A stretch of DNA of 64,000 nt from Protonemura montana (taxonomy: Eukaryota > Arthropoda > Insecta > Plecoptera > Nemouridae), in assembly GCA_947568835.1 (NCBI GenBank), contig OX387607.1:17287701-17351700 (forward strand), read 5' to 3'. The notes beneath the pieces were generated by a model. It had not been told where the DNA came from and did no database searches. It saw only the letters and a program-made list of their open reading frames with translations. Every line of letters starts with the position of its first letter. The first letter of the stretch is position 1. Positions 1 to 64,000 of the stretch are shown here, in pieces. The translations under genes and the position numbers were made by a program.

Positions 1-1351
1 CCCGATCTCCACCTGTCGCGGGTGTTGCTCTAACCAATTGAGCTACTTGGACCCCGATCTCCACCTGTCGCGGGTGTTGCTCTAACCAATTGAGCTACTT
101 GAACCCCGATCTCCACCTATCGCAGGTGTTGCTCTAACCAATTGAGCTACTTGGACCCTGATCTCCACCTGTCGCGGGTGTTGCTCTAACCAATTGAGCT
201 ACTTGGACCCCGATCTCCACCTGTCGCTGGTGTTGCTCTAACCAATTGACCTACTTGGACCCCGATCTCCACCTGTCGCGGGTGTTGCTCTAACCAATTG
301 AGCTACTTGGACCCCGATCTCCACCTGTCGCGGGTGTTGCTCTAACCAATTGAGCTACTTGGACCCCGATCTTCACCTGTCGCGGGTGTTGCTCTAACCA
401 ATTGAGCTACTTGGACCCCGATCTCCACCTATCGCAGGTGTTGCTCTAACCAATTGAGCTACTTGGACCCCGATCTCCACCTGTCGCGGGTGTTGCTCTA
501 ACCAATTGAGCTACTTGGACCCCGATCTCCACCTATCGCAGGTGTTACTCTAACCAATTGAGCTACTTGGACCACGATCTCCACCTATCGCTGGTGTTGC
601 TCTAACCAATTGAGCTACTTCGACCCCGATCTCCACCTGTCGCTGGTGTTGCTCTAACCAATTGAGCTACTTGGACCCCGATCTCCACCTGTCGCGGGTG
701 TTGCTCTAACCAATTGAGCTACTTAAACCCCGATCTCCACCTGTCGCTGGTGTTGCTCTAACCAATTGAGCCACTTGAACCCCGATCTCCACCTGTCGGG
801 GGTGTTGCTCTAACCAATTGAGCTACTTGGACCCCGATCTCCACCTGTCGTGGGTGTTGCTCTAACCAATTGAGCTACTCGGACCCCGATCTCCACCTGT
901 CGCGGGTGTTGCTCTAACTAATTGAGCTACTTGGACCCCGATCTCCACTTGTCGCAGGTGTTGCTCTAACCAATTGAGCTACTTGGACCACGATCTCCAC
1001 CTATCGCTGGTGTTGCTCTAACCAATTGAGCTACTTGAACCCCGATCTCCACCTGTCGCGGGTGTTGCTCTAACCAATTGAGCTACTTGGACCCCGATCT
1101 CCACCTGTCGCGGGTGTTGCTCCAACCAATTGAGCAACTCGGACCCCGATCTCCACCTGTCGCGGGTGTTGCTCTAACCAATTGAGCTACTCGGACCCCG
1201 ATCTCCACCTGTCGCTGGTGTTGCTCTAACCAATTGAGCTACTTGGACCCCGATCTCCACCTGTCGCTGGTGTTGCTCTAACCAATTGAGCTACTTGGAC
1301 CCCGATCTCCACCTGTCGCTGGTGTTGCTCTAACCAATTGAGCTACTTGGA
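1..1351 (-). repeat. 52-bp tandem array of a truncated tRNA-like sequence (about 26 units)
   Basis: Read on the minus strand, each unit starts TCCAAGTAGCTCAATTGG, then TTAGAGC, a short hairpin with CACC/GGTG stem, and AGATCGGGG. This has the order of a tRNA from the acceptor 5' strand through the D-arm (GCTC/GAGC stem) and an anticodon-like arm to the start of the T-stem. The pol III A-box (TAGCTCAATTGG) is intact. The B-box is cut by the junction to the next unit, and some units read GGGGTTC there. Units differ by a few substitutions. The array runs off the left window edge. The same tRNA-like family occurs as a near-complete single copy at 31137-31206, so the array probably grew from a SINE or MITE head. 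Confidence 0.85.
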
Positions 1352-1921
1352 CATATAATTTTGAGATAGTTTGTTTGAAAATGATGTGTCCGAGTAGCAC
1401 AATTGGTAGCAAAACAGCGCCCGGGCGATCGATCCCAGCGTCTAAACTTTGATCACTGCCATCGAAATAAAGTGAGCCAATGATATTCTCTTTTATTCGC
1501 TTGTTTCACTTGAAGTTCTCTGTCTCTGTCTTCGAGCTCTTCTTGGCTGTTATAACTTAGTGAAGTATAGATTTCCCTTCGCTGCACGCAGCTCTGTGCT
1601 GCCATGGAAACAAAGCCCTTGATTCTGATTGGTCGACCCAAGTCAGCTTTCCCCACCCCCTGTTTTACTGGCTTTTCTTGCGTTTTCTTGGCTGAAAGGA
1701 AAGCCGTGACGAGACTGAGCTGGGAAACCTGAGCTAGGAGACAAAGATCGTTTAACTTGAAGGTAAAGTGCGAGTTAAGTCACGAGTTAAGATTGTGCTT
1801 GGGTTTAAAGTGCAGGTTAAGTCATGAGGTTTTTATGTTAAACCTGGATATCAATAAAGCCAATGATTGCTAAGTTATTTCACCTAAAACCAATCGAATT
1901 TAAGTTAGCATTATGATGGTT
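1352..1921. other. Unique stretch with a tRNA-like scrap
   Basis: Near 1387-1440 the plus strand reads GTCCGAGTAGCACAATTGG followed by a degraded anticodon-like and T-arm-like part (GGCGATCGATCCC). It is probably a decayed relative of the adjacent array's tRNA-like family. Nothing else recognisable; short open frames here show no family features. Confidence 0.35.
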
Positions 1922-2237
1922 CTTAGACTCATGTCTACTTGATGTAAACTTAGCACAAGTTTTAACAAAAACTATTTCAATTGGGTTTTCAATGCTAAGT
2001 GAAGAACAACTAAATTTCCCGACGTTTTGTAACTTGTACCTGTTACTTTATCAAGGGTAAGAGCAGTCCTGACAATTTTCCGGAAATCGGAAAAATTGAA
2101 AAATTCCGGACAGTCGGAAAATTGTCAGGACTGCTCTTACCCTTGATAAAGTAACAGGTACAAGTTACGAAACGTTGGGAAATTCAGTTGTTCTTCACTT
2201 AGCATTTAAAACCCAGTTGAAATAGTTTTTGTTAAAA
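1922..2237. mobile_element. Foldback (long inverted-repeat) element, short copy
   Basis: Two arms of about 150 bp are reverse complements. The left arm begins AGACTCATGTCTACTTGATG and contains AAGGGTAAGAGCAGTCCTGAC. The right arm repeats this inverted and ends in AAATAGTTTTTGTT. The centre carries a small secondary palindrome of TTCCGGA-type sequence. The arm is shared with copies at 2693, 14520, 23561, 44640 and 55065, so this is a dispersed non-coding palindromic family. Confidence 0.8.
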
Positions 2238-2692
2238 AGTTGGGATCAAAATTGTCGGAGTTACGACTTTATATGCTTTTGTTGGGAAATAGAAAACTGG
2301 CCTCCACTTCGATAAATACCTGGGCGGAAAACTCGGCGGAAAACTCGGTGGGAAAACTCGGGAAAGCCGCGTGAGAAAGGAAATCGGAAGTTCGTGACTA
2401 GAAGATGTTACGCCTGGTGAGGGAAACATTAACTAACGAAGATTTAGTTTTTTTCTTGACTCAAGATAAAGATGTCTCAACTCTTTCGTTATCTACTGGT
2501 ATTTACAGGGCTTTGCCTGTCGATTTACTTTTCAAGATGGTTTTTAACTCGGGGCAAGTAATTACAGTTGTCTAAGATGGCGTGCTTTGATAAGCAATGC
2601 TAAGAAGAAAACATTGAGGGAAAAATGCTTGTGAATTATCACTACCCACTGAAGTAATCATCTTTTAAACAATCACTCGATTTAACGCTTTA
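2238..2692. other. No gene seen
   Basis: AT-rich unique sequence with a GGGAAAACTCGG-like motif repeated a few times near 2320-2360. The short minus-strand frame here only reflects that motif. Confidence 0.4.
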
Positions 2693-2896
2693 ACAAAAAC
2701 TATTTCAACTGGGTTTTGTATGCTAAGTGAAGAACAACTGAATTTCCCAACGTTTCGTAACTTGTACCTGTTACTTTATCAAGGGTAAGAGCAGTCCTGA
2801 CAATTTTCCAATAACAAAAGAACCACATAAAATTATAACAATTACCAAGTTCAAGCTTCCTAAATACATCTAAATAAAATAATCAGGGTCAATAAC
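2693..2896. mobile_element. Foldback element, single arm
   Basis: One arm only of the foldback family: AACTATTTCAACTGGGTTTT through CAGTCCTGACAATTTTCC and on to a segment ending near AAAATAATCAGGGTC. It matches the left half of the complete copy at 14520-14938, so it is half an element. Confidence 0.7.
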
Positions 2897-3235
2897 TTAA
2901 AAACTAATGTATTCAGTATTTTCTGAAATAAGAACTCGGAACAAATTGAGTCTAAAAATCACTCGATTCAACGCTTTTTTACATTAAATCTGTGCAGCGA
3001 ATGTTTTCTTCCAGACAAGTTTTTGATAATTGAATTAGAATGACGTGTGTGTCACGTGTGTCACGTGTGTTTGGGGGACAGGAAATTGACAGGAAAATGT
3101 AATATAATTTTAATGAAGCTTGCGATCTGTGACATTGTAATGCGTTTAATGGGATTATTGGGGCGTCGTGGAGCTGGTTAATACCATGTGATGTTTAGAA
3201 GACATGTCCCTGTAGCACCCTACCCCCTTTACCGT
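2897..3235. other. No gene seen
   Basis: Unique AT-rich sequence with a short GTGTGTCACGTGTGTCACGTGTG repeat near 3043-3070. No coding signal. Confidence 0.4.
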
Positions 3236-3462
3236 ATCCCACCCCCTGGTCCCCACCCCAGCCCCTGTCCCCAACCCCTGGTCCCCAACCCCTTATCCCC
3301 AGCCCCTGGTCCCCAACCCAGCCCCTGGTCCCCAACCCAGCCCCTGTCCCCAACCCAGCCCCTGGTCCCCAACCCAGCCCCTGTCCCCAACCCAGCCCTG
3401 GTCCCCAACCCAGCCCTGGTCCCCAACCCAGCCCTGGTCCCCAACCCAACCCTGGACCTACT
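3236..3462. repeat. GC-rich minisatellite (CCCCAACCCAGCCCCTGGT type)
   Basis: Imperfect units built from CCCCAACC and CAGCCCCTGGTC, 13 to 19 bp long. Frames on both strands stay open because the units lack stops and give Pro/Gly-rich low-complexity peptides. I do not call these as genes. Confidence 0.8.
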
Positions 3463-3775
3463 GTAGCCGAGACTCGGAGGTGACGGGCGCAGATAAGAAG
3501 TTGATGTTGAAGCAAGATGCAATCGGTGTGTAAAGGTCTTCGTTTACTTATAAAATCTTCAAGTATAATCAATATGGCCGGGAGGAACGCTCGGCTGGCG
3601 TCCGAGTTCTGAGAGAGCATAAGCCTGGCTCTCGCACTCCAGATATCTCCATCAAAACTCTAGGTTTGCATTTTGCTAGCTGGGCGCTCTCTGACATTAC
3701 TAGCGCTCTCTAGTGGTACTTTGATACTCGGTGATAGTAGGTACTGTATCAACTGTAGTTGGTACACCTATGCTA
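3463..3775. other. Spacer between two related minisatellites
   Basis: Unique sequence separating two arrays of the same CCCCAACCC monomer. No gene recognised. Confidence 0.4.
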
Positions 3776-4030
3776 CTGGACCCCAATCCCTGGTTCTCAA
3801 CCCTGGTCCCCAATCCCTGGACCCCAGACCCTGTCCCCAACCAACCCTGGTCCCCAACCCTGTACCCAACCAACCCTGGTCCCCAACCCTGTACCCAACC
3901 AACCCTGGTCCCCAACCCTGTACCCAACCCCCTGTCCCATCCAACCCCCTGGTCCCCAACCCTGTACCCAACCCCCTGTCCCATCTAACCCCTTGGTCCG
4001 CAAGCCTGGACCCAATCCCTGGACCTATGC
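3776..4030. repeat. GC-rich minisatellite, second block
   Basis: Units such as CCAACCCTGGTCCCCAACC and TGTACCCAACC. Clearly related in monomer content to the block at 3236-3462, so the two probably share an origin. Confidence 0.8.
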
Positions 4031-4626
4031 TACTCACAGGAGCAATGATTTATAATCGAGTTAACTCAGCTCACAGGTGAAGTTAATGTCAAGTCAGCTT
4101 CAGCTCCGGAGGAATGCGATTATTTGCTCACCGGAAGTTGATTCTCAGACGGGAAGTTACTTGCCAAGGAACTTAAATTAGTGGCAAATCAGGGAACATT
4201 TCATGTGTTTATTTAATTGTGTTGGATTCGTATCGGAAGTCAGTTCTAAGATCGGTCAGTTTCTTGACTTTTACACAGCACTGTAATTCATTGTAATTCA
4301 CTTGAAGTTTGACCACTCAGCATTTGCTCAGTTGGGAAGCAGATCACTTTCAATTGAAAGATCGCACAAAGGCATTTGATAAGCAAATGAGATCGATGTG
4401 CACTTTGACAACAATGGCTGCCGAAAGTTTGTCTCGAATGAAGAAAATAAATAAAAACTGCATGGATTTTTCTCCCCCAAGTAAATTAAAATAACAATCG
4501 AATGTTTTTAGGAGCTTTGTGATTTTCCCCTCCAACTCAATCAGAAGATTCTTTGTAAGATTTGAACAAATCACGTTTTGTTGGTTACACATTTAATACA
4601 AGGTTTGAATATAGAAAGTCAATCCC
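4031..4626. other. No gene seen
   Basis: Unique sequence. A 61-codon plus-strand frame near 4309 has no recognisable motif and no convincing splice context. Confidence 0.35.
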
Positions 4627-5130
4627 TGCCATATACTGCTGTCATATTCTGCTGTCATATTCTGCTGTCATATACTGCTGTCATATTCTGCTGTCATATA
4701 CTGCTGTCATATACTGCTGTCATATACTGCTGTCATATTCTGTTGTCATATTCTGCTGTCATATACTGCTGTCATATACTGCTGTCATATTCTGCTGTCA
4801 TATTCTGCTGTCATATTCTGCTGTCATATACTGCTGTCATATTCTGCTGTCATATTATGCTGTCATATACTGCTGTCATATTCTGCTGTCATATACTGCT
4901 GTCATATACTGCTGTCATATACTGCTGCCATATTCTGCTGTCATATTCTGCTGTCATATACTGCTGTCATATTCTGCTGTCATATTCTGCTGTCATATTC
5001 TGCTGTCATATACTGCTGTCATATTCTGCTGTCATATTCTGCTGTCATATACTGCTGTCATATTCTGCTGTCATATTCTGCTGTCATATTCTGCTGTCAT
5101 ATACTGCTGTCATATACTGGTGTCCTATTG
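4627..5130. repeat. 13-bp tandem array (CTGCTGTCATATT)
   Basis: About 38 units of CTGCTGTCATATT/CTGCTGTCATATA. The two variants, differing at the last base, are interspersed without obvious order. Open frames through it are by-products of a unit without stops in some frames. Confidence 0.9.
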
Positions 5131-5260
5131 TTACGACCAGAATTTAAACTGTTGCTTATGCTGGGCTGAAAGATCTCGCTTGGCAATGTGAGAGGTCGTA
5201 ACTTGCCGGGATATAATTTAGATTCTACTTGTAAAGAAAGGAATATAATAATGTGCTCAC

Positions 5261-5441
5261 CAAATCTGTAGTCCACAATCAGGACCGTTCCACCCGGGAG
5301 CTGGTTTCTCTCTGATCCCTGACCACATGAATACAGCTGGGACATCTGGATATTGCTGATGCTTACCGTGCACATTCCTACCTGCACGCGACAGCTCACC
5401 TGAGCACCAAATGCAATCATGCAGTTCGCAACAATATATTG
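5261..5441 (-). CDS. Possible internal exon of an unrecognised gene
   Basis: On the minus strand an open frame of 60 codons plus one base lies between an acceptor-like site (TTTTCATCAATATCACAG, exon starting at 5441) and a strong donor (AGATTTG then GTGAGC, intron starting at 5260). It would enter in phase 0 and leave in phase 1. The peptide is Cys-rich (five Cys) with a C-terminal run NQLPGGTVLIVDYRFG; I recognise no family. The same stretch holds other donor-like sites (CAGGTGAGC, CAGGTAGG, ACGGTAAGC), so exon limits are uncertain. The 13-bp array starts about 130 bp beyond the donor, inside the presumed intron. It may also be chance. Confidence 0.25.
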
Positions 5442-5639
5442 CTGTGATATTGATGAAAAGTATCAATGAGTTATAAAGTTTTGCAGTGGGTTGTCGGGAC
5501 GGTATCTCTGGGGACGATATCTCGGGGGACAATATTTCAGGAGGCGGGTTAAAGTATATCCGGTAGCCAAGCAAATGTGTCTCTCTTTTCAGTTGTGACT
5601 TTCAATTCTTACAAACAAGTGTAGTCCAGTCGTAACGTG

Positions 5640-5860
5640 ATCCATGTACCGATGAATGGACTGATGAATGGACCGATGAATGGACCGATGAATGGACCGA
5701 CCCCATGCTTTACACATGTATTGTCAATGATCTGAAGACATGAATCAGCTGACATAACTTCTGTTAGTTCGGTCAACGAAGCCAACTTCCCCGGGCATTG
5801 TTATCATGGAAGTCTTACGTTGTCCCGTCTCGTCCCGTCTCGTCCCGTCTCGTCCCGTCT
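5640..5860. repeat. Two very short tandem runs
   Basis: ATGAATGGACCG repeated four times (about 5650-5700) and CGTCCCGTCT repeated four times (about 5820-5860), with unique sequence between them. Confidence 0.7.
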
Positions 5861-6013
5861 TGGTTCTTCTAACACGCAGAACTAACCACCACAATGAAAC
5901 CAGTCAAAGAAACTGCGATCTTTGGGGACAATATTGCATCTTAAATCAACTTCCGACTTTGCGGGAGGTGGAGAGATGGAATTACATAACTGACCACCTG
6001 ATCAAACCTGCCC

Positions 6014-6181
6014 AGGTATTACCAGGTATTACCAAGGTATTACCAAGGTATTACCAAGGTATTACCAAGGTATTACCAAGGTATTACCAAGGTATTACCA
6101 AGGTATTACCAAGGTATTACCAAGGTATTACCCAGGTATTACCAAGGTATTACCAAGGTATTGCCCAGGTATTACCAGGTA
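6014..6181. repeat. 11-bp tandem array (GGTATTACCAA)
   Basis: About 15 units of GGTATTACCAA, slightly variable at the ends (CCCAGGTATT). The unit is near-palindromic (GGTATTACC contains GGTA and TACC arms). The long plus-strand frame through it is open because 11-bp units without stops can be read in any frame. Confidence 0.85.
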
Positions 6182-6682
6182 AAATAATGGGAGAGTATAT
6201 AGTTATATGGCGATCATCTCCAACCAAAGATACTTTGCATAACAGCTTGACAACAATTTTGTCGTCCCAGTTTTTGGGAATCGATCTCAGATTGGTTAGC
6301 AATGTTGATAATAATAAAATGGTGGCTCTGGTTAACGACTTTGAGGTCTACGTTAGCTACAGGAAGTCGATCACTCGCCCCCCCCCAGATCGCGATGCTT
6401 CCTGTTTAACCCTGTACACGGGTTTCAACTCCTGCACAGAATCAATCTCTATTTGCCGACTTCCGGGTATTGCTTCCATTCTAAGTGCACTTCGTCATAG
6501 CCGAGCCACGAAGCGACCGAATATTACTTAATGGTTGACTTCTTGCCCCTGATCCATATCTCGTGTGTTGATCGAACCTAGAGCTGGTTTAACGTTAGAC
6601 AGGCATTTTATATCAAGTTATTCTCATAGTGTTATGTTGCATTGCTTTTATTAACATTTCACTTTGCATGGACTGCTTTGGA
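6182..6682. other. No gene seen
   Basis: Unique sequence. The frame running on from the 11-bp array ends near 6531 and shows no family motif. Confidence 0.35.
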
Positions 6683-6872
6683 TTAACCTAACCTAACCTA
6701 ACCTAACCTAACCTAATCTAACCTAACTTAACCTAACCTAACCTAACCTAACCTAACCTAACCTAACCTAACCAAACCTAACCTAACCTAACCTAACCTA
6801 ACCTAACCTAACCTAACCTAACATCACCTAACCTAACCTAACCTAACCTAACCTAACCTAACCTAACCTAAC
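6683..6872 (-). repeat. CCTAA pentanucleotide array (TTAGG on the minus strand)
   Basis: About 38 units of CCTAA with a few substitutions. TTAGG is the telomeric repeat of most arthropods. Here it is flanked by ordinary sequence on both sides, so it is an interstitial block, not a chromosome end. Confidence 0.9.
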
Positions 6873-7350
6873 CTTAAAACTTATCTTAATCTTAAAACTT
6901 GGTTATCATATGGGACTGCACACAATTGACATAGCAATAAGCACAAGCATAGCACACAAGGATCTTAAAACTTGGTTATCATATGGGACTGCACACAATT
7001 GACATAGCAATAAGCACAAGCATAGCACACAAGGATCTTAAAACTTGGTTATCATATGGGACTGCACACAATTAACATAGCAATAAGCACAAGCATAGCA
7101 CACAAGGATCTTAAACTTGGTTGTCATATGGGACTGCACACAATTGACATAGCAATAAGCACAAGCATAGCGCACAAGGATCTTAAACTTGGTTGTCATA
7201 TGGGACTGCACACAATTGACATAGCAATAAGCACAATCATAGCACACAAGGATCTTAAACTTGGTTGTCATATGGGACTGCACACAATTGACATAGCAAT
7301 AAGCACAAGCATAGCGCACAAGGATCTTAAAACTTGGTTATCATATGGGT
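6873..7350. repeat. 72/73-bp tandem repeat (about 6 units)
   Basis: Units read CTTAAAACTTGG, then TTATCATATGGGACTGCACA, then an AT-rich part ending in GCACACAAGGAT. One A more or less in the first run (AAAA or AAA) makes the unit 73 or 72 bp, giving frames that stay open for several units. It starts immediately after the CCTAA block. Confidence 0.9.
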
Positions 7351-9360
7351 TATCATATGGTATAGACGCGTGGTCATTTTGAGAGTTGATTTCCAGTGGC
7401 TATAATAATTTGTGCATGAGCCCGATGATTTCTGATCTCACTCGCCAGTAATGACTCGACGTTGTATCTAACTGTACGATTTTACCGCCGCGAGCAGGTG
7501 GTTATATTCGTGGTTATATTCGTGCATTTGTTTTGCTTTTAGTCGCTTTGCATGAATCTGGTCCGATTTTGGCGATTTGAGTTCCGAGATTTTCGAACCC
7601 GAGCCGGTGCGTATTTCATCAGAAAATGACATCAAGAATGAGCCGCGACGGACCGACGGACATCGCAGATACCGAGATAACTGCACACCATGAAGTACCG
7701 ATAAGAGAGAGAGACCACGTGTCGGCCACTAAAGAGACAAGACTATGCACAGACACAAGAACTTGCTACAAGTTCGCCCGCGGATACAATCAAATCTACA
7801 AGGAAATATCATCTTCTTCATGGTTTATTATGTCAGCCAATGCACCTATAGTTACCCTTGCCGTTGTGGGCGACAGAACTGCCGATGTGATCTCCTAGTT
7901 GTATAGAAGCCGTGTTCCAGGTTCTATGCTTGTCAAACGCCCCTCTGTTGCTGCTAAACGTTGTTGTATAGGTGATGGGCTTGTATTGCGCTTGACAGCG
8001 TATAATCGCTTCCAACTGCAGGCGCTTTCTTCACTGGCATCAGGGTGCGACGAAGCTGACAAATTGCTATCCTGTGTTACCCTGTTCTATCCTATGAACG
8101 AGCTTCGCTGCAAGGAGGTTTAAAGGGAAGAGTTTGGAAAACACCGCACTTTTATATTCATGTCTTCATGACTCATGTACACTTTCTGTTTCTTCTCATT
8201 TCATGTCCAATATATCCAATAAACAATTCAGTACGAGGCTAATCAATTGTTTCTACCCGTGAAATGGCATTTCAATTGCAAACGCTTGCAACGGGCAAAG
8301 TATTTTATAATTAGGTAAACTCAGAATATATTTTAGCTATAACTTGCACAAACTCTGTAGATCAATATATTGCCAGATGCATGGCTAATCTTCTCACCTC
8401 CCCAGATGTCTCGGCTAGAAAACTCAACTTTCTTTTAGGATGAATTCTGATAGACGCTGCAATCAAATAATCGATTAGTAAATTTATGTGGCTCGGCCAA
8501 GGCGAGCTCTAAATGCCATCTAAAGGTAGTTAAGAAAGGAGGCACGGTGTTGTAGTTTCTACAAAGAAATGAAATTAGGAAGAGGTGTTAGAGCGTTGTT
8601 AGCCCGCACCACGGTTCAATGGTTGACAATGACCAGGATTAGCTACTGAATATAAAGCTGCTCTGTTGGGAACTCCATGAAGCTGTGGTCCACATCTCGA
8701 TGCAAGTTGGTCAACACACCTACCAGCGCTTTAACACTAGACGTGACGACACCGGGACCTTGTCGTGGATTGGATTTATAAATGATCAATCATTATACCT
8801 GTGATGACATGACCAGCAGGAACATCTGTCCCTGGTGCAAAGCGATATCAGCTGGCTGGTCAGGTGTTTTCAAGATAGTGCTTGCATCTGCCCCGGGATA
8901 ACCCTGTCTCGACGCGGTCCCTGTCTCGACGAGATCCCTGTCCAGCGACACCCCCTTCACTGAGGCACGCGTGGACGTGCAGAGGGGTAGGGTAGAGGGT
9001 GGGGCAGAGGGTGCCAGCCAAGCCGCGGCTCGGAGGGGACATGCAGCTGCATTGAATTGAAAAGTCATTATCGAAACCCTATCAATTCACAAGCCCTTTA
9101 AACCCTAATGTTTTAACGATATGATTACTTTTATCTCATCCTATGCCCGAGTAATCTTTGCTTTGCATTGGGTAAACAATGCTAACACACATTTCATGTT
9201 TGATCACGATTTTATAACATTTGCATGGGCGATATTTTTCACCTTTTCCTAGTAAGCAATCGAGTAACAACTTTTCAAGGTATATACGTGTCCTGAGCTG
9301 GACGAACCATAACCTAAAAGAGAAAAACTCAACTAACTTAACTAACTTCGTTGTCAATAG
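7351..9360. other. Two kilobases without a recognisable gene
   Basis: Two plus-strand frames lie directly end to end (7626-7898 and 7899-8123), the first stop touching the next ATG. Neither shows a motif I know, and no clear splice sites bound them. At 8262-8310 the sequence TTTCAATTGCAAACGCTTGCAA also occurs at 31066-31090 at the edge of an inverted-repeat element, so part of this stretch is dispersed repeat. The rest is unique to my eye. Confidence 0.3.
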
Positions 9361-10055
9361 TCTTGCCTTGCCTTGCCCTGCCTTGCCTTGCCTTGCCTTG
9401 CCTTGCCTTGCCTTGCCTTGCCTTGCCATGCCATGCCTTGCCATGCCATGCCTTGCCTTGCCTTGCCTTGGCATGCCATGCCATGCCTTGCCTTGCCTTG
9501 CCTTGCCTTGCCTTGCCATGCCTTGCCTTGGCATGCCATGCCATGCCTTGCCTTGCCATGCCATGCCATGCCTTGCCTTGCCTTGGCATGCCATGCCATG
9601 CCTTGCCTTGCCTTGGCATGCCATGCCATGCCTTGCCTTGCCTTGCTATGCCATGCCATGCCATGCCATGCCATGCCATGCCATGCCTTGCCTTGCCTTG
9701 CCTTGCTATGCCATGCCATGCCATGCCATGCCATGCCATGCCATGCCATGCCATGCCTTGTGCCATGCCTTGCCATGCAATGCCATGCCATGCCATGCCA
9801 TGCCATGCCATGCCATGCCATGCCTTGCCTTGCCTTGCCTTGCTATGCCATGCCATGCCATGCCATGCCATGCCTTGTGCCATGCCTTGCCATGCCATGC
9901 CTTGTGCCATGCCTTGCCATGCCATGCCTTGTGCCATGCCTTGCCATGCAATGCCATGCCATGCCATGCCATGCCATGCCATGCCTTGTGCCTTGCCATG
10001 CCCTGCCATGCCATGCCATGCCATGCCATGCCATGCCATGCCTTGTGCCTTGCTT
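9361..10055 (-). repeat. GGCAA/GGCAT mixed pentanucleotide array (first locus)
   Basis: About 139 units of TTGCC or ATGCC (GGCAA and GGCAT on the minus strand), mixed irregularly, with occasional TATGCC, CAATGCC and TTGTGCC variants. Long higher-order blocks recur near 9700-9790 and 9880-9960. All long frames here are repeat by-products. Confidence 0.95.
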
Positions 10056-10519
10056 GTGTGATGTTCTCAGTGCTATTGCTTGAAATCAGAGTTCAGTGGG
10101 TGATTTGGTAAGAGGGTTGTTGGTTTGTTGTTGTTGGAGGGGTGGGTGAAGGCTGGTAGGGGAGGGGGAAGGGCAGAGGGTGCAGGAGGGTGTCAAACTA
10201 AACCAGTGAATGCGACAAGCTCGCTAATTCCATGGAACAAATTGCCTAGAAATTAACACCATCCAATTGTTTTAACGTCTGTAAAAAAACCCCGAGGGTG
10301 GATTTCCCATCAGAAGCACTTTCTTGTTTAGCTCCCACCCTGATGATATTTTATCACGCCATTCTTTGCTCTTTTTTCATCTCTTTTCATCTCTTTTCAT
10401 CTCTTTTCACCTCTTTTCACCTCCTTACACTGATTTCTCAGCGGTTTATTTCTACCTCATGTCTGACCCGACGTTCTACCTCGGGGTCCTAGATTAAGAT
10501 TCTAGATCGAGGTTCTAAA
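10056..10519. other. No gene seen
   Basis: Unique sequence with a G-rich run (10130-10190) and a short TCTTTTCATC repeat (10370-10420). Confidence 0.4.
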
Positions 10520-11154
10520 TTGAGGTCCTGCATTGCGGTCCTGCATTGTGGTCCTGCATTGTGGTCCTGCATTGCGGTCCTACATTGCGGTCCTGTATTG
10601 CAGTCCTGCATTGCGGTCCTGTATCGCAGTCCTGCATTGCGGTCCTGCATTGCGGTCCTGCACTGCGGTCTTGCATTGCGGTCCTGCATTGCGGTCCTGC
10701 ACTGCGGTCCTGAACTGCGGTCCTGCACTATGGTCCTACATTGCGGTCCTGCATTGCGGTCCTGTATTGCAGCCCTGCATTGCGGTCCTGTATCGCAGTC
10801 CTGCATTGCGGTCCTGCATTGCGGTCCTGTATTGCAGTCCTGCATTGCGGTCCTGTATCGCAGTCCTGCATTGCGGTCCTGCATTGCGGTCCTGCACTGT
10901 GGTCTTGCATTGCGGTCCTGCATTGTGGTCCTGCACTGCGGTCCTGAACTGCGGTCCTGCATTATGGTCATACATTGTGGTCCTGCATTATGGTCCTACA
11001 TTGCGGTCCTGCATTGCGGTCCTGCATTGCGGTCCTACATTGCGGTCCTGAATTGCGGTCCTGCATTGCGGTCCTACATTGCGGTCTTGCATTGCGGTCC
11101 TACATTGCGGTCCTACATTGCGGTCCTACATTGCGGTCCTGCATTGCGGTCCTG
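10520..11154. repeat. 13-bp tandem array (GCGGTCCTGCATT)
   Basis: About 48 units of GCGGTCCTGCATT with variants CAGTCCTGTATT, TGGTCCTACATT and others. Larger blocks of several units recur (compare 10590-10700 with 10765-10900), indicating duplication of multi-unit segments as well. Confidence 0.9.
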
Positions 11155-11621
11155 TTCTTCCATGAAAAACTCAGACACAGAGTTTGCTCTCATCTCTCCA
11201 GATTGAAATCTACTACAAGAGAAACCACCGCCCCCTTGTTCGCCCGCTAGAAATGAATCCCAATACAGACATCGGGTTTTGCATAGAAAGTTGGATGGGG
11301 GATGAAGATCTGGTTCCGGTTGAAGCGGACACGGCGATATTGATGGTTTCCGGTGGCAATGTTCCGCTCGGTTTAGCAAGAACCCGTAAGTCGCAAGCCG
11401 CGAGCCGCGAGCCACGAGCAAACGAGCAACGAGCAACGAGCAACGAGCAATATGATAGAGACATATGACCAGTCATTTATTTCACCGCCGAATTTTAATC
11501 TCTTTTTTTAACTGCGGCGAACGGGAAAAGTTTTCTAGGGAAAACAATGGAAAGTAAAAATTGATATATTTGCAATATCTCCGGTCACCGAGACTGGAAT
11601 AATCTTGGACAAACTGCTGAG
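11155..11621. other. No gene seen; short CGAGCAA run
   Basis: Unique sequence with a small GAGCCGCGAGCC/AACGAGCAACGAGC repeat at 11398-11450. Frames here show no family motifs. Confidence 0.4.
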
Positions 11622-14251
11622 CTAAATGCTGGGCAAACTGCTGGGCAAACTGCTGGACAAACTGCTGGACAAACTGCTGGACAAACTGCTGGGCAAACTG
11701 CTGGACAAACTGCTGGACAAACTGCTGGGCAAACTGCTGGGCAAATTGCTGGGCAAACTGCTGGACAAACTGCTGGACAAACTGCTGGACAAACTGCTGG
11801 ACAAACTGCTGGACAAACTGCTGGACAAACTGCTGGACAAACTGCTGGGCAAACTGCTGGACAAACTGCTGGGCAAACTGCTGGACAAACTGCTGGACAA
11901 ACTGCTGGACAAACTGCTGGACAAACTGCTGGACAAACTGCTGGACAAACTGCTGGGCAAACTGCTGGGCAAACTGCTGGGCAAACTGCTGGGCAAACTG
12001 CTGGGCAAACTGCTGGGCAAACTGCTGAACAAACTGCTGGACAAACTGCTGGACAAACTGCTGGACAAACTGCTGGACAAACTGCTGGACAAACTGCTGA
12101 GCAAACTGCTGGGCAAACTGCTGGGCAAACTGCTGGGCAAACTGCTGGACAAACTGCTGGACAAACTGCTGAGCAAACTGCTGGACAAACTGCTGGGCAA
12201 ACTGCTGAGCAAACTGCTGGAAAAACTGCTGGGCAAACTGCTGGGCAAACTGCTGGGCAAACTGCTGAGCAAACTGCTGGGCAAACTGCTGGGCAAACTG
12301 CTGGGCAAACTGCTGGGCAAACTGCTGGGCAAACTGCTGGGCAAACTGCTGGGCAAACTGCTGGGCAAACTGCTGGACAAACTGCTGGGCAAACTGCTGG
12401 ACAAACTGCTAGACAAACTGCTGGACAAACTGCTGGGCAAACTGCTGGGCAAACTGCTTGACAAACTGCTGGGCAAACTGCTGGGCAAACTGCTGGACAA
12501 ACTGCTGGACAAACTGCTGGACAAACTGCTGGACAAACTGCTGGACAAACTGCTGGACAAACTGCTGGGCAAACTGCTGGGCTAAATGCTGGACAAACTG
12601 CTGGACAAACTGCTGGACAAACTGCTGGACAAACTGCTGGACAAACTGCTGGACAAACTGCTGGGCAAACTGCTGGACAAACTGCTGGGCAAACTGCTGG
12701 GCAAACTGCTGGACAAACTGCTGGGCAAAATGCTGGGCAAACTGCTGGACAAACTGCTGGGCAAATTGCTGGGCACACTGCTGGGCAAACTGCTGGGCAC
12801 ACTGCTGGGCAAACTGCTGGGCAAACTGCTGGACAAACTGCTGGACAAACTGCTGGGCAAATTGCTGGGCACACTGCTGGACAAACTGCTGGACAAACTG
12901 CTGGGCAAACTGCTGGGCTACTGCTGGGCAAACTGCTGGGCAAACTGCTGGGCAAACTGCTGGGCAAACTGCTGGACAAACTGCTGGACAAACTGCTGGA
13001 CAAACTGCTGGACAAACTGCTGGACAAACTGCTGAGCAAACTGCTGAGCAAACTGCTGGGCAAACTGCTGGGCAAACTGCTGAACAAACTGCTGGACAAA
13101 CTGCTGGACAAACTGCTGGACAAACTGCTGGACAAACTGCTGGGCAAACTGCTGAGCAAACTGCTGGGCAAACTGCTGGGCAAACTGCTGGACAAACTGC
13201 TGGACAAACTGCTGGACAAACTGCTGAGCAAACTGCTGGACAAACTGCTGGGCAAACTGCTGAGCAAACTGCTGGAAAAACTGCTGGGCAAACTGCTGGG
13301 CAAACTGCTGGGCAAACTGCTGGGCAAACTGCTGGGCAAACTGCTGGGCAAACTGCTGGGCAAACTGCTGGGCAAACTGCTGGGAAAACTGCTGGGCAAA
13401 CTGCTGGACAAACTGCTGGGCAAACTGCTGGGCAAACTGCTGGGCAAACTGCTGGGCAAACTGCTGGGCAAACTGCTGGGCAAACTGCTGGGCAAACTGC
13501 TGGGCAAACTGCTGGGCAAACTGCTGGACAAACTGCTGGACAAACTGCTGGACAAACTGCTGGACAAACTGCTGGGCAAACTGCTGGACAAACTGCTGGG
13601 CAAATTGCTGGGCACACTGCTGGACAAACTGCTGAGCAAACTGCTGGGCAAACTGCTGGACAAACTGCTGGGCACACTGCTGGACAAACTGCTGGGCAAA
13701 CTGCTGGGCAAACTGCTGGGCAAACTGCTGGACAAACTGCTGGACAAATTGCTGGGCACACTGCTGGACAAACTGCTGGGCAAACTGCTGGGCAAACTGC
13801 TGGGCAAACTGCTGGACAAACTGCTGGGCAAATTGCTGGGCACACTGCTGGACAAACTGCTGGACAAACTGCTGGGCAAACTGCTGGACAAACTGCTGGA
13901 CAAACTGCTGGGCAAACTGCTGGACAAACTGCTGGACAAACTGCTGGACAAACTGCTGGACAAACTGCTGGACAAACTGCTGGACAAACTGCTGGGCAAA
14001 CTGCTGGGCAAACTGCTGGACAAACTGCTGGACAAACTGCTGGACAAACTGCTGGACAAACTGCTGGACAAACTGCTGGACAAACTGCTGGACAAACTGC
14101 TGAGCAAACCGCTGGACAAACTGCTGGACAAACTGCTGGACAAACTGCTGGACAAACTGATGGACAAACTGCTGGACAAACTGCTGGGCAAACTGCTGGA
14201 CAAACTGCTGGACAAACTGCTGGGCAAACTGCTGGGCAAACTGCTGGAGAA
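11622..14251. repeat. 2.6-kb array of a 12-bp unit (CTGGACAAACTG / CTGGGCAAACTG)
   Basis: About 219 units of a 12-bp monomer with two main variants (GGACAAACTGCT and GGGCAAACTGCT) and rarer GAGC, GAAC and GCAC versions. Phase slips near 12582 (GGGCTAAATG) and 12917 (GGGCTACTG) split it into blocks. Because 12 is a multiple of 3 and the unit has no stop in most frames, six-frame translation gives frames up to 922 residues on both strands, with mutually incompatible low-complexity peptides. I see no promoter, splice site or family match. Confidence 0.95.
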
Positions 14252-14519
14252 ACAAAATATCATTAAACAATTCGATTTATTCGAAACAAACATACGCCTC
14301 GCTTGTGCGCCTATTTTTTTCTTTCTTTGGGGAAATAATGTTTTTTCTAACAAATGGTAATGTGTTTCACGTCACGGCACAGAATTGATTATGGATAGTT
14401 TTTTTGTTCTAAAGAAAGTAAATCCTTGGCGCGGACAAATGAAAAGAAGAAAAGTTATTTTAACTTCGCATATTATAATATTATGCTATTTTATATTATA
14501 ATTGATGAGATAATAGTTT

Positions 14520-14938
14520 TTAGACTCATGTCTACTTGATGTAAACTTAGCACTAGTTTTAAGAAAAACTATTTCAACTGGGTTTTGAATGCTAAGTGAA
14601 GAACAACTAAATTTCCCAACGTTTCGTAACTTGTACCTGTTACTCTATCAAGGGTAAGAGCAGTCCTGACAATTTTCCAATAACAAAAGAACCACACAAA
14701 ATTATAACAATTACCAAGTTCAAGCTTCCTAAATGCACCCTGATTATTTTATTTAGATGCATTTAGGAAGCTTGAACTTGGTAATTGTTATAATTTTATG
14801 TGGTTCTTTTGTTATTGGAAAATTGTCTGGACTGCTCTTACCCTTGATAAAGTAACAGGTACAAGTTACGAAACGTTGGGAAATTCAGTTGTTCTTCACT
14901 TAGCATTGAAAACCCAGTTGAAATAGTTTTTGTTAAAT
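14520..14938. mobile_element. Foldback element, complete copy
   Basis: The fullest copy of the foldback family: left arm 14521-14735, centre about 14735-14760 (CACCCTGATTATTTTATTTAG), right arm to 14938. The arms match inverted for about 200 bp, through AACGTTTCGTAACTTGTACC, CCAATAACAAAAGAACCACA and CAAGTTCAAGCTTCCTAAATG. It contains no coding frame. Known foldback elements and long MITEs have this structure and rely on transposases supplied from elsewhere. Confidence 0.85.
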
Positions 14939-15359
14939 TGCTGAGATGTTTCCAGGGAAATTGTCTCCACGCTAAACTTGAACTTTTAAGTCTTTGCATC
15001 TCAGAATATAAGATTAAAGTTGTTATAAAATATCAGCGCCTTGTTTGTTTGTTTGTTTGTTTGTCTGTTTGTTTGTATAGCGAGCTGGCAATCATGCGTG
15101 TGTGCGTGTGGTTGCAGCTGTTTCAGGGGCAGGTAATCAAAGTGTGTACGACCAATGAGAATCGAGCTCCAGTCACACACACTCGACGCATGCGCGTGGA
15201 ATGCGTCGAGTTTTCCAGAGAGAAATCACGAGCTTTGCTTTCCCTGTGTGAGAATGTTCGGGAAAACTTCGTCTTGAAGTCATTTAGTTTTACATACACA
15301 TAATTAGTTGGTTAAAAAACACCAATTTGTCCAGGATTTTATTTCAGAAAATACATAAT
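14939..15359. other. No gene seen; contains a perfect hairpin
   Basis: Unique sequence apart from a GTTTGTTTGTTT run (15040-15075) and the hairpin listed separately. Confidence 0.4.
15181..15211. other. Perfect 11-bp inverted repeat
   Basis: ACTCGACGCAT and ATGCGTCGAGT separated by nine bases. Could form a hairpin in DNA or RNA; function unknown. Confidence 0.6.
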
Positions 15360-15625
15360 ACAGTAGCAGTACCCGCTGCCTAACGGCCGCTTAAGATTTT
15401 GAGGGAGTGGGCATTTTGGTTTAAATGGGACCACAACCAAAAGTACCATGCAATACCATACAGTACCCCCGTTTATTTTATTTGAAATTTGCCGCTTATG
15501 TCACTCGGGGTCACTGCATTGTGGAAACTCTGTGAATTCCAAAGTGACCACGATGACAATTTCGAAAACAAACGACGTTGGCTGTCAAAAGATTTCCGTG
15601 TATGATTTGTTGAAATATTTCTTAG
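15360..15625 (+). repeat. Dispersed repeat, copy 1
   Basis: From GCTGCCTAACGGCCGCTTAA through AAATGGGACCACAACC to CAAAAGATTTCCGTG. The same 260-bp sequence occurs inverted at 32985-33220. No coding features or terminal repeats are evident, so the element class is unknown. Confidence 0.75.
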
Positions 15626-17069
15626 ACAGTGAAACTTGTGAAATACCTTTTATATCTCCACCAGATCTTACTAAAAACATGTTTAATGAACGGATAAGCA
15701 CTTAAAATTGACAAAATGTAAGTTTCTTTGATAATAAAGTTGTTTGACATTGATTGAGAACTGTCAAAATTTTTCCTTGCCGGCCAGTTTTAAATAAAAT
15801 TCATTGTGAAAATCCCATCAAATCAGCGTAGAAATGTCGCGTTGGGTCGTGCTCTGAAGTCATGTAAAATTCAAAATAATCTCCAGCAATGTTTGACCGA
15901 TTTCTTAAAAGTATTTTAAGTTATTGGCCCTGATTATTTTATTTAGATGCATTTAGGAAGTTTGAATTTGGTCGAACTTGATCGACTGGTCGAATTATCG
16001 ACTGGTCGGTTATGTTGTTCAACTGCAGGTTAGGTTAGGAGCTAAAATGTGAGTTGTCGGCGGAAACTGAGTCAGTAGTTGCCCGGAAACTAGGAGAGTA
16101 CATCGCCAACAATGAGAGGGTCCCCTGCCCCTCTGCCCCTCCCACCCTAAACAAGTCTGTGCTTCTTTGTTAATTTCCAAACCAGTGGGGCGCAACCCCC
16201 CCCCCTCCCCCCCCACCCTAAACCCTTGTGTACTGCTAACCGTAAGCCCTCGGGGCTTTATCAAAAACTTTGTGAAACTCTTCTTATTTATACAAAGTTT
16301 TCTTTTTGTTTTCACTTATTTTAGCGTCGTTTTTTGGCTAAATTGCGGCGTCGAAACTTTCCTCCCCTCGCGCAACGTTTTAACGGCATTTTGATAGAAT
16401 TACTGGGTTTATTTGAAAAAGTCACGTCATATAAAAAGCGCGGTAATAATTGAGCAACGACTGGTTACGGCAGGCGATGTTGGTGAACCATTAAGTTAAT
16501 TACTAATTACCTGTGTACGTCGTGCGGTCTCTAGTTCCCCTTCCAAAGGCCGGCACTTTATGACAATGCATTGGTTGACCAGGAACCAGCCAATCCCACG
16601 ACCTTTGATTTATCAAATGTGACGTAACAATGAAATTAAACAACAAAACACGTCAGACTCGTATTAATTTCCAGTCTCCTATGGCTGGACGATCATTAAT
16701 TGTGCCGCGTGTTAGTACACCCTGTAGCCACGTGGCCACGTGGCGCTAATAGACAGGGAGGAATAACACCAACTTCCGGTCAGACACGTGACCTGTAGGC
16801 ATAGAGCGAGAGTGTGAAGGTGAGCTTCCTGATTTCAGGAGATGAGTTGCTAGATAGCGTCCTGACCGACGTCCTGATCGGCGTCCTGACTCGTCCTGGC
16901 CTGACGTCACTGATAACTTGATTGGTGACCGATCCAAGGCACTCGGGGCTAAGAATCTGCGTTCAAAACAACAAAAATTCATTTTAACTCGAATTATTTT
17001 CATGGCGAGGTTTTATTTGAAATGTGTATAGAACTTTCAAAGTTTGGTCTAATTGGTATATCAAGCAAA
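15626..17069. other. No gene seen; foldback scrap
   Basis: At 15925-15970 the sequence CCCTGATTATTTTATTTAGA and following bases match the centre and inner arm of the foldback family. C/G homopolymer-rich runs occur at 16195-16220. No gene recognised. Confidence 0.4.
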
Positions 17070-17410
17070 GGCATGGCAAGGCATGGTATGACATGGCAAG
17101 GCATGGCATGGCATGGCATGGCAAGGCATGGCATGGCATGACATGGCATGGCATGGCATGGCATGACATGGCATGGCATGGTAAGGCAAGGCAAGGCAAG
17201 GCAAGGCAAGGCAAGGCAAGGCAAGGCAAGGCAAGGCAAGGCAAGGCAAGGCAAGGCAAGGCAAGGCAAGGCAAGGCAAGGCAAGGCAAGGCAAGGCACG
17301 GCAAGGCAAGGCATGGCAAGGCAAGGCAAGGCATGGCATGGCTTGGCAAGGCAAGGCAAGGCAAGGCAAGGCATGGCAAGGCATGGCATGGCATGGCAGG
17401 GCAGGACAGG
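17070..17410 (+). repeat. GGCAA/GGCAT array (second locus)
   Basis: About 68 pentanucleotide units, GGCAT-rich at the left and a long pure GGCAA tract in the middle (17175-17295). Same monomer as at 9361 and 18817. Confidence 0.95.
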
Positions 17411-18816
17411 ACAGGGCAAGCCAAGGCTCGATGATAGCAAATACTTCTGCTTGATTAGCGACTCGCTTCACGCTTCGGATTAAAGTCTGTTAGAAAGACT
17501 TGTTTTGTCGCCCAGTTTCTTGTCGCATCTAACGCAATACTGCAGAACATTCAATCAGCGACAAGCATTGACAAACTTACTAACAGCTTTATTTCTTTGT
17601 TACAAATCGTAGCATTTAATTTCGTTGAATACCGTCTCCATGTGTAAAGTAGCGACACTCGCTGAAAAGCAAGCTTTAATCTTTTTACAAAGCTTCCAGC
17701 TCCTACCCCTGGGGACGCTAAGATCTACCCTGGATTATAAAATAACAAATAAGGATTTAGCGCCTCCTTGCATTATAAGGAAGTCCAACACCTTGCAAAT
17801 GTTTGCTGCCTTGACATTTGCTCGGTTTGCCGTAATAAATAGGTTATTTACTGAATTTCAACTGAATTTACAGATAAGTTTCTAGCCAACACCAGGAGCA
17901 TTGTAAGGCAGTGACGTACGAGTATTGTGTCGACGGGGTTTCTTTATCGCGGCAAGAAGGCGTTTAACTGTGGCTGCCGCTGTCCTGGCTGGCGAGATCT
18001 TGCCGGGGTGAGGGGAATTAGTCTCCCGGGAATTGAGCGACGAACTCCCGGGGAGTCGTTCATGGAGTCCGCGCGCTCTAAACGCTGAAGAAAGCTGCTA
18101 GTGACAGAAGCATCGGACAGCAAGCAAATCATTGCAAAGACTGGACGAGCAGGGAATGAAGGAACAATAGGGAATGATGGACTTGTATGGAATGGTCAAG
18201 TCTGTGGGAAGATAGGAAACTTCAGTGCTTGTGATATTTTAAAACCTTGTATAATGAATCGTATATCAATTATACCTTGCATTAGCTGCACTGACTTTAT
18301 GAGCTGTCATTGCTATTACATCTCTATATAGCGTTGATAGACCAACGGCTACCACCACTCAACCCGTCACCCACATAGCGTCCCCCTAGCAGTGGTATAA
18401 TCCCTGCAAACATATTTCTCACACATTATTCTGAAAATGTTCCATTTAGCAAGAACGTTATCTCTGTGTTCACACCAATGATAAAAATCTGTGCTTTTCT
18501 ACGAAGAACGCAATGTTTCGCATGGTTCTGGTCGATTTGGCTATCGAGGTACAGAATATAAGTGCATTACAGTGCCATGATTTTGAGGGTGGCTACGGTA
18601 ATAAATCATAACTTAGAAGCCCCGGGTTTGTGGTGGGTTCGGTCACGTGCTCGAGGGATAGGGTGGAGGATGGGATGGGGTGGACGTAGGGTGGACGTCG
18701 TGTGGACGCTCTGTCAGGCCAGCTGATAGCAGACCTATACTATGCTCGGCTTCTCAACGGCATCCTATAGATTCTAACTACGCATCCAACTTACAATACT
18801 ACATAGTATATAGGAT
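17411..18816. other. No gene seen
   Basis: Unique sequence; the frames at 17625-17885 and 18101-18331 show no family motif. Around 18655-18700 there is a short GGGTGGA-rich run. Confidence 0.35.
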
Positions 18817-19508
18817 ATGGCATGGCATGGCAGGGCATGGCAAGGCATGGCAAGGCAAGGCATGGCATGGCATGGCATGGCATGGCATGGCATGGCATGG
18901 CATGGCATGGCATGGCACAGCATGGCATGGCATGGTCATGGCATGGCATGGCATGGCATGGCATGGCATGGCATGGCAGGGCATGGCAAGGCATGGCATG
19001 GCATGGCATGGCATGGCATGGCAGGGCATGGCAAGGCATGGCCAGGCAAGGCATGGCATGGCATGGCATGGCATGGCATGGCAGGGCATGGCAGGGCATG
19101 GCAAGGCAAGGCATGGCAAGGCATGGCATGGCATGGCAAGGCATGGCATGGCATGGCATGGCAAGGCAAGGCAAGGCAAGGCAAGGCATGGCAAGGCAAG
19201 GCATGGCAAGGCATGGCATGGCATGGCGTGGCATGGCGTGGCATGGCAAGGCATGGCAAGGCATGGCAAGGCATGGCATGGCAAGGCAAGGCAATGCAAG
19301 GCAACTAGCCAAGGCAAGGCAAGGCAAGGCAAGGCAAGGCATGGCAAGGCATGGCATGGCAAGGCATGGCAAGGCAAGGCATGGCATGGCATGGCATGGC
19401 ATGGCGTGGCATGGCGTGGCATGGCAAGGCATGGCAAGGCATGGCAAGGCATGGCATGGCAAGGCATGGCATGGCAAGGCAACTAGCCAAGGCATGGCAT
19501 GGCAAAGC
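18817..19508 (+). repeat. GGCAA/GGCAT array (third locus)
   Basis: About 138 pentanucleotide units in the same strand sense as the second locus. A longer block containing GGCAACTAGCCAAGGC occurs twice (about 19300 and 19480), marking a duplication of about 180 bp. Confidence 0.95.
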
Positions 19509-19676
19509 AACGGGGTAAACTATCTTCTTTGAGTTAATATCTTGGTCACTTCTCACAAGTCACGGTGGCCAATGTCCAAAGCATCGAAGAGGAAAGCTGC
19601 TGATAAAGGGTCGAGTCACGTGGTGCTATAAAGGGGACTGATGCCCTGTAGGGAGTGAGAGGTAAAACCTTCCGGC

Positions 19677-20275
19677 CCATAGCATCCATAGCAACCATAG
19701 CATCCATAGCATAGCATCCATAGCAACCATAGCAACCATAGCAACCATAGCAACCATAGCAACCATAGCAACCATAGCATAGCAACCATAGCATCCATAG
19801 CAACCATAGCACACATAGCATAGCATCCATAGCATAGCAACCATAGCATCCATAGCAACCATAGCATCCATAGCATCCATAGCATCCATAGTAACCATAG
19901 CATAGCAACCATAGCATAGCAACCATAGCATAGCAACCATAGCATCCATAGCAACCATAGCATCCATAGCATAGCAACCATAGCATAGCAACCATAGCAT
20001 CCATAGCATAGCAACCATAGCATCCATAGCAACCATAGCATAGCAACCATAGCATAGCAACCATAGCAACCATAGCAACCATAGCATAGCAACCATAGCA
20101 TCCATAGCAACCATAGCAACCATAGCATCCATAGCAACCATAGCATCCATAGCAACCATAGCATAGCAACCATAGCATAGCAACCATAGCATAGCAACCA
20201 TAGCAACCATAGCAACCATAGCATAGCAACCATAGCATCCATAGCATCCATAGCAACCATAGCAACCATAGTAAC
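19677..20275. repeat. CCATAGCAA / CATAGCATC array
   Basis: Nine-base units ACCATAGCA and TCCATAGCA mixed with five-base TAGCA insertions, about 600 bp. The mixture of unit lengths scrambles any reading frame; minus-strand frames are repeat by-products. Confidence 0.9.
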
Positions 20276-20944
20276 GATTGATATTTTGTGCTTTAGTTTT
20301 TATCTATGGTAATAACAGTTCCAGGCATCGTGCCAGACTAGGAACGTGTCATGTCCAACCCAAGCGTCTGGAATCGAACTCGGGAATAGCGATAGGTTTA
20401 AGTTACGAGCAAACAAATGAATTGCTTTCTTGGCGCTTTGTGAAATCGGGGACAAAAAGAAGGAAAAAAAAAGTCGAACACATTTCGTGATTTCATTTCA
20501 TATAAATACGTATTCCGATTGCCGAGTTTATTTATGTTCTTCGATCTCAATTGATCTCAATTGATATCGATTGCTCGGGCCTGGAGGGTAAATGCATTGT
20601 CATCACAATAATAATTGTCTATTTCCGAGCTTTTTCCCCTTTTTAGAGCTTTTCTCCCCAGTTTTTTTGTGCCCATCTCGATAATGTAATAATAGGGCCT
20701 CTCTGCTCCGGCTTTGTCCTCCTTTATTGATTGGTCAAGAGTCAATCTGGCGTCACTAATTCATGTCGCTTTTTATGTTCAATCAAAACTCAGCCGACCA
20801 ATATTTTGTTTCCCGGCGACAGAGATATTGCGATTCCAGAGTCAAAACAAACCAGAGTCAAATATTTTATCAGTTGACTTGAAGCAAATCTGTCAAACTT
20901 TTCAAACGAACTGCTAATAATTATTACTGCACTTAATTTTAGCA
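20276..20944. other. No gene seen
   Basis: Unique AT-rich sequence upstream of a LINE remnant; part could be decayed LINE but I see no motif. Confidence 0.35.
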
Positions 20945-22105
20945 TGGGAATTAGGACAAGAAACAACGGCCACATATATGCGGATGACACCAGCCCATCT
21001 TGTAACCGTGGCATCCATTGAACTAACAACCAACTTCATCTTATAATAAACTAAACTGAAACAAGTTTAGTTGATTGCCACACGATGCAACGTCCAGTTA
21101 TTAGACTGCGAGGCAAGATTATTGTGGCATCTATTGAACTCGGCATCAGCATCAGTAACTCACTAAGAAGCTATCAGCAGCGAAATATCTTGTGCTGAAA
21201 TCTAAGAAGAAAAATCAGCACACAGTCCCTGATTCTAAGCTATTATGTCTTTTTCCAATCTAGAATATCCTATGGTAGAATATCCTATGGTAGAATATCC
21301 TATGGTAGAATATCCTATGGTAGAATATCCTATGGTAGAATATCCTATGGTAGAATATCCTATGGTAGAATATCCTATGGTAGAATATCCTATGGTAGAA
21401 TATCCTATGGTAGAATATCCTATGGTAGAATATCCTATGGTAGAATATCCTATGGTAGAATATCCTATGGTAGAATATCCTATGGTAGAATATCCTATGG
21501 TAGAATATCCTATGGTAGAATATCCTATGGTAGAATATCCTATGGTATAATATTCTGGGATGGATCATCTGAGTTCAATAGACTCCTCACTTTGCAGAAG
21601 AGAACACTTCAAGCAATGGTTGAAGCAAGAAACAAAACATCGTGCAAGACAATCTTACTGAAACTACAAATCTTTACCATCTCTGCCCTTTATATATACC
21701 TACCATTTGATTATTTACACCATAACAACCACAATTTCCCAGCTCACAAATAGCCAAATACATAAACACAACACTAGGACAAAAGATAATTTCCACATAA
21801 ACAACCATAGGCTAATCCTATACAAGAAAATCCAGGCAAATCATAGTAAAATTCTTTTTAAAAATCTGCCAGAAAACATTAAATCACAACAAAACAGTCA
21901 GGGATTCAAGATCATTCTAAAAAATCATCTGATTTCAACCTGCCTATACCCAATTAATGAGCTTATGTTATCCTAGACAATTGCTCACCTTTGAAAACGT
22001 TTTAAATTTTTTAGTGTAAATATTGTTTTGATTTTAATTTCCTAATTAATGACGCATTCTAAATTACAACGTACAATTTGTTCCTGGAATAAAGACATTA
22101 TTATT
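20945..22105 (+). pseudogene. LINE reverse-transcriptase remnant (3' half)
   Basis: The frame starting near 20950 reads GHIYADDTSPSC, with the reverse-transcriptase catalytic YADD at 20977-20988. About 250 bp further on, in the same frame, YYVFFQSRISYG starts at 21241 and the post-catalytic motif SYGIIFWDGSS follows after a tandem expansion. The extreme C-terminus (21707-21976, another frame) contains HNTRTKDNFHINNHR and LPENIK, typical of the end of ORF2 in jockey/CR1-like non-LTR elements. Stops and frameshifts separate these pieces, so it is dead. An ATTATTATTA run near 22100 looks like the element's 3' tail. Related pieces lie at 45990 and 57010. Confidence 0.8.
21262..21546 (+). repeat. 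19 perfect 15-bp units inside the LINE coding sequence
   Basis: The unit AGAATATCCTATGGT is repeated 19 times without a mismatch. In the LINE frame it encodes Arg-Ile-Ser-Tyr-Gly, which is the element's own QSRISYGIIFWDG motif copied over and over. The reading frame is kept on both sides. Perfect identity implies a recent expansion. Confidence 0.92.
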
Positions 22106-22429
22106 ATTAGCATGGAGAGAACGTGAAAGTTATAACTCGCGTGAATCATAGACGTCTAAATACTAACCGTCTTCCCAAGCGTCGCTGTCAGGCGTCGATC
22201 TAGTTGTCAATATTGACAGGCGTCGATGTAGCGAGCACGTGATCGCACCGGAAGTGACGTCAGTCAACGAGCCGCGGACATTTCCGATTGCTTGGCGCGT
22301 GCTTTCAACCGAAGTTTCAATTCCTGGTGGCAGCACTCAGAACTAAGCTAACAGAGTACATCGAGTCACAGCATTGAAGACCAAACCACCTGACTTAACT
22401 TAACCCAAGTATCGTTCTATAATATCCAA
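22106..22429. other. No gene seen
   Basis: Unique sequence with a direct repeat of GACAGGCGTCGAT (22192-22226) and a CRE-like GTGACGTCA at 22254. Could be regulatory; unproven. Confidence 0.3.
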
Positions 22430-22990
22430 CATGCACTGATATTACTGAAGTTAAGCAACACTGTGCTGGATCACCGCATTGGATGGGTGACCATCATACA
22501 CATGACCAGTTCTGTTCGGGAGAGAGGTTGGAGGGATGAAAGTTAAGCAACACTGCGCTGGGTCAGGTATTGGATGGGTGACCATCATACACATGACCAG
22601 TTCTGTTCGGGAGAGAGGTTGGAGGGATGAAAGTTAAGCAACACTGTGCTGGGTCACCGTATTGGATGGGTGACCATCATACACATGACCAGTTCTGTTT
22701 GGGAGAGAGGTTGGAGGGATGAAAGTTAAGTAACACTGCGCTGAGTCAGGTATTGGATGGGTGACCATAATACACATGACCGGTTCTGTTCGGGAGAGAG
22801 GTTGGAGGGATGAAAGTTAAGCAACACTGCGCTGGGTCAGGTATTGGATTGGTGACCATCATACACATGACCAGTTCTGTTCGGGAGAGAGGTTGGAGGG
22901 ATGAAAGTTAAGCAACACTGCGCTGGGTCAGGTATTGGATGGGTGACCATCATACACATGACCAGTTCTGTTCGGGAGAGAGGTTGGAGG
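22430..22990 (+). repeat. 5S-rRNA-derived SINE head, tandemly repeated (6 units of 91 bp)
   Basis: Each unit contains AGTTAAGCAACACTGCGC and, with the same 31-base offset as in eukaryotic 5S rRNA, GGATGGGTGACC. These are the box A and box C parts of the 5S internal promoter. The first unit has extra 5S-like sequence at its left (TATTACTGAAG). The non-5S remainder (CATACACATGACCAGTTCTG, then TTCGGGAGAGAGG) links units. The last unit runs directly into the SINE body. Confidence 0.85.
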
Positions 22991-23265
22991 AATGAAAGTT
23001 AGTACAGCAACTTCACTCGCCTTGCTTATCAACCTCTCGACAGCATGGATTTGTGAAGGAATCCTGTTGTTCGAGTTGTACCGTCCTTCGGAAGGGACGT
23101 TAAGCCGGTGGTCCCCTTGGTCTTCAACAGCAGTAGGCTACAAGTCAGCACCGGGTTTCCCCTCCTCCCTTCTAGACTAGGTTAGGTTCATCATCATCCA
23201 CTCATTCACCGACGCCATTAGACCAGTGCCGCATGGCCAGATGTCAAAACAGTGCTAAGTTAAAG
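22991..23265 (+). mobile_element. SINE body (5S-headed family), copy A
   Basis: Starts TAGTACAGCAACTTCACTCG, contains a conserved central block CCGTCCTTCGGAAGGGACGT and ends near CAGTGCTAAGTTAAA. The same body occurs at 24416, 34541 and, inverted, at 31497. A 62-codon frame is open in all four copies, but this follows from SINE identity; the frames differ at their ends. SINE3-type elements have 5S-derived heads; the central block resembles the conserved cores of metazoan SINE superfamilies, which I cannot verify here. Confidence 0.8.
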
Positions 23266-24136
23266 ACCTCAAATCAACGACCAGATATTAGTTTATGGCT
23301 TGTTACGATATTTCGGTGTTTTATAAAATGTGAGTTAAATTATCAATTAGTGCAGTTTTAATTAGTTTTGAATTACATCTGGCCTTGACAAGATTTAATC
23401 GAACATGAAACCTACGCGTGATTATTCTCTGATACGGTGCGATATACTAATTGATTCACTTTTATTTAGCGTCTTGTGAAAGTTATGTTATCAACAAATT
23501 ATTGTAAATTACAAATGATTTTTGTTGAGATTTTTGCAAAGGAATTGCAATATCGTGGTTTATAGACTCATGTCTACTTGATTTATTATCCTTAGCATTA
23601 GTTTTAAGAAAAACTATTTGAACTGGGTTTTGAATGCTAAGGAAAGGGCTACTAAATTTCTTTAGAAATTCAAATAGTTTTTCTTAAAATTGCAATATCG
23701 TTGCTTGTACATTTGGAAGTACTGAGTGATTTCACTTCAAGTACACATTTCTTTCGATAAGAAATGGCACGCCTTAACAATACGCGTAGCGTTGCGTTGG
23801 GTTGGGTTGCGTTGGGTTGCGTTGGGTTGCGTTGGGTTGCATTGCATTGCGTTGCATTGCATTGCGTTGGATGCCTTGTGTTGGTACCTTGCTCTGTATT
23901 TGATTGATCTTGATAAGGCTTCTACAAGCTCTAGTTGATAACAGAGAACATGGTTTAGATAAAGGATAGAACTCATTATCACTGTCTAAACAAGGTTATA
24001 AAAACTCGGCGGCTTGCATCATCGAATGACAATCACAAATCCAGTCCAAACTATTTGTTCTAATTGCGTGATTTAATACGAGATTAAATTCTTGTGAGCT
24101 GATTTCAAACACCGAACAGTTTGCCGTGTTGGAAAC
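23266..24136. other. No gene; foldback scrap and a short GTTGG/GTTGC run
   Basis: A degenerate foldback fragment (ATAGACTCATGTCTACTTGA, then AAACTATTTGAACTGGG and an inverted partner) lies at 23561-23692. A pentanucleotide run of GTTGG, GTTGC and ATTGC lies at 23792-23875. The rest is unique and AT-rich. Confidence 0.6.
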
Positions 24137-24415
24137 ACAGTAGTTAAGTAACACTGCGCTGGGTCAGGTATTGGATGGGTGACTATCATACACATGACCA
24201 GTTCTGTTCGGGAGAGAGGTTGGAGGAATGAAAGTTAAGCAACACTGCGCTGAGTCAGGTATTGGATGGGTGACTATCATACACATGACCAGTTCTGTTC
24301 TGGAGAGAGGTTGGAGGGATGAAAGTTAAGCAACACTGCGCTGGGTCACCGTGTTGGATGGGTGACCATCATACACATGACCAGTTCTGTTCGGGAGAGA
24401 GGTTGGAGGGATGAA
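24137..24415 (+). repeat. 5S-derived SINE head, 3 units
   Basis: Three 91-bp units as at 22430. Just before them CCGTGTTGGAAACACAG gives the 5' part of a 5S-like head, with part of the following 5S sequence missing. Confidence 0.85.
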
Positions 24416-24690
24416 AGTTAGTACAGCAACTTCACTCGCCTTGCTTATCAACCTCTCGACAGCATGGATTTGTGAAGGAATCCTGTTGTTCGCGTTGTAC
24501 CGTCCTTCGGAAGGGACGTTAAGTCGGTGGTCCCCTTGGTCTTCGACAGGAGTAGGCTACGAGCCGGCACCGGGTTTCACCTCCTGTCTTCTAGGCTGAG
24601 AAAGGTTCATCATCACCCACTCATTCACCGACGCCATTAGACCAGTGCCACATGGCCAGATGTCAAAACAGTGCTAAGTTAAACACCAAT
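24416..24690 (+). mobile_element. SINE body, copy B
   Basis: Near-identical to copy A, ending CAGTGCTAAGTTAAACACC. Confidence 0.8.
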
Positions 24691-25469
24691 AATCAAGGTA
24701 TTGTAATTTAATTTGTTTAACAGGATTAGTCTTTGGATTGTGTCTGGGTTTTCATGTGGAAATGATGGCAAGTCAAGAGACAAGTAAATCGATTTGTTTT
24801 TTCATTAATCTTTTATATTTCAATTGATATTCACAACAATGAAGTGTTTTTTTTTCTATTATTGATATCCACACACTTCAACACAATAAATAAGACAGTG
24901 AAATTTAAATAGTTCATTAAATAGATTTAATATGTGTTTGTTGTTTTTACAATAATTCAAGAAACGGCTGCCCAACTCTTTGTAGGAATTTACTTACATT
25001 TGATTTGTACATTTATTCGTGAGATGGGATGAAATGGGTTTGGTTGGGACGGGATGGAATGGGACGGGATGGGTTGGGACGGGACGGGTTGGGATAGGTT
25101 TTATTGGATTCCTTGAAAGCAATGCAGCGCTGGTAAAAAGGTAACAGTATTTGAAGATCAATATATCTCTATGTACACAACTTGTTTGAACAAACAGCAA
25201 TCAATCACAGGGCGGCTGCTGAGGATATTCACAAAGTAGCTTCGAACAAATCGAGTCCACCAACTAAATCCACACACCACATTGCTACAAAGGAACGGCG
25301 ACCAGGTCGACTCTCTTTTGAGATCAAAATTGAAATTAACACTTAACAGTTTTTCGTCAATAATTCAGAAATGTTTTATCTTTTTTCCCCCCAACCATTC
25401 GCAAGATGATCCCAACTCGACAAAGACTAGTCACAACTGCATACGCATGCCACGCATGTTACTCGTTGG
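24691..25469. other. 3' flank of the homeobox gene
   Basis: This is downstream of the homeobox stop codon on the minus strand and probably includes its 3' UTR. A TTTATT (AATAAA on the minus strand) at 25100-25105 is a possible polyadenylation signal. A G-rich run of GGGACGGGATGG type lies at 25022-25095. Confidence 0.45.
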
Positions 25470-26077
25470 TTACCACCAGACCCTCGGTGCTTGTGGGTGC
25501 ATCAGTGGGTGGGTGTAGGAAGGCATGGCAAGATGATGACTTGTAAGTTGTCCTTCCTTGACGTTTCCTTGTCCCAGACAAGACTTTCCATCTCGTACCA
25601 ACACTGGTACTGCTACCCTCCTGGGACTAGGCATTGTATTGACAGAGTTATGTGGCTCGTGTATTCCCTTCTCTTGCTGAGCTCTTTTAGTCTTGTACCT
25701 GTGATTCTGAAACCAAATCTTGACTTGTGTGGGACTGAGTCGAATGATACTGGCGAGATGTTCCCGCTCTGGCGCTGACAGGTATCGTTGTTGTCGAAAC
25801 CTTCTCTCCAACTCATAAGTTTGCGCCTTGGAGAAGAGCACCCTGCGTTTCCTCTTCTTCTGTCCGGGTTGGGAGTTGGCTTCTTCCGTCTCGTGCTCCG
25901 AGTCCATATCCTCGTTGACAGAGTCGTCGTCGCCGTGCTTTTGATGCGTTGAGTCGGCGTCGTGGGGGTGGTAAGAGGTTGGTGATAGACTGACATCCAC
26001 GTCACGTGGTGCTCCGGGCAATGAAGAGTTCGGTGATGTGCTGTCAGGAGACACTTGCTGGGTCTGAACCATCAGTC
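25470..26077 (-). CDS. vnd: vnd/Nkx2.2-type homeobox gene, C-terminal exon
   Basis: This exon encodes 201 residues and the stop. An acidic linker leads to an NK2-class homeodomain at exon residues 74-133, with helix-3 core WFQNHRYK carrying Gln50, Asn51 and the NK2-specific Tyr54. The NK2-SD motif [13 protein letters not shown] lies at 152-164, and the protein ends HPQAPRVWW, comparable to the end of vertebrate Nkx2.2. KTKRAQ after the core matches insect vnd better than the KMKRAR of vertebrates. Vnd/Nkx2.2 proteins are nuclear transcription factors that pattern ventral neural progenitors. The acceptor is TTCTCTGTTCTAG (AG at 26078-26079), entering with two bases, in phase with the donor of the exon at 30855. 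No stop or frameshift is present, so it looks functional. Confidence 0.93.
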
Positions 26078-26100
26078 CTAGAACAGAGAAAATACATATT
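26078..26100 (-). promoter_or_regulatory. 3' splice site and branch-point region of the vnd intron
   Basis: On the minus strand TTACTAATA, a good branch-point match, lies about 25 bases before TTTTCTCTGTTCTAG. The 41-bp minisatellite ends at the same place; its units carry TTACTCCTG at the equivalent position. Confidence 0.65.
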
Positions 26101-26555
26101 AGTAACATATTCTTCCAGACTTGATCCCATACAAGTTCAGGAGTAACATATTCTTCCAGACTTGATCCCATACAAGTTCAGGAGTAACATATTCTTCCAG
26201 ACTTGATCCCATGCAAGTACAGGAGTAACATATTCTTCCAGAACTTGATCCCATGCAAGTTCAGGAGTAACATATTCTTCCAGACTTGATCCCATACAAG
26301 TTCAGGAGTAACATATTCTTCCAGAACTTGATCCCATACAAGTTCAGGAGTAACATATTCTTCCAGACTTGATCCCATACAAGTTCAGGAGTAACATATT
26401 CTTCCAGACTTGATCCCATACAAGTTCAGGAGTGACATATTCTTCCAGACTTGATCCCATACAAGTTCAGGAGTAACATATTCTTCCAGACTTGATCCCA
26501 TGCAAGTACAGGAGTAACATATTCTTCCAGACTTGATCCCACACAAGTTCAGTAG
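26101..26555 (-). repeat. 41-bp minisatellite at the 3' end of the vnd intron (about 11 units)
   Basis: Units read AGTAACATATTCTTCCAG, then (A)ACTTGATCCCATACAAG and TTCAGG on the plus strand. Some units have one or two extra bases (AGAACTTG). The array abuts the branch-point region of the last intron. Confidence 0.9.
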
Positions 26556-27654
26556 TTTCCCAAACAAAGCATCTACCGCCATGTTTTTGAGATAAACTGG
26601 AAAGTTTAGCAAACGGTTTGTATCGCAACTAGAATCCCATCATACGCATGAGATGTCCCGACCGACAGCTCGACTTTGATTGGTGGTTGGAAGTTACAAT
26701 TCGTTCTTCAATGATCTCGGTGAATATCATGGTAACACATCTGCCACATTTACCTTGACAATTCTTATGTTAAACTTTGCAAGCTGCTACCGTGTCGACC
26801 GGTTTTACCCCTGAGAGGCGTAGAATTCAACCAACGGGCTCTCGCTATTGGCACCCTAAAGAAGGAAGGGCGGGGTCACGGGCTCTTTGTTGGGATATTA
26901 GTAGATACCGATAACTGAGCGAATTGTCGTGAATGTGCTTTGTGAAACGCCGTGTGATTTCTATGGGTGCACCTCTGGGTGAACGGGCGTGATGGGATCG
27001 AAGCTATATATGGGTATAATATACCGTAGAGCTATTACCGACGCTATATCGGGACAAGAAGCGATCTTTTCACATATAACCGATGTTATTCAAGTTACAT
27101 AAGAATCACATTTTAATGTAAACAACCTCAAGCCACAAAATGTTCAGAATTTTAGCCGACAATTGGCAATGTATTTTCTATTTATGTTTTGCCGCTCACG
27201 TACAGAATTCTGCCCGGTTTGTACATAGAGATAAACTGCTATAGAATCACATGTTAATGTTGGAGAACTTACCAAGTTACTTTTACTTTTCTAATAAACT
27301 CCAAACGAGCTCTGTCACGAGGTTTGTATTAGTGAAAAACACTATCAATTACTATTTGAAAAGTTGAATGTTTGATTTGTTTTCCCAGCGCTTGTCGGTG
27401 GATGAAAGATCACCCTTCCAACTTGCCAGTTTATACTTGCCACCGATCTGCATAAAGCGACTCGAGCCACCGCGATTTATTTTCATTTCCCAGTAAAATA
27501 TTATTAATAATAACATCGCATCGTCCGCCTCCTCCGCGTTCATTCACGCCGTTCCTTTTGTGGTTCACCGTCATCAATAACAATTAACTGGGTTTGCATA
27601 CGCGTTGAACACCACTACGTTCGGGGGTAGATTTCACGCACTAATTCCCTCCCT
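26556..27654. other. vnd intron, unique part
   Basis: Unique AT-rich sequence; no gene seen on either strand. Could hold intronic enhancers but nothing in the sequence proves it. Confidence 0.4.
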
Positions 27655-28155
27655 CCCTGCCCCTGCCCCTGCCCCTGCCCCTGCCCCAGCCCCTGTCCCA
27701 GCCCCTGCCCCTGCCCCTGTCCCTGCCCCTGCCCCAGCCCCTGTCCCTGCCCCTGCCCCTGTCCCAGCCCCTGCCCCTGCCCCTGTCCCTGCCCCTGTCC
27801 CTGCCCCAGCCCCAGCCCCTGTCCCTGCCCCTGTCCCTGTCCCTGCCCCTGCCCCTGCCCTGCCCCTGTCACTGCCCCTGTCCCTGTCACTGCCCCTGCC
27901 CCTGTCCCTGTCCCTGCCCCTGTCCCTGCCCCTGTCCCTGCCCCTGCCCCTGTCCCTGTCCCTGCCCATGCCCCTGCCCCTGCCCCTGCCCTGCCTCTGT
28001 CCCTGCCCATGCCCCTGTCCCTGCCCCTGCCCCTGCCCTGCCTCTGTCCCTGCCCATGCCCATGCCCCTGTCCCTGCCCATGCCCCTGCCCATGCCCCTG
28101 TCCCTGCCCCTGCCCCTGTCCCTGCCCCTGTCCCTGCCCATGCCCCTGTCCCTGA
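27655..28155. repeat. CCCTGC/CCCTGT hexanucleotide array in the vnd intron
   Basis: About 83 units of CCTGCC or CCTGTC, with CCAGCC and CCATGC variants. Frames through it are open on both strands and purely low-complexity. Confidence 0.9.
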
Positions 28156-29869
28156 CTCGACAGAGTAACTCTCACCCCTTGTCCCAGCTAAACGAGTGTG
28201 TGATATACTTAGTTGGGGGATGGGAAGGGATGGGAAGGGATGGGAAGGGAGGAGGGGGTTGTTAGTGCGGAGAAGCAATAATAGACGTGTTTCCTGGGGA
28301 TTCGTTTCAACCAGAGGCTAACAGATTCTGTTGTTTACCAGCGACACCCCGTCTATTCCTCCTCCGAAACCAGAAGACCAAAATGTCACCAAAATGTCTC
28401 TAGAAATGCCACAAAAATGTGGTCAAATATCTGAACGCTTGAAGTTCATAACAAGGTTTGATTACCAAGAAAACATGAAATGCTTTCAGGAATTCTTATT
28501 AATGTACGTTTCAAAAAGTTTGCCTTCCTTCCGTGACCCAGTTTTTTTGTAAGATGATCGCAAAGAAAAGTTGCGTCAGTTTGATAAATTGCAGAAAATT
28601 GGTTGTAACAAAAAAAAGCAAGACCCGAACAAAGTCGCCTTGTAAGTAGATTCGTCTCCCCTTGCATTTCATGGCTCTGGAATTACATGAAGCTATAGTC
28701 ACATGCTAAGTCCTCTTAGCTTATTGATGTGATATGTACAATATGTCGCCCACCCCTTGCCACCCCTTGCCACCCCTTGCCACCCCTTGCCACCAACCCC
28801 TCATATAATGCAAGGCTTTCATTATGTCCGTTATGAATAAAGATTGGCGACTCCGATTAAAGCTAAAATGTTCATACTTGGTTTCTGTATTGATTTTAAC
28901 AACACATACGAGGGCTCACAACTAAGTGGTTCCTGATGGCGACTGCTCGTTGCTTTATCTGTAATGCGTGCCGTTCATTGGTTGATTATAATAAATACAA
29001 TTGTCATAACTTAATTACAGGACTAAGATTAGCTCAGCAACATCAACATAGCAACATCAACATAGCAACATCAACATAGCAATCAAGCAGCAGAAAGAAA
29101 GTGAAATATATTTGTATTTTAAAATTATCAAATTATTTCAAGTCTAAATGTTCCAAAGCGTGCAGTCGAGAAGTTTGTCGATTTCTTTCTATTTTTGTCG
29201 CTCAAACTTTACCTCCGTCTAAAACTTGCCATTTAATTTCTGAAAATAACTGGCAAATGGCAAAAAGAGTTTGTTCCTGAAAGTGCTGCGTGGTCCCGAC
29301 CTATCGGGACATAGCGGGTCACCCCTCCCTTAAAAACAGCTGCTCCAATCTCGTATCCATTCACTGGTCAATTTGCTAGCATCTCACCCCATCTTGTATT
29401 CATTACAGATCGCTTGCTCGTCACGGCGGGGGCGTTGTGTGCGGGGGGGGGGGGGGGGGGGGGGGGGTGGAGGGGAGCAGGGAAGAAGAAGCGGGGGGTA
29501 AACGTTATTTATGAGCATGTAATAGAATTGACTCACATTGTCGCGTTCTATCTACTTAGTGAAGAGATTGCTGCTACAGAGATTAGCTCATCTATCGCTA
29601 ATTTAATGATTTAACTGCAAGGCGAAATCTTGTCGGGTCTCTCAAACGAGCTGTGAAAAGCTTTCGAATCTTGGTAGTAGAGCATTTCCTGATCTAGCGA
29701 CTTGGTGATAACTAGCCTAGGAGGGAGGAGAGGAAGCCCGGTGCCGGTCAGTAGCGTCCCACACATTTCCCATCTCATTTTCTGGGCAAAAAAACTTGCA
29801 TTGACTTACCTATAAGACTACAGTTTGAAAAAGTATGATCCCACCTCTATATGATCTGTGTTTTAACAA
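28156..29869. other. vnd intron, with short repeats and a SINE scrap
   Basis: Holds CACCCCTTGC repeated four to five times (28750-28793), AACATCAACATAGC repeated three times (29038-29080), and a run of about 24 G at 29445-29468. A piece of the SINE body on the minus strand lies at 29703-29760. A decayed 36-bp unit (CTTACCTATAAG) lies near 29805. No gene seen. Confidence 0.6.
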
Positions 29870-30842
29870 GGTATTGACTTACCTATATGGTCTATGTTTT
29901 GGCTAGGTATGTACTCACCTATATGATCTGTGTTTTGGCTAGGTATGGACTCACCAATATGATCAGTGTTTTGGCTAGGTATTGACTCACCTATATGGTC
30001 TATGTTTTGGCTAGGTATGTACTCACCTATATGATCTGTGTTTTGGCTAGGTATTGACTCACCTATATGATCTGTGTTTTGGCTAGGTATTGACTCACCT
30101 ATATGATCTGTGTTTTAACAAGGTATTGACTCACCTATATGATCTGTGTTTTGGCTAGGTATTGACTCACCTATATGATCTGTGTTTTGGCTAGGTATTG
30201 ACTCACCTATATGATCTGTGTTTTGGCAAGGTATGTACTCACCTATATGATCTGTGTTTTGGCTAGGTATGTACTCACCTATATGATCTGTGTTTTGGCT
30301 AGGTATGGACTCACCTATATGATCTGTGTTTTGGCTAGGTATGAACTCACCTATATGGTCTATGTTTTGGCTAGGTATGAACTCACCTATATGGTCTATG
30401 TTTTGGCTAGGTATGGACTCACCTATATGATCTGTGTTTTGGCTAGGTATTGACTCACCTATATGATCTATGTTTTGGCTAGGTATGTACTCACCTATAT
30501 GGTCTATGTTTTGGCTAGGTATGTACTCACCTATATGGTCTGTGTTTTGGCTAGGTATTGACTCACCTATATGATCTGTGTTTTGGCTAGGTATTGACTC
30601 ACCTATATGATCTGTGTTTTGGCTAGGTATGAACTCACCTATATGATCTGTGTTTTGGCTAGGTATGTACTCACCTATATGGTCTATGTTTTGGCTAGGT
30701 ATGTACTCACCTATATGGTCTGTGTTTTGGCTAGGTATTGACTCACCTATATGATCTGTGTTTTGGCTAGGTATTGACTCACCTATATGATCTGTGTTTT
30801 GGCTAGGTATGGACTCACCTATATGATCTGTGTTTTGGCTAG
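29870..30842 (-). repeat. 36-bp minisatellite made of copies of the vnd 5' splice site (27 units)
   Basis: Twenty-seven 36-bp units lie head to tail and end directly at the exon donor. On the minus strand each reads about CATATAGGTGAGTCCATACC, then TAGCCAAAACACAGAT. Almost all contain ATAG followed by GTGAGT, the donor sequence of the adjacent exon; one has GTAAGT and one ATTG before GTGAGT. The unit is a multiple of 3 and has no stop in the exon's frame. Read-through stays open for 20 units until a TTTTAACAAG variant gives TAA near 30115, and would add 12-residue repeats of the type NTDHIGESIPSQ. Confidence 0.92.
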
Positions 30843-30854
30843 GTATGAACTCAC

Positions 30855-31040
30855 CTATATGATCGGTGTTCTCTGTTCCCGGTTGGCTCCACGCATGTCT
30901 AGGATGCGGTGGTAACAACGTGTGCTCGCCGATATTCCCTTGATTTACTCCCGAGTACAGAGCGTGATGAGCGGCATATGACGCGGCAAGTGACGTCAGC
31001 TCGTGGTGAGTTGGATGGCCGGGAAGTAGTGACAAAGAAC
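30855..31040 (-). CDS. vnd: vnd/Nkx2.2-type homeobox gene, upstream exon
   Basis: The exon is 186 bp between acceptor TTCATTCTTATACCACCAG and donor ATAG/GTGAGT at 30854-30855. It enters and leaves in phase 1, matching the homeodomain exon, which needs one leading base (the joined codon is Gly). It encodes about 61 residues rich in His, Ala and Ser, including AASYAAHHALYSG. This fits the spacer between the N-terminal TN motif and the homeodomain in NK2.2 proteins, and sits where vertebrate Nkx2.2 has its intron. The TN motif and start codon must be on a further exon, which I did not find between here and the right edge. The link to the homeodomain exon is inferred from phase, strand and spacing. 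Confidence 0.65.
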
Positions 31041-31059
31041 CTGGTGGTATAAGAATGAA

Positions 31060-31380
31060 ATCTGTATTTCAATTGCAAACGCTTGTAATGCGCGGGGTAT
31101 TTTATTATTAACAACACTATACTAACTGTCTCAAAACTTGATGCCCAAACGCGGACTCGAACCCCGATCTCCGCCTATCTGCTCTGAACCATTGAGCTAT
31201 TTGGACACTGGCTTTTTGAGACGATTTAAGTGTATTTTATTGGGCATATTGGCATTTTTGGCATATTATTATTATTATTATTTTATTATTATTTAATAAT
31301 ATATTTTGGCATATTGTTTGGGCATCACTTTTTGAGACGGTTATAGTGTTGTTAATAATAAAATAACCCGGTGAAAAACC
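31060..31380. mobile_element. Inverted-repeat element carrying a tRNA-like core
   Basis: Left end GGGGTATTTTATTATTAACA, then ACACTATACTAACTGTCTCA and GATGCCC (31096-31148). The right end (31319-31370) is its reverse complement, GGGCATCAC to GTTAATAATAAAATAACC. Between them lies the tRNA-like unit and a TTATTATTAT run. Non-coding; class uncertain (MITE or SINE inside a palindrome). Confidence 0.7.
31137..31206 (-). other. tRNA-like sequence (pseudo-tRNA or SINE head)
   Basis: Minus strand: TGTCCAAATAGCTCAATGG, D-arm, an abnormal anticodon arm, then GATCGGGGTTCGAGTCCGCG with a good B-box. The ends pair only partly, so it is not a normal tRNA gene. It matches the 52-bp array monomer at 1-1351 and has the T-arm the array lacks. 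Confidence 0.7.
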
Positions 31381-31496
31381 AGGGAATGATAGTCAAGCAG
31401 CGCTCAAGTAATCATAATCAGGATGCTGAAATGCTACCTGTACTACTTTATGCGATCTACTATCTTAAGCCAACAAAATACTCGTTATTATTTGTG

Positions 31497-31775
31497 GTGT
31501 TTAGCTTAGCACTGTTTTGACAACTGGCCATGCGGCACTGGTCTAATGGCGTCGGTGAATGAGTGGATGGTGATGAACCTAACCTAGCCTAGAAGGGAGG
31601 AGGGGAAACCCGGTGCTGGCACGTAGCCTACTCCTGTCGAAGACCAAGGGGAACCATCGGCTTAACGTCCCTTCCGAAGGACGGTACAACGCGAACAACA
31701 GGATTCCTCCACAAATCCATGCTGTCGAGAGGTTGATAAGCAAGGCGAGTGAAGTTGCTGTACTAACTTTCATCC
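31497..31775 (-). mobile_element. SINE body, copy C
   Basis: Inverted copy of the body seen at 22991, from TTAGCACTGTTTTGACAACT to GTACTAACTTTCATCCCTCC. Confidence 0.8.
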
Positions 31776-32345
31776 CTCCAACCTCTCTCCCGAACAGAAC
31801 TGGTCATGTGTATGATGGTCACCCACCCAATACCTGACCCAGCGCAGTGTTGCTTAACTTTCATCCCTCCAACCTCTCTCCCGAACAGAACTGGTCATGT
31901 GTATGATGGTCACCCATTCAATACCTGACCCAGCGCAGTGTTGCTTAACTTTCATCCCTCCAACCTCTCTCCCGAACAGAACTGGTCATGTGTATGATGG
32001 TCACCCATCCAATACCTGACTCAGCGCAGTGTTGCTTAACTTTCATCCCTCCAACCTCTCTCCCGAACAGAACTGGTCATGTGTATGATGATCACCCATC
32101 CAATACCTGACCCAGCGCAGTGTTTCTTAACTTTCATCTCTCCAACCTCTCTCCCGAACAGAACTGGTCATGTGATGATGGTCACCCATCCAATACCTGA
32201 CCCAGCGCAGTGATGCTTAACTTTCATCCCTCCAACCTCTCTCCCGAACAGAACTGGTCATGTGTATGATGGTCACCCATCCAATACCTGACACAGCGCA
32301 GTGTTGCCCAACTTCGGTGATCTAAAGAGAACCAGTGTTTCCAAC
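31776..32345 (-). repeat. 5S-derived SINE head, 6 units, with the best-preserved 5S 5' part
   Basis: Six 91-bp units on the minus strand. The outermost one continues (read on the minus strand) as GGAAACACTGGTTCTC, GATCACCGAAGTTGGGCAAC, which follows eukaryotic 5S rRNA closely. Together with the box A/box C spacing this shows that the head derives from 5S rRNA. It is not a functional rRNA gene because the 3' third is missing. Confidence 0.85.
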
Positions 32346-32699
32346 ACGCCAAACTGTTCAGTAACAAAATACTCATTGTAATGAACTTTGTCTTACCGGT
32401 TGTGCCCAGCATTTTGGAATTCAGAAAACAGCTTTTAAAAATGATTAACTCTGACACCGAACTTTCAGGCATTGATTGGCTATTCATCACGTGGCCGCAC
32501 GCTAGGAGATATGCATCTGTTTTATAATATTCCACACATAGTTCGGCCATTTTGAAAAGCTTTTTCAGGTGAGTGCAGTTGTTAAGTGGCTCTTTGCAAG
32601 CAGGTAGACGCCGTCCTGATGGAGGCGTCGAGCGAACACGCACTCGGCAATTAGTGACCGCCTCTAGCATCGCCGGGGAAACGTAATATATCACCTGGG
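32346..32699. other. No gene seen
   Basis: Unique sequence; a minus-strand frame reaching 32694 starts inside it and runs into the SINE, with no family motif. Confidence 0.3.
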
Positions 32700-32970
32700 T
32701 TATATCGTAGGTTACTCGCTTTTTAATATCGTTACGTGTATATCAATCGTTGAGGTAAACATTAATGGAGATCTTTTGAGCATGAAAAGTCTCAAAAGCG
32801 AGTTAACCTACGAGAAATATCGGAATTAAATTTCATACGACAGTGGCTCCACTCTGCATTTTTGTCGGTAAGGTAGTCATTTGGCGGCCATATTTCACGC
32901 AGAGACTTTTTAAAATTGACGTTGAAACTCTACCTAGAACCTACACTCTACAAGTTTCACTCTCTAAAAA
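32700..32970. mobile_element. Palindromic element, copy 1
   Basis: Contains GTAGGTTACTCGCTTTTTAA and its inverted partner AAAAGCGAGTTAACCTAC about 95 bp later, then the arm CTCTGCATTTTTGTCGGTAA to CTCTACCTAGAACCTACA. The same arrangement, more complete, is at 37985-39120. Confidence 0.7.
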
Positions 32971-32984
32971 TATTTCAAGAAATC

Positions 32985-33220
32985 ATGCACGGAAATCTTT
33001 TGACAGCCAACGTCGTTTGTTTTCGAAATTGTCACCGTGGTCACTTTGGAATTCACAGAGTTTCCACAATGCAGTGACCCCGAGTGATATAAGCTGCAAA
33101 TTTCAAATAAAATAAATGGGGGTACTGTATGGTATTGCATGGTACTTTTGGTTGTGGTCCCATTTAAACCAAAATGCCCACTCCCTCAAAATCTTAAGCG
33201 GCCGTTAGGCAGAGGGTAAT
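32985..33220 (-). repeat. Dispersed repeat, copy 2 (inverted)
   Basis: Reverse-complement match to 15360-15625, from CACGGAAATCTTTTGACAGC to CTTAAGCGGCCGTTAGGCAG. Confidence 0.75.
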
Positions 33221-34339
33221 GCTAGTGATATGTTATATGTTATAAGCTAGATATGATCTAAGAGCTTTGCTGGCATTTTGCTTCTCTCGTCTCATGCCAC
33301 GACTGCTTCCGTAAAAAGCATCTCTTTATGAATTAATAATTGATTTAAAAGTGAGTTTATGTAATTAAATTGAGCGCAGCTATATCTTGTTGGCCACCGA
33401 TCTGATGATCGCAATGTACTGATAGGTTCGTGCAGCGGGGATGTTATTATTGGATAACTGCTTCTTTAATCAATGGGTTGATGTCTTCACCCTATAACCA
33501 GCTACAACGCCTCTCCACCCAGCCGTGTGGTTTTACCAATAACTTGCCCCACTTGCCCCACTTTGTTTGATGAACCGCTACAACTCAAGCATCTGTTGTT
33601 CGAGGTGGGAATTCTATCAAATCAAATCAAACAAACTCTAAAACACCCGACCGTTGTTGTTTGCGTGTTCATTTCAATGTTTTAGCCTGTGATTTGTGTG
33701 GCATTTGTGTGCTGGGAAAAGTGTGTCCCGCATTGAAAATGTTGCTATCCGGAAAATGCAGCTATCGTTTATTCAAGTTTACCGGTGAACCAAAGAGCAA
33801 CCCAAAGAGGAACCAAAGAGCAAACTTAGGATTCTCTACGGCCAACTCGTTCTCTGATTATGTTACTGGAAAATCACTCGATGCTAGTTCCGTGAAATCG
33901 GATTTCATTGCACGTTCTTGCAATGCCTAAATATGAAACCTTTCAAGAAAATGTTGTCCAGCGACGAAGCTATGGATAACATCTTGGTCTTTTTACAGCA
34001 TGGTAGGTAGCATGGTAGTTAGCATGGTAGTTAGCATGCTATAGGTAGCATATGGTATATGATAGCATGGAGGATGTACCTTGGTGTAACTGCGTATGCT
34101 CTTGTGGTTCACTTTGTTGCTGTGTTTTCCCGGCGTCGTTCAAGTCCAAAATATCGCAGATGTGGAAACCTGACGATCGCGTCGGCAACTTCATGTTTTC
34201 AAATAATCTGCAACAATTCAACCAAAATACTGGGCTCAGTTTCACGATACAATTTTACATCTAAAAGATGGAATCACGTTCAGGTTTATCAAAGTGTGAA
34301 ACATTACTGAAATACATGTGTCGATCATTTCCTTGGACC
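33221..34339. other. No gene seen
   Basis: Unique sequence with a short TAGCATGGTAGT repeat (34000-34040). Frames at 33661-33930 and 34052-34310 show no family motif. Confidence 0.35.
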
Positions 34340-34540
34340 GGGACTCGTGAGATTACCGAAGTTAAGCAACACTGCGCTGGGTCAGGTATCGGATGGGTGA
34401 CCATCATACACATGACCGGTTCTGTTCGGGAGAGAGGTTGGAGGGATGAAAGTTAAGCAACACTGCGCTGGGTCTGGTATTGGATGGGTGACCATCATAC
34501 ACATGACCAGTTCTGTTCGGGAGAGAGGTTGGAGGGATGA
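34340..34540 (+). repeat. 5S-derived SINE head, 2 units
   Basis: Starts ACTCGTGAGATTACCGAAG, then AGTTAAGCAACACTGCGC and GGATGGGTGACC. The first unit keeps 5S-like sequence 5' of box A; the second is the usual 91-bp unit. Confidence 0.85.
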
Positions 34541-34815
34541 AAGTTAGTACAGCAACTTCACTCCCCTTGCTTATCAACCTCTCGACAGCACGGATTTGTG
34601 GAGGAATCCTGTTGTTCGAGTTGTACCGTCCTTCGGAAGGGACGTTAAGCCGGTGGTCCCCTTGGTCTTTGACAGGAGTAGGCTACGTGCCGGCACCGGG
34701 TGTCCCCTCCTCCCTTCTAGGCTAGGTTAGGTTCATCATCATCATTCTCTCATTGACCGACGACTTTAAACCAGTGCCACATGGCCAGATGTCAAAACAG
34801 TGCTATGTTAAACAC
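34541..34815 (+). mobile_element. SINE body, copy D
   Basis: Same body as at 22991, ending CAGTGCTATGTTAAACAC. Confidence 0.8.
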
Positions 34816-35369
34816 AACTACCGCCAAGCTTTAGATGGCACAAAACATTGGCTGTCATTCTTTGGTCGCCGCCTCAAAGCGCCGAGGTTTTTCTCTCAGT
34901 TGTAATTGCGTCGTCCATGACATGTGTCATAAAATGGCGTCGTGACGTCAGAGAATTGAACACACGGTTTAATTTCCGGTCTTTCTATTAAAGTCGCCCC
35001 CGGAGCGACGCTGCGTTTCTTTGGGCGTACACCGTGTTATTACTGGGACATAGCCTTGTTGAATACAACCCGTGGTAAGAATACGTGGTAACAACACGTG
35101 GTAACAACCCCTGGTAACCAACTGTTTAACGCCACGCAGTTATACCGTAAGTACGACCGTTTGACCGCGTGCCACAAAGCAGTGCGTCGTTATTGATGTT
35201 GATTCGCCAGTGATTGAGATTCAGTAAACAGGTATAAACATTGACTACAGCTTCCCATGAAGCGAGCTGCCAGCCAGGCCTGGTCAGGGGATAGCAGAGA
35301 TATTTAAAACAAAACTTTAATAAATTGCTTTATAATTTCCCACAAGTTTTGTTTATTTTGTTAAGGATT
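34816..35369. other. No gene seen
   Basis: Unique sequence with a short GTGGTAACAAC repeat near 35085-35115. Confidence 0.35.
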
Positions 35370-35557
35370 AAATAGATCGAGGGTGAAAGCAGTCATGACA
35401 TTTCACCTGACTAATCCTACAAATGCCCACCTCCGAAGAAGTAACAGACATATTTTGCGAAACTAAGGGAAAATGTCTTGTTTTACTTGCATTCAAAAAC
35501 ACAGTTGTAAATATTTTTTCAACTTTATTGCTAAGGTAAGATAAAGTAGACATGAGT
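35370..35557. mobile_element. Degenerate foldback arm
   Basis: CCTCCGAAGAAGTAACAGAC, GCATTCAAAAACACAGTTG and AAGTAGACATGAGTCTA follow the foldback family in order but are heavily mutated. It was the landing site of the hAT-like MITE next door. Confidence 0.5.
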
Positions 35558-35565
35558 CTAGCATC

Positions 35566-36079
35566 TAGTGGTGTAGTCGAGGGAATACGCGGGTATACGC
35601 CGTATACTCAAAACAACTTTTTGACACCGAGCATAAACCCAAAAAAAAAAACAGGGTATACGCCCAATAAATACTCTTTGCAAAACTTTAAAATGCGTTT
35701 TGCAACGACAATTCTTAATCTCCCTACAATCTGCACTATAAATACTCGAAAAGCAAAGTTTATTCCGAAAAGTGGGTAGTCCGTGTATAGTAGCGGTTCG
35801 TATGATCTGGATGGGTATGCAATGGTTTTTCCAAGCAGTCAACGTAGTCATTCAACCTACCCGAGGAAAGCGCGATTGCAGCTACCCCAAAAACCAGCAA
35901 GTAGTTTTTTTAGTGTTGATAGGAATTAACTATCTATGAACTATAACTAGTGAATAGACTAAAGGTAAAGAATTAGAAACATCCCCCCAAGTACCTAACC
36001 TAGTGATAACCACGGCATTTGGAACTCACAGCCTGATAACCCAGCGTATACCAAAAAAATATATAGGACTTCACCACTG
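35566..36079. mobile_element. hAT-like MITE with 8-bp target duplication
   Basis: Termini TAGTGGTGTAGTC and, inverted, CAGTGGTGAAGTC bound 514 bp without coding capacity. The flanks CTAGCATC (35558-35565) and CTAACATC (36080-36087) agree at 7 of 8 positions. An 8-bp duplication and CAGTGGNGNAG-type ends are typical of hAT elements. Confidence 0.75.
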
Positions 36080-36087
36080 CTAACATC

Positions 36088-37145
36088 CATAACTTTTGTA
36101 AAAGTGCGGTCGATCAGCAGATACCGGCATTTGAACGTTCATCAACCGTCAACCAAGTTGACTGTCGGACTTTTACAAAAGTGCGGCCGATCAGTAGATA
36201 CCGGGATTTGAACGTTCATCAACCGTCAACCAAGTTGACTGTCGGACTTTTACAAAAGTGCGGCCGATCAGCAAATACCGGCATTTGAACGTTCATCAAC
36301 CGTCAACCAAGTTGACTGCCGGACTTTTACAAAAGTGCGGCCGATCAGTAGATACCGGGATTTGAACGTTCATCAACCGTCAACCAAGTTGACTGCCGGA
36401 CTTTTACAAAAGTGCGGCCGATCAGCAGATACCGGCATTTGAACGTTCATCAACCGTCAACCTAGTTGACTGCCGGACTTTTACAAAAGTGCGGCCGATT
36501 AGTAGATACCGGCATTTGAACGTTCATCAACCGTCAACCTAGTTGACTGCCGGACTTTTACAAAAGTGCGGCCGATCAGTAGATACCGGCATTTGAACGT
36601 TCATCAACCGTCAACCTAGTTGACTGCCGGACTTTTACAAAAGTGCGGCCGATTAGTAGATACCGGCATTTGAACGTTCATCAACCGTCAACCTAGTTGA
36701 CTGCCGGACTTTTACAAAAGTGCGGCCGATCAGCAAATACCGGCATTTGATCGTTCATCAACCGTCAACCTAGTTGACTGCCGGACTTTTACAAAAGTGC
36801 GGTCGATTAGTAGATACCGGCATTTGAACGTTCATCAACCGTCAACCTAGTTGACTGCCGGACTTTTACAAAAGTGCGGCCGATCAGCAAATACCGGCAT
36901 TTGATCGTTCATCAAGCGTCAACCAAGTTGACTGCCGGACTTTTACAAAAGTGCGGTCGATTAGTAGATACCGGCATTTGAACGTTCATCAACCGTCAAC
37001 CTAGTTGACTGTCGGACTTTTACAAAAGTGCGGTCGATCAGCAGATACCGGGATTTGAACGTTCATCAAGCGTCAACCTAGTTGACTGCCGGACTTTTAC
37101 AAAAGTGCGGCCGATCAGCACATACCGGGATTTGAACGTTCATGG
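36088..37145. repeat. 78-bp tandem repeat (about 13.5 units)
   Basis: Units read CTTTTACAAAAGTGCGGCCG, ATCAGTAGATACCGGCATTT, GAACGTTCATCAACCGTCAA, CCAAGTTGACTGCCGGA. Sub-variants (CAGCAGATA, CAGTAGATA, CAGCAAATA; CCAAG, CCTAG) are distributed in a way that suggests duplication of pairs of units. It starts immediately after the MITE target duplication. Confidence 0.92.
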
Positions 37146-37984
37146 ACCGTCCTTGATAGTTAGGCTTCTCAAGTGTATGAAAGTCACCTGTAGATCGATT
37201 GGGTGCTAAACACCGGCGACGTGCCCGGACAATGGAAGGTTAGGATTTCAATTCGGAACACAGTGCACTCGAACGTGAGCTTTGCAGAGTTTTTCAAACG
37301 GCCGTGAAACATCGCTTCAGCTTTTCTCTGCGGCAAAGAGAGCCAACATTTGCGTCCAACATTTTAGAGGCTATATTTGAAATATGTCGAGATGGGTGCT
37401 TGAGGGATTAACTGTGGCGATCGTTTTGAGTCCAGGATGTTACTTTTCAAGTTGACCTTTTTGTCAATGGTTCTTGTTCGTGTCGCTTTGGCCGATGCCG
37501 AAACTCGGGCTTTTCGGAATTCCAAGTCGCGGTCCTCGATTTAGCGTCGGGGATTTGTCAGAAGCGCGACTACAATATCTGACAGTCACTCGCACCGACC
37601 TAAAAGCGTGTGATTCAAATAAAAATTGCAAGACTTATTTTTGTCAGCAACGTTCAATCCAAGAAAGCCGTAAAAATTCCATCTCTATGAGAAAAAATAT
37701 CATCCCTTCGCTCCACGGAGCTAGTAACTGTAAAATGAAAACGGCACATTATTTGAAATAATAAGCTTTGTTGCCGAACAAGGGGTTTTTAACCGTTAGA
37801 CACGTTGAGGCGGTGAAGTATCTGTTAAGTGGATACAAGTAGCACATGTTTACACGCCGACAAAACACCGTGCAAAGTCCAGCCGGGCAGCGACGGATCG
37901 GAGCTCACGAGCGACATGAATGCGCGGGTGAACCTACAAGCTAACGCCCGAGTCCCGAGTCCCGAGTCCCGAGCTATCGGATAG
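37146..37984. other. No gene seen
   Basis: Unique sequence; the frame at 37474-37761 has no recognised motif. A GAGTCCCGAGTCCC run lies at 37951-37973. Confidence 0.35.
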
Positions 37985-39120
37985 CAAACCAACTTGCTTT
38001 TACCGTTGAGTGCAGGTTCTAGGTAGAGAAACATCGTCAATGTTACAGTCTCTGCGTGAAAGATGACTAAACTTTACCGACAAAAATGCAGAGTACGGGA
38101 ACGTCACGTTAAGTGGAGCCACTGTCGTATGAAATTTAATTTCGATATTTCTCGTAGGTTACTCGCTTTTTAATATCGTTACGTGTTTATCAATCGTTGA
38201 GGTAAACATTGATGGTGATTTTTTGTTCGTGAAAAGTCTCAAAAGCGAGTTAACCTACGAAGAAAAACGAAATTAAATTTCATACGATTGTGGTTCCTCT
38301 TAACGTGATGTTCCGGTACTCTGCATTTTTGTCGGTAAGGTAGTCATTTGGTGGCCATCTTTCACGCAGAGACTGTAACATTAACGTTCTGTCTCTACCT
38401 AGAACCTACACACTCAACGGTTTAACATTAACGTTCTGTCTCTACCTAGAACCTGCACACTCAACAGTTTAACATCAACGTTCTGTCTCTACCTAGAACC
38501 TGCACACACAACGGTTTAACATTAACGTTCTGTCTCTACCTAGAACATGCACACTCAACGGTTTAACATTAAAGTTCTGTCTCTACCTAGAACCTGCACA
38601 CTCAACAGTTTAATATCAACGTTCTGTCTCTACCTAGAACCTGCACACACAACGGTTTAACATTAACGTTCTGTCTCTACCTAGAACCTGCACACTCAAC
38701 GGTTTAACATTAACGTTCTGTCTCTACCTAGAACCTGCACACTCAACGGTTTAACATCAACGTTCTGTCTCTACCTAGAACCTGCACACTCAACGGTTTA
38801 ACATTAACGTTCTGTCTCTACCTAGAACCTGCACACTCAACGGTTTAACATTAACGTTCTGTCTCTACCTAGAACCTGCACACTCAACGGTTTAACATCA
38901 ACGTTCTGTCTCTACCTAGAACCTGCACACTCAACGGTTTAACATTAACGTTCTGTCTCTACCTAGAACCTGCACACTCAACGGTTCAACATTAACGTTC
39001 TGTCTCCACCTAGAACCTGCACACTCAACGGTTTAACATTAACGTTCTGTCTCTACCTAGAACCTGCACACTCAACGGTTTAACATTAACGTTCTGTCTC
39101 TACCTAGAACCTACAAACTC
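37985..39120. mobile_element. Palindromic element, copy 2, with an expanded right arm
   Basis: Left arm (37993-38160): TTACCGTTGAGTGCAGGTTC, TAGGTAGAG, CTCTGCGTGAAAGATG, then GTAGGTTACTCGC. Right arm (38250-39120) is the inverse, but the stretch CTCTACCTAGAACCTGCAC with neighbours is multiplied into the 47-bp array before the terminal CAGCTTGCTTT. Confidence 0.7.
38378..39115. repeat. 47-bp tandem repeat (about 15.7 units)
   Basis: Unit: AACATTAACGTTCTGTCTCT, then ACCTAGAACCTGCACACTCA, then ACGGTTT. Very high identity between units. It derives from the arm of the surrounding palindromic element. Confidence 0.92.
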
Positions 39121-40749
39121 AGCTTGCTTTCACTGGGATACCATCATCGCTTTGTGATGCTAGGTGATGTGTGTTACACACTTGCCACATTTGTGCTGAT
39201 GAAATCTCTGTAAAGCAAATTTACCAGACTTAGAATTCAGTGCCGACGGCAAATAAAAACGCCAAGGAACGAAGAACGTCAATCTAATTCAGATCGGCGC
39301 GGGTTCAAATAATATTTATACTTAATTTGTGATTATATCAAATGAACGCGCGTCGTCGATTGGGTCTCTTGATTGGAATAAAAGCGCCGTCGATAGTTTT
39401 GGTATTTTGTCCTTAACACGTAAAGCGGTACATTTGAGTTTGAAATTGTTCCAACTGCGAGTAGCATTCAATACATGATAAAGCTACATGGTCCTCGTCG
39501 TGGCTAGCAGTCTTGTTGTGGAAATGTTGGGGTAATCTTAGTAAAATCTTACCCAGGTAGTGCAGACCTGATCGCCGCAGGATTACACCATGCGGCCGGC
39601 AATAGGGCAGGACACCAAGGATACCAGGCAATCAGAGGCGGCGGGTTTAGTGTTCGAACCCCGGTACGGGGCTTCCCTTCGGTCGCCAGTTCGTCGCTAG
39701 GCAACGGGGACAAAATCCCCGGGGTTTGGTTTAAAAACAAGCCACGTTCTCTTGAGCACAGAGCCGAGGCAAAAAATATCAAACTCTCCTTGCAATAAGC
39801 GAGTTCATTGCGAAATTTACACACACGCTCAAAAGTTTCTCTAATGCGGCGAAAACACAGAAAAATACTCGTTAATAAACCAGTAATTAATTCGCACAAC
39901 GAATTCAAAGTCCTCGAATAATGAATTCCACTTGTTGTTGAAATTGCCGCGCGAAAAAGCGTTGCACAAGTTTATTACGTCAAGAGCGATCAAGTGAGCC
40001 TAGTTGACATAAGTACCAGTACTTGAAAACAAGGACGAAGCATAGGTAGACGTACCAATAAAGCAAGTGGTAGCACTTCTCTATCAACTGGCAGGGTGTA
40101 ATCCCGACCCAACTATAGGAGTTTACTACCCGAGCTAGAAACAGACGCTCGTAGCACAAGAGCACGCGACACTTGACTGAGCTGAGAGGTCTTCAACAAT
40201 ATTCAAGTACTCTCAGAGACCAGTACTTGATTGCACCCTCAGCCAATAGAAATACACCCTCGAGAGGCGTGGCTTGTTGCAACCAATCAGGAGCCAGCAA
40301 GTGAGGATCGATTTCTTTCGGGGAGAAGCAAAGCGCGGCTGCTATTGGCCACCGCGGCAAAAGTTCAGTCTCTATTGTTGATTCAAAAAGGTACTCAGAA
40401 TAAGTGTAAGGCGAGATGATGTTTTTTGTGTTCCTTCAATATGTTACTTGCTAGCTGCATGATACAATGGGGTTTCTCCCTTCTATTAATAAACCCATCG
40501 CAGAGCGAGCAAAAACTACACGCCATACAATCATGATTTATGTTCTCCCTTAGATTCAGACTTTTTTCTTTTCACATTCAGACCAATTTTCTTGAGGGAG
40601 GGGGGTGATTCGATAACTGAGATGATTAGTCGATCTCTGTTGCTTTTGTCTGACGAAAGAGAATTCCTGGAGGAAGGAAAATCTGGCAAACCGCTTTCCT
40701 GCGAGGGGTGGCGGGCAACGCGGAGCATGAAATCAAATTGCAACTATAC
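39121..40749. other. No gene seen
   Basis: Unique sequence. A tRNA B-box-like GTGTTCGAACCCC near 39650 has no convincing A-box. Frames at 39413-39908 and 40531-40882 show no family motif. Confidence 0.3.
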
Positions 40750-41095
40750 ACAAGTTCTGTTCGGGAGAGAGGTTGGAAGGATGAAAGTTAAGCAGCACTG
40801 CGCTGGGTCATGTATTGGATGGGTGACCATCATACACATGACCAGTTCTGTTCGGGAGAGAGGTTGGAGGGATGAAAGTTAAGCAACACTGCGCTGGGTC
40901 AGGTATTGGATGGGTGACCATCATACACATGACCAGTTCTGTTTGGGAGAGAGGTTGGAGGTATGAAAGTTGAGCAACACTGCGCTGGGTCAGGTATTGG
41001 ATGGGTGATCATCATACACATGACCAGTTCTGTTTGGGAGAGAGGTTGGAGGGATAAAAGTTAAGCAACACTGCGCTGGGTCAGATATTGGATGG
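40750..41095 (+). repeat. 5S-derived SINE head, 4 units, no body
   Basis: Four 91-bp units; the last is broken within box C (GGATGGG) where TTAGG repeats begin. The SINE body that should follow is absent. Confidence 0.85.
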
Positions 41096-41363
41096 GTTAG
41101 GTTAGGTTAGGTTAGGTTAGGTTAGGTTAGGTTAGGTTAGGTTAGGTTATGTTAGGTTAGGTTATCTTAGGTTAGGTTAGGTTAGGTTAGGTTAGGTTAG
41201 GTTAGGTTATGTTAGGTTAGGTTAGGTTAGGTTAGGTTAGGTTATGTTAGGTTAGGTTAGGTTAGGTTAGGTTAGGTTAGGTTAGGTTAGGTTAGGTTAG
41301 GTTAGGTTAGGTTAGGTTAGGTTAGGTTAGGTTAGGTTATGTTAGGTTAGGTTAGGTTAGATG
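41096..41363 (+). repeat. TTAGG array fused to a SINE head
   Basis: About 53 units of TTAGG with a few TTATG/TTATC variants. It starts exactly after GGATGGG of the 5S-like head and ends in unique sequence. Confidence 0.92.
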
Positions 41364-43436
41364 CAATGTCTGAGTTACTCTTCCGGTTTAAGTTGGCGGC
41401 TGACTGGCTCTAGGATTACATTCCAGCCAAGAGCTGGGATTAGTACTTCAAGTGTTCTCTGATCCACTTCTCTCTGTCACTTCTTATCACAGAACACTTC
41501 ATAAAAGAGTGAATTACGACCAACAAACAATTTTGCCAAGTGTCTAATTATAACAGATTTTGATTCTGTGATTTGCTCAAGTTTATCTTGCTCAAGTATC
41601 TATCAAATGACTCGGGCTAACTTTTAAACCTAACTTCGTGAGTTTAGTTCTGAAAATCAACTTTATCCCTGAGATTTGAAAACGCCAAGCTGTCTGTGGA
41701 CTTTACCTGGTACCTGTCCTCGAAGTCCAACTGGCAGACTTCAAACAAAGCATAGGAAATACCTCATGGGAAATATTTGTTGTCGGTCATTAGCTCTGTC
41801 TTATGTCTTACCATCTTGCCGCCTCGGTTGAGCGTCCAAGTGGTAGTGGATTTTATGGAGGAATTAGTTTGTGTTACCTGCTGGCCAGTTGTACCTGGAC
41901 CGCGTCGTTCGAAGCTTGAATGAACGCTTGCAGGCAAGTTTTATGAATGAAACCGAGTCTTGCAATATAGGGTGGGTCTACTATGACCAGACCGACCCGA
42001 CCCGTACATAGTAAACCCAAGACTGCCGCTGTGATCGTTTCTATAGGTTAGTAAAGAAGTGTTAGGATCTTGCCGAGACCTTTATCCAAGACAAGTGTGT
42101 TACTATTATTTCAAACATTTTACCACCAACATTGAGCTGCGTCGGAGGAATGTCTTTGTCTGGCAGGAAGCGGTCCTGAAAGAGTCACATCTCTTACCGT
42201 GGTGGGCTCCTTTCAAAAAACCGGAAGTTTTTCACAACACAGGTAGATTTATTTGAGAAACTCAAGAGGTGCAACTTTTTGATTAGCCTACAACGCGAGG
42301 TTGTAAGATGGTTTGTTGTTAGAAGTATGGCGAGATATTGCTTGGACCAGACCTAGTGACCTATCCTAGGAAGACCTAGCGGGTCCTGGGAATTCCTAGT
42401 AAAACCAAGCGGGAACAGAATTCGTATCACAGATTATCGCCGAGTCTCGCGTGTTGCCTGATAAATGCTGAATATTTTCTATCCGTGTCAAAGTTTCAGC
42501 GACCAACAGAGGAAGAAGTTGAAACCTCTTTCTTGTGAAAATATCCCCCGAGCTTTGGTTTGTTTTGTATTGTTGACAGGAAGTGAATTAGTACTGGATG
42601 GGAGATGTTGGGCTGTGAGTGGCAAGGTAGGGGAGGGGGGTGGGGTAAGAGATAGCAAACTCTAAACTCTTGCCTATCAAAGTGCAGTCACGCAATGATC
42701 CCCCCCCCCCCCCTTCAATCATGCTATAGTTGGTGCTATTTTAACCCGCGTGTTGCTTGCTTTTAGTCACTCATAGGATAGCACAACTCTAATTATATCG
42801 CGTAGACATCAAGTTTTGAATGACGCTTTCATACATTATTTTATTCTCTTAAATTTACAAAATCATTGTGTCTTAGAAGCAGAAATTTGACGAATCCTCT
42901 AAGAAAATAATCTGCTTGGAAGAAGAACGAGTTGGTGAAACGTGTATAGATAAATCAAACAATGAATTATTCTTCCCTTATCCATGAACTTGTATCTCAT
43001 GTCGTCATGGCATTGAACCCACTCGACTGTCAGTCGGGAAACCTGGGAAAGTCGGGAAAGCGGCGCCAGCTGCTGGCTTTCCCAGCCGTAAAAACAATTG
43101 TAAGAAGTAAGAAAGTAAGGTGGGATGGTAATTAGCTGTTGGCACGCTCAGCTCTCCTACTGCGTTAATATACAGGCACAGCAAGCCTGGCATAGAAAGT
43201 TCATCGAGTAAAAACCTTGTTACTAACACTTCGTTCTAATTCTAATAACAAGACATGACATTGCCGGCATTTTCAAATGTTTGGGGACAATTTACCCAGT
43301 TTTTCATCCCGGTAAAGAATTTTAAATCTTCTAGCTTTCACATGGCTATGCAATCCAAGGAACACAAATCTTTAAAATGAAAATAAATTATTGAACTAAA
43401 AGTTAACTTGGTAAAATATCTCTAGCAAACATCTCG
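41364..43436. other. Two kilobases without a recognisable gene
   Basis: A short inverted repeat (GGGTCTACTATG and CATAGTAAACCC, 41970-42012) and a plus-strand frame 42059-42256 that ends near CAACACAGGTAGAT, a possible donor. The encoded peptide is unrecognised, so I do not call an exon. A C-run lies at 42702-42714. Confidence 0.3.
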
Positions 43437-43493
43437 CCTGCCAAGTTAAGCAACCGTCTGCAAGTTAGTCTACGGATGGGTGACCACTCACAG
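43437..43493 (+). other. Isolated 5S-rRNA-like fragment
   Basis: AAGTTAAGCAACCGTCTGC, GTTAGTCTACGGATGGGTGACC. It retains the GTTAGT loop-E-like part that the SINE head lacks, so it is an independent 5S-derived piece. Confidence 0.6.
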
Positions 43494-43882
43494 CTCAGCC
43501 CGGCGATGCGTGACCGTGAAACGCATCTTCTCTCGAACGCACGCACGCACTTAGCACCTGACGCACTTTACACACATTAACACACGCGCAATGTTGGTAC
43601 TTTGTACGATCCAACTCGGATATTTTATTGCCCCTAATCGTGTAACTATCAATCATATTTGAAATTACTATCGATTTGCTCGGATGTTCACTCAGCTGTT
43701 CACTCAGCTGTTCCTTGTCAAATGATTCAATCATTGCGTGTCTGTTTTAATTATAATAATTATATCGTCCTTCTGTAATCAGGGGTTGGTCACTGTTTTA
43801 ATAACTTGGACAGTTTGTACGCTGTTTAATATAAGCTAGGTTTGATTCTGTTAACAAGATAAATACTTCTCAATCTTCTTTG
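43494..43882. other. No gene seen
   Basis: Unique AT-rich sequence. Confidence 0.4.
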
Positions 43883-44530
43883 CCAAGCATCTCTCTGCCC
43901 AGCATCTCTCTGCCCAGCATCTCTCTGCCCAGCATCTCTCTGCCCAGCATCTCTCTGTCCAGCATCTCTCTGCCCAGCATCTCTCTGTCCAGCATCTCTC
44001 TGCCCAGCATCTCTGTCCAGCAGTAATATCTGCCCAGCATTTGCCCAGCATCTCTCTATCCAGCAGTAATATCTGCCCAGCATCTCTCTGCCCAGCATCT
44101 CTCTGTCCAGCATCTCTCTGCCCAGAATCTCTGTCCAGCAGTAATATCTGCCCAGCATTTGCCCAGCATCTCTCTATCCAGCAGTAATATCTGCCCAGCA
44201 TCTCTCTGCCCAGCATCTCTCTGCCCAGCATCTCTCTACCCAGCATCTCTCTGCCCAGCATCTCTCTGTCCAGCAGTAATATTTGCCCAGCATCTCTCTG
44301 CCCAGCATCTCTCTGTCCAGCATCTCTCTGTCCAGCAGTAATATTTGCCCAGCATCTCTCTACCCAGCATCTCTCTGCCCAGCATCTCTCTGTCCATTAG
44401 TAATATCTGCCCAGCATTTGCCCAGCATCTCTCTATCCAGCAGTAATATCTGACCAGCATTTGCCCAGCATTTGCCCAGCATTTGCCCAGAATCTGCCCA
44501 GCATCTGCCCAGCATCTGTCCAGCATCTTC
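43883..44530. repeat. 15-bp tandem array (CATCTCTCTGCCCAG)
   Basis: About 40 units, interrupted at intervals by CAGTAATATCTGCCCAG. The combined block ending CATTTGCCCAG recurs three or four times as a higher-order unit. Open frames on both strands are repeat by-products. Confidence 0.9.
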
Positions 44531-44639
44531 CTCTACGGGAGGAATATCTGATTAGGTGATTGGTTGTCGCTCTAATCTGAGCCCACAACAAAGTGAAGCT
44601 CTTCACTAAACAGTTTTGCTTTCATCATTAATATTATGA

Positions 44640-44885
44640 GTAACAGCTTCTTGTAAGAAAAACTATTTCAACTGGGTTTTGAATGCTAAGCAAAGGGCTA
44701 CTAAATTTCCCGACGTTCTTTTGTTATTGGAAAATTGTCAGGACTGCTCTTACCCTTGATAAAGTAACAGGTACAAGTTACAAAACGTTGGGAAATTTAG
44801 TTGTTTTTCACTTAGCATTCAAAACCCAGTTGAAATAGTTTTTGTTAAAACTAGAGCTAAGTTTACATCAAGTAGACATGAGTAT
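44640..44885. mobile_element. Foldback element, short copy
   Basis: Left arm AAACTATTTCAACTGGGTTT, centre TTTTGTTATTGGAAAATTG, right arm AACCCAGTTGAAATAGTTTT to CATCAAGTAGACATGAGT. Confidence 0.8.
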
Positions 44886-45465
44886 ATAGAAACAATATTA
44901 ACAGCTTCTTGTTTTTCTGATTGCTCCAAGTGAGATGTCGGTGCTACCGGTGCTGCTATTGGGGTTTGTGTCATTAGAACGAACCTACCTTCATAAGACG
45001 AGGTATTGAAAGTATCTGTCATATATTGGAGGAAAGAAGAAGAAATTACTTTCTTTCCACAAAGCGTTTAGAAGACAGACAACACAATATCGTAATGACG
45101 ACCTCGAATAAAAACACTATTCTTAGAAATGTAATTCACGTTGACGTTGTGATTAAATGTCTTTTACAACTCCGTCATAAAATACCCTTCTTGGTGATTC
45201 TAACTTTTGATTTCACCATCTTAGTAGTTTGTAGTTAGTATCCATCAACTCAAGACAATCAAACGTCTCACATGTTCGATCCTTGGTTTGATTGATGCTA
45301 TGTTCATGATTCGTTCAAGCAGTTGATAGTTGATCCTAACTTCTAACTGACTCCACCTCCTCCACCTCATCCTCCACCTCCACTGACGGATGAAACATCT
45401 GATAACACGTTTAGGCGAGGTGTAATAATAATAATAATATATTTACTCAGCCTCAATTGATCACA
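44886..45465. other. No gene seen
   Basis: Unique sequence with a short CCACCTC repeat (45350-45380) and an AATAATAAT run (45427-45440). Confidence 0.4.
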
Positions 45466-45925
45466 GTTAGGGTTGCCATAATAAAAATTTCGGAAGTCGG
45501 GACAAATTTTAACAAACGAAAATTAGTAAGCCCGGAGGCTCGGGGGACAGACAAAGTTCCCTAAAAAATAAGGGTGTGGATGCGGGAACAGGATTTGAGG
45601 GCCATTTTCAGCAAATTTACGCGTTTTAGATATATTAAGGTTTTTCTTGGCACTTGAAATCCTGAGTCATATTTATGCATCAACTTTCAATTTATTGGCA
45701 GGCAATTTCGGTATAATTTGCATAACTATTTGAAAAAATATACATATTTTATCATAGATTTTTAAACTTTTCTATTGGTGACAGTTCACGTACAATCATA
45801 ATGCCATTGGCACAATTAGAGGAACAATTAGCTATTTATAAGGAACAATGCGAATGCAATGTTCGATTTCGCGATTTTTTAAAAGAAAATTACGATCGAG
45901 CGGGACGTATGGCAACCCTAGTCAG
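45466..45925. mobile_element. hAT-like MITE (TAGGGTTGCCAT ends)
   Basis: Terminal inverted repeats TAGGGTTGCCAT (45472-45483) and ATGGCAACCCTA (45909-45920). The flanking octamers ATCACAGT and GTCAGAGT agree at 6 of 8 positions. The interior is AT-rich and non-coding. A 60-codon frame at 45801-45983 crosses the right terminus, so it is probably fortuitous, although it ends in a hydrophobic stretch that could look like a membrane anchor. Confidence 0.6.
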
Positions 45926-45989
45926 AGTACATGATATTGGTTTGCAAGTTATTATTGTGCTAGTTATTATCTTTATCAAATAGGAATTG

Positions 45990-46437
45990 TTTCACTTTGT
46001 AGTAGCATTTGGTCAGCAGATGCAGTTTTAGACTATCTTTAAATTTGTAGCCTTTTAGTTTTTTATCTCCACTGGCAGTTAGTTATATAATAATGAGCCT
46101 GCATTAATTGGGCAGTTGTCTGTCATTTTTAATCTATTTTTCGTTACATAAATGTTGTTAGTTCCTCTTGTAAAATGCTTATGTACATCACAATTGTCTA
46201 TTACCAGAAAGTTGTTCTCCACTACAAATAATATTGTCAAGTAAATGTAAATGCAGGGCAATGTCTTGATTCGTAGGGTCATAGCTTGCTCCACCTAAAA
46301 TGCAGAGAGCTTTTTTCTGCATAGCAAATTGTCTGGATGCATGAACTAAGTTGCCCCACATGAGCTAATCCATAGCTAATTCTAGAATGAATGTGTCCAT
46401 AATATACTAGTTTAGCTGCATCAGCGCTGCAAATGTG
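45990..46437 (-). pseudogene. LINE reverse-transcriptase C-terminal remnant
   Basis: On the minus strand AAKLVYYGHIHSRISYGL (near 46390-46437) is the same post-catalytic motif as in the LINEs at 21241 and 57650. Further on (46080-46150), in another frame, HKHFTRGTNNIYVTKNR matches the terminal part of such ORF2 proteins. Frameshifted and 5'-truncated by the neighbouring 11-bp array. Confidence 0.7.
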
Positions 46438-46442
46438 TGTTG

Positions 46443-47296
46443 ACAAGGTTTAGGCAAGGTTTAGACAAGGTTTAGGCAAGGTTTAGGCAAGGTTTGAGCA
46501 AGGTTTAGGCAAGGTTTAGACAAGGTTTAGGCAAGGTTTAGGCAAGGTTTAGACAAGGTTTAGGCAAGGTTTAGGCAAGGTTTGAGCAAGGTTTAGGCAA
46601 GGTTTGAGCAAGGTTTAGGCAAGGTTTAGGCAAGGTTTAAACAATGTGTAGACAAGGTTTAGACAAGGTTTAGACAAGGTTTAGACAAGGTCTAGGCGAG
46701 GTTTAGGCAAGGTTTAGGCAAGGTTTAGGCAAGGTTTGAGCAAGGTTTAGGCAAGGTTTGAGCAAGGTTTAGGCAAGGTTTAGGCAAGGTTTAAACAATG
46801 TGTAGACAAGGTTTAGACAAGGTTTAGGCAAGGTTTAGGCAAGGTTTAGGCAAGGTTAAGACAAGGTTTAGACAGGTTTAGGCAAGGTTAAGACAAGGTT
46901 TAGACAAGGTTTAGGCAAGGTTTAGGCAAGGTTTAGGCAAGGTTTAAACAATGTGTAGACAAGGTTTAGACAAGGTTTAGGCAAGGTTGAGGCAAGGTTG
47001 AGGCAAGGTTTAGGCGAGGTTTAGGCAAGGTTTAAGCGAGGTTTAGGCAAGGTTTAGGCAAGGTTTAGGCAAGGTTTCGACAAGGTTTACACAAGGTTTA
47101 GGCAAGGTTTAGGCAAGGTTTAAGCAAGGTGTAGGCGAGGTTTAGGCGAGGTTTAGGCAATGTTTAGGCAAGGTTTAGGCGAGGTTTAGGCAAGGTTTAG
47201 GCAATGTGTAGGCGAGGGTTAGGCGAGGTTTAGGCAAGGTTTAGGCAATGTGTAGGCAAGGTTTAGACAAGGTTTAGGCAATGTGTAGGCGAGCTG
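46443..47296 (+). repeat. 11-bp array, GGTTTAGGCAA orientation
   Basis: About 78 units of AAGGTTTAGGC with GAGC, AGAC and AACAATGTGT variants. Same monomer as 47839-49655, but on the opposite strand. Confidence 0.92.
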
Positions 47297-47838
47297 GAAA
47301 GCGAGGTGTAGACATAAATGGATTGTTTTGTTAGAAAAGATAACATAAAATCAATATCTGTTATCAAATCAGAGGTGATCTAATACTTTGATATCGGGTT
47401 GAAAGTGTTTGATTATCGTGGACAGCAACGAGCTCGGTTCGCTCGCAGGTAAAGTTATTTAATTGTTTGAGAAGCTTTCGTTGCGTCGATGACTAGCATG
47501 TCATGAAACAAGATTTCTTGGAAATTATTTCGAGCTAATTTGCCTGGTAATGTGTATTCCGGTATGCCGTGATTATACCGTCTTGCAATTGGTCTTGTTT
47601 TAAGATGTTTCACAAGAAGACTAATGACTATCTGCCCAATATGGCGGCCGGTACCAGGTGATACGATAATGACGAAGATGAATCTACTTCGCCGTGAGCC
47701 GCGACAGCCGCTAGAAAAACTCGCGTGTTTTGTTATTATTCAAGCAATAAAATGTCCTGTCAGACGTTTGTAATAAATTGGAAAGTATGACTTGTTTATA
47801 AAGAATCGACCAAGCCACCGAACGAGCCACCGACCGAG
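47297..47838. other. Unique island between two inverted arrays
   Basis: About 540 bp of unique sequence with no recognised gene. It has a GGCGGCCGGTACC motif (47644-47656) and flanking CGAGCCACCGACCGAGCC just before the second array. Confidence 0.5.
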
Positions 47839-49655
47839 CCTAAACCTTGCCTAAACCTTGCCTAAACCTTGCCTAAACCTTGTCTAAACCTTGCCTAAAC
47901 CTCGCCTAAACCATGCCTAAACCTTGCCTAAACCTTGCCTAAACCTTGTCTAAACCTTGTCTAAACCTTGCCTAAACCTCGTCTAAACCTTGCCTAAACC
48001 TTGTCTAAACCTTGCCTAAACCTTGCCTAAACCTTGCCTAAACCTTGCCTAAACCTTGCCTAAACCTTGTCTTAACCTTGCCTAAACCTCGTCTAAACCT
48101 TGTCTAAACCTGGCCTAAACCTTGCCTAAACCTTGCCTAAACCTTGCCTAAACCTTGCCTAAACCTTGCCTAAACCTTGCCTAAACCTTGCCTAAACCTT
48201 GTCTAAACCTCGCCTAAACCTTGCCTAAACCTCGTCTAAACCTTGCCTAAACCTTGTCTAAACCTTGCCTAAACCTTGCCTAAACCTTGCCTAAACCTTG
48301 CCTAAACCTTGTCTAAACCTCGCCTAAACCTTGCCTAAACCTCGTCTAAACCTTGCCTAAACCTTGTCTACACCTTGCCTAAACCTCGTCTAAACCTTGC
48401 CTAAACCTTGTCTAAACCTTGTCTAAACCTTGCCTAAACCTTGCCTAAACCTTGTCTAAACCTTGTGTAAACCTTGCCTAAACCTTGCCTAAACCCTGCC
48501 TAAACCTTGCCTAAATCTTGCCTAAACCTTGCCTAAACCTTGTCTAAACCTCGCCTAAACCTTGTCTAAACCTTGTCTTAACCTCGCCTAAACCTTGCCT
48601 AAACCTTGTCTAAACCTTGCCTAAACCTTGCCTAAACCTCGTCTAAACCTCGTCTAAACCTTGCCTAAACCTTGCCTAAACCTTGCCTAAACCTTGCCTA
48701 AACCTCGCCTAAACCTTGCCTAAACCTTGCCTAAACCTTGTCTAAACCTCGCCTAAACCTTGCCTAAACCTTGCCTAAACCTTGCCTAAACCTTGTCTAA
48801 ACCTTGCCTAAACCTTGCCTAAACCTTGCCTAAACCTTGCTTGAACCTTGTCTTAACCTTGCCTAATCCTTGCCTAAACCTTGCCTAAACCTTGCCTAAA
48901 CCTTGCTTGAACCTTGTCTTAACCTTGCCTAATCCTTGTCTAAACCTTGCCTTAACCTTGCCTAATCCTTGTCTAAACCTTGCCTAAACCTTGCCTAAAC
49001 CTTGTCCAAACCTTGCCTAAACCTCGCCTAAACCTTGCCTAAACCTTGTCTAAACCTTGCCTAAACCTCGCCTAAACCTTGCCTAAACCTTGCCTAAACC
49101 TTGCCTAAACCTTGCCTAAACCTTGTCTAAACCTTGCCGAAACCTCGCCTAAACCTTGCCTTAACCTTGCCTAAACCTTGCCTAAACATCGCCTAAACCT
49201 TGTCTTAATCTTGCCTAAACGTTGCTTAAACCTTGCCTAAACCTTGCCTAAACCTTGCCTAAACTTTGTCTAAACCTTGTCTAAACCTTGCCTAAACCTT
49301 GCCTAAACCTTGCCTAAACCGTGCCTAAACCTCGCCTAAACCTCGCCTAAACCTTGCCTAAACCTTGCCTAAACCTTGCCTAAACCTTGCCGAAACCTTG
49401 CCTTAACCTTGTCTAAACCTTGCCTAAACCTTGCTTTAACCTTGTCTAAACCTTGCCTAAACCTTGCCTAAACTTTGCCTAAACCTTGTTTAAACCTTGC
49501 CTAAACCTTGCCTAAACCTTGCCTAAACCTTGCCTAAACCTTGCCTAAACCTTGCCTAAACCTTGTCTAAACCTTGTCTAAACCTTGCCTAAACCTTGCC
49601 TAAACCTTGGCTAAACCTTGCCTAAACCTTGCCTAAACCTTGCCTAAACCTTGAG
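47839..49655 (-). repeat. 11-bp array, CCTAAACCTTG orientation
   Basis: About 165 units of CCTAAACCTTG, the exact reverse complement of the monomer at 46443. Variants GTC, CTC and TTAACC are interspersed, and larger blocks (e.g. near 48190-48370) recur. Confidence 0.93.
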
Positions 49656-51068
49656 AGAGATGCACGAGAGATGCACGAGAGACGAGAAAACTGAGAGCAC
49701 GTTACGCACGTTACGCACGTTACGCACGTGTGTGAGTTTGAATTAAGTCCTTATGACCTGTATTATAATTGCATCTAATGCTTCTTGTTGGTGGATTGAA
49801 ATTGGGGGGGAACATCTGGATTCGAACCAAGGACCTCTCCAGACGAAAGAGAACGCTCTACCATTCAACTTTACTCATTGATCAAAAACTATTTCAACTC
49901 TTTGGCCGCTTTACAGCAAAGATTTCCATGACTAGAAGCGGAAATACAATAGATTCCGGTGCAAACTTATTTCTTAAACTGTATCAACATATCCGTTCGG
50001 CAAATCTAACAAAATCGTCAATAGGAAGGTGTTGACCAAAGTGTATTGTGGTCAGCCATCGCGTATCAGCCACAACAACAACCCTTTAGTAATCGCTAGA
50101 CTTAGTAATGGAAGGGCGAAGCACCCTGACGACAGTTTGTACCTAAACATAGGGATTACAGAGTAAAAGCAGAGCGAGGCCAGAACACCCGGCCAATTCT
50201 TACCAATAGTCACGAGTATCGAAATAAATACACTACCACCAGAGATGCACTGCAGTCTCGGTTGAAATACACTTTGGGTGGCATTCGGGCATAAAGCGAC
50301 AACAATGCTTTGTTGCCGGGATGACAGAAGACTCAAAAATATGTGGCGTCGATATAATCAAGTGTGGGATTCAAACGCGTCAATTAACATCAACTTTTGT
50401 CATTTTAGTAGAGCATGGTTCTCTCAATAATTAGTTCAATTACAATGAGTGGTAATAATAATCGGCTGGCAATATATCTACTTGGTGGTCGGTGGTTAGG
50501 AGCAGGCAGGGTTGACCCTTCAAGCCTGAATAGTTGGGGACCAAAGTGAAAATATTGAACAACTTCATATGCAAGTCATGAGTAATTAGCTCACCTGTAA
50601 TCTTCCTCTGCATTGATGTAGTCTGGTGGAATCAGGTGCCACGGCGAGTCCGAGTAGCAATCCTCGTACGTTGAGCTTGCGTGCATTCTCGCACCCGGAA
50701 TTATTCCCACAGGACAAAGCCGAGAAGAAGAAGAAGAAGAAGAGTCTTCCTAAGATGCGAGCTCAGCTCAGGGCGGTCAGTCCACGCATAAACTGGCTGC
50801 AAGTATTCTCTGTTAACCACCGCCGCCTAAATTCCATCAAATAGTTGAGCGTTGCAGTTACAACGGCTTGTCGAAGTTTTTGCGGTTCGGGTTTGTCAGG
50901 GAATTGATTTGCCCGACAATGCGTTGCGGATGAGTCGATACGTCGAACTGATTTCGCGCTTTCACTAATCAGTAGCGTACCGATAAAATTGTTATCTCGG
51001 TATCGACTCTGTGCATGTTGCCTAGGTGATTGTCTTATCTCTTGTCTGTCTATCCACATCCACGCTCT
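49656..51068. other. No gene; tRNA-like sequence inside
   Basis: Short repeats GAGAGATGCAC and GTTACGCAC at 49662-49730, the tRNA-like feature listed separately, and an AAGAAG run at 50727-50742. The remaining frames show no family motif. Confidence 0.35.
49809..49878 (-). other. tRNA-like sequence (probable SINE head or pseudo-tRNA)
   Basis: Minus strand: AAAGTTGAATGGTAGAGCG, an anticodon-like arm TCTCTTTCGTCTGGAGA, then CTTGGTTCGAATCCAGATG. B-box GGTTCGAATCC (49818-49828) is perfect. The acceptor ends do not pair well, so I do not call a functional tRNA. It is a different family from that at 31137. Confidence 0.6.
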
Positions 51069-53997
51069 AACCAACCTACCTACCTACCTACCTACCTACC
51101 TACCTACCTACCTACCTACCTACCTACCTTCCTGCCTACCTACCTACCTACCTACCTACCTACCTACCTACCTACCTACCTACCTACCTACCTACCTACC
51201 TACCTACCTACCTACCTACCTACCTACCTACCTACCTACCTACCTACCTACCTACCTACCTACCTACCTACCTACCTACCTACCTACCTACCTACCTACC
51301 TACCTACCTACCTACCTACCTACCTACCTACCTACCTACCTACCTACCTACCTACCTACCTACCTACCTACCTACCTACCTACCTACCTACCTACCTACC
51401 TACCTACCTACCTACCTACCTACCTACCTACCTACCTACCTACCTACCTACCTACCTACCTACCTACCTACCTACCTACCTACCTACCTACCTACCTACC
51501 TACCTACCTACCTACCTACCTACCTACCTACCTACCTACCTACCTACCTACCTACCTACCTACCTACCTACCTACCTACCTACCTACCTACCTACCTACC
51601 TACCTACCTACCTACCTACCTACCTACCTACCTACCTACCTACCTACCTACCTACCTACCTACCTACCTACCTACCTACCTACCTACCTACCTACCTACC
51701 TACCTACCTACCTACCTACCTACCTACCTACCTACCTACCTACCTACCTACCTACCTACCTACCTACCTACCTACCTACCTACCTACCTACCTACCTACC
51801 TACCTACCTACCTACCTACCTACCTACCTACCTACCTACCTACCTACCTACCTACCTACCTACCTACCTACCTACCTACCTACCTACCTAGCTACCTAGC
51901 TACCTAGCTACCTAGCTACCTAGCTACCTAGCTACCTAGCTACCTAGCTACCTAGCTACCTAGCTACCTAGCTACCTAGCTACCTAGCTACCTAGCTACC
52001 TAGCTACCTAGCTACCTAGCTACCTAGCTACCTAGCTACCTAGCTACCTAGCTACCTAGCTACCTAGCCACCTAGCCACCTAGCCACCTAGCCACCTAGC
52101 CACCTAGCCACCTAGCCACCTAGCCACCTAGCCACCTAGCCACCTAGCCACCTAGCCACCTAGCCACCTAGCCACCTAGCCACCTAGCCACCTAGCCACC
52201 TAGCCACCTAGCCACCTAGCCACCTAGCCACCTAGCCACCTAGCCACCTAGCCACCTAGCCACCTAGCCACCTAGCCACCTAGCCACCTAGCCACCTAGC
52301 CACCTAGCCACCTAGCCACCTAGCCACCTAGCCACCTAGCCACCTAGCCACCTAGCCACCTAGCCACCTAGCCACCTAGCCACCTAGCCACCTAGCCACC
52401 TAGCCACCTAGCCACCTAGCCACCTAGCCACCTAGCCACCTAGCCACCTAGCCACCTAGCCACCTAGCCACCTAGCCACCTAGCCACCTAGCCACCTAGC
52501 CACCTAGCCACCTAGCCACCTAGCCACCTAGCCACCTAGCCACCTAGCCACCTAGCCACCTAGCCACCTAGCCACCTAGCCACCTAGCCACCTAGCCACC
52601 TAGCCACCTAGCCACCTAGCCACCTAGCCACCTAGCCACCTAGCCACCTAGCCACCTAGCCACCTAGCCACCTAGCCACCTAGCCACCTAGCCACCTAGC
52701 CACCTAGCCACCTAGCCACCTAGCCACCTAGCCACCTAGCCACCTAGCCACCTAGCCACCTAGCCACCTAGCCACCTAGCCACCTAGCCACCTAGCCACC
52801 TAGCCACCTAGCCACCTAGCCACCTAGCCACCTAGCCACCTAGCCACCTAGCCACCTAGCCACCTAGCCACCTAGCCACCTAGCCACCTAGCCACCTAGC
52901 CACCTAGCCACCTAGCCACCTAGCCACCTAGCCACCTAGCCACCTAGCCACCTAGCCACCTAGCCACCTAGCCACCTAGCCACCTAGCCACCTAGCCACC
53001 TAGCCACCTAGCCACCTAGCCACCTAGCCACCTAGCCACCTAGCCACCTAGCCACCTAGCCACCTAGCCACCTAGCCACCTAGCCACCTAGCCACCTAGC
53101 CACCTAGCCACCTAGCCACCTAGCCACCTAGCCACCTAGCCACCTAGCCACCTAGCCACCTAGCCACCTAGCCACCTAGCCACCTAGCCACCTAGCCACC
53201 TAGCCACCTAGCCACCTAGCCACCTAGCCACCTAGCCACCTAGCCACCTAGCCACCTAGCCACCTAGCCACCTAGCCACCTAGCCACCTAGCCACCTAGC
53301 CACCTAGCCACCTAGCCACCTAGCCACCTAGCCACCTAGCCACCTAGCCACCTAGCCACCTAGCCACCTAGCCACCTAGCCACCTAGCCACCTAGCCACC
53401 TAGCCACCTAGCCACCTAGCCACCTAGCCACCTAGCCACCTAGCCACCTAGCCACCTAGCCACCTAGCCACCTAGCCACCTAGCCACCTAGCCACCTAGC
53501 CACCTAGCCACCTAGCCACCTAGCCACCTAGCCACCTAGCCACCTAGCCACCTAGCCACCTAGCCACCTAGCCACCTAGCCACCTAGCCACCTAGCCACC
53601 TAGCCACCTAGCCACCTAGCCACCTAGCCACCTAGCCACCTAGCCACCTAGCCACCTAGCCACCTAGCCACCTAGCCACCTAGCCACCTAGCCACCTAGC
53701 CACCTAGCCACCTAGCCACCTAGCCACCTAGCCACCTAGCCACCTAGCCACCTAGCCACCTAGCCACCTAGCCACCTAGCCACCTAGCCACCTAGCCACC
53801 TAGCCACCTAGCCACCTAGCCACCTAGCCACCTAGCCACCTAGCCACCTAGCCACCTAGCCACCTAGCCACCTAGCCACCTAGCCACCTAGCCACCTAGC
53901 CACCTAGCCACCTACCCACCTACCCACCTACCTACCTACCTACCTACCTACCAACCCACCTACCTACCTACCTACCTACCTACCTACCTACCTACCT
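51069..53997. repeat. 2.9-kb tetra/octanucleotide array: CCTA, CCTAGCTA, CCTAGCCA
   Basis: Four zones: pure CCTA (51069-51888), octamer CCTAGCTA (51889-52068), octamer CCTAGCCA (52069-53908), then CCTACCCA and CCTA again (53909-53997). Each octamer differs from the neighbouring zone by one base. The CCTA and CCTAGCCA zones are virtually free of substitutions. Frames through it are by-products. Confidence 0.96.
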
Positions 53998-54204
53998 TGG
54001 TTCCTCCAGCTGTGACTGCGGTGAGATAAGTGCTTATCTCCCTGCATTATCTGACTCCAGATGGTGCTATTGTTGGCAATTGTTACCAACATCAGTTTAA
54101 TTATCTAACGCCATGTGTTTATCTCTGCACTAGACGAGTTGGCATCGACGAGGGTTGTACACGGTTGTACTAAGGAACTCGCTATCAAATATATCTCCCA
54201 TTTC

Positions 54205-54612
54205 ATAGGATCCAGCCAGCTGATCTCAAATAACCTGGATAGAGCATAGGATGCAGCCAGCTGATCTCAAATAACCTGGATAGAGCATAGGATCCAGTCA
54301 GCTGATCTCAAATAACCTGGATAGAACATAGGATCCAGCCAGCTGATCTTAAATAACCTGGATAGAGCATAGGATGCAGCCAGCTGATCTCAAATAACCT
54401 GGATAGAGCATGGGATCCAGCCAGCTGATCTCAAATAACATGGATAGAGCATAGGATCCAGCCAGCTGATCTCAAATAACCTGGATAGAGCATAGGATCC
54501 AGGCAGCTGATCTCAAATAACCTGGATAGAGCATAGGATCCAGCCAGCTGATCTCAAATAACCTGGATAGAACATAGGATCCAGCCAGCTGATCCCAAAT
54601 AACCTGGATACA
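54205..54612. repeat. 41-bp tandem repeat (about 10 units)
   Basis: Unit: GGATCCAGCCAGCTGATCTC, then AAATAACCTGGATAGAGCATA. Contains CAGCTG and GGATCC palindromes. Few substitutions. Confidence 0.92.
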
Positions 54613-55064
54613 TATTCGATCATCGATGCAAGCACCTTGGCAAGGTATATTTTAATGTAAAATGTTGTAATAATTGTAAAAGTGATTGTCTATGACTGTA
54701 AAAGTGCATGACACAACTGTCAGGATGTTTAACTTGTACTTACCTTGTCATTCGTGACTGACCACGTCTAGAGGTCAGCTAATTCCAGAACACGAATTGT
54801 TTATCTTATGATGTAAATGCCGAGCGGGTTTGTTTGGAGGTTGGGCGGGGTTTTCATTATCAGTTTTATGAAAATATGTTGCATGTACTCTTTTGACTAA
54901 AGATGGCTGGACAATAAATCTTCAGTTCGAAACTTCAATCAATTAGACAGATTTTATACATTTTTTTAGAGCTTTAGTGCCCCTTTGTTCTTTACAGATA
55001 TAATACAGTCCATCAGAGTAAAATATAAAATATAAAAAATAACTTATCAGAGACCTCTGAAGAA
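54613..55064. other. No gene seen
   Basis: Unique AT-rich sequence. Confidence 0.4.
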
Positions 55065-55193
55065 GTAACTAGTATATGTTACGAAACGTTGGGAATTTCA
55101 GTAGCCCTTTACTTAGCATTCAAAACCCAGTTGAAATAGTTTTTCTTAAAACTAGTGCTTATGATAAATCAAGTAAACATGAGTCTAAAGACC
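55065..55193. mobile_element. Foldback element, one arm
   Basis: CCTCTGAAGAAGTAACTAG, GTTACGAAACGTTGGGAAT, CATTCAAAACCCAGTTGAAA, and AGTAAACATGAGTCTAA: one right arm of the family. Confidence 0.7.
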
Positions 55194-55754
55194 ACCATAA
55201 CACATGAACATGTCAGGACAAATAATAAATTGAATTTGACAGTGAATTCTAATACTTGAAAGTAATGACCAAGCTTGAAGCGTTTACCAAGATTCAGGGC
55301 AGCTGTTGGATCGGGGTCCACGGAGCTTGAAAATCTCCCCCCGTTTCAAATGTTCAAACTCTGCGACTGTTCACGCACTACTAGCGCCATCTCTACCTTC
55401 GCGCAAACAACTCCGCGCAAGCGTCGATACAAGTAGCTTCAGCGTTTTCCCACATGAGAGCGCCACTTAGCGCGCGCAACTAATTTCAAAATTACTTCTT
55501 CTTTATCGCGACGTGACGTCACTCCGCGAACTGGATCGGGACACCCTTCTGTAACTGCCACTTGGTAATTTCTGGTTGTTTTATAATTAAACTAATCCTT
55601 TAATTCTATCCTCCGATTCAAAACCCAACATTTCTCCATAGTTTCACTTCATTTGTTAACAGTCGTCGAAATGGTGGGCCTAAAAATATTACAAAAACTT
55701 CTTTGAATAGGTGTACGTGTGCTCCTACCGAGGTTAGAAGCAGGGTAAGCAGTC
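55194..55754. other. No gene seen
   Basis: Unique sequence with GC-richer parts around 55380-55540 including a CRE-like GTGACGTCAC. Might be a CpG-rich regulatory stretch, unproven. Confidence 0.3.
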
Positions 55755-56952
55755 AAAAATTGGTCATGTGTATGATGGTCACCCATCCAATACCTGACCC
55801 AGCGCAGTGTTGCTTAACTTTCATCCCTTCGACCTCTCTCCCGAACAGAACTGGTCTTGTGTATGATGATCACCCATCCAATACCTGACCCAGCGCAGTG
55901 TTGCTTAACTTTCATCCCTTCGACCTCTCTCCCGAACAGAACTGGTCATGTGCATGATGGTCACCCATCCAATACCTGACCCAGCGCAGTGTTGCTTAAC
56001 TTTCATCCCTCCAACCTCCCTCCCGAACAGAACTGGTCATGTGTATGATGGTCACCCATCCCATACCTGACTCAGCGCAGTGTTGCTAACTTTCATTCCT
56101 CCAACCTCTCTCCCGAACAGAACTGGTCATGTGTATGATGGTCACCCATCCAATACCTGACCCAGCGCAGTGTTGCTTAACTTTCATCCCTCCAACCTCT
56201 CTCCCGAACAGAACTGGTCATGTGTATGATGGTCACCCATCCAATACCTGACCCAGCGCAGTGTTGCTTAACTTTGATCCCTCCAACCTCTCTCCCGAAC
56301 AGAACTGGTCATGTGTATGATGGTCACCCATCCAATACCTGACTCAGCGCAGTGTTGCTTAACTTTCATCCCTCCAACCTCCCTCCCGAACAGAACTTGT
56401 CATGTGTACTATGGTCACCTATCCAATACCTGACCCAGCGCAGTGTTGCTTAAATTTCATCACTCCAACCTCTCTCCCGAACAGAACTGGTCATGTTTAT
56501 GATGGTCACCCATCCAATACCTGACCCAGCGCAGTGTTGCTAACTTTCATTCCTCCAACCTCTCTCCCGAACAGAACTGGTCATGTGTATGATGGTCACC
56601 CATCCAATACCTGACTCAGCGCAGTGTTGCTTAACTTTCATCCCTCCAACCTCCCTCCCGAACAGAACTTGTCATGTGTACTATGGTCACCTATCCAATA
56701 CCTGACCCAGCGCAGTGTTGCTTAAATTTCATCACTCCAACCTCTCTCCCGAACAGAACTGGTCATGTTTATGATGGTCACCCATCCAATACCTGACCCA
56801 GCGCAGTGTTACTTAACTTTCATCCCTCCAACCTCTCTCCCGAACAGAACTGGTCATGTGTATGATGGTCACCCATCCAATTCAGTGACCCAGCGCAGTG
56901 TTGCTTAACTTTCATCCCTCCAACCTCTCTCCCGAACAGAACTGGTCATGTG

Positions 56953-56955
<3 letters not shown>
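55755..56955 (-). repeat. 5S-derived SINE head array, about 13 units
   Basis: The largest head array: thirteen 91-bp units on the minus strand, no SINE body at the left end. A block of four units with shared variants (GAACTTGTCATGTGTACTAT, CATGTTTATGATGG) occurs twice (56330-56520 and 56620-56810), showing multi-unit duplication. The right end is cut inside a unit by the LINE tail. Confidence 0.9.
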
Positions 56956-57010
<55 letters not shown>

Positions 57011-57865
57011 CTTTATTATTTTCCTTTGAACCGTTCCAGGGTATTGGAAATAGTCAGTTCTACAGGATCAATATAGGTATACAATATATACTATGCATAC
57101 ATATAAATATAGCAAAACATACATGAAAGAATACAAACAATTAAATATTAAAAAAAAATTTTTACAGCTCTTCACAATACTCCTTTACTGATTAAAATGC
57201 TTTTTCAACTAAGTATAATTTCAAATGCGCATATAGCTGCGAACCTTTTTTTCCCTTTAAAAAATTGGGAAGAGCATTTGTCAGTTTTACACCTGCATAA
57301 AAAGGATATTTTTTTTAAATATTCAAATGATGGTCTTTGGATCTAAAATCAGCCTTACCCCTCGTGTCATGGTTGTGAATCTTATAGTTTGTTATCTTAT
57401 GCTCCGACCCCGGGTAACATGCAAAGAATAATAGCGTGTAAAATATATACAAACTTGGTAAAGTCATAATTTGAAAATCTATAAATAGCGGTTTACAGGA
57501 ATCTTTGTAAAATGTCTTCGCACACGGATTTCTACTGGCGTGGGCTAGTAGTCGCACTGCTCTTTTTTGGCTGCACGAGGCGAGTTTCCCTAAAGTATGA
57601 TACCGTTGAGTGTAGGTTCAACGATGATACCATACTGGAGTCTGGACTGGATACAAGCATAGTAAACTAATTTAGCGGTGTGATAGTCCGCTACCTGCAT
57701 GAGTCGTTTTATTAGATAGCAACCTGAAGATATTTGAGGGCTTAAGTATTGCACGGGTTGACTCCAGCTGAGGTGCTTATCAATGATAACGCCTAAAAAC
57801 ATTGTGTGCTCTTTCTCTTGTATGGACCTTCCGGCAAGCCTGACAAGGTTCGAAGTATTGTTGGC
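56956..57865 (-). pseudogene. LINE reverse-transcriptase C-terminal remnant with ATT tail
   Basis: On the minus strand FLGVIIDKHLSWSQ, then AAKLVYY-type sequence HTAKLVYYACIQSRLQYG, and (in other frames) KRAVRLLAHASRN and KIHNHDTRGKADFRSKDHHL: the order of the end of a jockey/CR1-like ORF2. Several frameshifts make it a pseudogene. The 3' end is a run of about 18 ATT triplets (56956-57010), inserted into a 5S-head unit between TGTGTAT and its continuation. Truncated at the 5' end near 57865. Confidence 0.8.
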
Positions 57866-59028
57866 TTGTTGGCGAAGTATTGTTGGAGCTTCTTAACAAT
57901 TTAATCCTATTGACCATCATCACGCTGGTGATTTTTCATAAAAAAAATACTTAAATTATTAACTGGCATTTTCCAAATGCATTGCCAAAAAACGTTTTCT
58001 TTTTATTTGGGTTTTTACTGGGTTCCCTCCGGGATGCTATCTTTTTTTTACGCTCAATGTCATTTGAAATTCTAGATTTTGCATCCCTAGGAGTTCGGCT
58101 ACCAGCTTCACACAACCCAATCCATCGTGCTCGGATATTATCGGCCTCGCTTCGCTTCCGGTCGGGTGGTGCCGGTCAGGTTAGTTCGCCGTCCATAGTA
58201 GTTGGATCAGTTCAGTTAGCGTCGGGCGGCGATTTTAGAGTGGACAAGGTTTTGCAATCCTTATAATTTGGTGTAATTATCCAGTTAATTTTTAAATGAA
58301 ACACTTTTATTATCAGCCCGCGTTTGCATCTCCTGAGAGCGATCGCTCTCATGGAAGGGCAAGTGTATTAGCAAGTACGTCGAAGCTGCATCGTAAGGAA
58401 ATCGCCATGCCGCCTCGGCCGAATATGGCGACGCCAAACAACGGATTTTTACTGCCAATTCAGCTATTGCACCATCAGTGCAACCGCCTCGTGTGCGATA
58501 TATTTGTGGATGATGTGAGGTGAGGAGAAAGTAGCATTTTACCTGAAAATTGTGGAAGTGATCGAAATGAACAAGCGCTTGCAGGTATGAACCATTAATT
58601 ATCTTTCTATGGGATGAACAAGCATGTGCAGGCATGGACATTTTCGTGAAAATTGTAACGCATGGAAAATGTTTCAGTCGTTTCGAGCTTGTACATGGTT
58701 TTTTTCATCAATGAAGCTCGATTATTTCTTTTGTTTGAAAACGGGGCATTTTGATAAACTTTTGGTATTTTCTAAGTGAACGGCGTCATGAAGCTAGGTT
58801 TGGCAACTGCGCAACAAGTGGTTGGAGAGCAAGTGATCTTTATTACCTGGGGTTAAATTGACTGAATCCAGAGTAGAATTTCAGGAACTTCTTTGCTCCC
58901 CAGTAATTCTGTTCCATGTCGTGAATTAGTTGGTAGGTAATGCTGGCAAAACATTTCTGCATCATTTTAAACCCTGCTTTTAATTTGACATGACTAGGCA
59001 TTCTAAGTTTCTTTATTTTGCTCTGCAG
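57866..59028. other. Unassigned stretch upstream of a candidate exon
   Basis: Contains a plus-strand frame with ATGGCG-type starts near 58407-58435 ending close to GATGTGAGGTGAGG, a possible donor, but its phase does not fit the open frame at 59029. Frames at 57982-58266 and 58285-58641 have no known motif. Confidence 0.3.
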
Positions 59029-59157
59029 GCCAAGCAACCTGGATCTGGTTCATTGCGTCCCATCGAGAGGTCAACACATTTCATCGAGTCCTTCTCTTCC
59101 ACCCGGACGACCGCTACGACTTGAGCCGAGTCATTGAACCGAGTTTCTGCTGGCAAG
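59029..59157 (+). CDS. Possible internal exon of an unrecognised gene
   Basis: Between a strong acceptor (TTTATTTTGCTCTGCAG) and donor (GGCAAG then GTAAGG) one frame is open throughout: 42 codons, entering and leaving in phase 1. It includes WIWFIASHREVNTFHRV and FHPDDRYDLSRVIE; the other two frames stop. The amino-acid mix (Trp, His, Asp, Arg) looks like real protein, but I recognise no family and could not find a phase-compatible partner exon. A transposon-derived exon is possible, given the surrounding elements. Confidence 0.3.
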
Positions 59158-59261
59158 GTAAGGTCCACTTAACAGAACCTTACATGTAACTTTCAGACAA
59201 GTTGTGCCACTCTCTAGTGTCAACTAGAGAACTGTTCCGAATGCCAGCGCTTGTAGATATT

Positions 59262-59309
59262 AATAGGTTCTAGGGTTCCTATCAATAACAACACGGCTCA
59301 CGTTATAAA
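59262..59309 (-). repeat. 48-bp repeat, copy 1 (next to gag)
   Basis: GATCGTTTATAACGTGAGCC, GTGTTGTTATTGATAGG, AACCCTAGAACC on the minus strand. The same 48 bp occurs at 61754-61803. It may be the end of an LTR. Confidence 0.6.
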
Positions 59310-59633
59310 CGATCGCCATTCACGATCGTAGTATGCTAGCTCTACCATCTCCGAGCTGACGTCTTCGAGGTTACGCATGGAGGTGAAGTGGCGGCCAAGT
59401 AGTACCCGCCTCGCGAATGGGGTGGCATGCTCTATGACGCATCTAATTTTGTCGGACTCCTCCGCAGGGTCGCCGATACGCATATATAATTCATTTATCG
59501 CGCGGACAAACGATGCAAAGTTCTCCTCCTCGTGCTGGTATCGCTGAGCTAGGTCCAGCTGCAAGCGACGCTTGCGGTCATGGCACCCAAAAGCCTCGTG
59601 CAAGTCCTTGCAAAAGGCTTGCCAGTCTCAACT
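59298..59633 (-). pseudogene. LTR-retrotransposon gag fragment
   Basis: About 110 residues beginning DWQAFCKDLHEAFG and including ENFASFVRAINELYMRIGD and PFARRVLLG. The W-F-L-F pattern followed by a helix with ELY and R-I is the core of the retrotransposon gag family (capsid domain). No zinc knuckle, protease or polymerase follows; the frame runs into the 48-bp repeat. At the other end a stop lies just upstream. Confidence 0.65.
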
Positions 59634-59639
59634 CATAAT

Positions 59640-60095
59640 TTCCTTCATCTAATTTCCTTTTGGCAGGTCCTAGCACCATGGCTTTGGACTTCATTACATT
59701 CAGTTTCATTTTATTTCATTTCAACCATTGAGATATGTTTTCTAGCTCCACATTTAGAATCCTTGTCATCTCGCTGTCATCTTTGAACTCACATGTCACA
59801 TTTCCGTTTTCTTGTTCTGCCTGCCTTGGCCTTACGCTTGTTGTCATACACTCCCGATACTTTCTATCTTGTTCTTTCCTGTATCCTGTTATTTGTTGCT
59901 CAATTGAGTTGGGTTTTGCTCCCTTTTCTTGATGTTTTAGTTTTCGAGCTGGGATGGCTGTAGTTTCTATAGCTGTAGCCTCCATAGAATAATAACAATA
60001 GATCTTTATTAGCAGATAATGCTATCTTCAAAAACGAAGGTTTTTGGTCCAAAAAAGGTCAAAAAAACGAATCGTACATACAAGCAAAATACATG
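59640..60095 (-). pseudogene. LINE ORF1-like fragment and a LINE 3' end
   Basis: The frame 59716-59985 gives SIEQQITGYRKEQDRKYREC and a short heptad-like end (LNVELENISQWL), resembling the coiled-coil part of a LINE ORF1. It seems to continue the ORF1 at 60380, because ACAGGAT...CAACAAAT-type sequence is shared with 60300-60330. At 59989-60090 the minus strand carries an AATAAAG and AT-rich end, probably another LINE's 3' end inserted between. Confidence 0.4.
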
Positions 60096-60299
60096 GAAAA
60101 TATATTTCCTCCCTTCTTCCTTTTTTTATTTTCTCTTCAAAGAGCAATCGTAGCTATCATCATGAGGCATGATGGAGCAGGCAACGTTGGCGGAGAGAAC
60201 AAATGTTGCCAACTCGATGGTTGGGGCAAGATTTTCCAAGTTTTTGGGTCTATTTTTGTGGATCCTTGGTGCTTCTGTGCTTGATCTTTTTTGTAATCT

Positions 60300-60862
60300 G
60301 TCATTTGTTGTTCAAATGTCTTACTAGTTGCTGGTTGCTGTTTCTTTTGATCTGGTTTTTGACTGTTGGTTCAGAAGTAGCAGTCATGGTACTCCTCACT
60401 TCATCCTCAAAGCCATTCAACTGAGACGTCACTCCTTTTAGTTGTGCTTTTAGCATGTCAATCTCCAGCCACATCCTTTGAATTCCTTCCCTGCTCCGTC
60501 ACATTTGCCGCACTGCTTTTTCTCATCTCTTTTCTTATCCATTCTGATTTCTTTGTCCACTACAGTCACCGAGTCCTCCACTGCCGATGATGCTATTGTA
60601 GGCCTATCGTTAACCTCTCCGTCCTTAACCACACTTTCGCATTCTGTACACACGAGGTCACTTACTTTTAGTTTGTAGTCCTTCCCGACTCTATTCACAC
60701 ATGTAAAATGAAACCAGTGTGAGCATACGACACACTGCAACCCACTTTTCACTATTTTTGTGCATAATGGGCAATTGTTCCTATTTGGTTAACAATTTAC
60801 TTCACTGTTTGCATCTTGCCTACCTAGTTCGTCCGCCATCTTTTCGCCCCCCAATGCAACTA
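60300..60862 (-). pseudogene. LINE ORF1 remnant with PHD-like zinc finger
   Basis: On the minus strand an ATGGCGGACGAAC start at about 60841 is followed by an in-frame TAA and then a C4HC3 finger: CPLC, CVVC, HFTC and CTEC with the usual Trp before the His pair (HWFHFTC), matching a PHD finger. A Lys/Glu-rich linker follows, then, after a frameshift near 60480, a coiled-coil-like MLKAQLKGVTSQLNG. ORF1 proteins of several invertebrate LINE clades carry such fingers and bind the element's RNA. Stop and frameshift show it is dead. Confidence 0.65.
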
Positions 60863-61094
60863 CCGTACGCGATCACTTGTGTTGGAAGGCCTGAGGACCT
60901 TGACAGGATATAATCTGGTATTGATAACAGCTGCCACCACTGGTCTATATTTATCGAGCTGACCAGAAGCTGCTAAGACTGTCGAGGGGTGTGTGGTCTC
61001 TTTGTGTGTCCAAGCCTCAGGTTATTGTGTTAGAGATGTTTTTGTTTGGTAGGAAATCTTTCGGTGACGTGGGGTTCGTGTCAAGCTAGATTTT

Positions 61095-61415
61095 TTATAT
61101 TTTTATTTATTTATTTTGCTTAGATTTGGGCTTACACCCTGTGTCTAAGAATTTATACAGATTACAAATTACAAAAGGTTTTCTCTGAAGGAATGTACAT
61201 TTAACGGCCAGGGATGCACAGCGCTCTCCGGCAGTAGTTCCATCTGCGAACGCTGTCGGACACAAAAGAGTGCCGTCCAGCGTTCATTCGATGGCTTTTC
61301 TCTATAAACTTCATGCAGTGGTCCTGCCTACCCAGACGCCGTGAATTAAAAAGTCGTGCACCTATCGCGGACCATGCCTCTTGCCCGGTACATGACTTGG
61401 ACGAGACTTACACTA
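61095..61415 (-). pseudogene. LINE ORF2 C-terminal scrap
   Basis: On the minus strand RHSFVSDSVRRWN, followed (in another frame) by the LPESAVHP-like end, is the typical last part of LINE reverse-transcriptase proteins. An AT-rich 3' end lies at 61080-61125. Distinct family from the one at 57010. Confidence 0.55.
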
Positions 61416-61753
61416 CGGACGAGAAAATCTGTCAAAAAAAAAAATTTTACATTGAATTTGTAAGTGACAAATTTAATTGTACTTTGAACGATGCAGTTCC
61501 CGATTTATTGCATAAAAGTATAATCTAAAAAAAGTAATCTGAATCTTTTCACCACCGGCATCAATTTCTGACAGTAAGATTCTTTCACCACGCAGAGTCT
61601 CTGCCCAAGAACCCTCGAGGTGAATTTTATCTACAGTTTTGGGAATTGGTAGAAGATTTTGTTTACGTGCGTTGTAAATGGGGTATGAAAAAGTATGCAT
61701 TGATTATTCATTATTTATGAGGAAATTAAACTGGATATCAAGATTATGATTAA
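61416..61753. other. No gene seen
   Basis: Unique AT-rich sequence with an A-run near 61435-61445. Confidence 0.4.
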
Positions 61754-61803
61754 AAGGTTCTAGGGTTCCTATCAATAACAACACGGCTCACGTTATAAAC
61801 GAT
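61754..61803 (-). repeat. 48-bp repeat, copy 2
   Basis: Identical to 59262-59309 through CCTAGAACC. Here it adjoins a 230-bp stretch rather than gag. Confidence 0.6.
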
Positions 61804-62064
61804 CTTTAATCTTCCCAATAACCACACAATCTTTACACTGCCCTCTCTACGACTCTCGTCGACCGCCAGGCTAACGGTACCTGTACGGTCGCGCACACCC
61901 CTAAACGGGTACAGTCTAGCACAAGAAGAATATACCCTAAGCCAGCTGAAGGCCTGTACTAAGATTAAGACTAAGTTACACTAAGCTGGCTGAAGGCCTG
62001 TACTAAGACTAAGGCTAAGTTAGGCTGAGGGCCTTACATGATATTGAAATTGTCATTGGTATAA
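61804..62064 (-). other. Possible LTR fragment
   Basis: Read on the minus strand this begins near TGTAAGGCCCTCAGCC and leads into the 48-bp repeat. It holds two copies of CTAAGCCAGC/CTGAAGGCCTGTACTAAG. TG start and link to a gag-associated repeat suggest a solo or partial LTR; there is no proof. Confidence 0.3.
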
Positions 62065-63290
62065 TTATTCTTGCGGATTTCCCAATCCACGTGGGTTTAA
62101 AATATGCATAGCTTCAGGGTCCATCAGAAGATCATGAAGTGAAGCTTTAGCTGCAATATTAGCTTCAGTAGGATTATTTGCTGCATTACCCATTTCAAGA
62201 ACAAATGCTGTAATAAATTCCTGAAGCTTTTCTTGTTGAATAGGTTTGGATGTCCAACCTTTATATTGTTTCAAAGACTCTTTGCCAAAGACTTGAACCA
62301 TTATTTCCTTTGCTACAAAGGTAAGAGATTTGTAATGAGTAGATGCAACAATTCCCATCTCCTTTTTAAAACCATAATACTCATTGCCGTTGACTTCACG
62401 AACTGCTAATGTGAATCTCTGAATTTCTCCAGGTATCAGGGCATAACTTTTTCCCAAGGGAAACTGGGTAGCTTCCAAAATTGTAGCCATTGCTGTCATG
62501 CCTGCTAATGCAGTTTGCCTCATGTTGAGTTTCAACCTCAGAGCATGTTGAGGAATCCATGACTACCATGTTGTGAAAATTGAACCAGCATTGTTTTCAT
62601 TCACATATTCACCATAGCTTTTGAACAAAACTGGTACAATTCCGTCAGGGAATTCAATTGTTATTCCTGTTAGAGACAAAATATCATCAGAATACTTTGA
62701 AAGATTCCTGTCATTTGCCATTCCTTTCCTAGCTAAAGCCAAATGTGTAAATACAATGATCTGTAATCCCAAGTTGATTCCCGCAGGGCGAATCCTTGAA
62801 GCCATCCACATCATAATGGCAACTGCATCGGGGAAATTCCCATTACCAGCATAATTTTCTGGCCATGGAAACAATTGAGGTAATGCACGTCTATCAATTT
62901 CAGGGATTGCCTCAGAAAGTGCACCACCATTCCCAATGGCTTCCACCCATGACTCGGTATCCACATCAATATGAGAATTGAGTCTTGGCATATGGATCAA
63001 GTGATTCACGGCTTTACCAAAACCAGCGTGTGCCATTTCTTCATTTCGCCTCAAATTCCCAGGAATTCTAGGTGACATTAATTCACCTACCATTACTGTG
63101 TATAATTCACAAATGTCAGTGGAGCGATTTCTGGTGGTTTTTGCAACTGCATACAAATACACCATCTGAGGGATCATTCGATGACTGAAATCACCATCAA
63201 ATGGAGGATAGTTCAGGGAAGCAACAATGAAATTACGGGAATATGGTGAAGGAGTCAAAACTTTGAGCCATCGTGGAACGGATCCCAGCA
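62065..63290 (-). pseudogene. Endogenous viral element, nucleoprotein-like (tentative)
   Basis: A single minus-strand frame runs from about 63290 (62563-63258 and 62065-62562 in the ORF sense) to a natural-looking stop at 62065. It is broken once, by an in-frame TAG at 62563-62565. About 400 residues of ordinary globular, helix-rich, intron-free protein. Its general make-up reminds me of nucleoproteins of negative-strand RNA viruses (Mononegavirales, or chuvirus-like viruses of arthropods), which are often captured in arthropod genomes. I cannot confirm this without a search. It replaces the middle of the P-like transposase reading; the N-terminus appears missing at that junction. Alternatives are a captured cellular gene or an unknown transposon ORF. 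Confidence 0.4.
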
Positions 63291-64000
63291 GTAACTGACC
63301 CGCTGAAGACTTGCGCCGCCAGATTAACCCGCATTTTCTGCTGAGAAGTGGGGTTAAGATGCGCCTCCGTTAGTTTGGGCACCACATGGTAGACAGTTTT
63401 TGGAAACAAAGTCTCAATATGTTCCCAGCGTGCCTCTTTCTGGATGGGAAGATCAGCACGGGCCGGCTCAGATGCCTCGGAAGCTTCTGGAGTCCAGATG
63501 ACGTCGTACTTCATGAAAGCATTCCGAAGGTTCTTTAGCAAGTGGGGCGGATCCTAGAGGACAGCTATGTCATCATCGTTAATCCGGAAAACTTTCCCGT
63601 ATTGGGGCAGCTCAACTGTAGATGGATGAGATTTGACAAGGGAGTCGAGTGCAGCCACATTGGTTGGAGCCTGGTCACAGAGAACGTTAGCCACATGCAA
63701 ACCCGCCCGCTGCAAGTCCTCAACCACTTGGACGACCAGCGACTGCAACGAGGCTGTTTTTGTGGTGTCCTTGCAAAAGTAGTAGACAATGGGCTGCTTC
63801 CACTTCTTCCTCAGCCCACGGACCATGAAAACAAGAGCATGGTTGGCAAACTCATTGGATCGCCCTAGATCACCGAAGTCCTCATACCCGACGATTCGAT
63901 CAAGCTTTTCAGAGTAGGAAATACCTGTGCTAAGAGAGATTTCATCGAAGAGTACCGAGCACACTCGGTCAGAGTCGTTCATCTTGGAGACCTTTTCACG
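63285..64000 (-). pseudogene. P-element/THAP9-like transposase, partial
   Basis: The frame enters at the right window edge and contains VLFDEISLSTG, LDRIVGYEDFG, ANHALVFMVRGLRKKWKQP, YYFCKDTTKT and NVLCDQAPTN: the RNase-H-like core of P-element/THAP9 transposases, with the expected Asp in FDE and CDQ. After an in-frame TAG at 63554-63556 it continues DPPHLLKNLRNAFMKYD, ARWEHI and KLTEAHLNP to AAQVFS, then departs from the family near 63290. The N-terminal THAP finger would lie beyond the window; the GTP-binding/C-terminal part is replaced by the nucleoprotein-like segment. These enzymes cut and paste DNA transposons. The stop and truncation make it inactive. Confidence 0.85.

Follow-up and report, generated by a model that had tools for sequence, protein, structure and literature searches.

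A donor-spanning minisatellite in an NK2.2/vnd homologue of a stonefly, and donor arrays at other genes of the same genome

Tandem repeats that run across exon-intron boundaries have been described in amphioxus as 'mirages', in Adh3 and in the globin genes BflGb6 and BflGb9 (PMC3087553). According to the available excerpt of that report, donor-side and acceptor-side cases are both known, units measure 10-72 bp in Adh3 and 150-160 bp in BflGb6, which carries six or three of them by haplotype, and the Adh3 data together with globin RT-PCR are reported to suggest that regular splicing is undisturbed by the mirages (PMC3087553). Human segmental-duplication genes have internal tandem repeats at exon-intron boundaries as well, and these can give rise to alternative splicing; as the excerpted text has it, they alter exon-intron structure, and splicing can keep or remove the repeats (PMC2812944). 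A further setting is the model of Rogers, in which introns are gained by tandem duplication of segments that carry AG/GT (cited in PMC3087553; for potato RdRp, PMC4974935; both as excerpted). The intronic minisatellites of worms, in the accessible part of their description, concern splicing motifs and not repeated donors (PMC4039745).

Here we describe an array of this type within a window of 64,000 nucleotides, by which we mean the whole stretch of DNA analysed (C5:17287701-17351700 of the 258-Mb assembly). As far as the amphioxus excerpt describes them, the array shares with mirages a unit of minisatellite size that spans the boundary (36 bp, overlapping the last 16 nt of exon 2) and units that contain exonic sequence together with AG/GT signals (16/18 exon bases matched, AG/GTRAGT at 27 of the 28 in-register positions). 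It differs from the mirages of that excerpt in lying in an insect and in a developmental homeobox gene, in having 27 extra copies that nearly all keep a full consensus donor, and in its frame-neutral period. The likeness is one of structure, read from one haplotype of genome sequence. The human cases, in the text available, are recently duplicated paralogs with transcript support, whereas the NK2.2 array is known from genome sequence alone. With the Rogers model, as excerpted, it shares a duplicated segment carrying AG/GT, the raw material of that model, but the NK2.2 unit is without a pyrimidine tract and the array shows no new intron. An earlier note on this DNA knew of no described case in a developmental regulator. 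This agrees with the titles and abstract beginnings of the open-access literature, among which we found no homeobox-gene or insect case of a junction array, but as a kind such arrays were already on record in the excerpted reports of amphioxus mirages and human boundary repeats. The present locus carries a rarely described junction repeat from amphioxus to an insect, where it recurs at several conserved genes of one genome.

The NK2.2 homologue and its donor array

The sole gene that we recognised within the window is an NK2.2/vnd homologue on the minus strand, with the following exons.

About 34080..34207, minus strand: exon with the TN motif (SGFHICDILDLNDAG), opening after ttgttgcag and ending CACCAAG/gtacat in phase 1
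30855..31040, minus strand: exon 2 (186 nt), with phase 1 at either end; the repeat's exonic part has its first copy in the final 16-18 nt
25470..26077, minus strand: coding part of the homeodomain exon, tctag/GACTGATGG ... VWW stop
25683-25853, minus strand: homeodomain, within exon 25470..26077

The three exons (34207-34080, 31040-30855 and 26077-25470) join in one frame through phase-1 introns, and this frame holds an N-terminal motif, which we take to be the one called TN, as well as blocks of 10 and 14 protein letters. The earlier note had called the gene a homeobox gene of the vnd type, and we can confirm this: the homeodomain is of type NK-2 (PF00046 match, 3.8e-19), and in a database search with the 302-residue joined protein the five best matches were 49-54% identical to it and covered 99-100% of its length. 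Cockroach proteins take the top two ranks (Periplaneta 53%, Blattella 54%), and the five are named Nkx-2.5-like (Periplaneta), hypothetical (two of them), Nkx-2.2-like (Zootermopsis) and ventral nervous system defective (Carabus). The TN-motif exon was aligned to insect orthologs from MKLPTRSS on. Because LFEN, just before the TN motif and after ttgttgcag, resembles the LLDN of relatives, at least one further exon is likely to lie upstream. By frame and homology, the assignment of exon 30855-31040 to the homeobox gene is supported. We also noted an Rfam tRNA match just upstream of exon 2 (31142-31206), probably a tRNA-derived SINE.

The intron that follows exon 2 has these features.

29847..30870, minus strand: 36-bp junction-spanning array of 28.4 copies, each with exonic end, donor and intron start (TRF)
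30849..30854, minus strand: exon-side donor GTGAGT (TAG/GTGAGT), duplex with the U1 5' end at -10.6 kcal/mol
29877..30818, minus strand: 27 in-register donor copies (26 AG/GTRAGT, 1 TG/GTGAGT)
29804..29809, minus strand: out-of-register GTAAGT after AG (AG/GTAAGT), just beyond the array end
30115..30117, minus strand: TAA, the first stop that the exon frame meets as it runs into the array
26101..26556, minus strand: second array of this intron (41 bp x 11.1), stopping 23 nt short of the acceptor of the homeodomain exon, whose AG it does not include

TRF gave a single array with 93% matches between units. Donors stand at 28/28 positions in exact 36-nt steps from 30854 to 29882 on the minus strand, that is, 27 further in-register copies of the exon-side donor, the number that had been claimed. 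The single TG/GTGAGT is at 29954, and 26 of the 28 positions have the exact ATAG/GTGAGT, so the description of nearly all units as ATAG/GTGAGT also holds. The stretch contains 28 AGGTRAGT sites, 27 of them in register and one at 29809. Counted from the first complete codon of exon 2, the frame runs on for 307 codons before it meets the TAA at 30117-30115, and 21 AGGTRAGT donors precede this stop, namely the exon-side one and 20 extra. With a unit of 36 nt, a multiple of 3, this matches the roughly 20 extra in-frame donors previously counted, and each unit would add 12 residues, of the GESIPSQNTDHI type.

The array had been said to start exactly at the donor; instead, the repeat reaches 16-18 nt into exon 2, and 16 of the final 18 exon bases agree with the unit. 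A 108-base array query gave 11 genome matches, 11/11 inside the NK2.2 array, in a search that skips very common words and is therefore no proof of the unit's absence elsewhere in the genome. The homology of the unit to the exon end and the local position of all these matches show that the NK2.2 array arose from its own junction, exonic piece included. At the exon end, D-H is common to three cockroach or termite relatives (STDHG, RNDHG and SSDHG, against NTDHI here), a weak sign that the exon end may be older than the array. Within the array, runs of unit types recur in order (BBCDE, then BBCDF), which suggests block duplication of several units, and turnover.

Splice-site scoring of every unit, proposed in the earlier note, was carried out as pairing with U1. 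It graded the 27 copies, of which 17 equal the exon-side donor, eight reach -12.0 kcal/mol and two are weaker (-9.2 kcal/mol at 29954, -10.5 kcal/mol at 29882), but neither U1 pairing nor sequence alone singles out any donor, the exon-side one included. Five columns vary in at least two units, and none of them lies in the 9-nt donor, as would happen by chance with P 0.21. Among the distinct unit variants 5/11 are synonymous against 20% expected (binomial P 0.054, without correction for mutation bias and with several variants beyond the stop). This lean, if real, would fit coding constraint, of which it is a slight hint.

Tandem arrays in the surrounding window

Tandem arrays make up 37.7% of the window, against 4.5% of 191,068 bases round 20 other homeodomain exons of the same genome. 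In 63% of random shifts of the gene model round the window, one or both of its donors fell inside an array, and given this array cover and this frequency, an array at a donor is unsurprising here. Coding exons overlap arrays at 16 of 905 bases vs 339 expected (P 0.09 under random shifts). An array across the donor was found at 0/20 other homeodomain-gene loci, one of which (L026) shows no donor there, and the junction array is on this count an uncommon feature; at 4/20 loci arrays begin about 25, 35, 90 or 240 nt into the intron.

The window holds several further repeat families. Blocks of TAACC x38 (6684-6874) and GGTTA x53 (41095-41360), of the TTAGG type that we take to be the insect telomere-type repeat, lie inside the chromosome arm. 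A 91-bp unit is amplified at six places (22448-23001, 24142-24420, 31764-32314, 34359-34546, 40753-41097 and 55761-56955); it is apparently 5S rRNA-derived (Rfam 5S match, 32242-32362) and perhaps sits inside 5S-derived SINE copies. In locus L027 a unit of 92 bp that resembles it begins ~35 nt past the donor of the homeodomain exon. At 1-1352 there are 26 copies of a 52-bp unit that looks tRNA-like and is probably part of a tRNA-derived SINE. The 41-bp minisatellite unit (CATAGGATCCAGCCAGCTGATCTC...) at 54204-54610 is also present in L034 (2161-3675), ~25 nt inside the intron of another homeodomain gene, and some minisatellite families are on this evidence dispersed. Open frames at 59301-59627 and 62068-64000 resemble, by eye, the remains of mobile elements (a gag-like and a transposase-like stretch).

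Donor arrays elsewhere in the genome

We searched the genome for three successive copies of AGGTGAGT with 16-46 bases between them, and likewise for AGGTAAGT, with the reversed words as control. The AGGTGAGT triple gave 80 matches at 12 places, five of which carry one dispersed 36-bp unit; the units of the other seven, NK2.2 included, are listed once each. The AGGTAAGT triple gave 27 matches at four places, of which three are left once a simple AGGT-type repeat is set aside, and its reversed word 10 matches, which were counted only. There are accordingly 10 arrays, seven with AGGTGAGT and three with AGGTAAGT, that are listed at one place and have AG/GTRAGT in three successive units.

With the reversed word TGAGTGGA we obtained 51 matches, spread over six places. 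Of these places, three hold one dispersed 47-bp unit and one an 8-bp repeat; the others are a C5 array resembling the 5S-derived unit and a long-unit array on C14 that is listed once, with no exon sign at its right edge (by eye, right edge only). Single-place arrays with long units thus number one for TGAGTGGA, or two with the 5S-like C5 array, vs seven for AGGTGAGT. In 191,068 bases of ordinary sequence, TGAGTGGA occurs 10 times vs three for AGGTGAGT, and AGGTAAGT 10 times vs four for its reverse. Arrays with AGGTGAGT in each unit therefore exceed the reversed-word control, although the reversed word is no rarer in ordinary sequence.

We read the flank before the first donor in the nine arrays besides NK2.2. 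Six of the 10 single-place arrays, NK2.2 included, start at exons with homology, and the five others are as follows.

Donor array at a C2-domain exon: Pfam match 4.9e-11
Donor array at a JHBP-like exon: 2.3e-6, 27.4 bits, just under the Pfam cut-off of 29.2
Donor array at a UBR5 exon: 4.4e-6
Donor array at an RFX exon: 1.2e-23
Donor array at a DNA ligase 3 exon: 3.1e-13

In these five genes the exon end shares between 8 bases (RFX) and 37 bases (ligase 3, 34/37 identical) with the unit, and the periods are 34 (one spacing 36), 47, 32, 43 and 41, compared with 36 in NK2.2. Together with the NK2.2 array, they indicate that amplification has repeatedly turned exon-intron junctions of this insect genome into minisatellites. 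Open frames at the homology-supported cases are themselves within chance (9-35%), and it is by homology that these cases are identified. L038 and L041 were considered as exon-born and left out of the supported set, because frames of equal or greater length occur at 13.5% and 23%, respectively, of 5000 positions drawn at random. L037 (C1), for which we found no Pfam match, resembles an acceptor-side case lying on the opposite strand; the flank of the array at L045 has no recognisable exon.

With longer spacing (46-76 bases between donors) the search gave 334 matches vs 50 for the reversed word. Three places among the matches listed were inspected (L046-L048): one is possibly a first exon, and at the other two no exon was seen. 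A 60-bp array on C15, whose period is divisible by 3, has AG/GTAAGT in long runs of units (G000:C15:581168-582075 and at least 587045-588012), with no exon at its left edge (L048). At the RFX gene (L043) arrays lie on both sides of the exon pair: within the first 280 bases, read on the minus strand, a further array occupies the preceding intron.

Donor use and reading frame

The NK2.2 period of 36 looks like chance, because among the six supported arrays only that of NK2.2 has a main period divisible by 3, and one in six does not exceed the chance expectation. That the frame-keeping pointed out in the earlier note has a meaning finds no support in these periods or in the NK2.2 relatives: the alignment took in 17 of 120 matches listed, and the 12-residue repeat was found at the array site in 0/17. 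Since the five periods are not divisible by 3, most donors of these arrays, every third excepted, would shift the frame. Several of the five we take to be conserved core genes, and given frame shifts in such genes it is most economical to suppose that splicing takes the exon-side donor, or else that faulty products are cleared away. Against use of the exon-side donor, U1 pairing does not mark it out, and between equal sites an intron-side donor can win.

Several other explanations were weighed. The spliceosome might use many of the 21 near-equal in-frame donors, which would give Vnd proteins with 0-20 copies of the 12-residue linker before the homeodomain; the copy number would differ from transcript to transcript and from one individual to another, in a series set by a fast-mutating minisatellite. 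If true, one homeobox gene would yield a length series of transcription factors that differs between individuals. Consistent with this are the near-consensus donors before the stop with the frame kept, the eight of 27 copies across the whole array that pair better with U1 than the exon-side donor does, and the weak synonymous lean among unit variants. Against it, mixing of donors would shift the frame at 5/5 other supported arrays, the aligned relatives have no such repeats, and splicing at the seven in-register donors beyond the stop would leave a protein of ~346 residues, counting from the Met ahead of the TN motif, that lacks the homeodomain. The open frame is what chiefly speaks for length-variable Vnd proteins, which we consider unlikely. 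That selection keeps the array because spare donors guard against the loss of the true one seems very improbable to us. The donor GT at all 28 in-register positions, with 26 identical over ATAG/GTGAGT, would suit such a buffer; the absence of the five shared variable columns from the 9-nt donor is, however, within chance, and at the periods of the other arrays two of three spare donors would presumably shift the frame.

Each ATAG/GTGAGT could also act as acceptor and donor at once, so that the intron would be removed stepwise. AG and GT are indeed juxtaposed at 27/28 in-register positions, but pyrimidines make up 40% of the 20 nt ahead of the AG in the unit, vs 75% and 70% at the gene's real acceptors, and recursive splicing of this sort appears extremely unlikely. 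The array might instead act on transcription of the locus, as a regulatory or structural element with no part in splicing. This would accord with the 41-bp array that ends the same intron and with the share of the window taken up by arrays, but this same density probably speaks for background turnover, and we hold such a role to be highly doubtful.

We consider it likely that the NK2.2 array is a minisatellite of the mirage type, born at the junction and tolerated, with the exon-side donor used, the rest serving as intron and the period arisen by chance. A 36-nt segment astride the 3' end of exon 2 and the start of the intron would have been duplicated in tandem, and slippage or unequal exchange would then have raised the number of extra copies to 27, in a region of an insect genome unusually rich in tandem arrays. 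The array would be tolerated, and effectively neutral, since a full donor stays where it is needed, in the exon-side copy; donor 30854 would serve most or all transcripts, everything beyond it would be intron, and the unit length would be a multiple of 3 by chance. Up to 28 near-identical donors in a row offer natural experiments on a long-standing question, namely which one the spliceosome takes and what keeps the choice exact where a wrong one would shift the frame. The arrays also offer live raw material to models in which exon ends are moved, or introns created, when AG/GT segments duplicate in tandem. With the exon-side donor, 18 residues, a length in keeping with the orthologs, lie between the conserved W and QVSPDSTSP, compared with 14-19 in three cockroaches and a termite (by eye).
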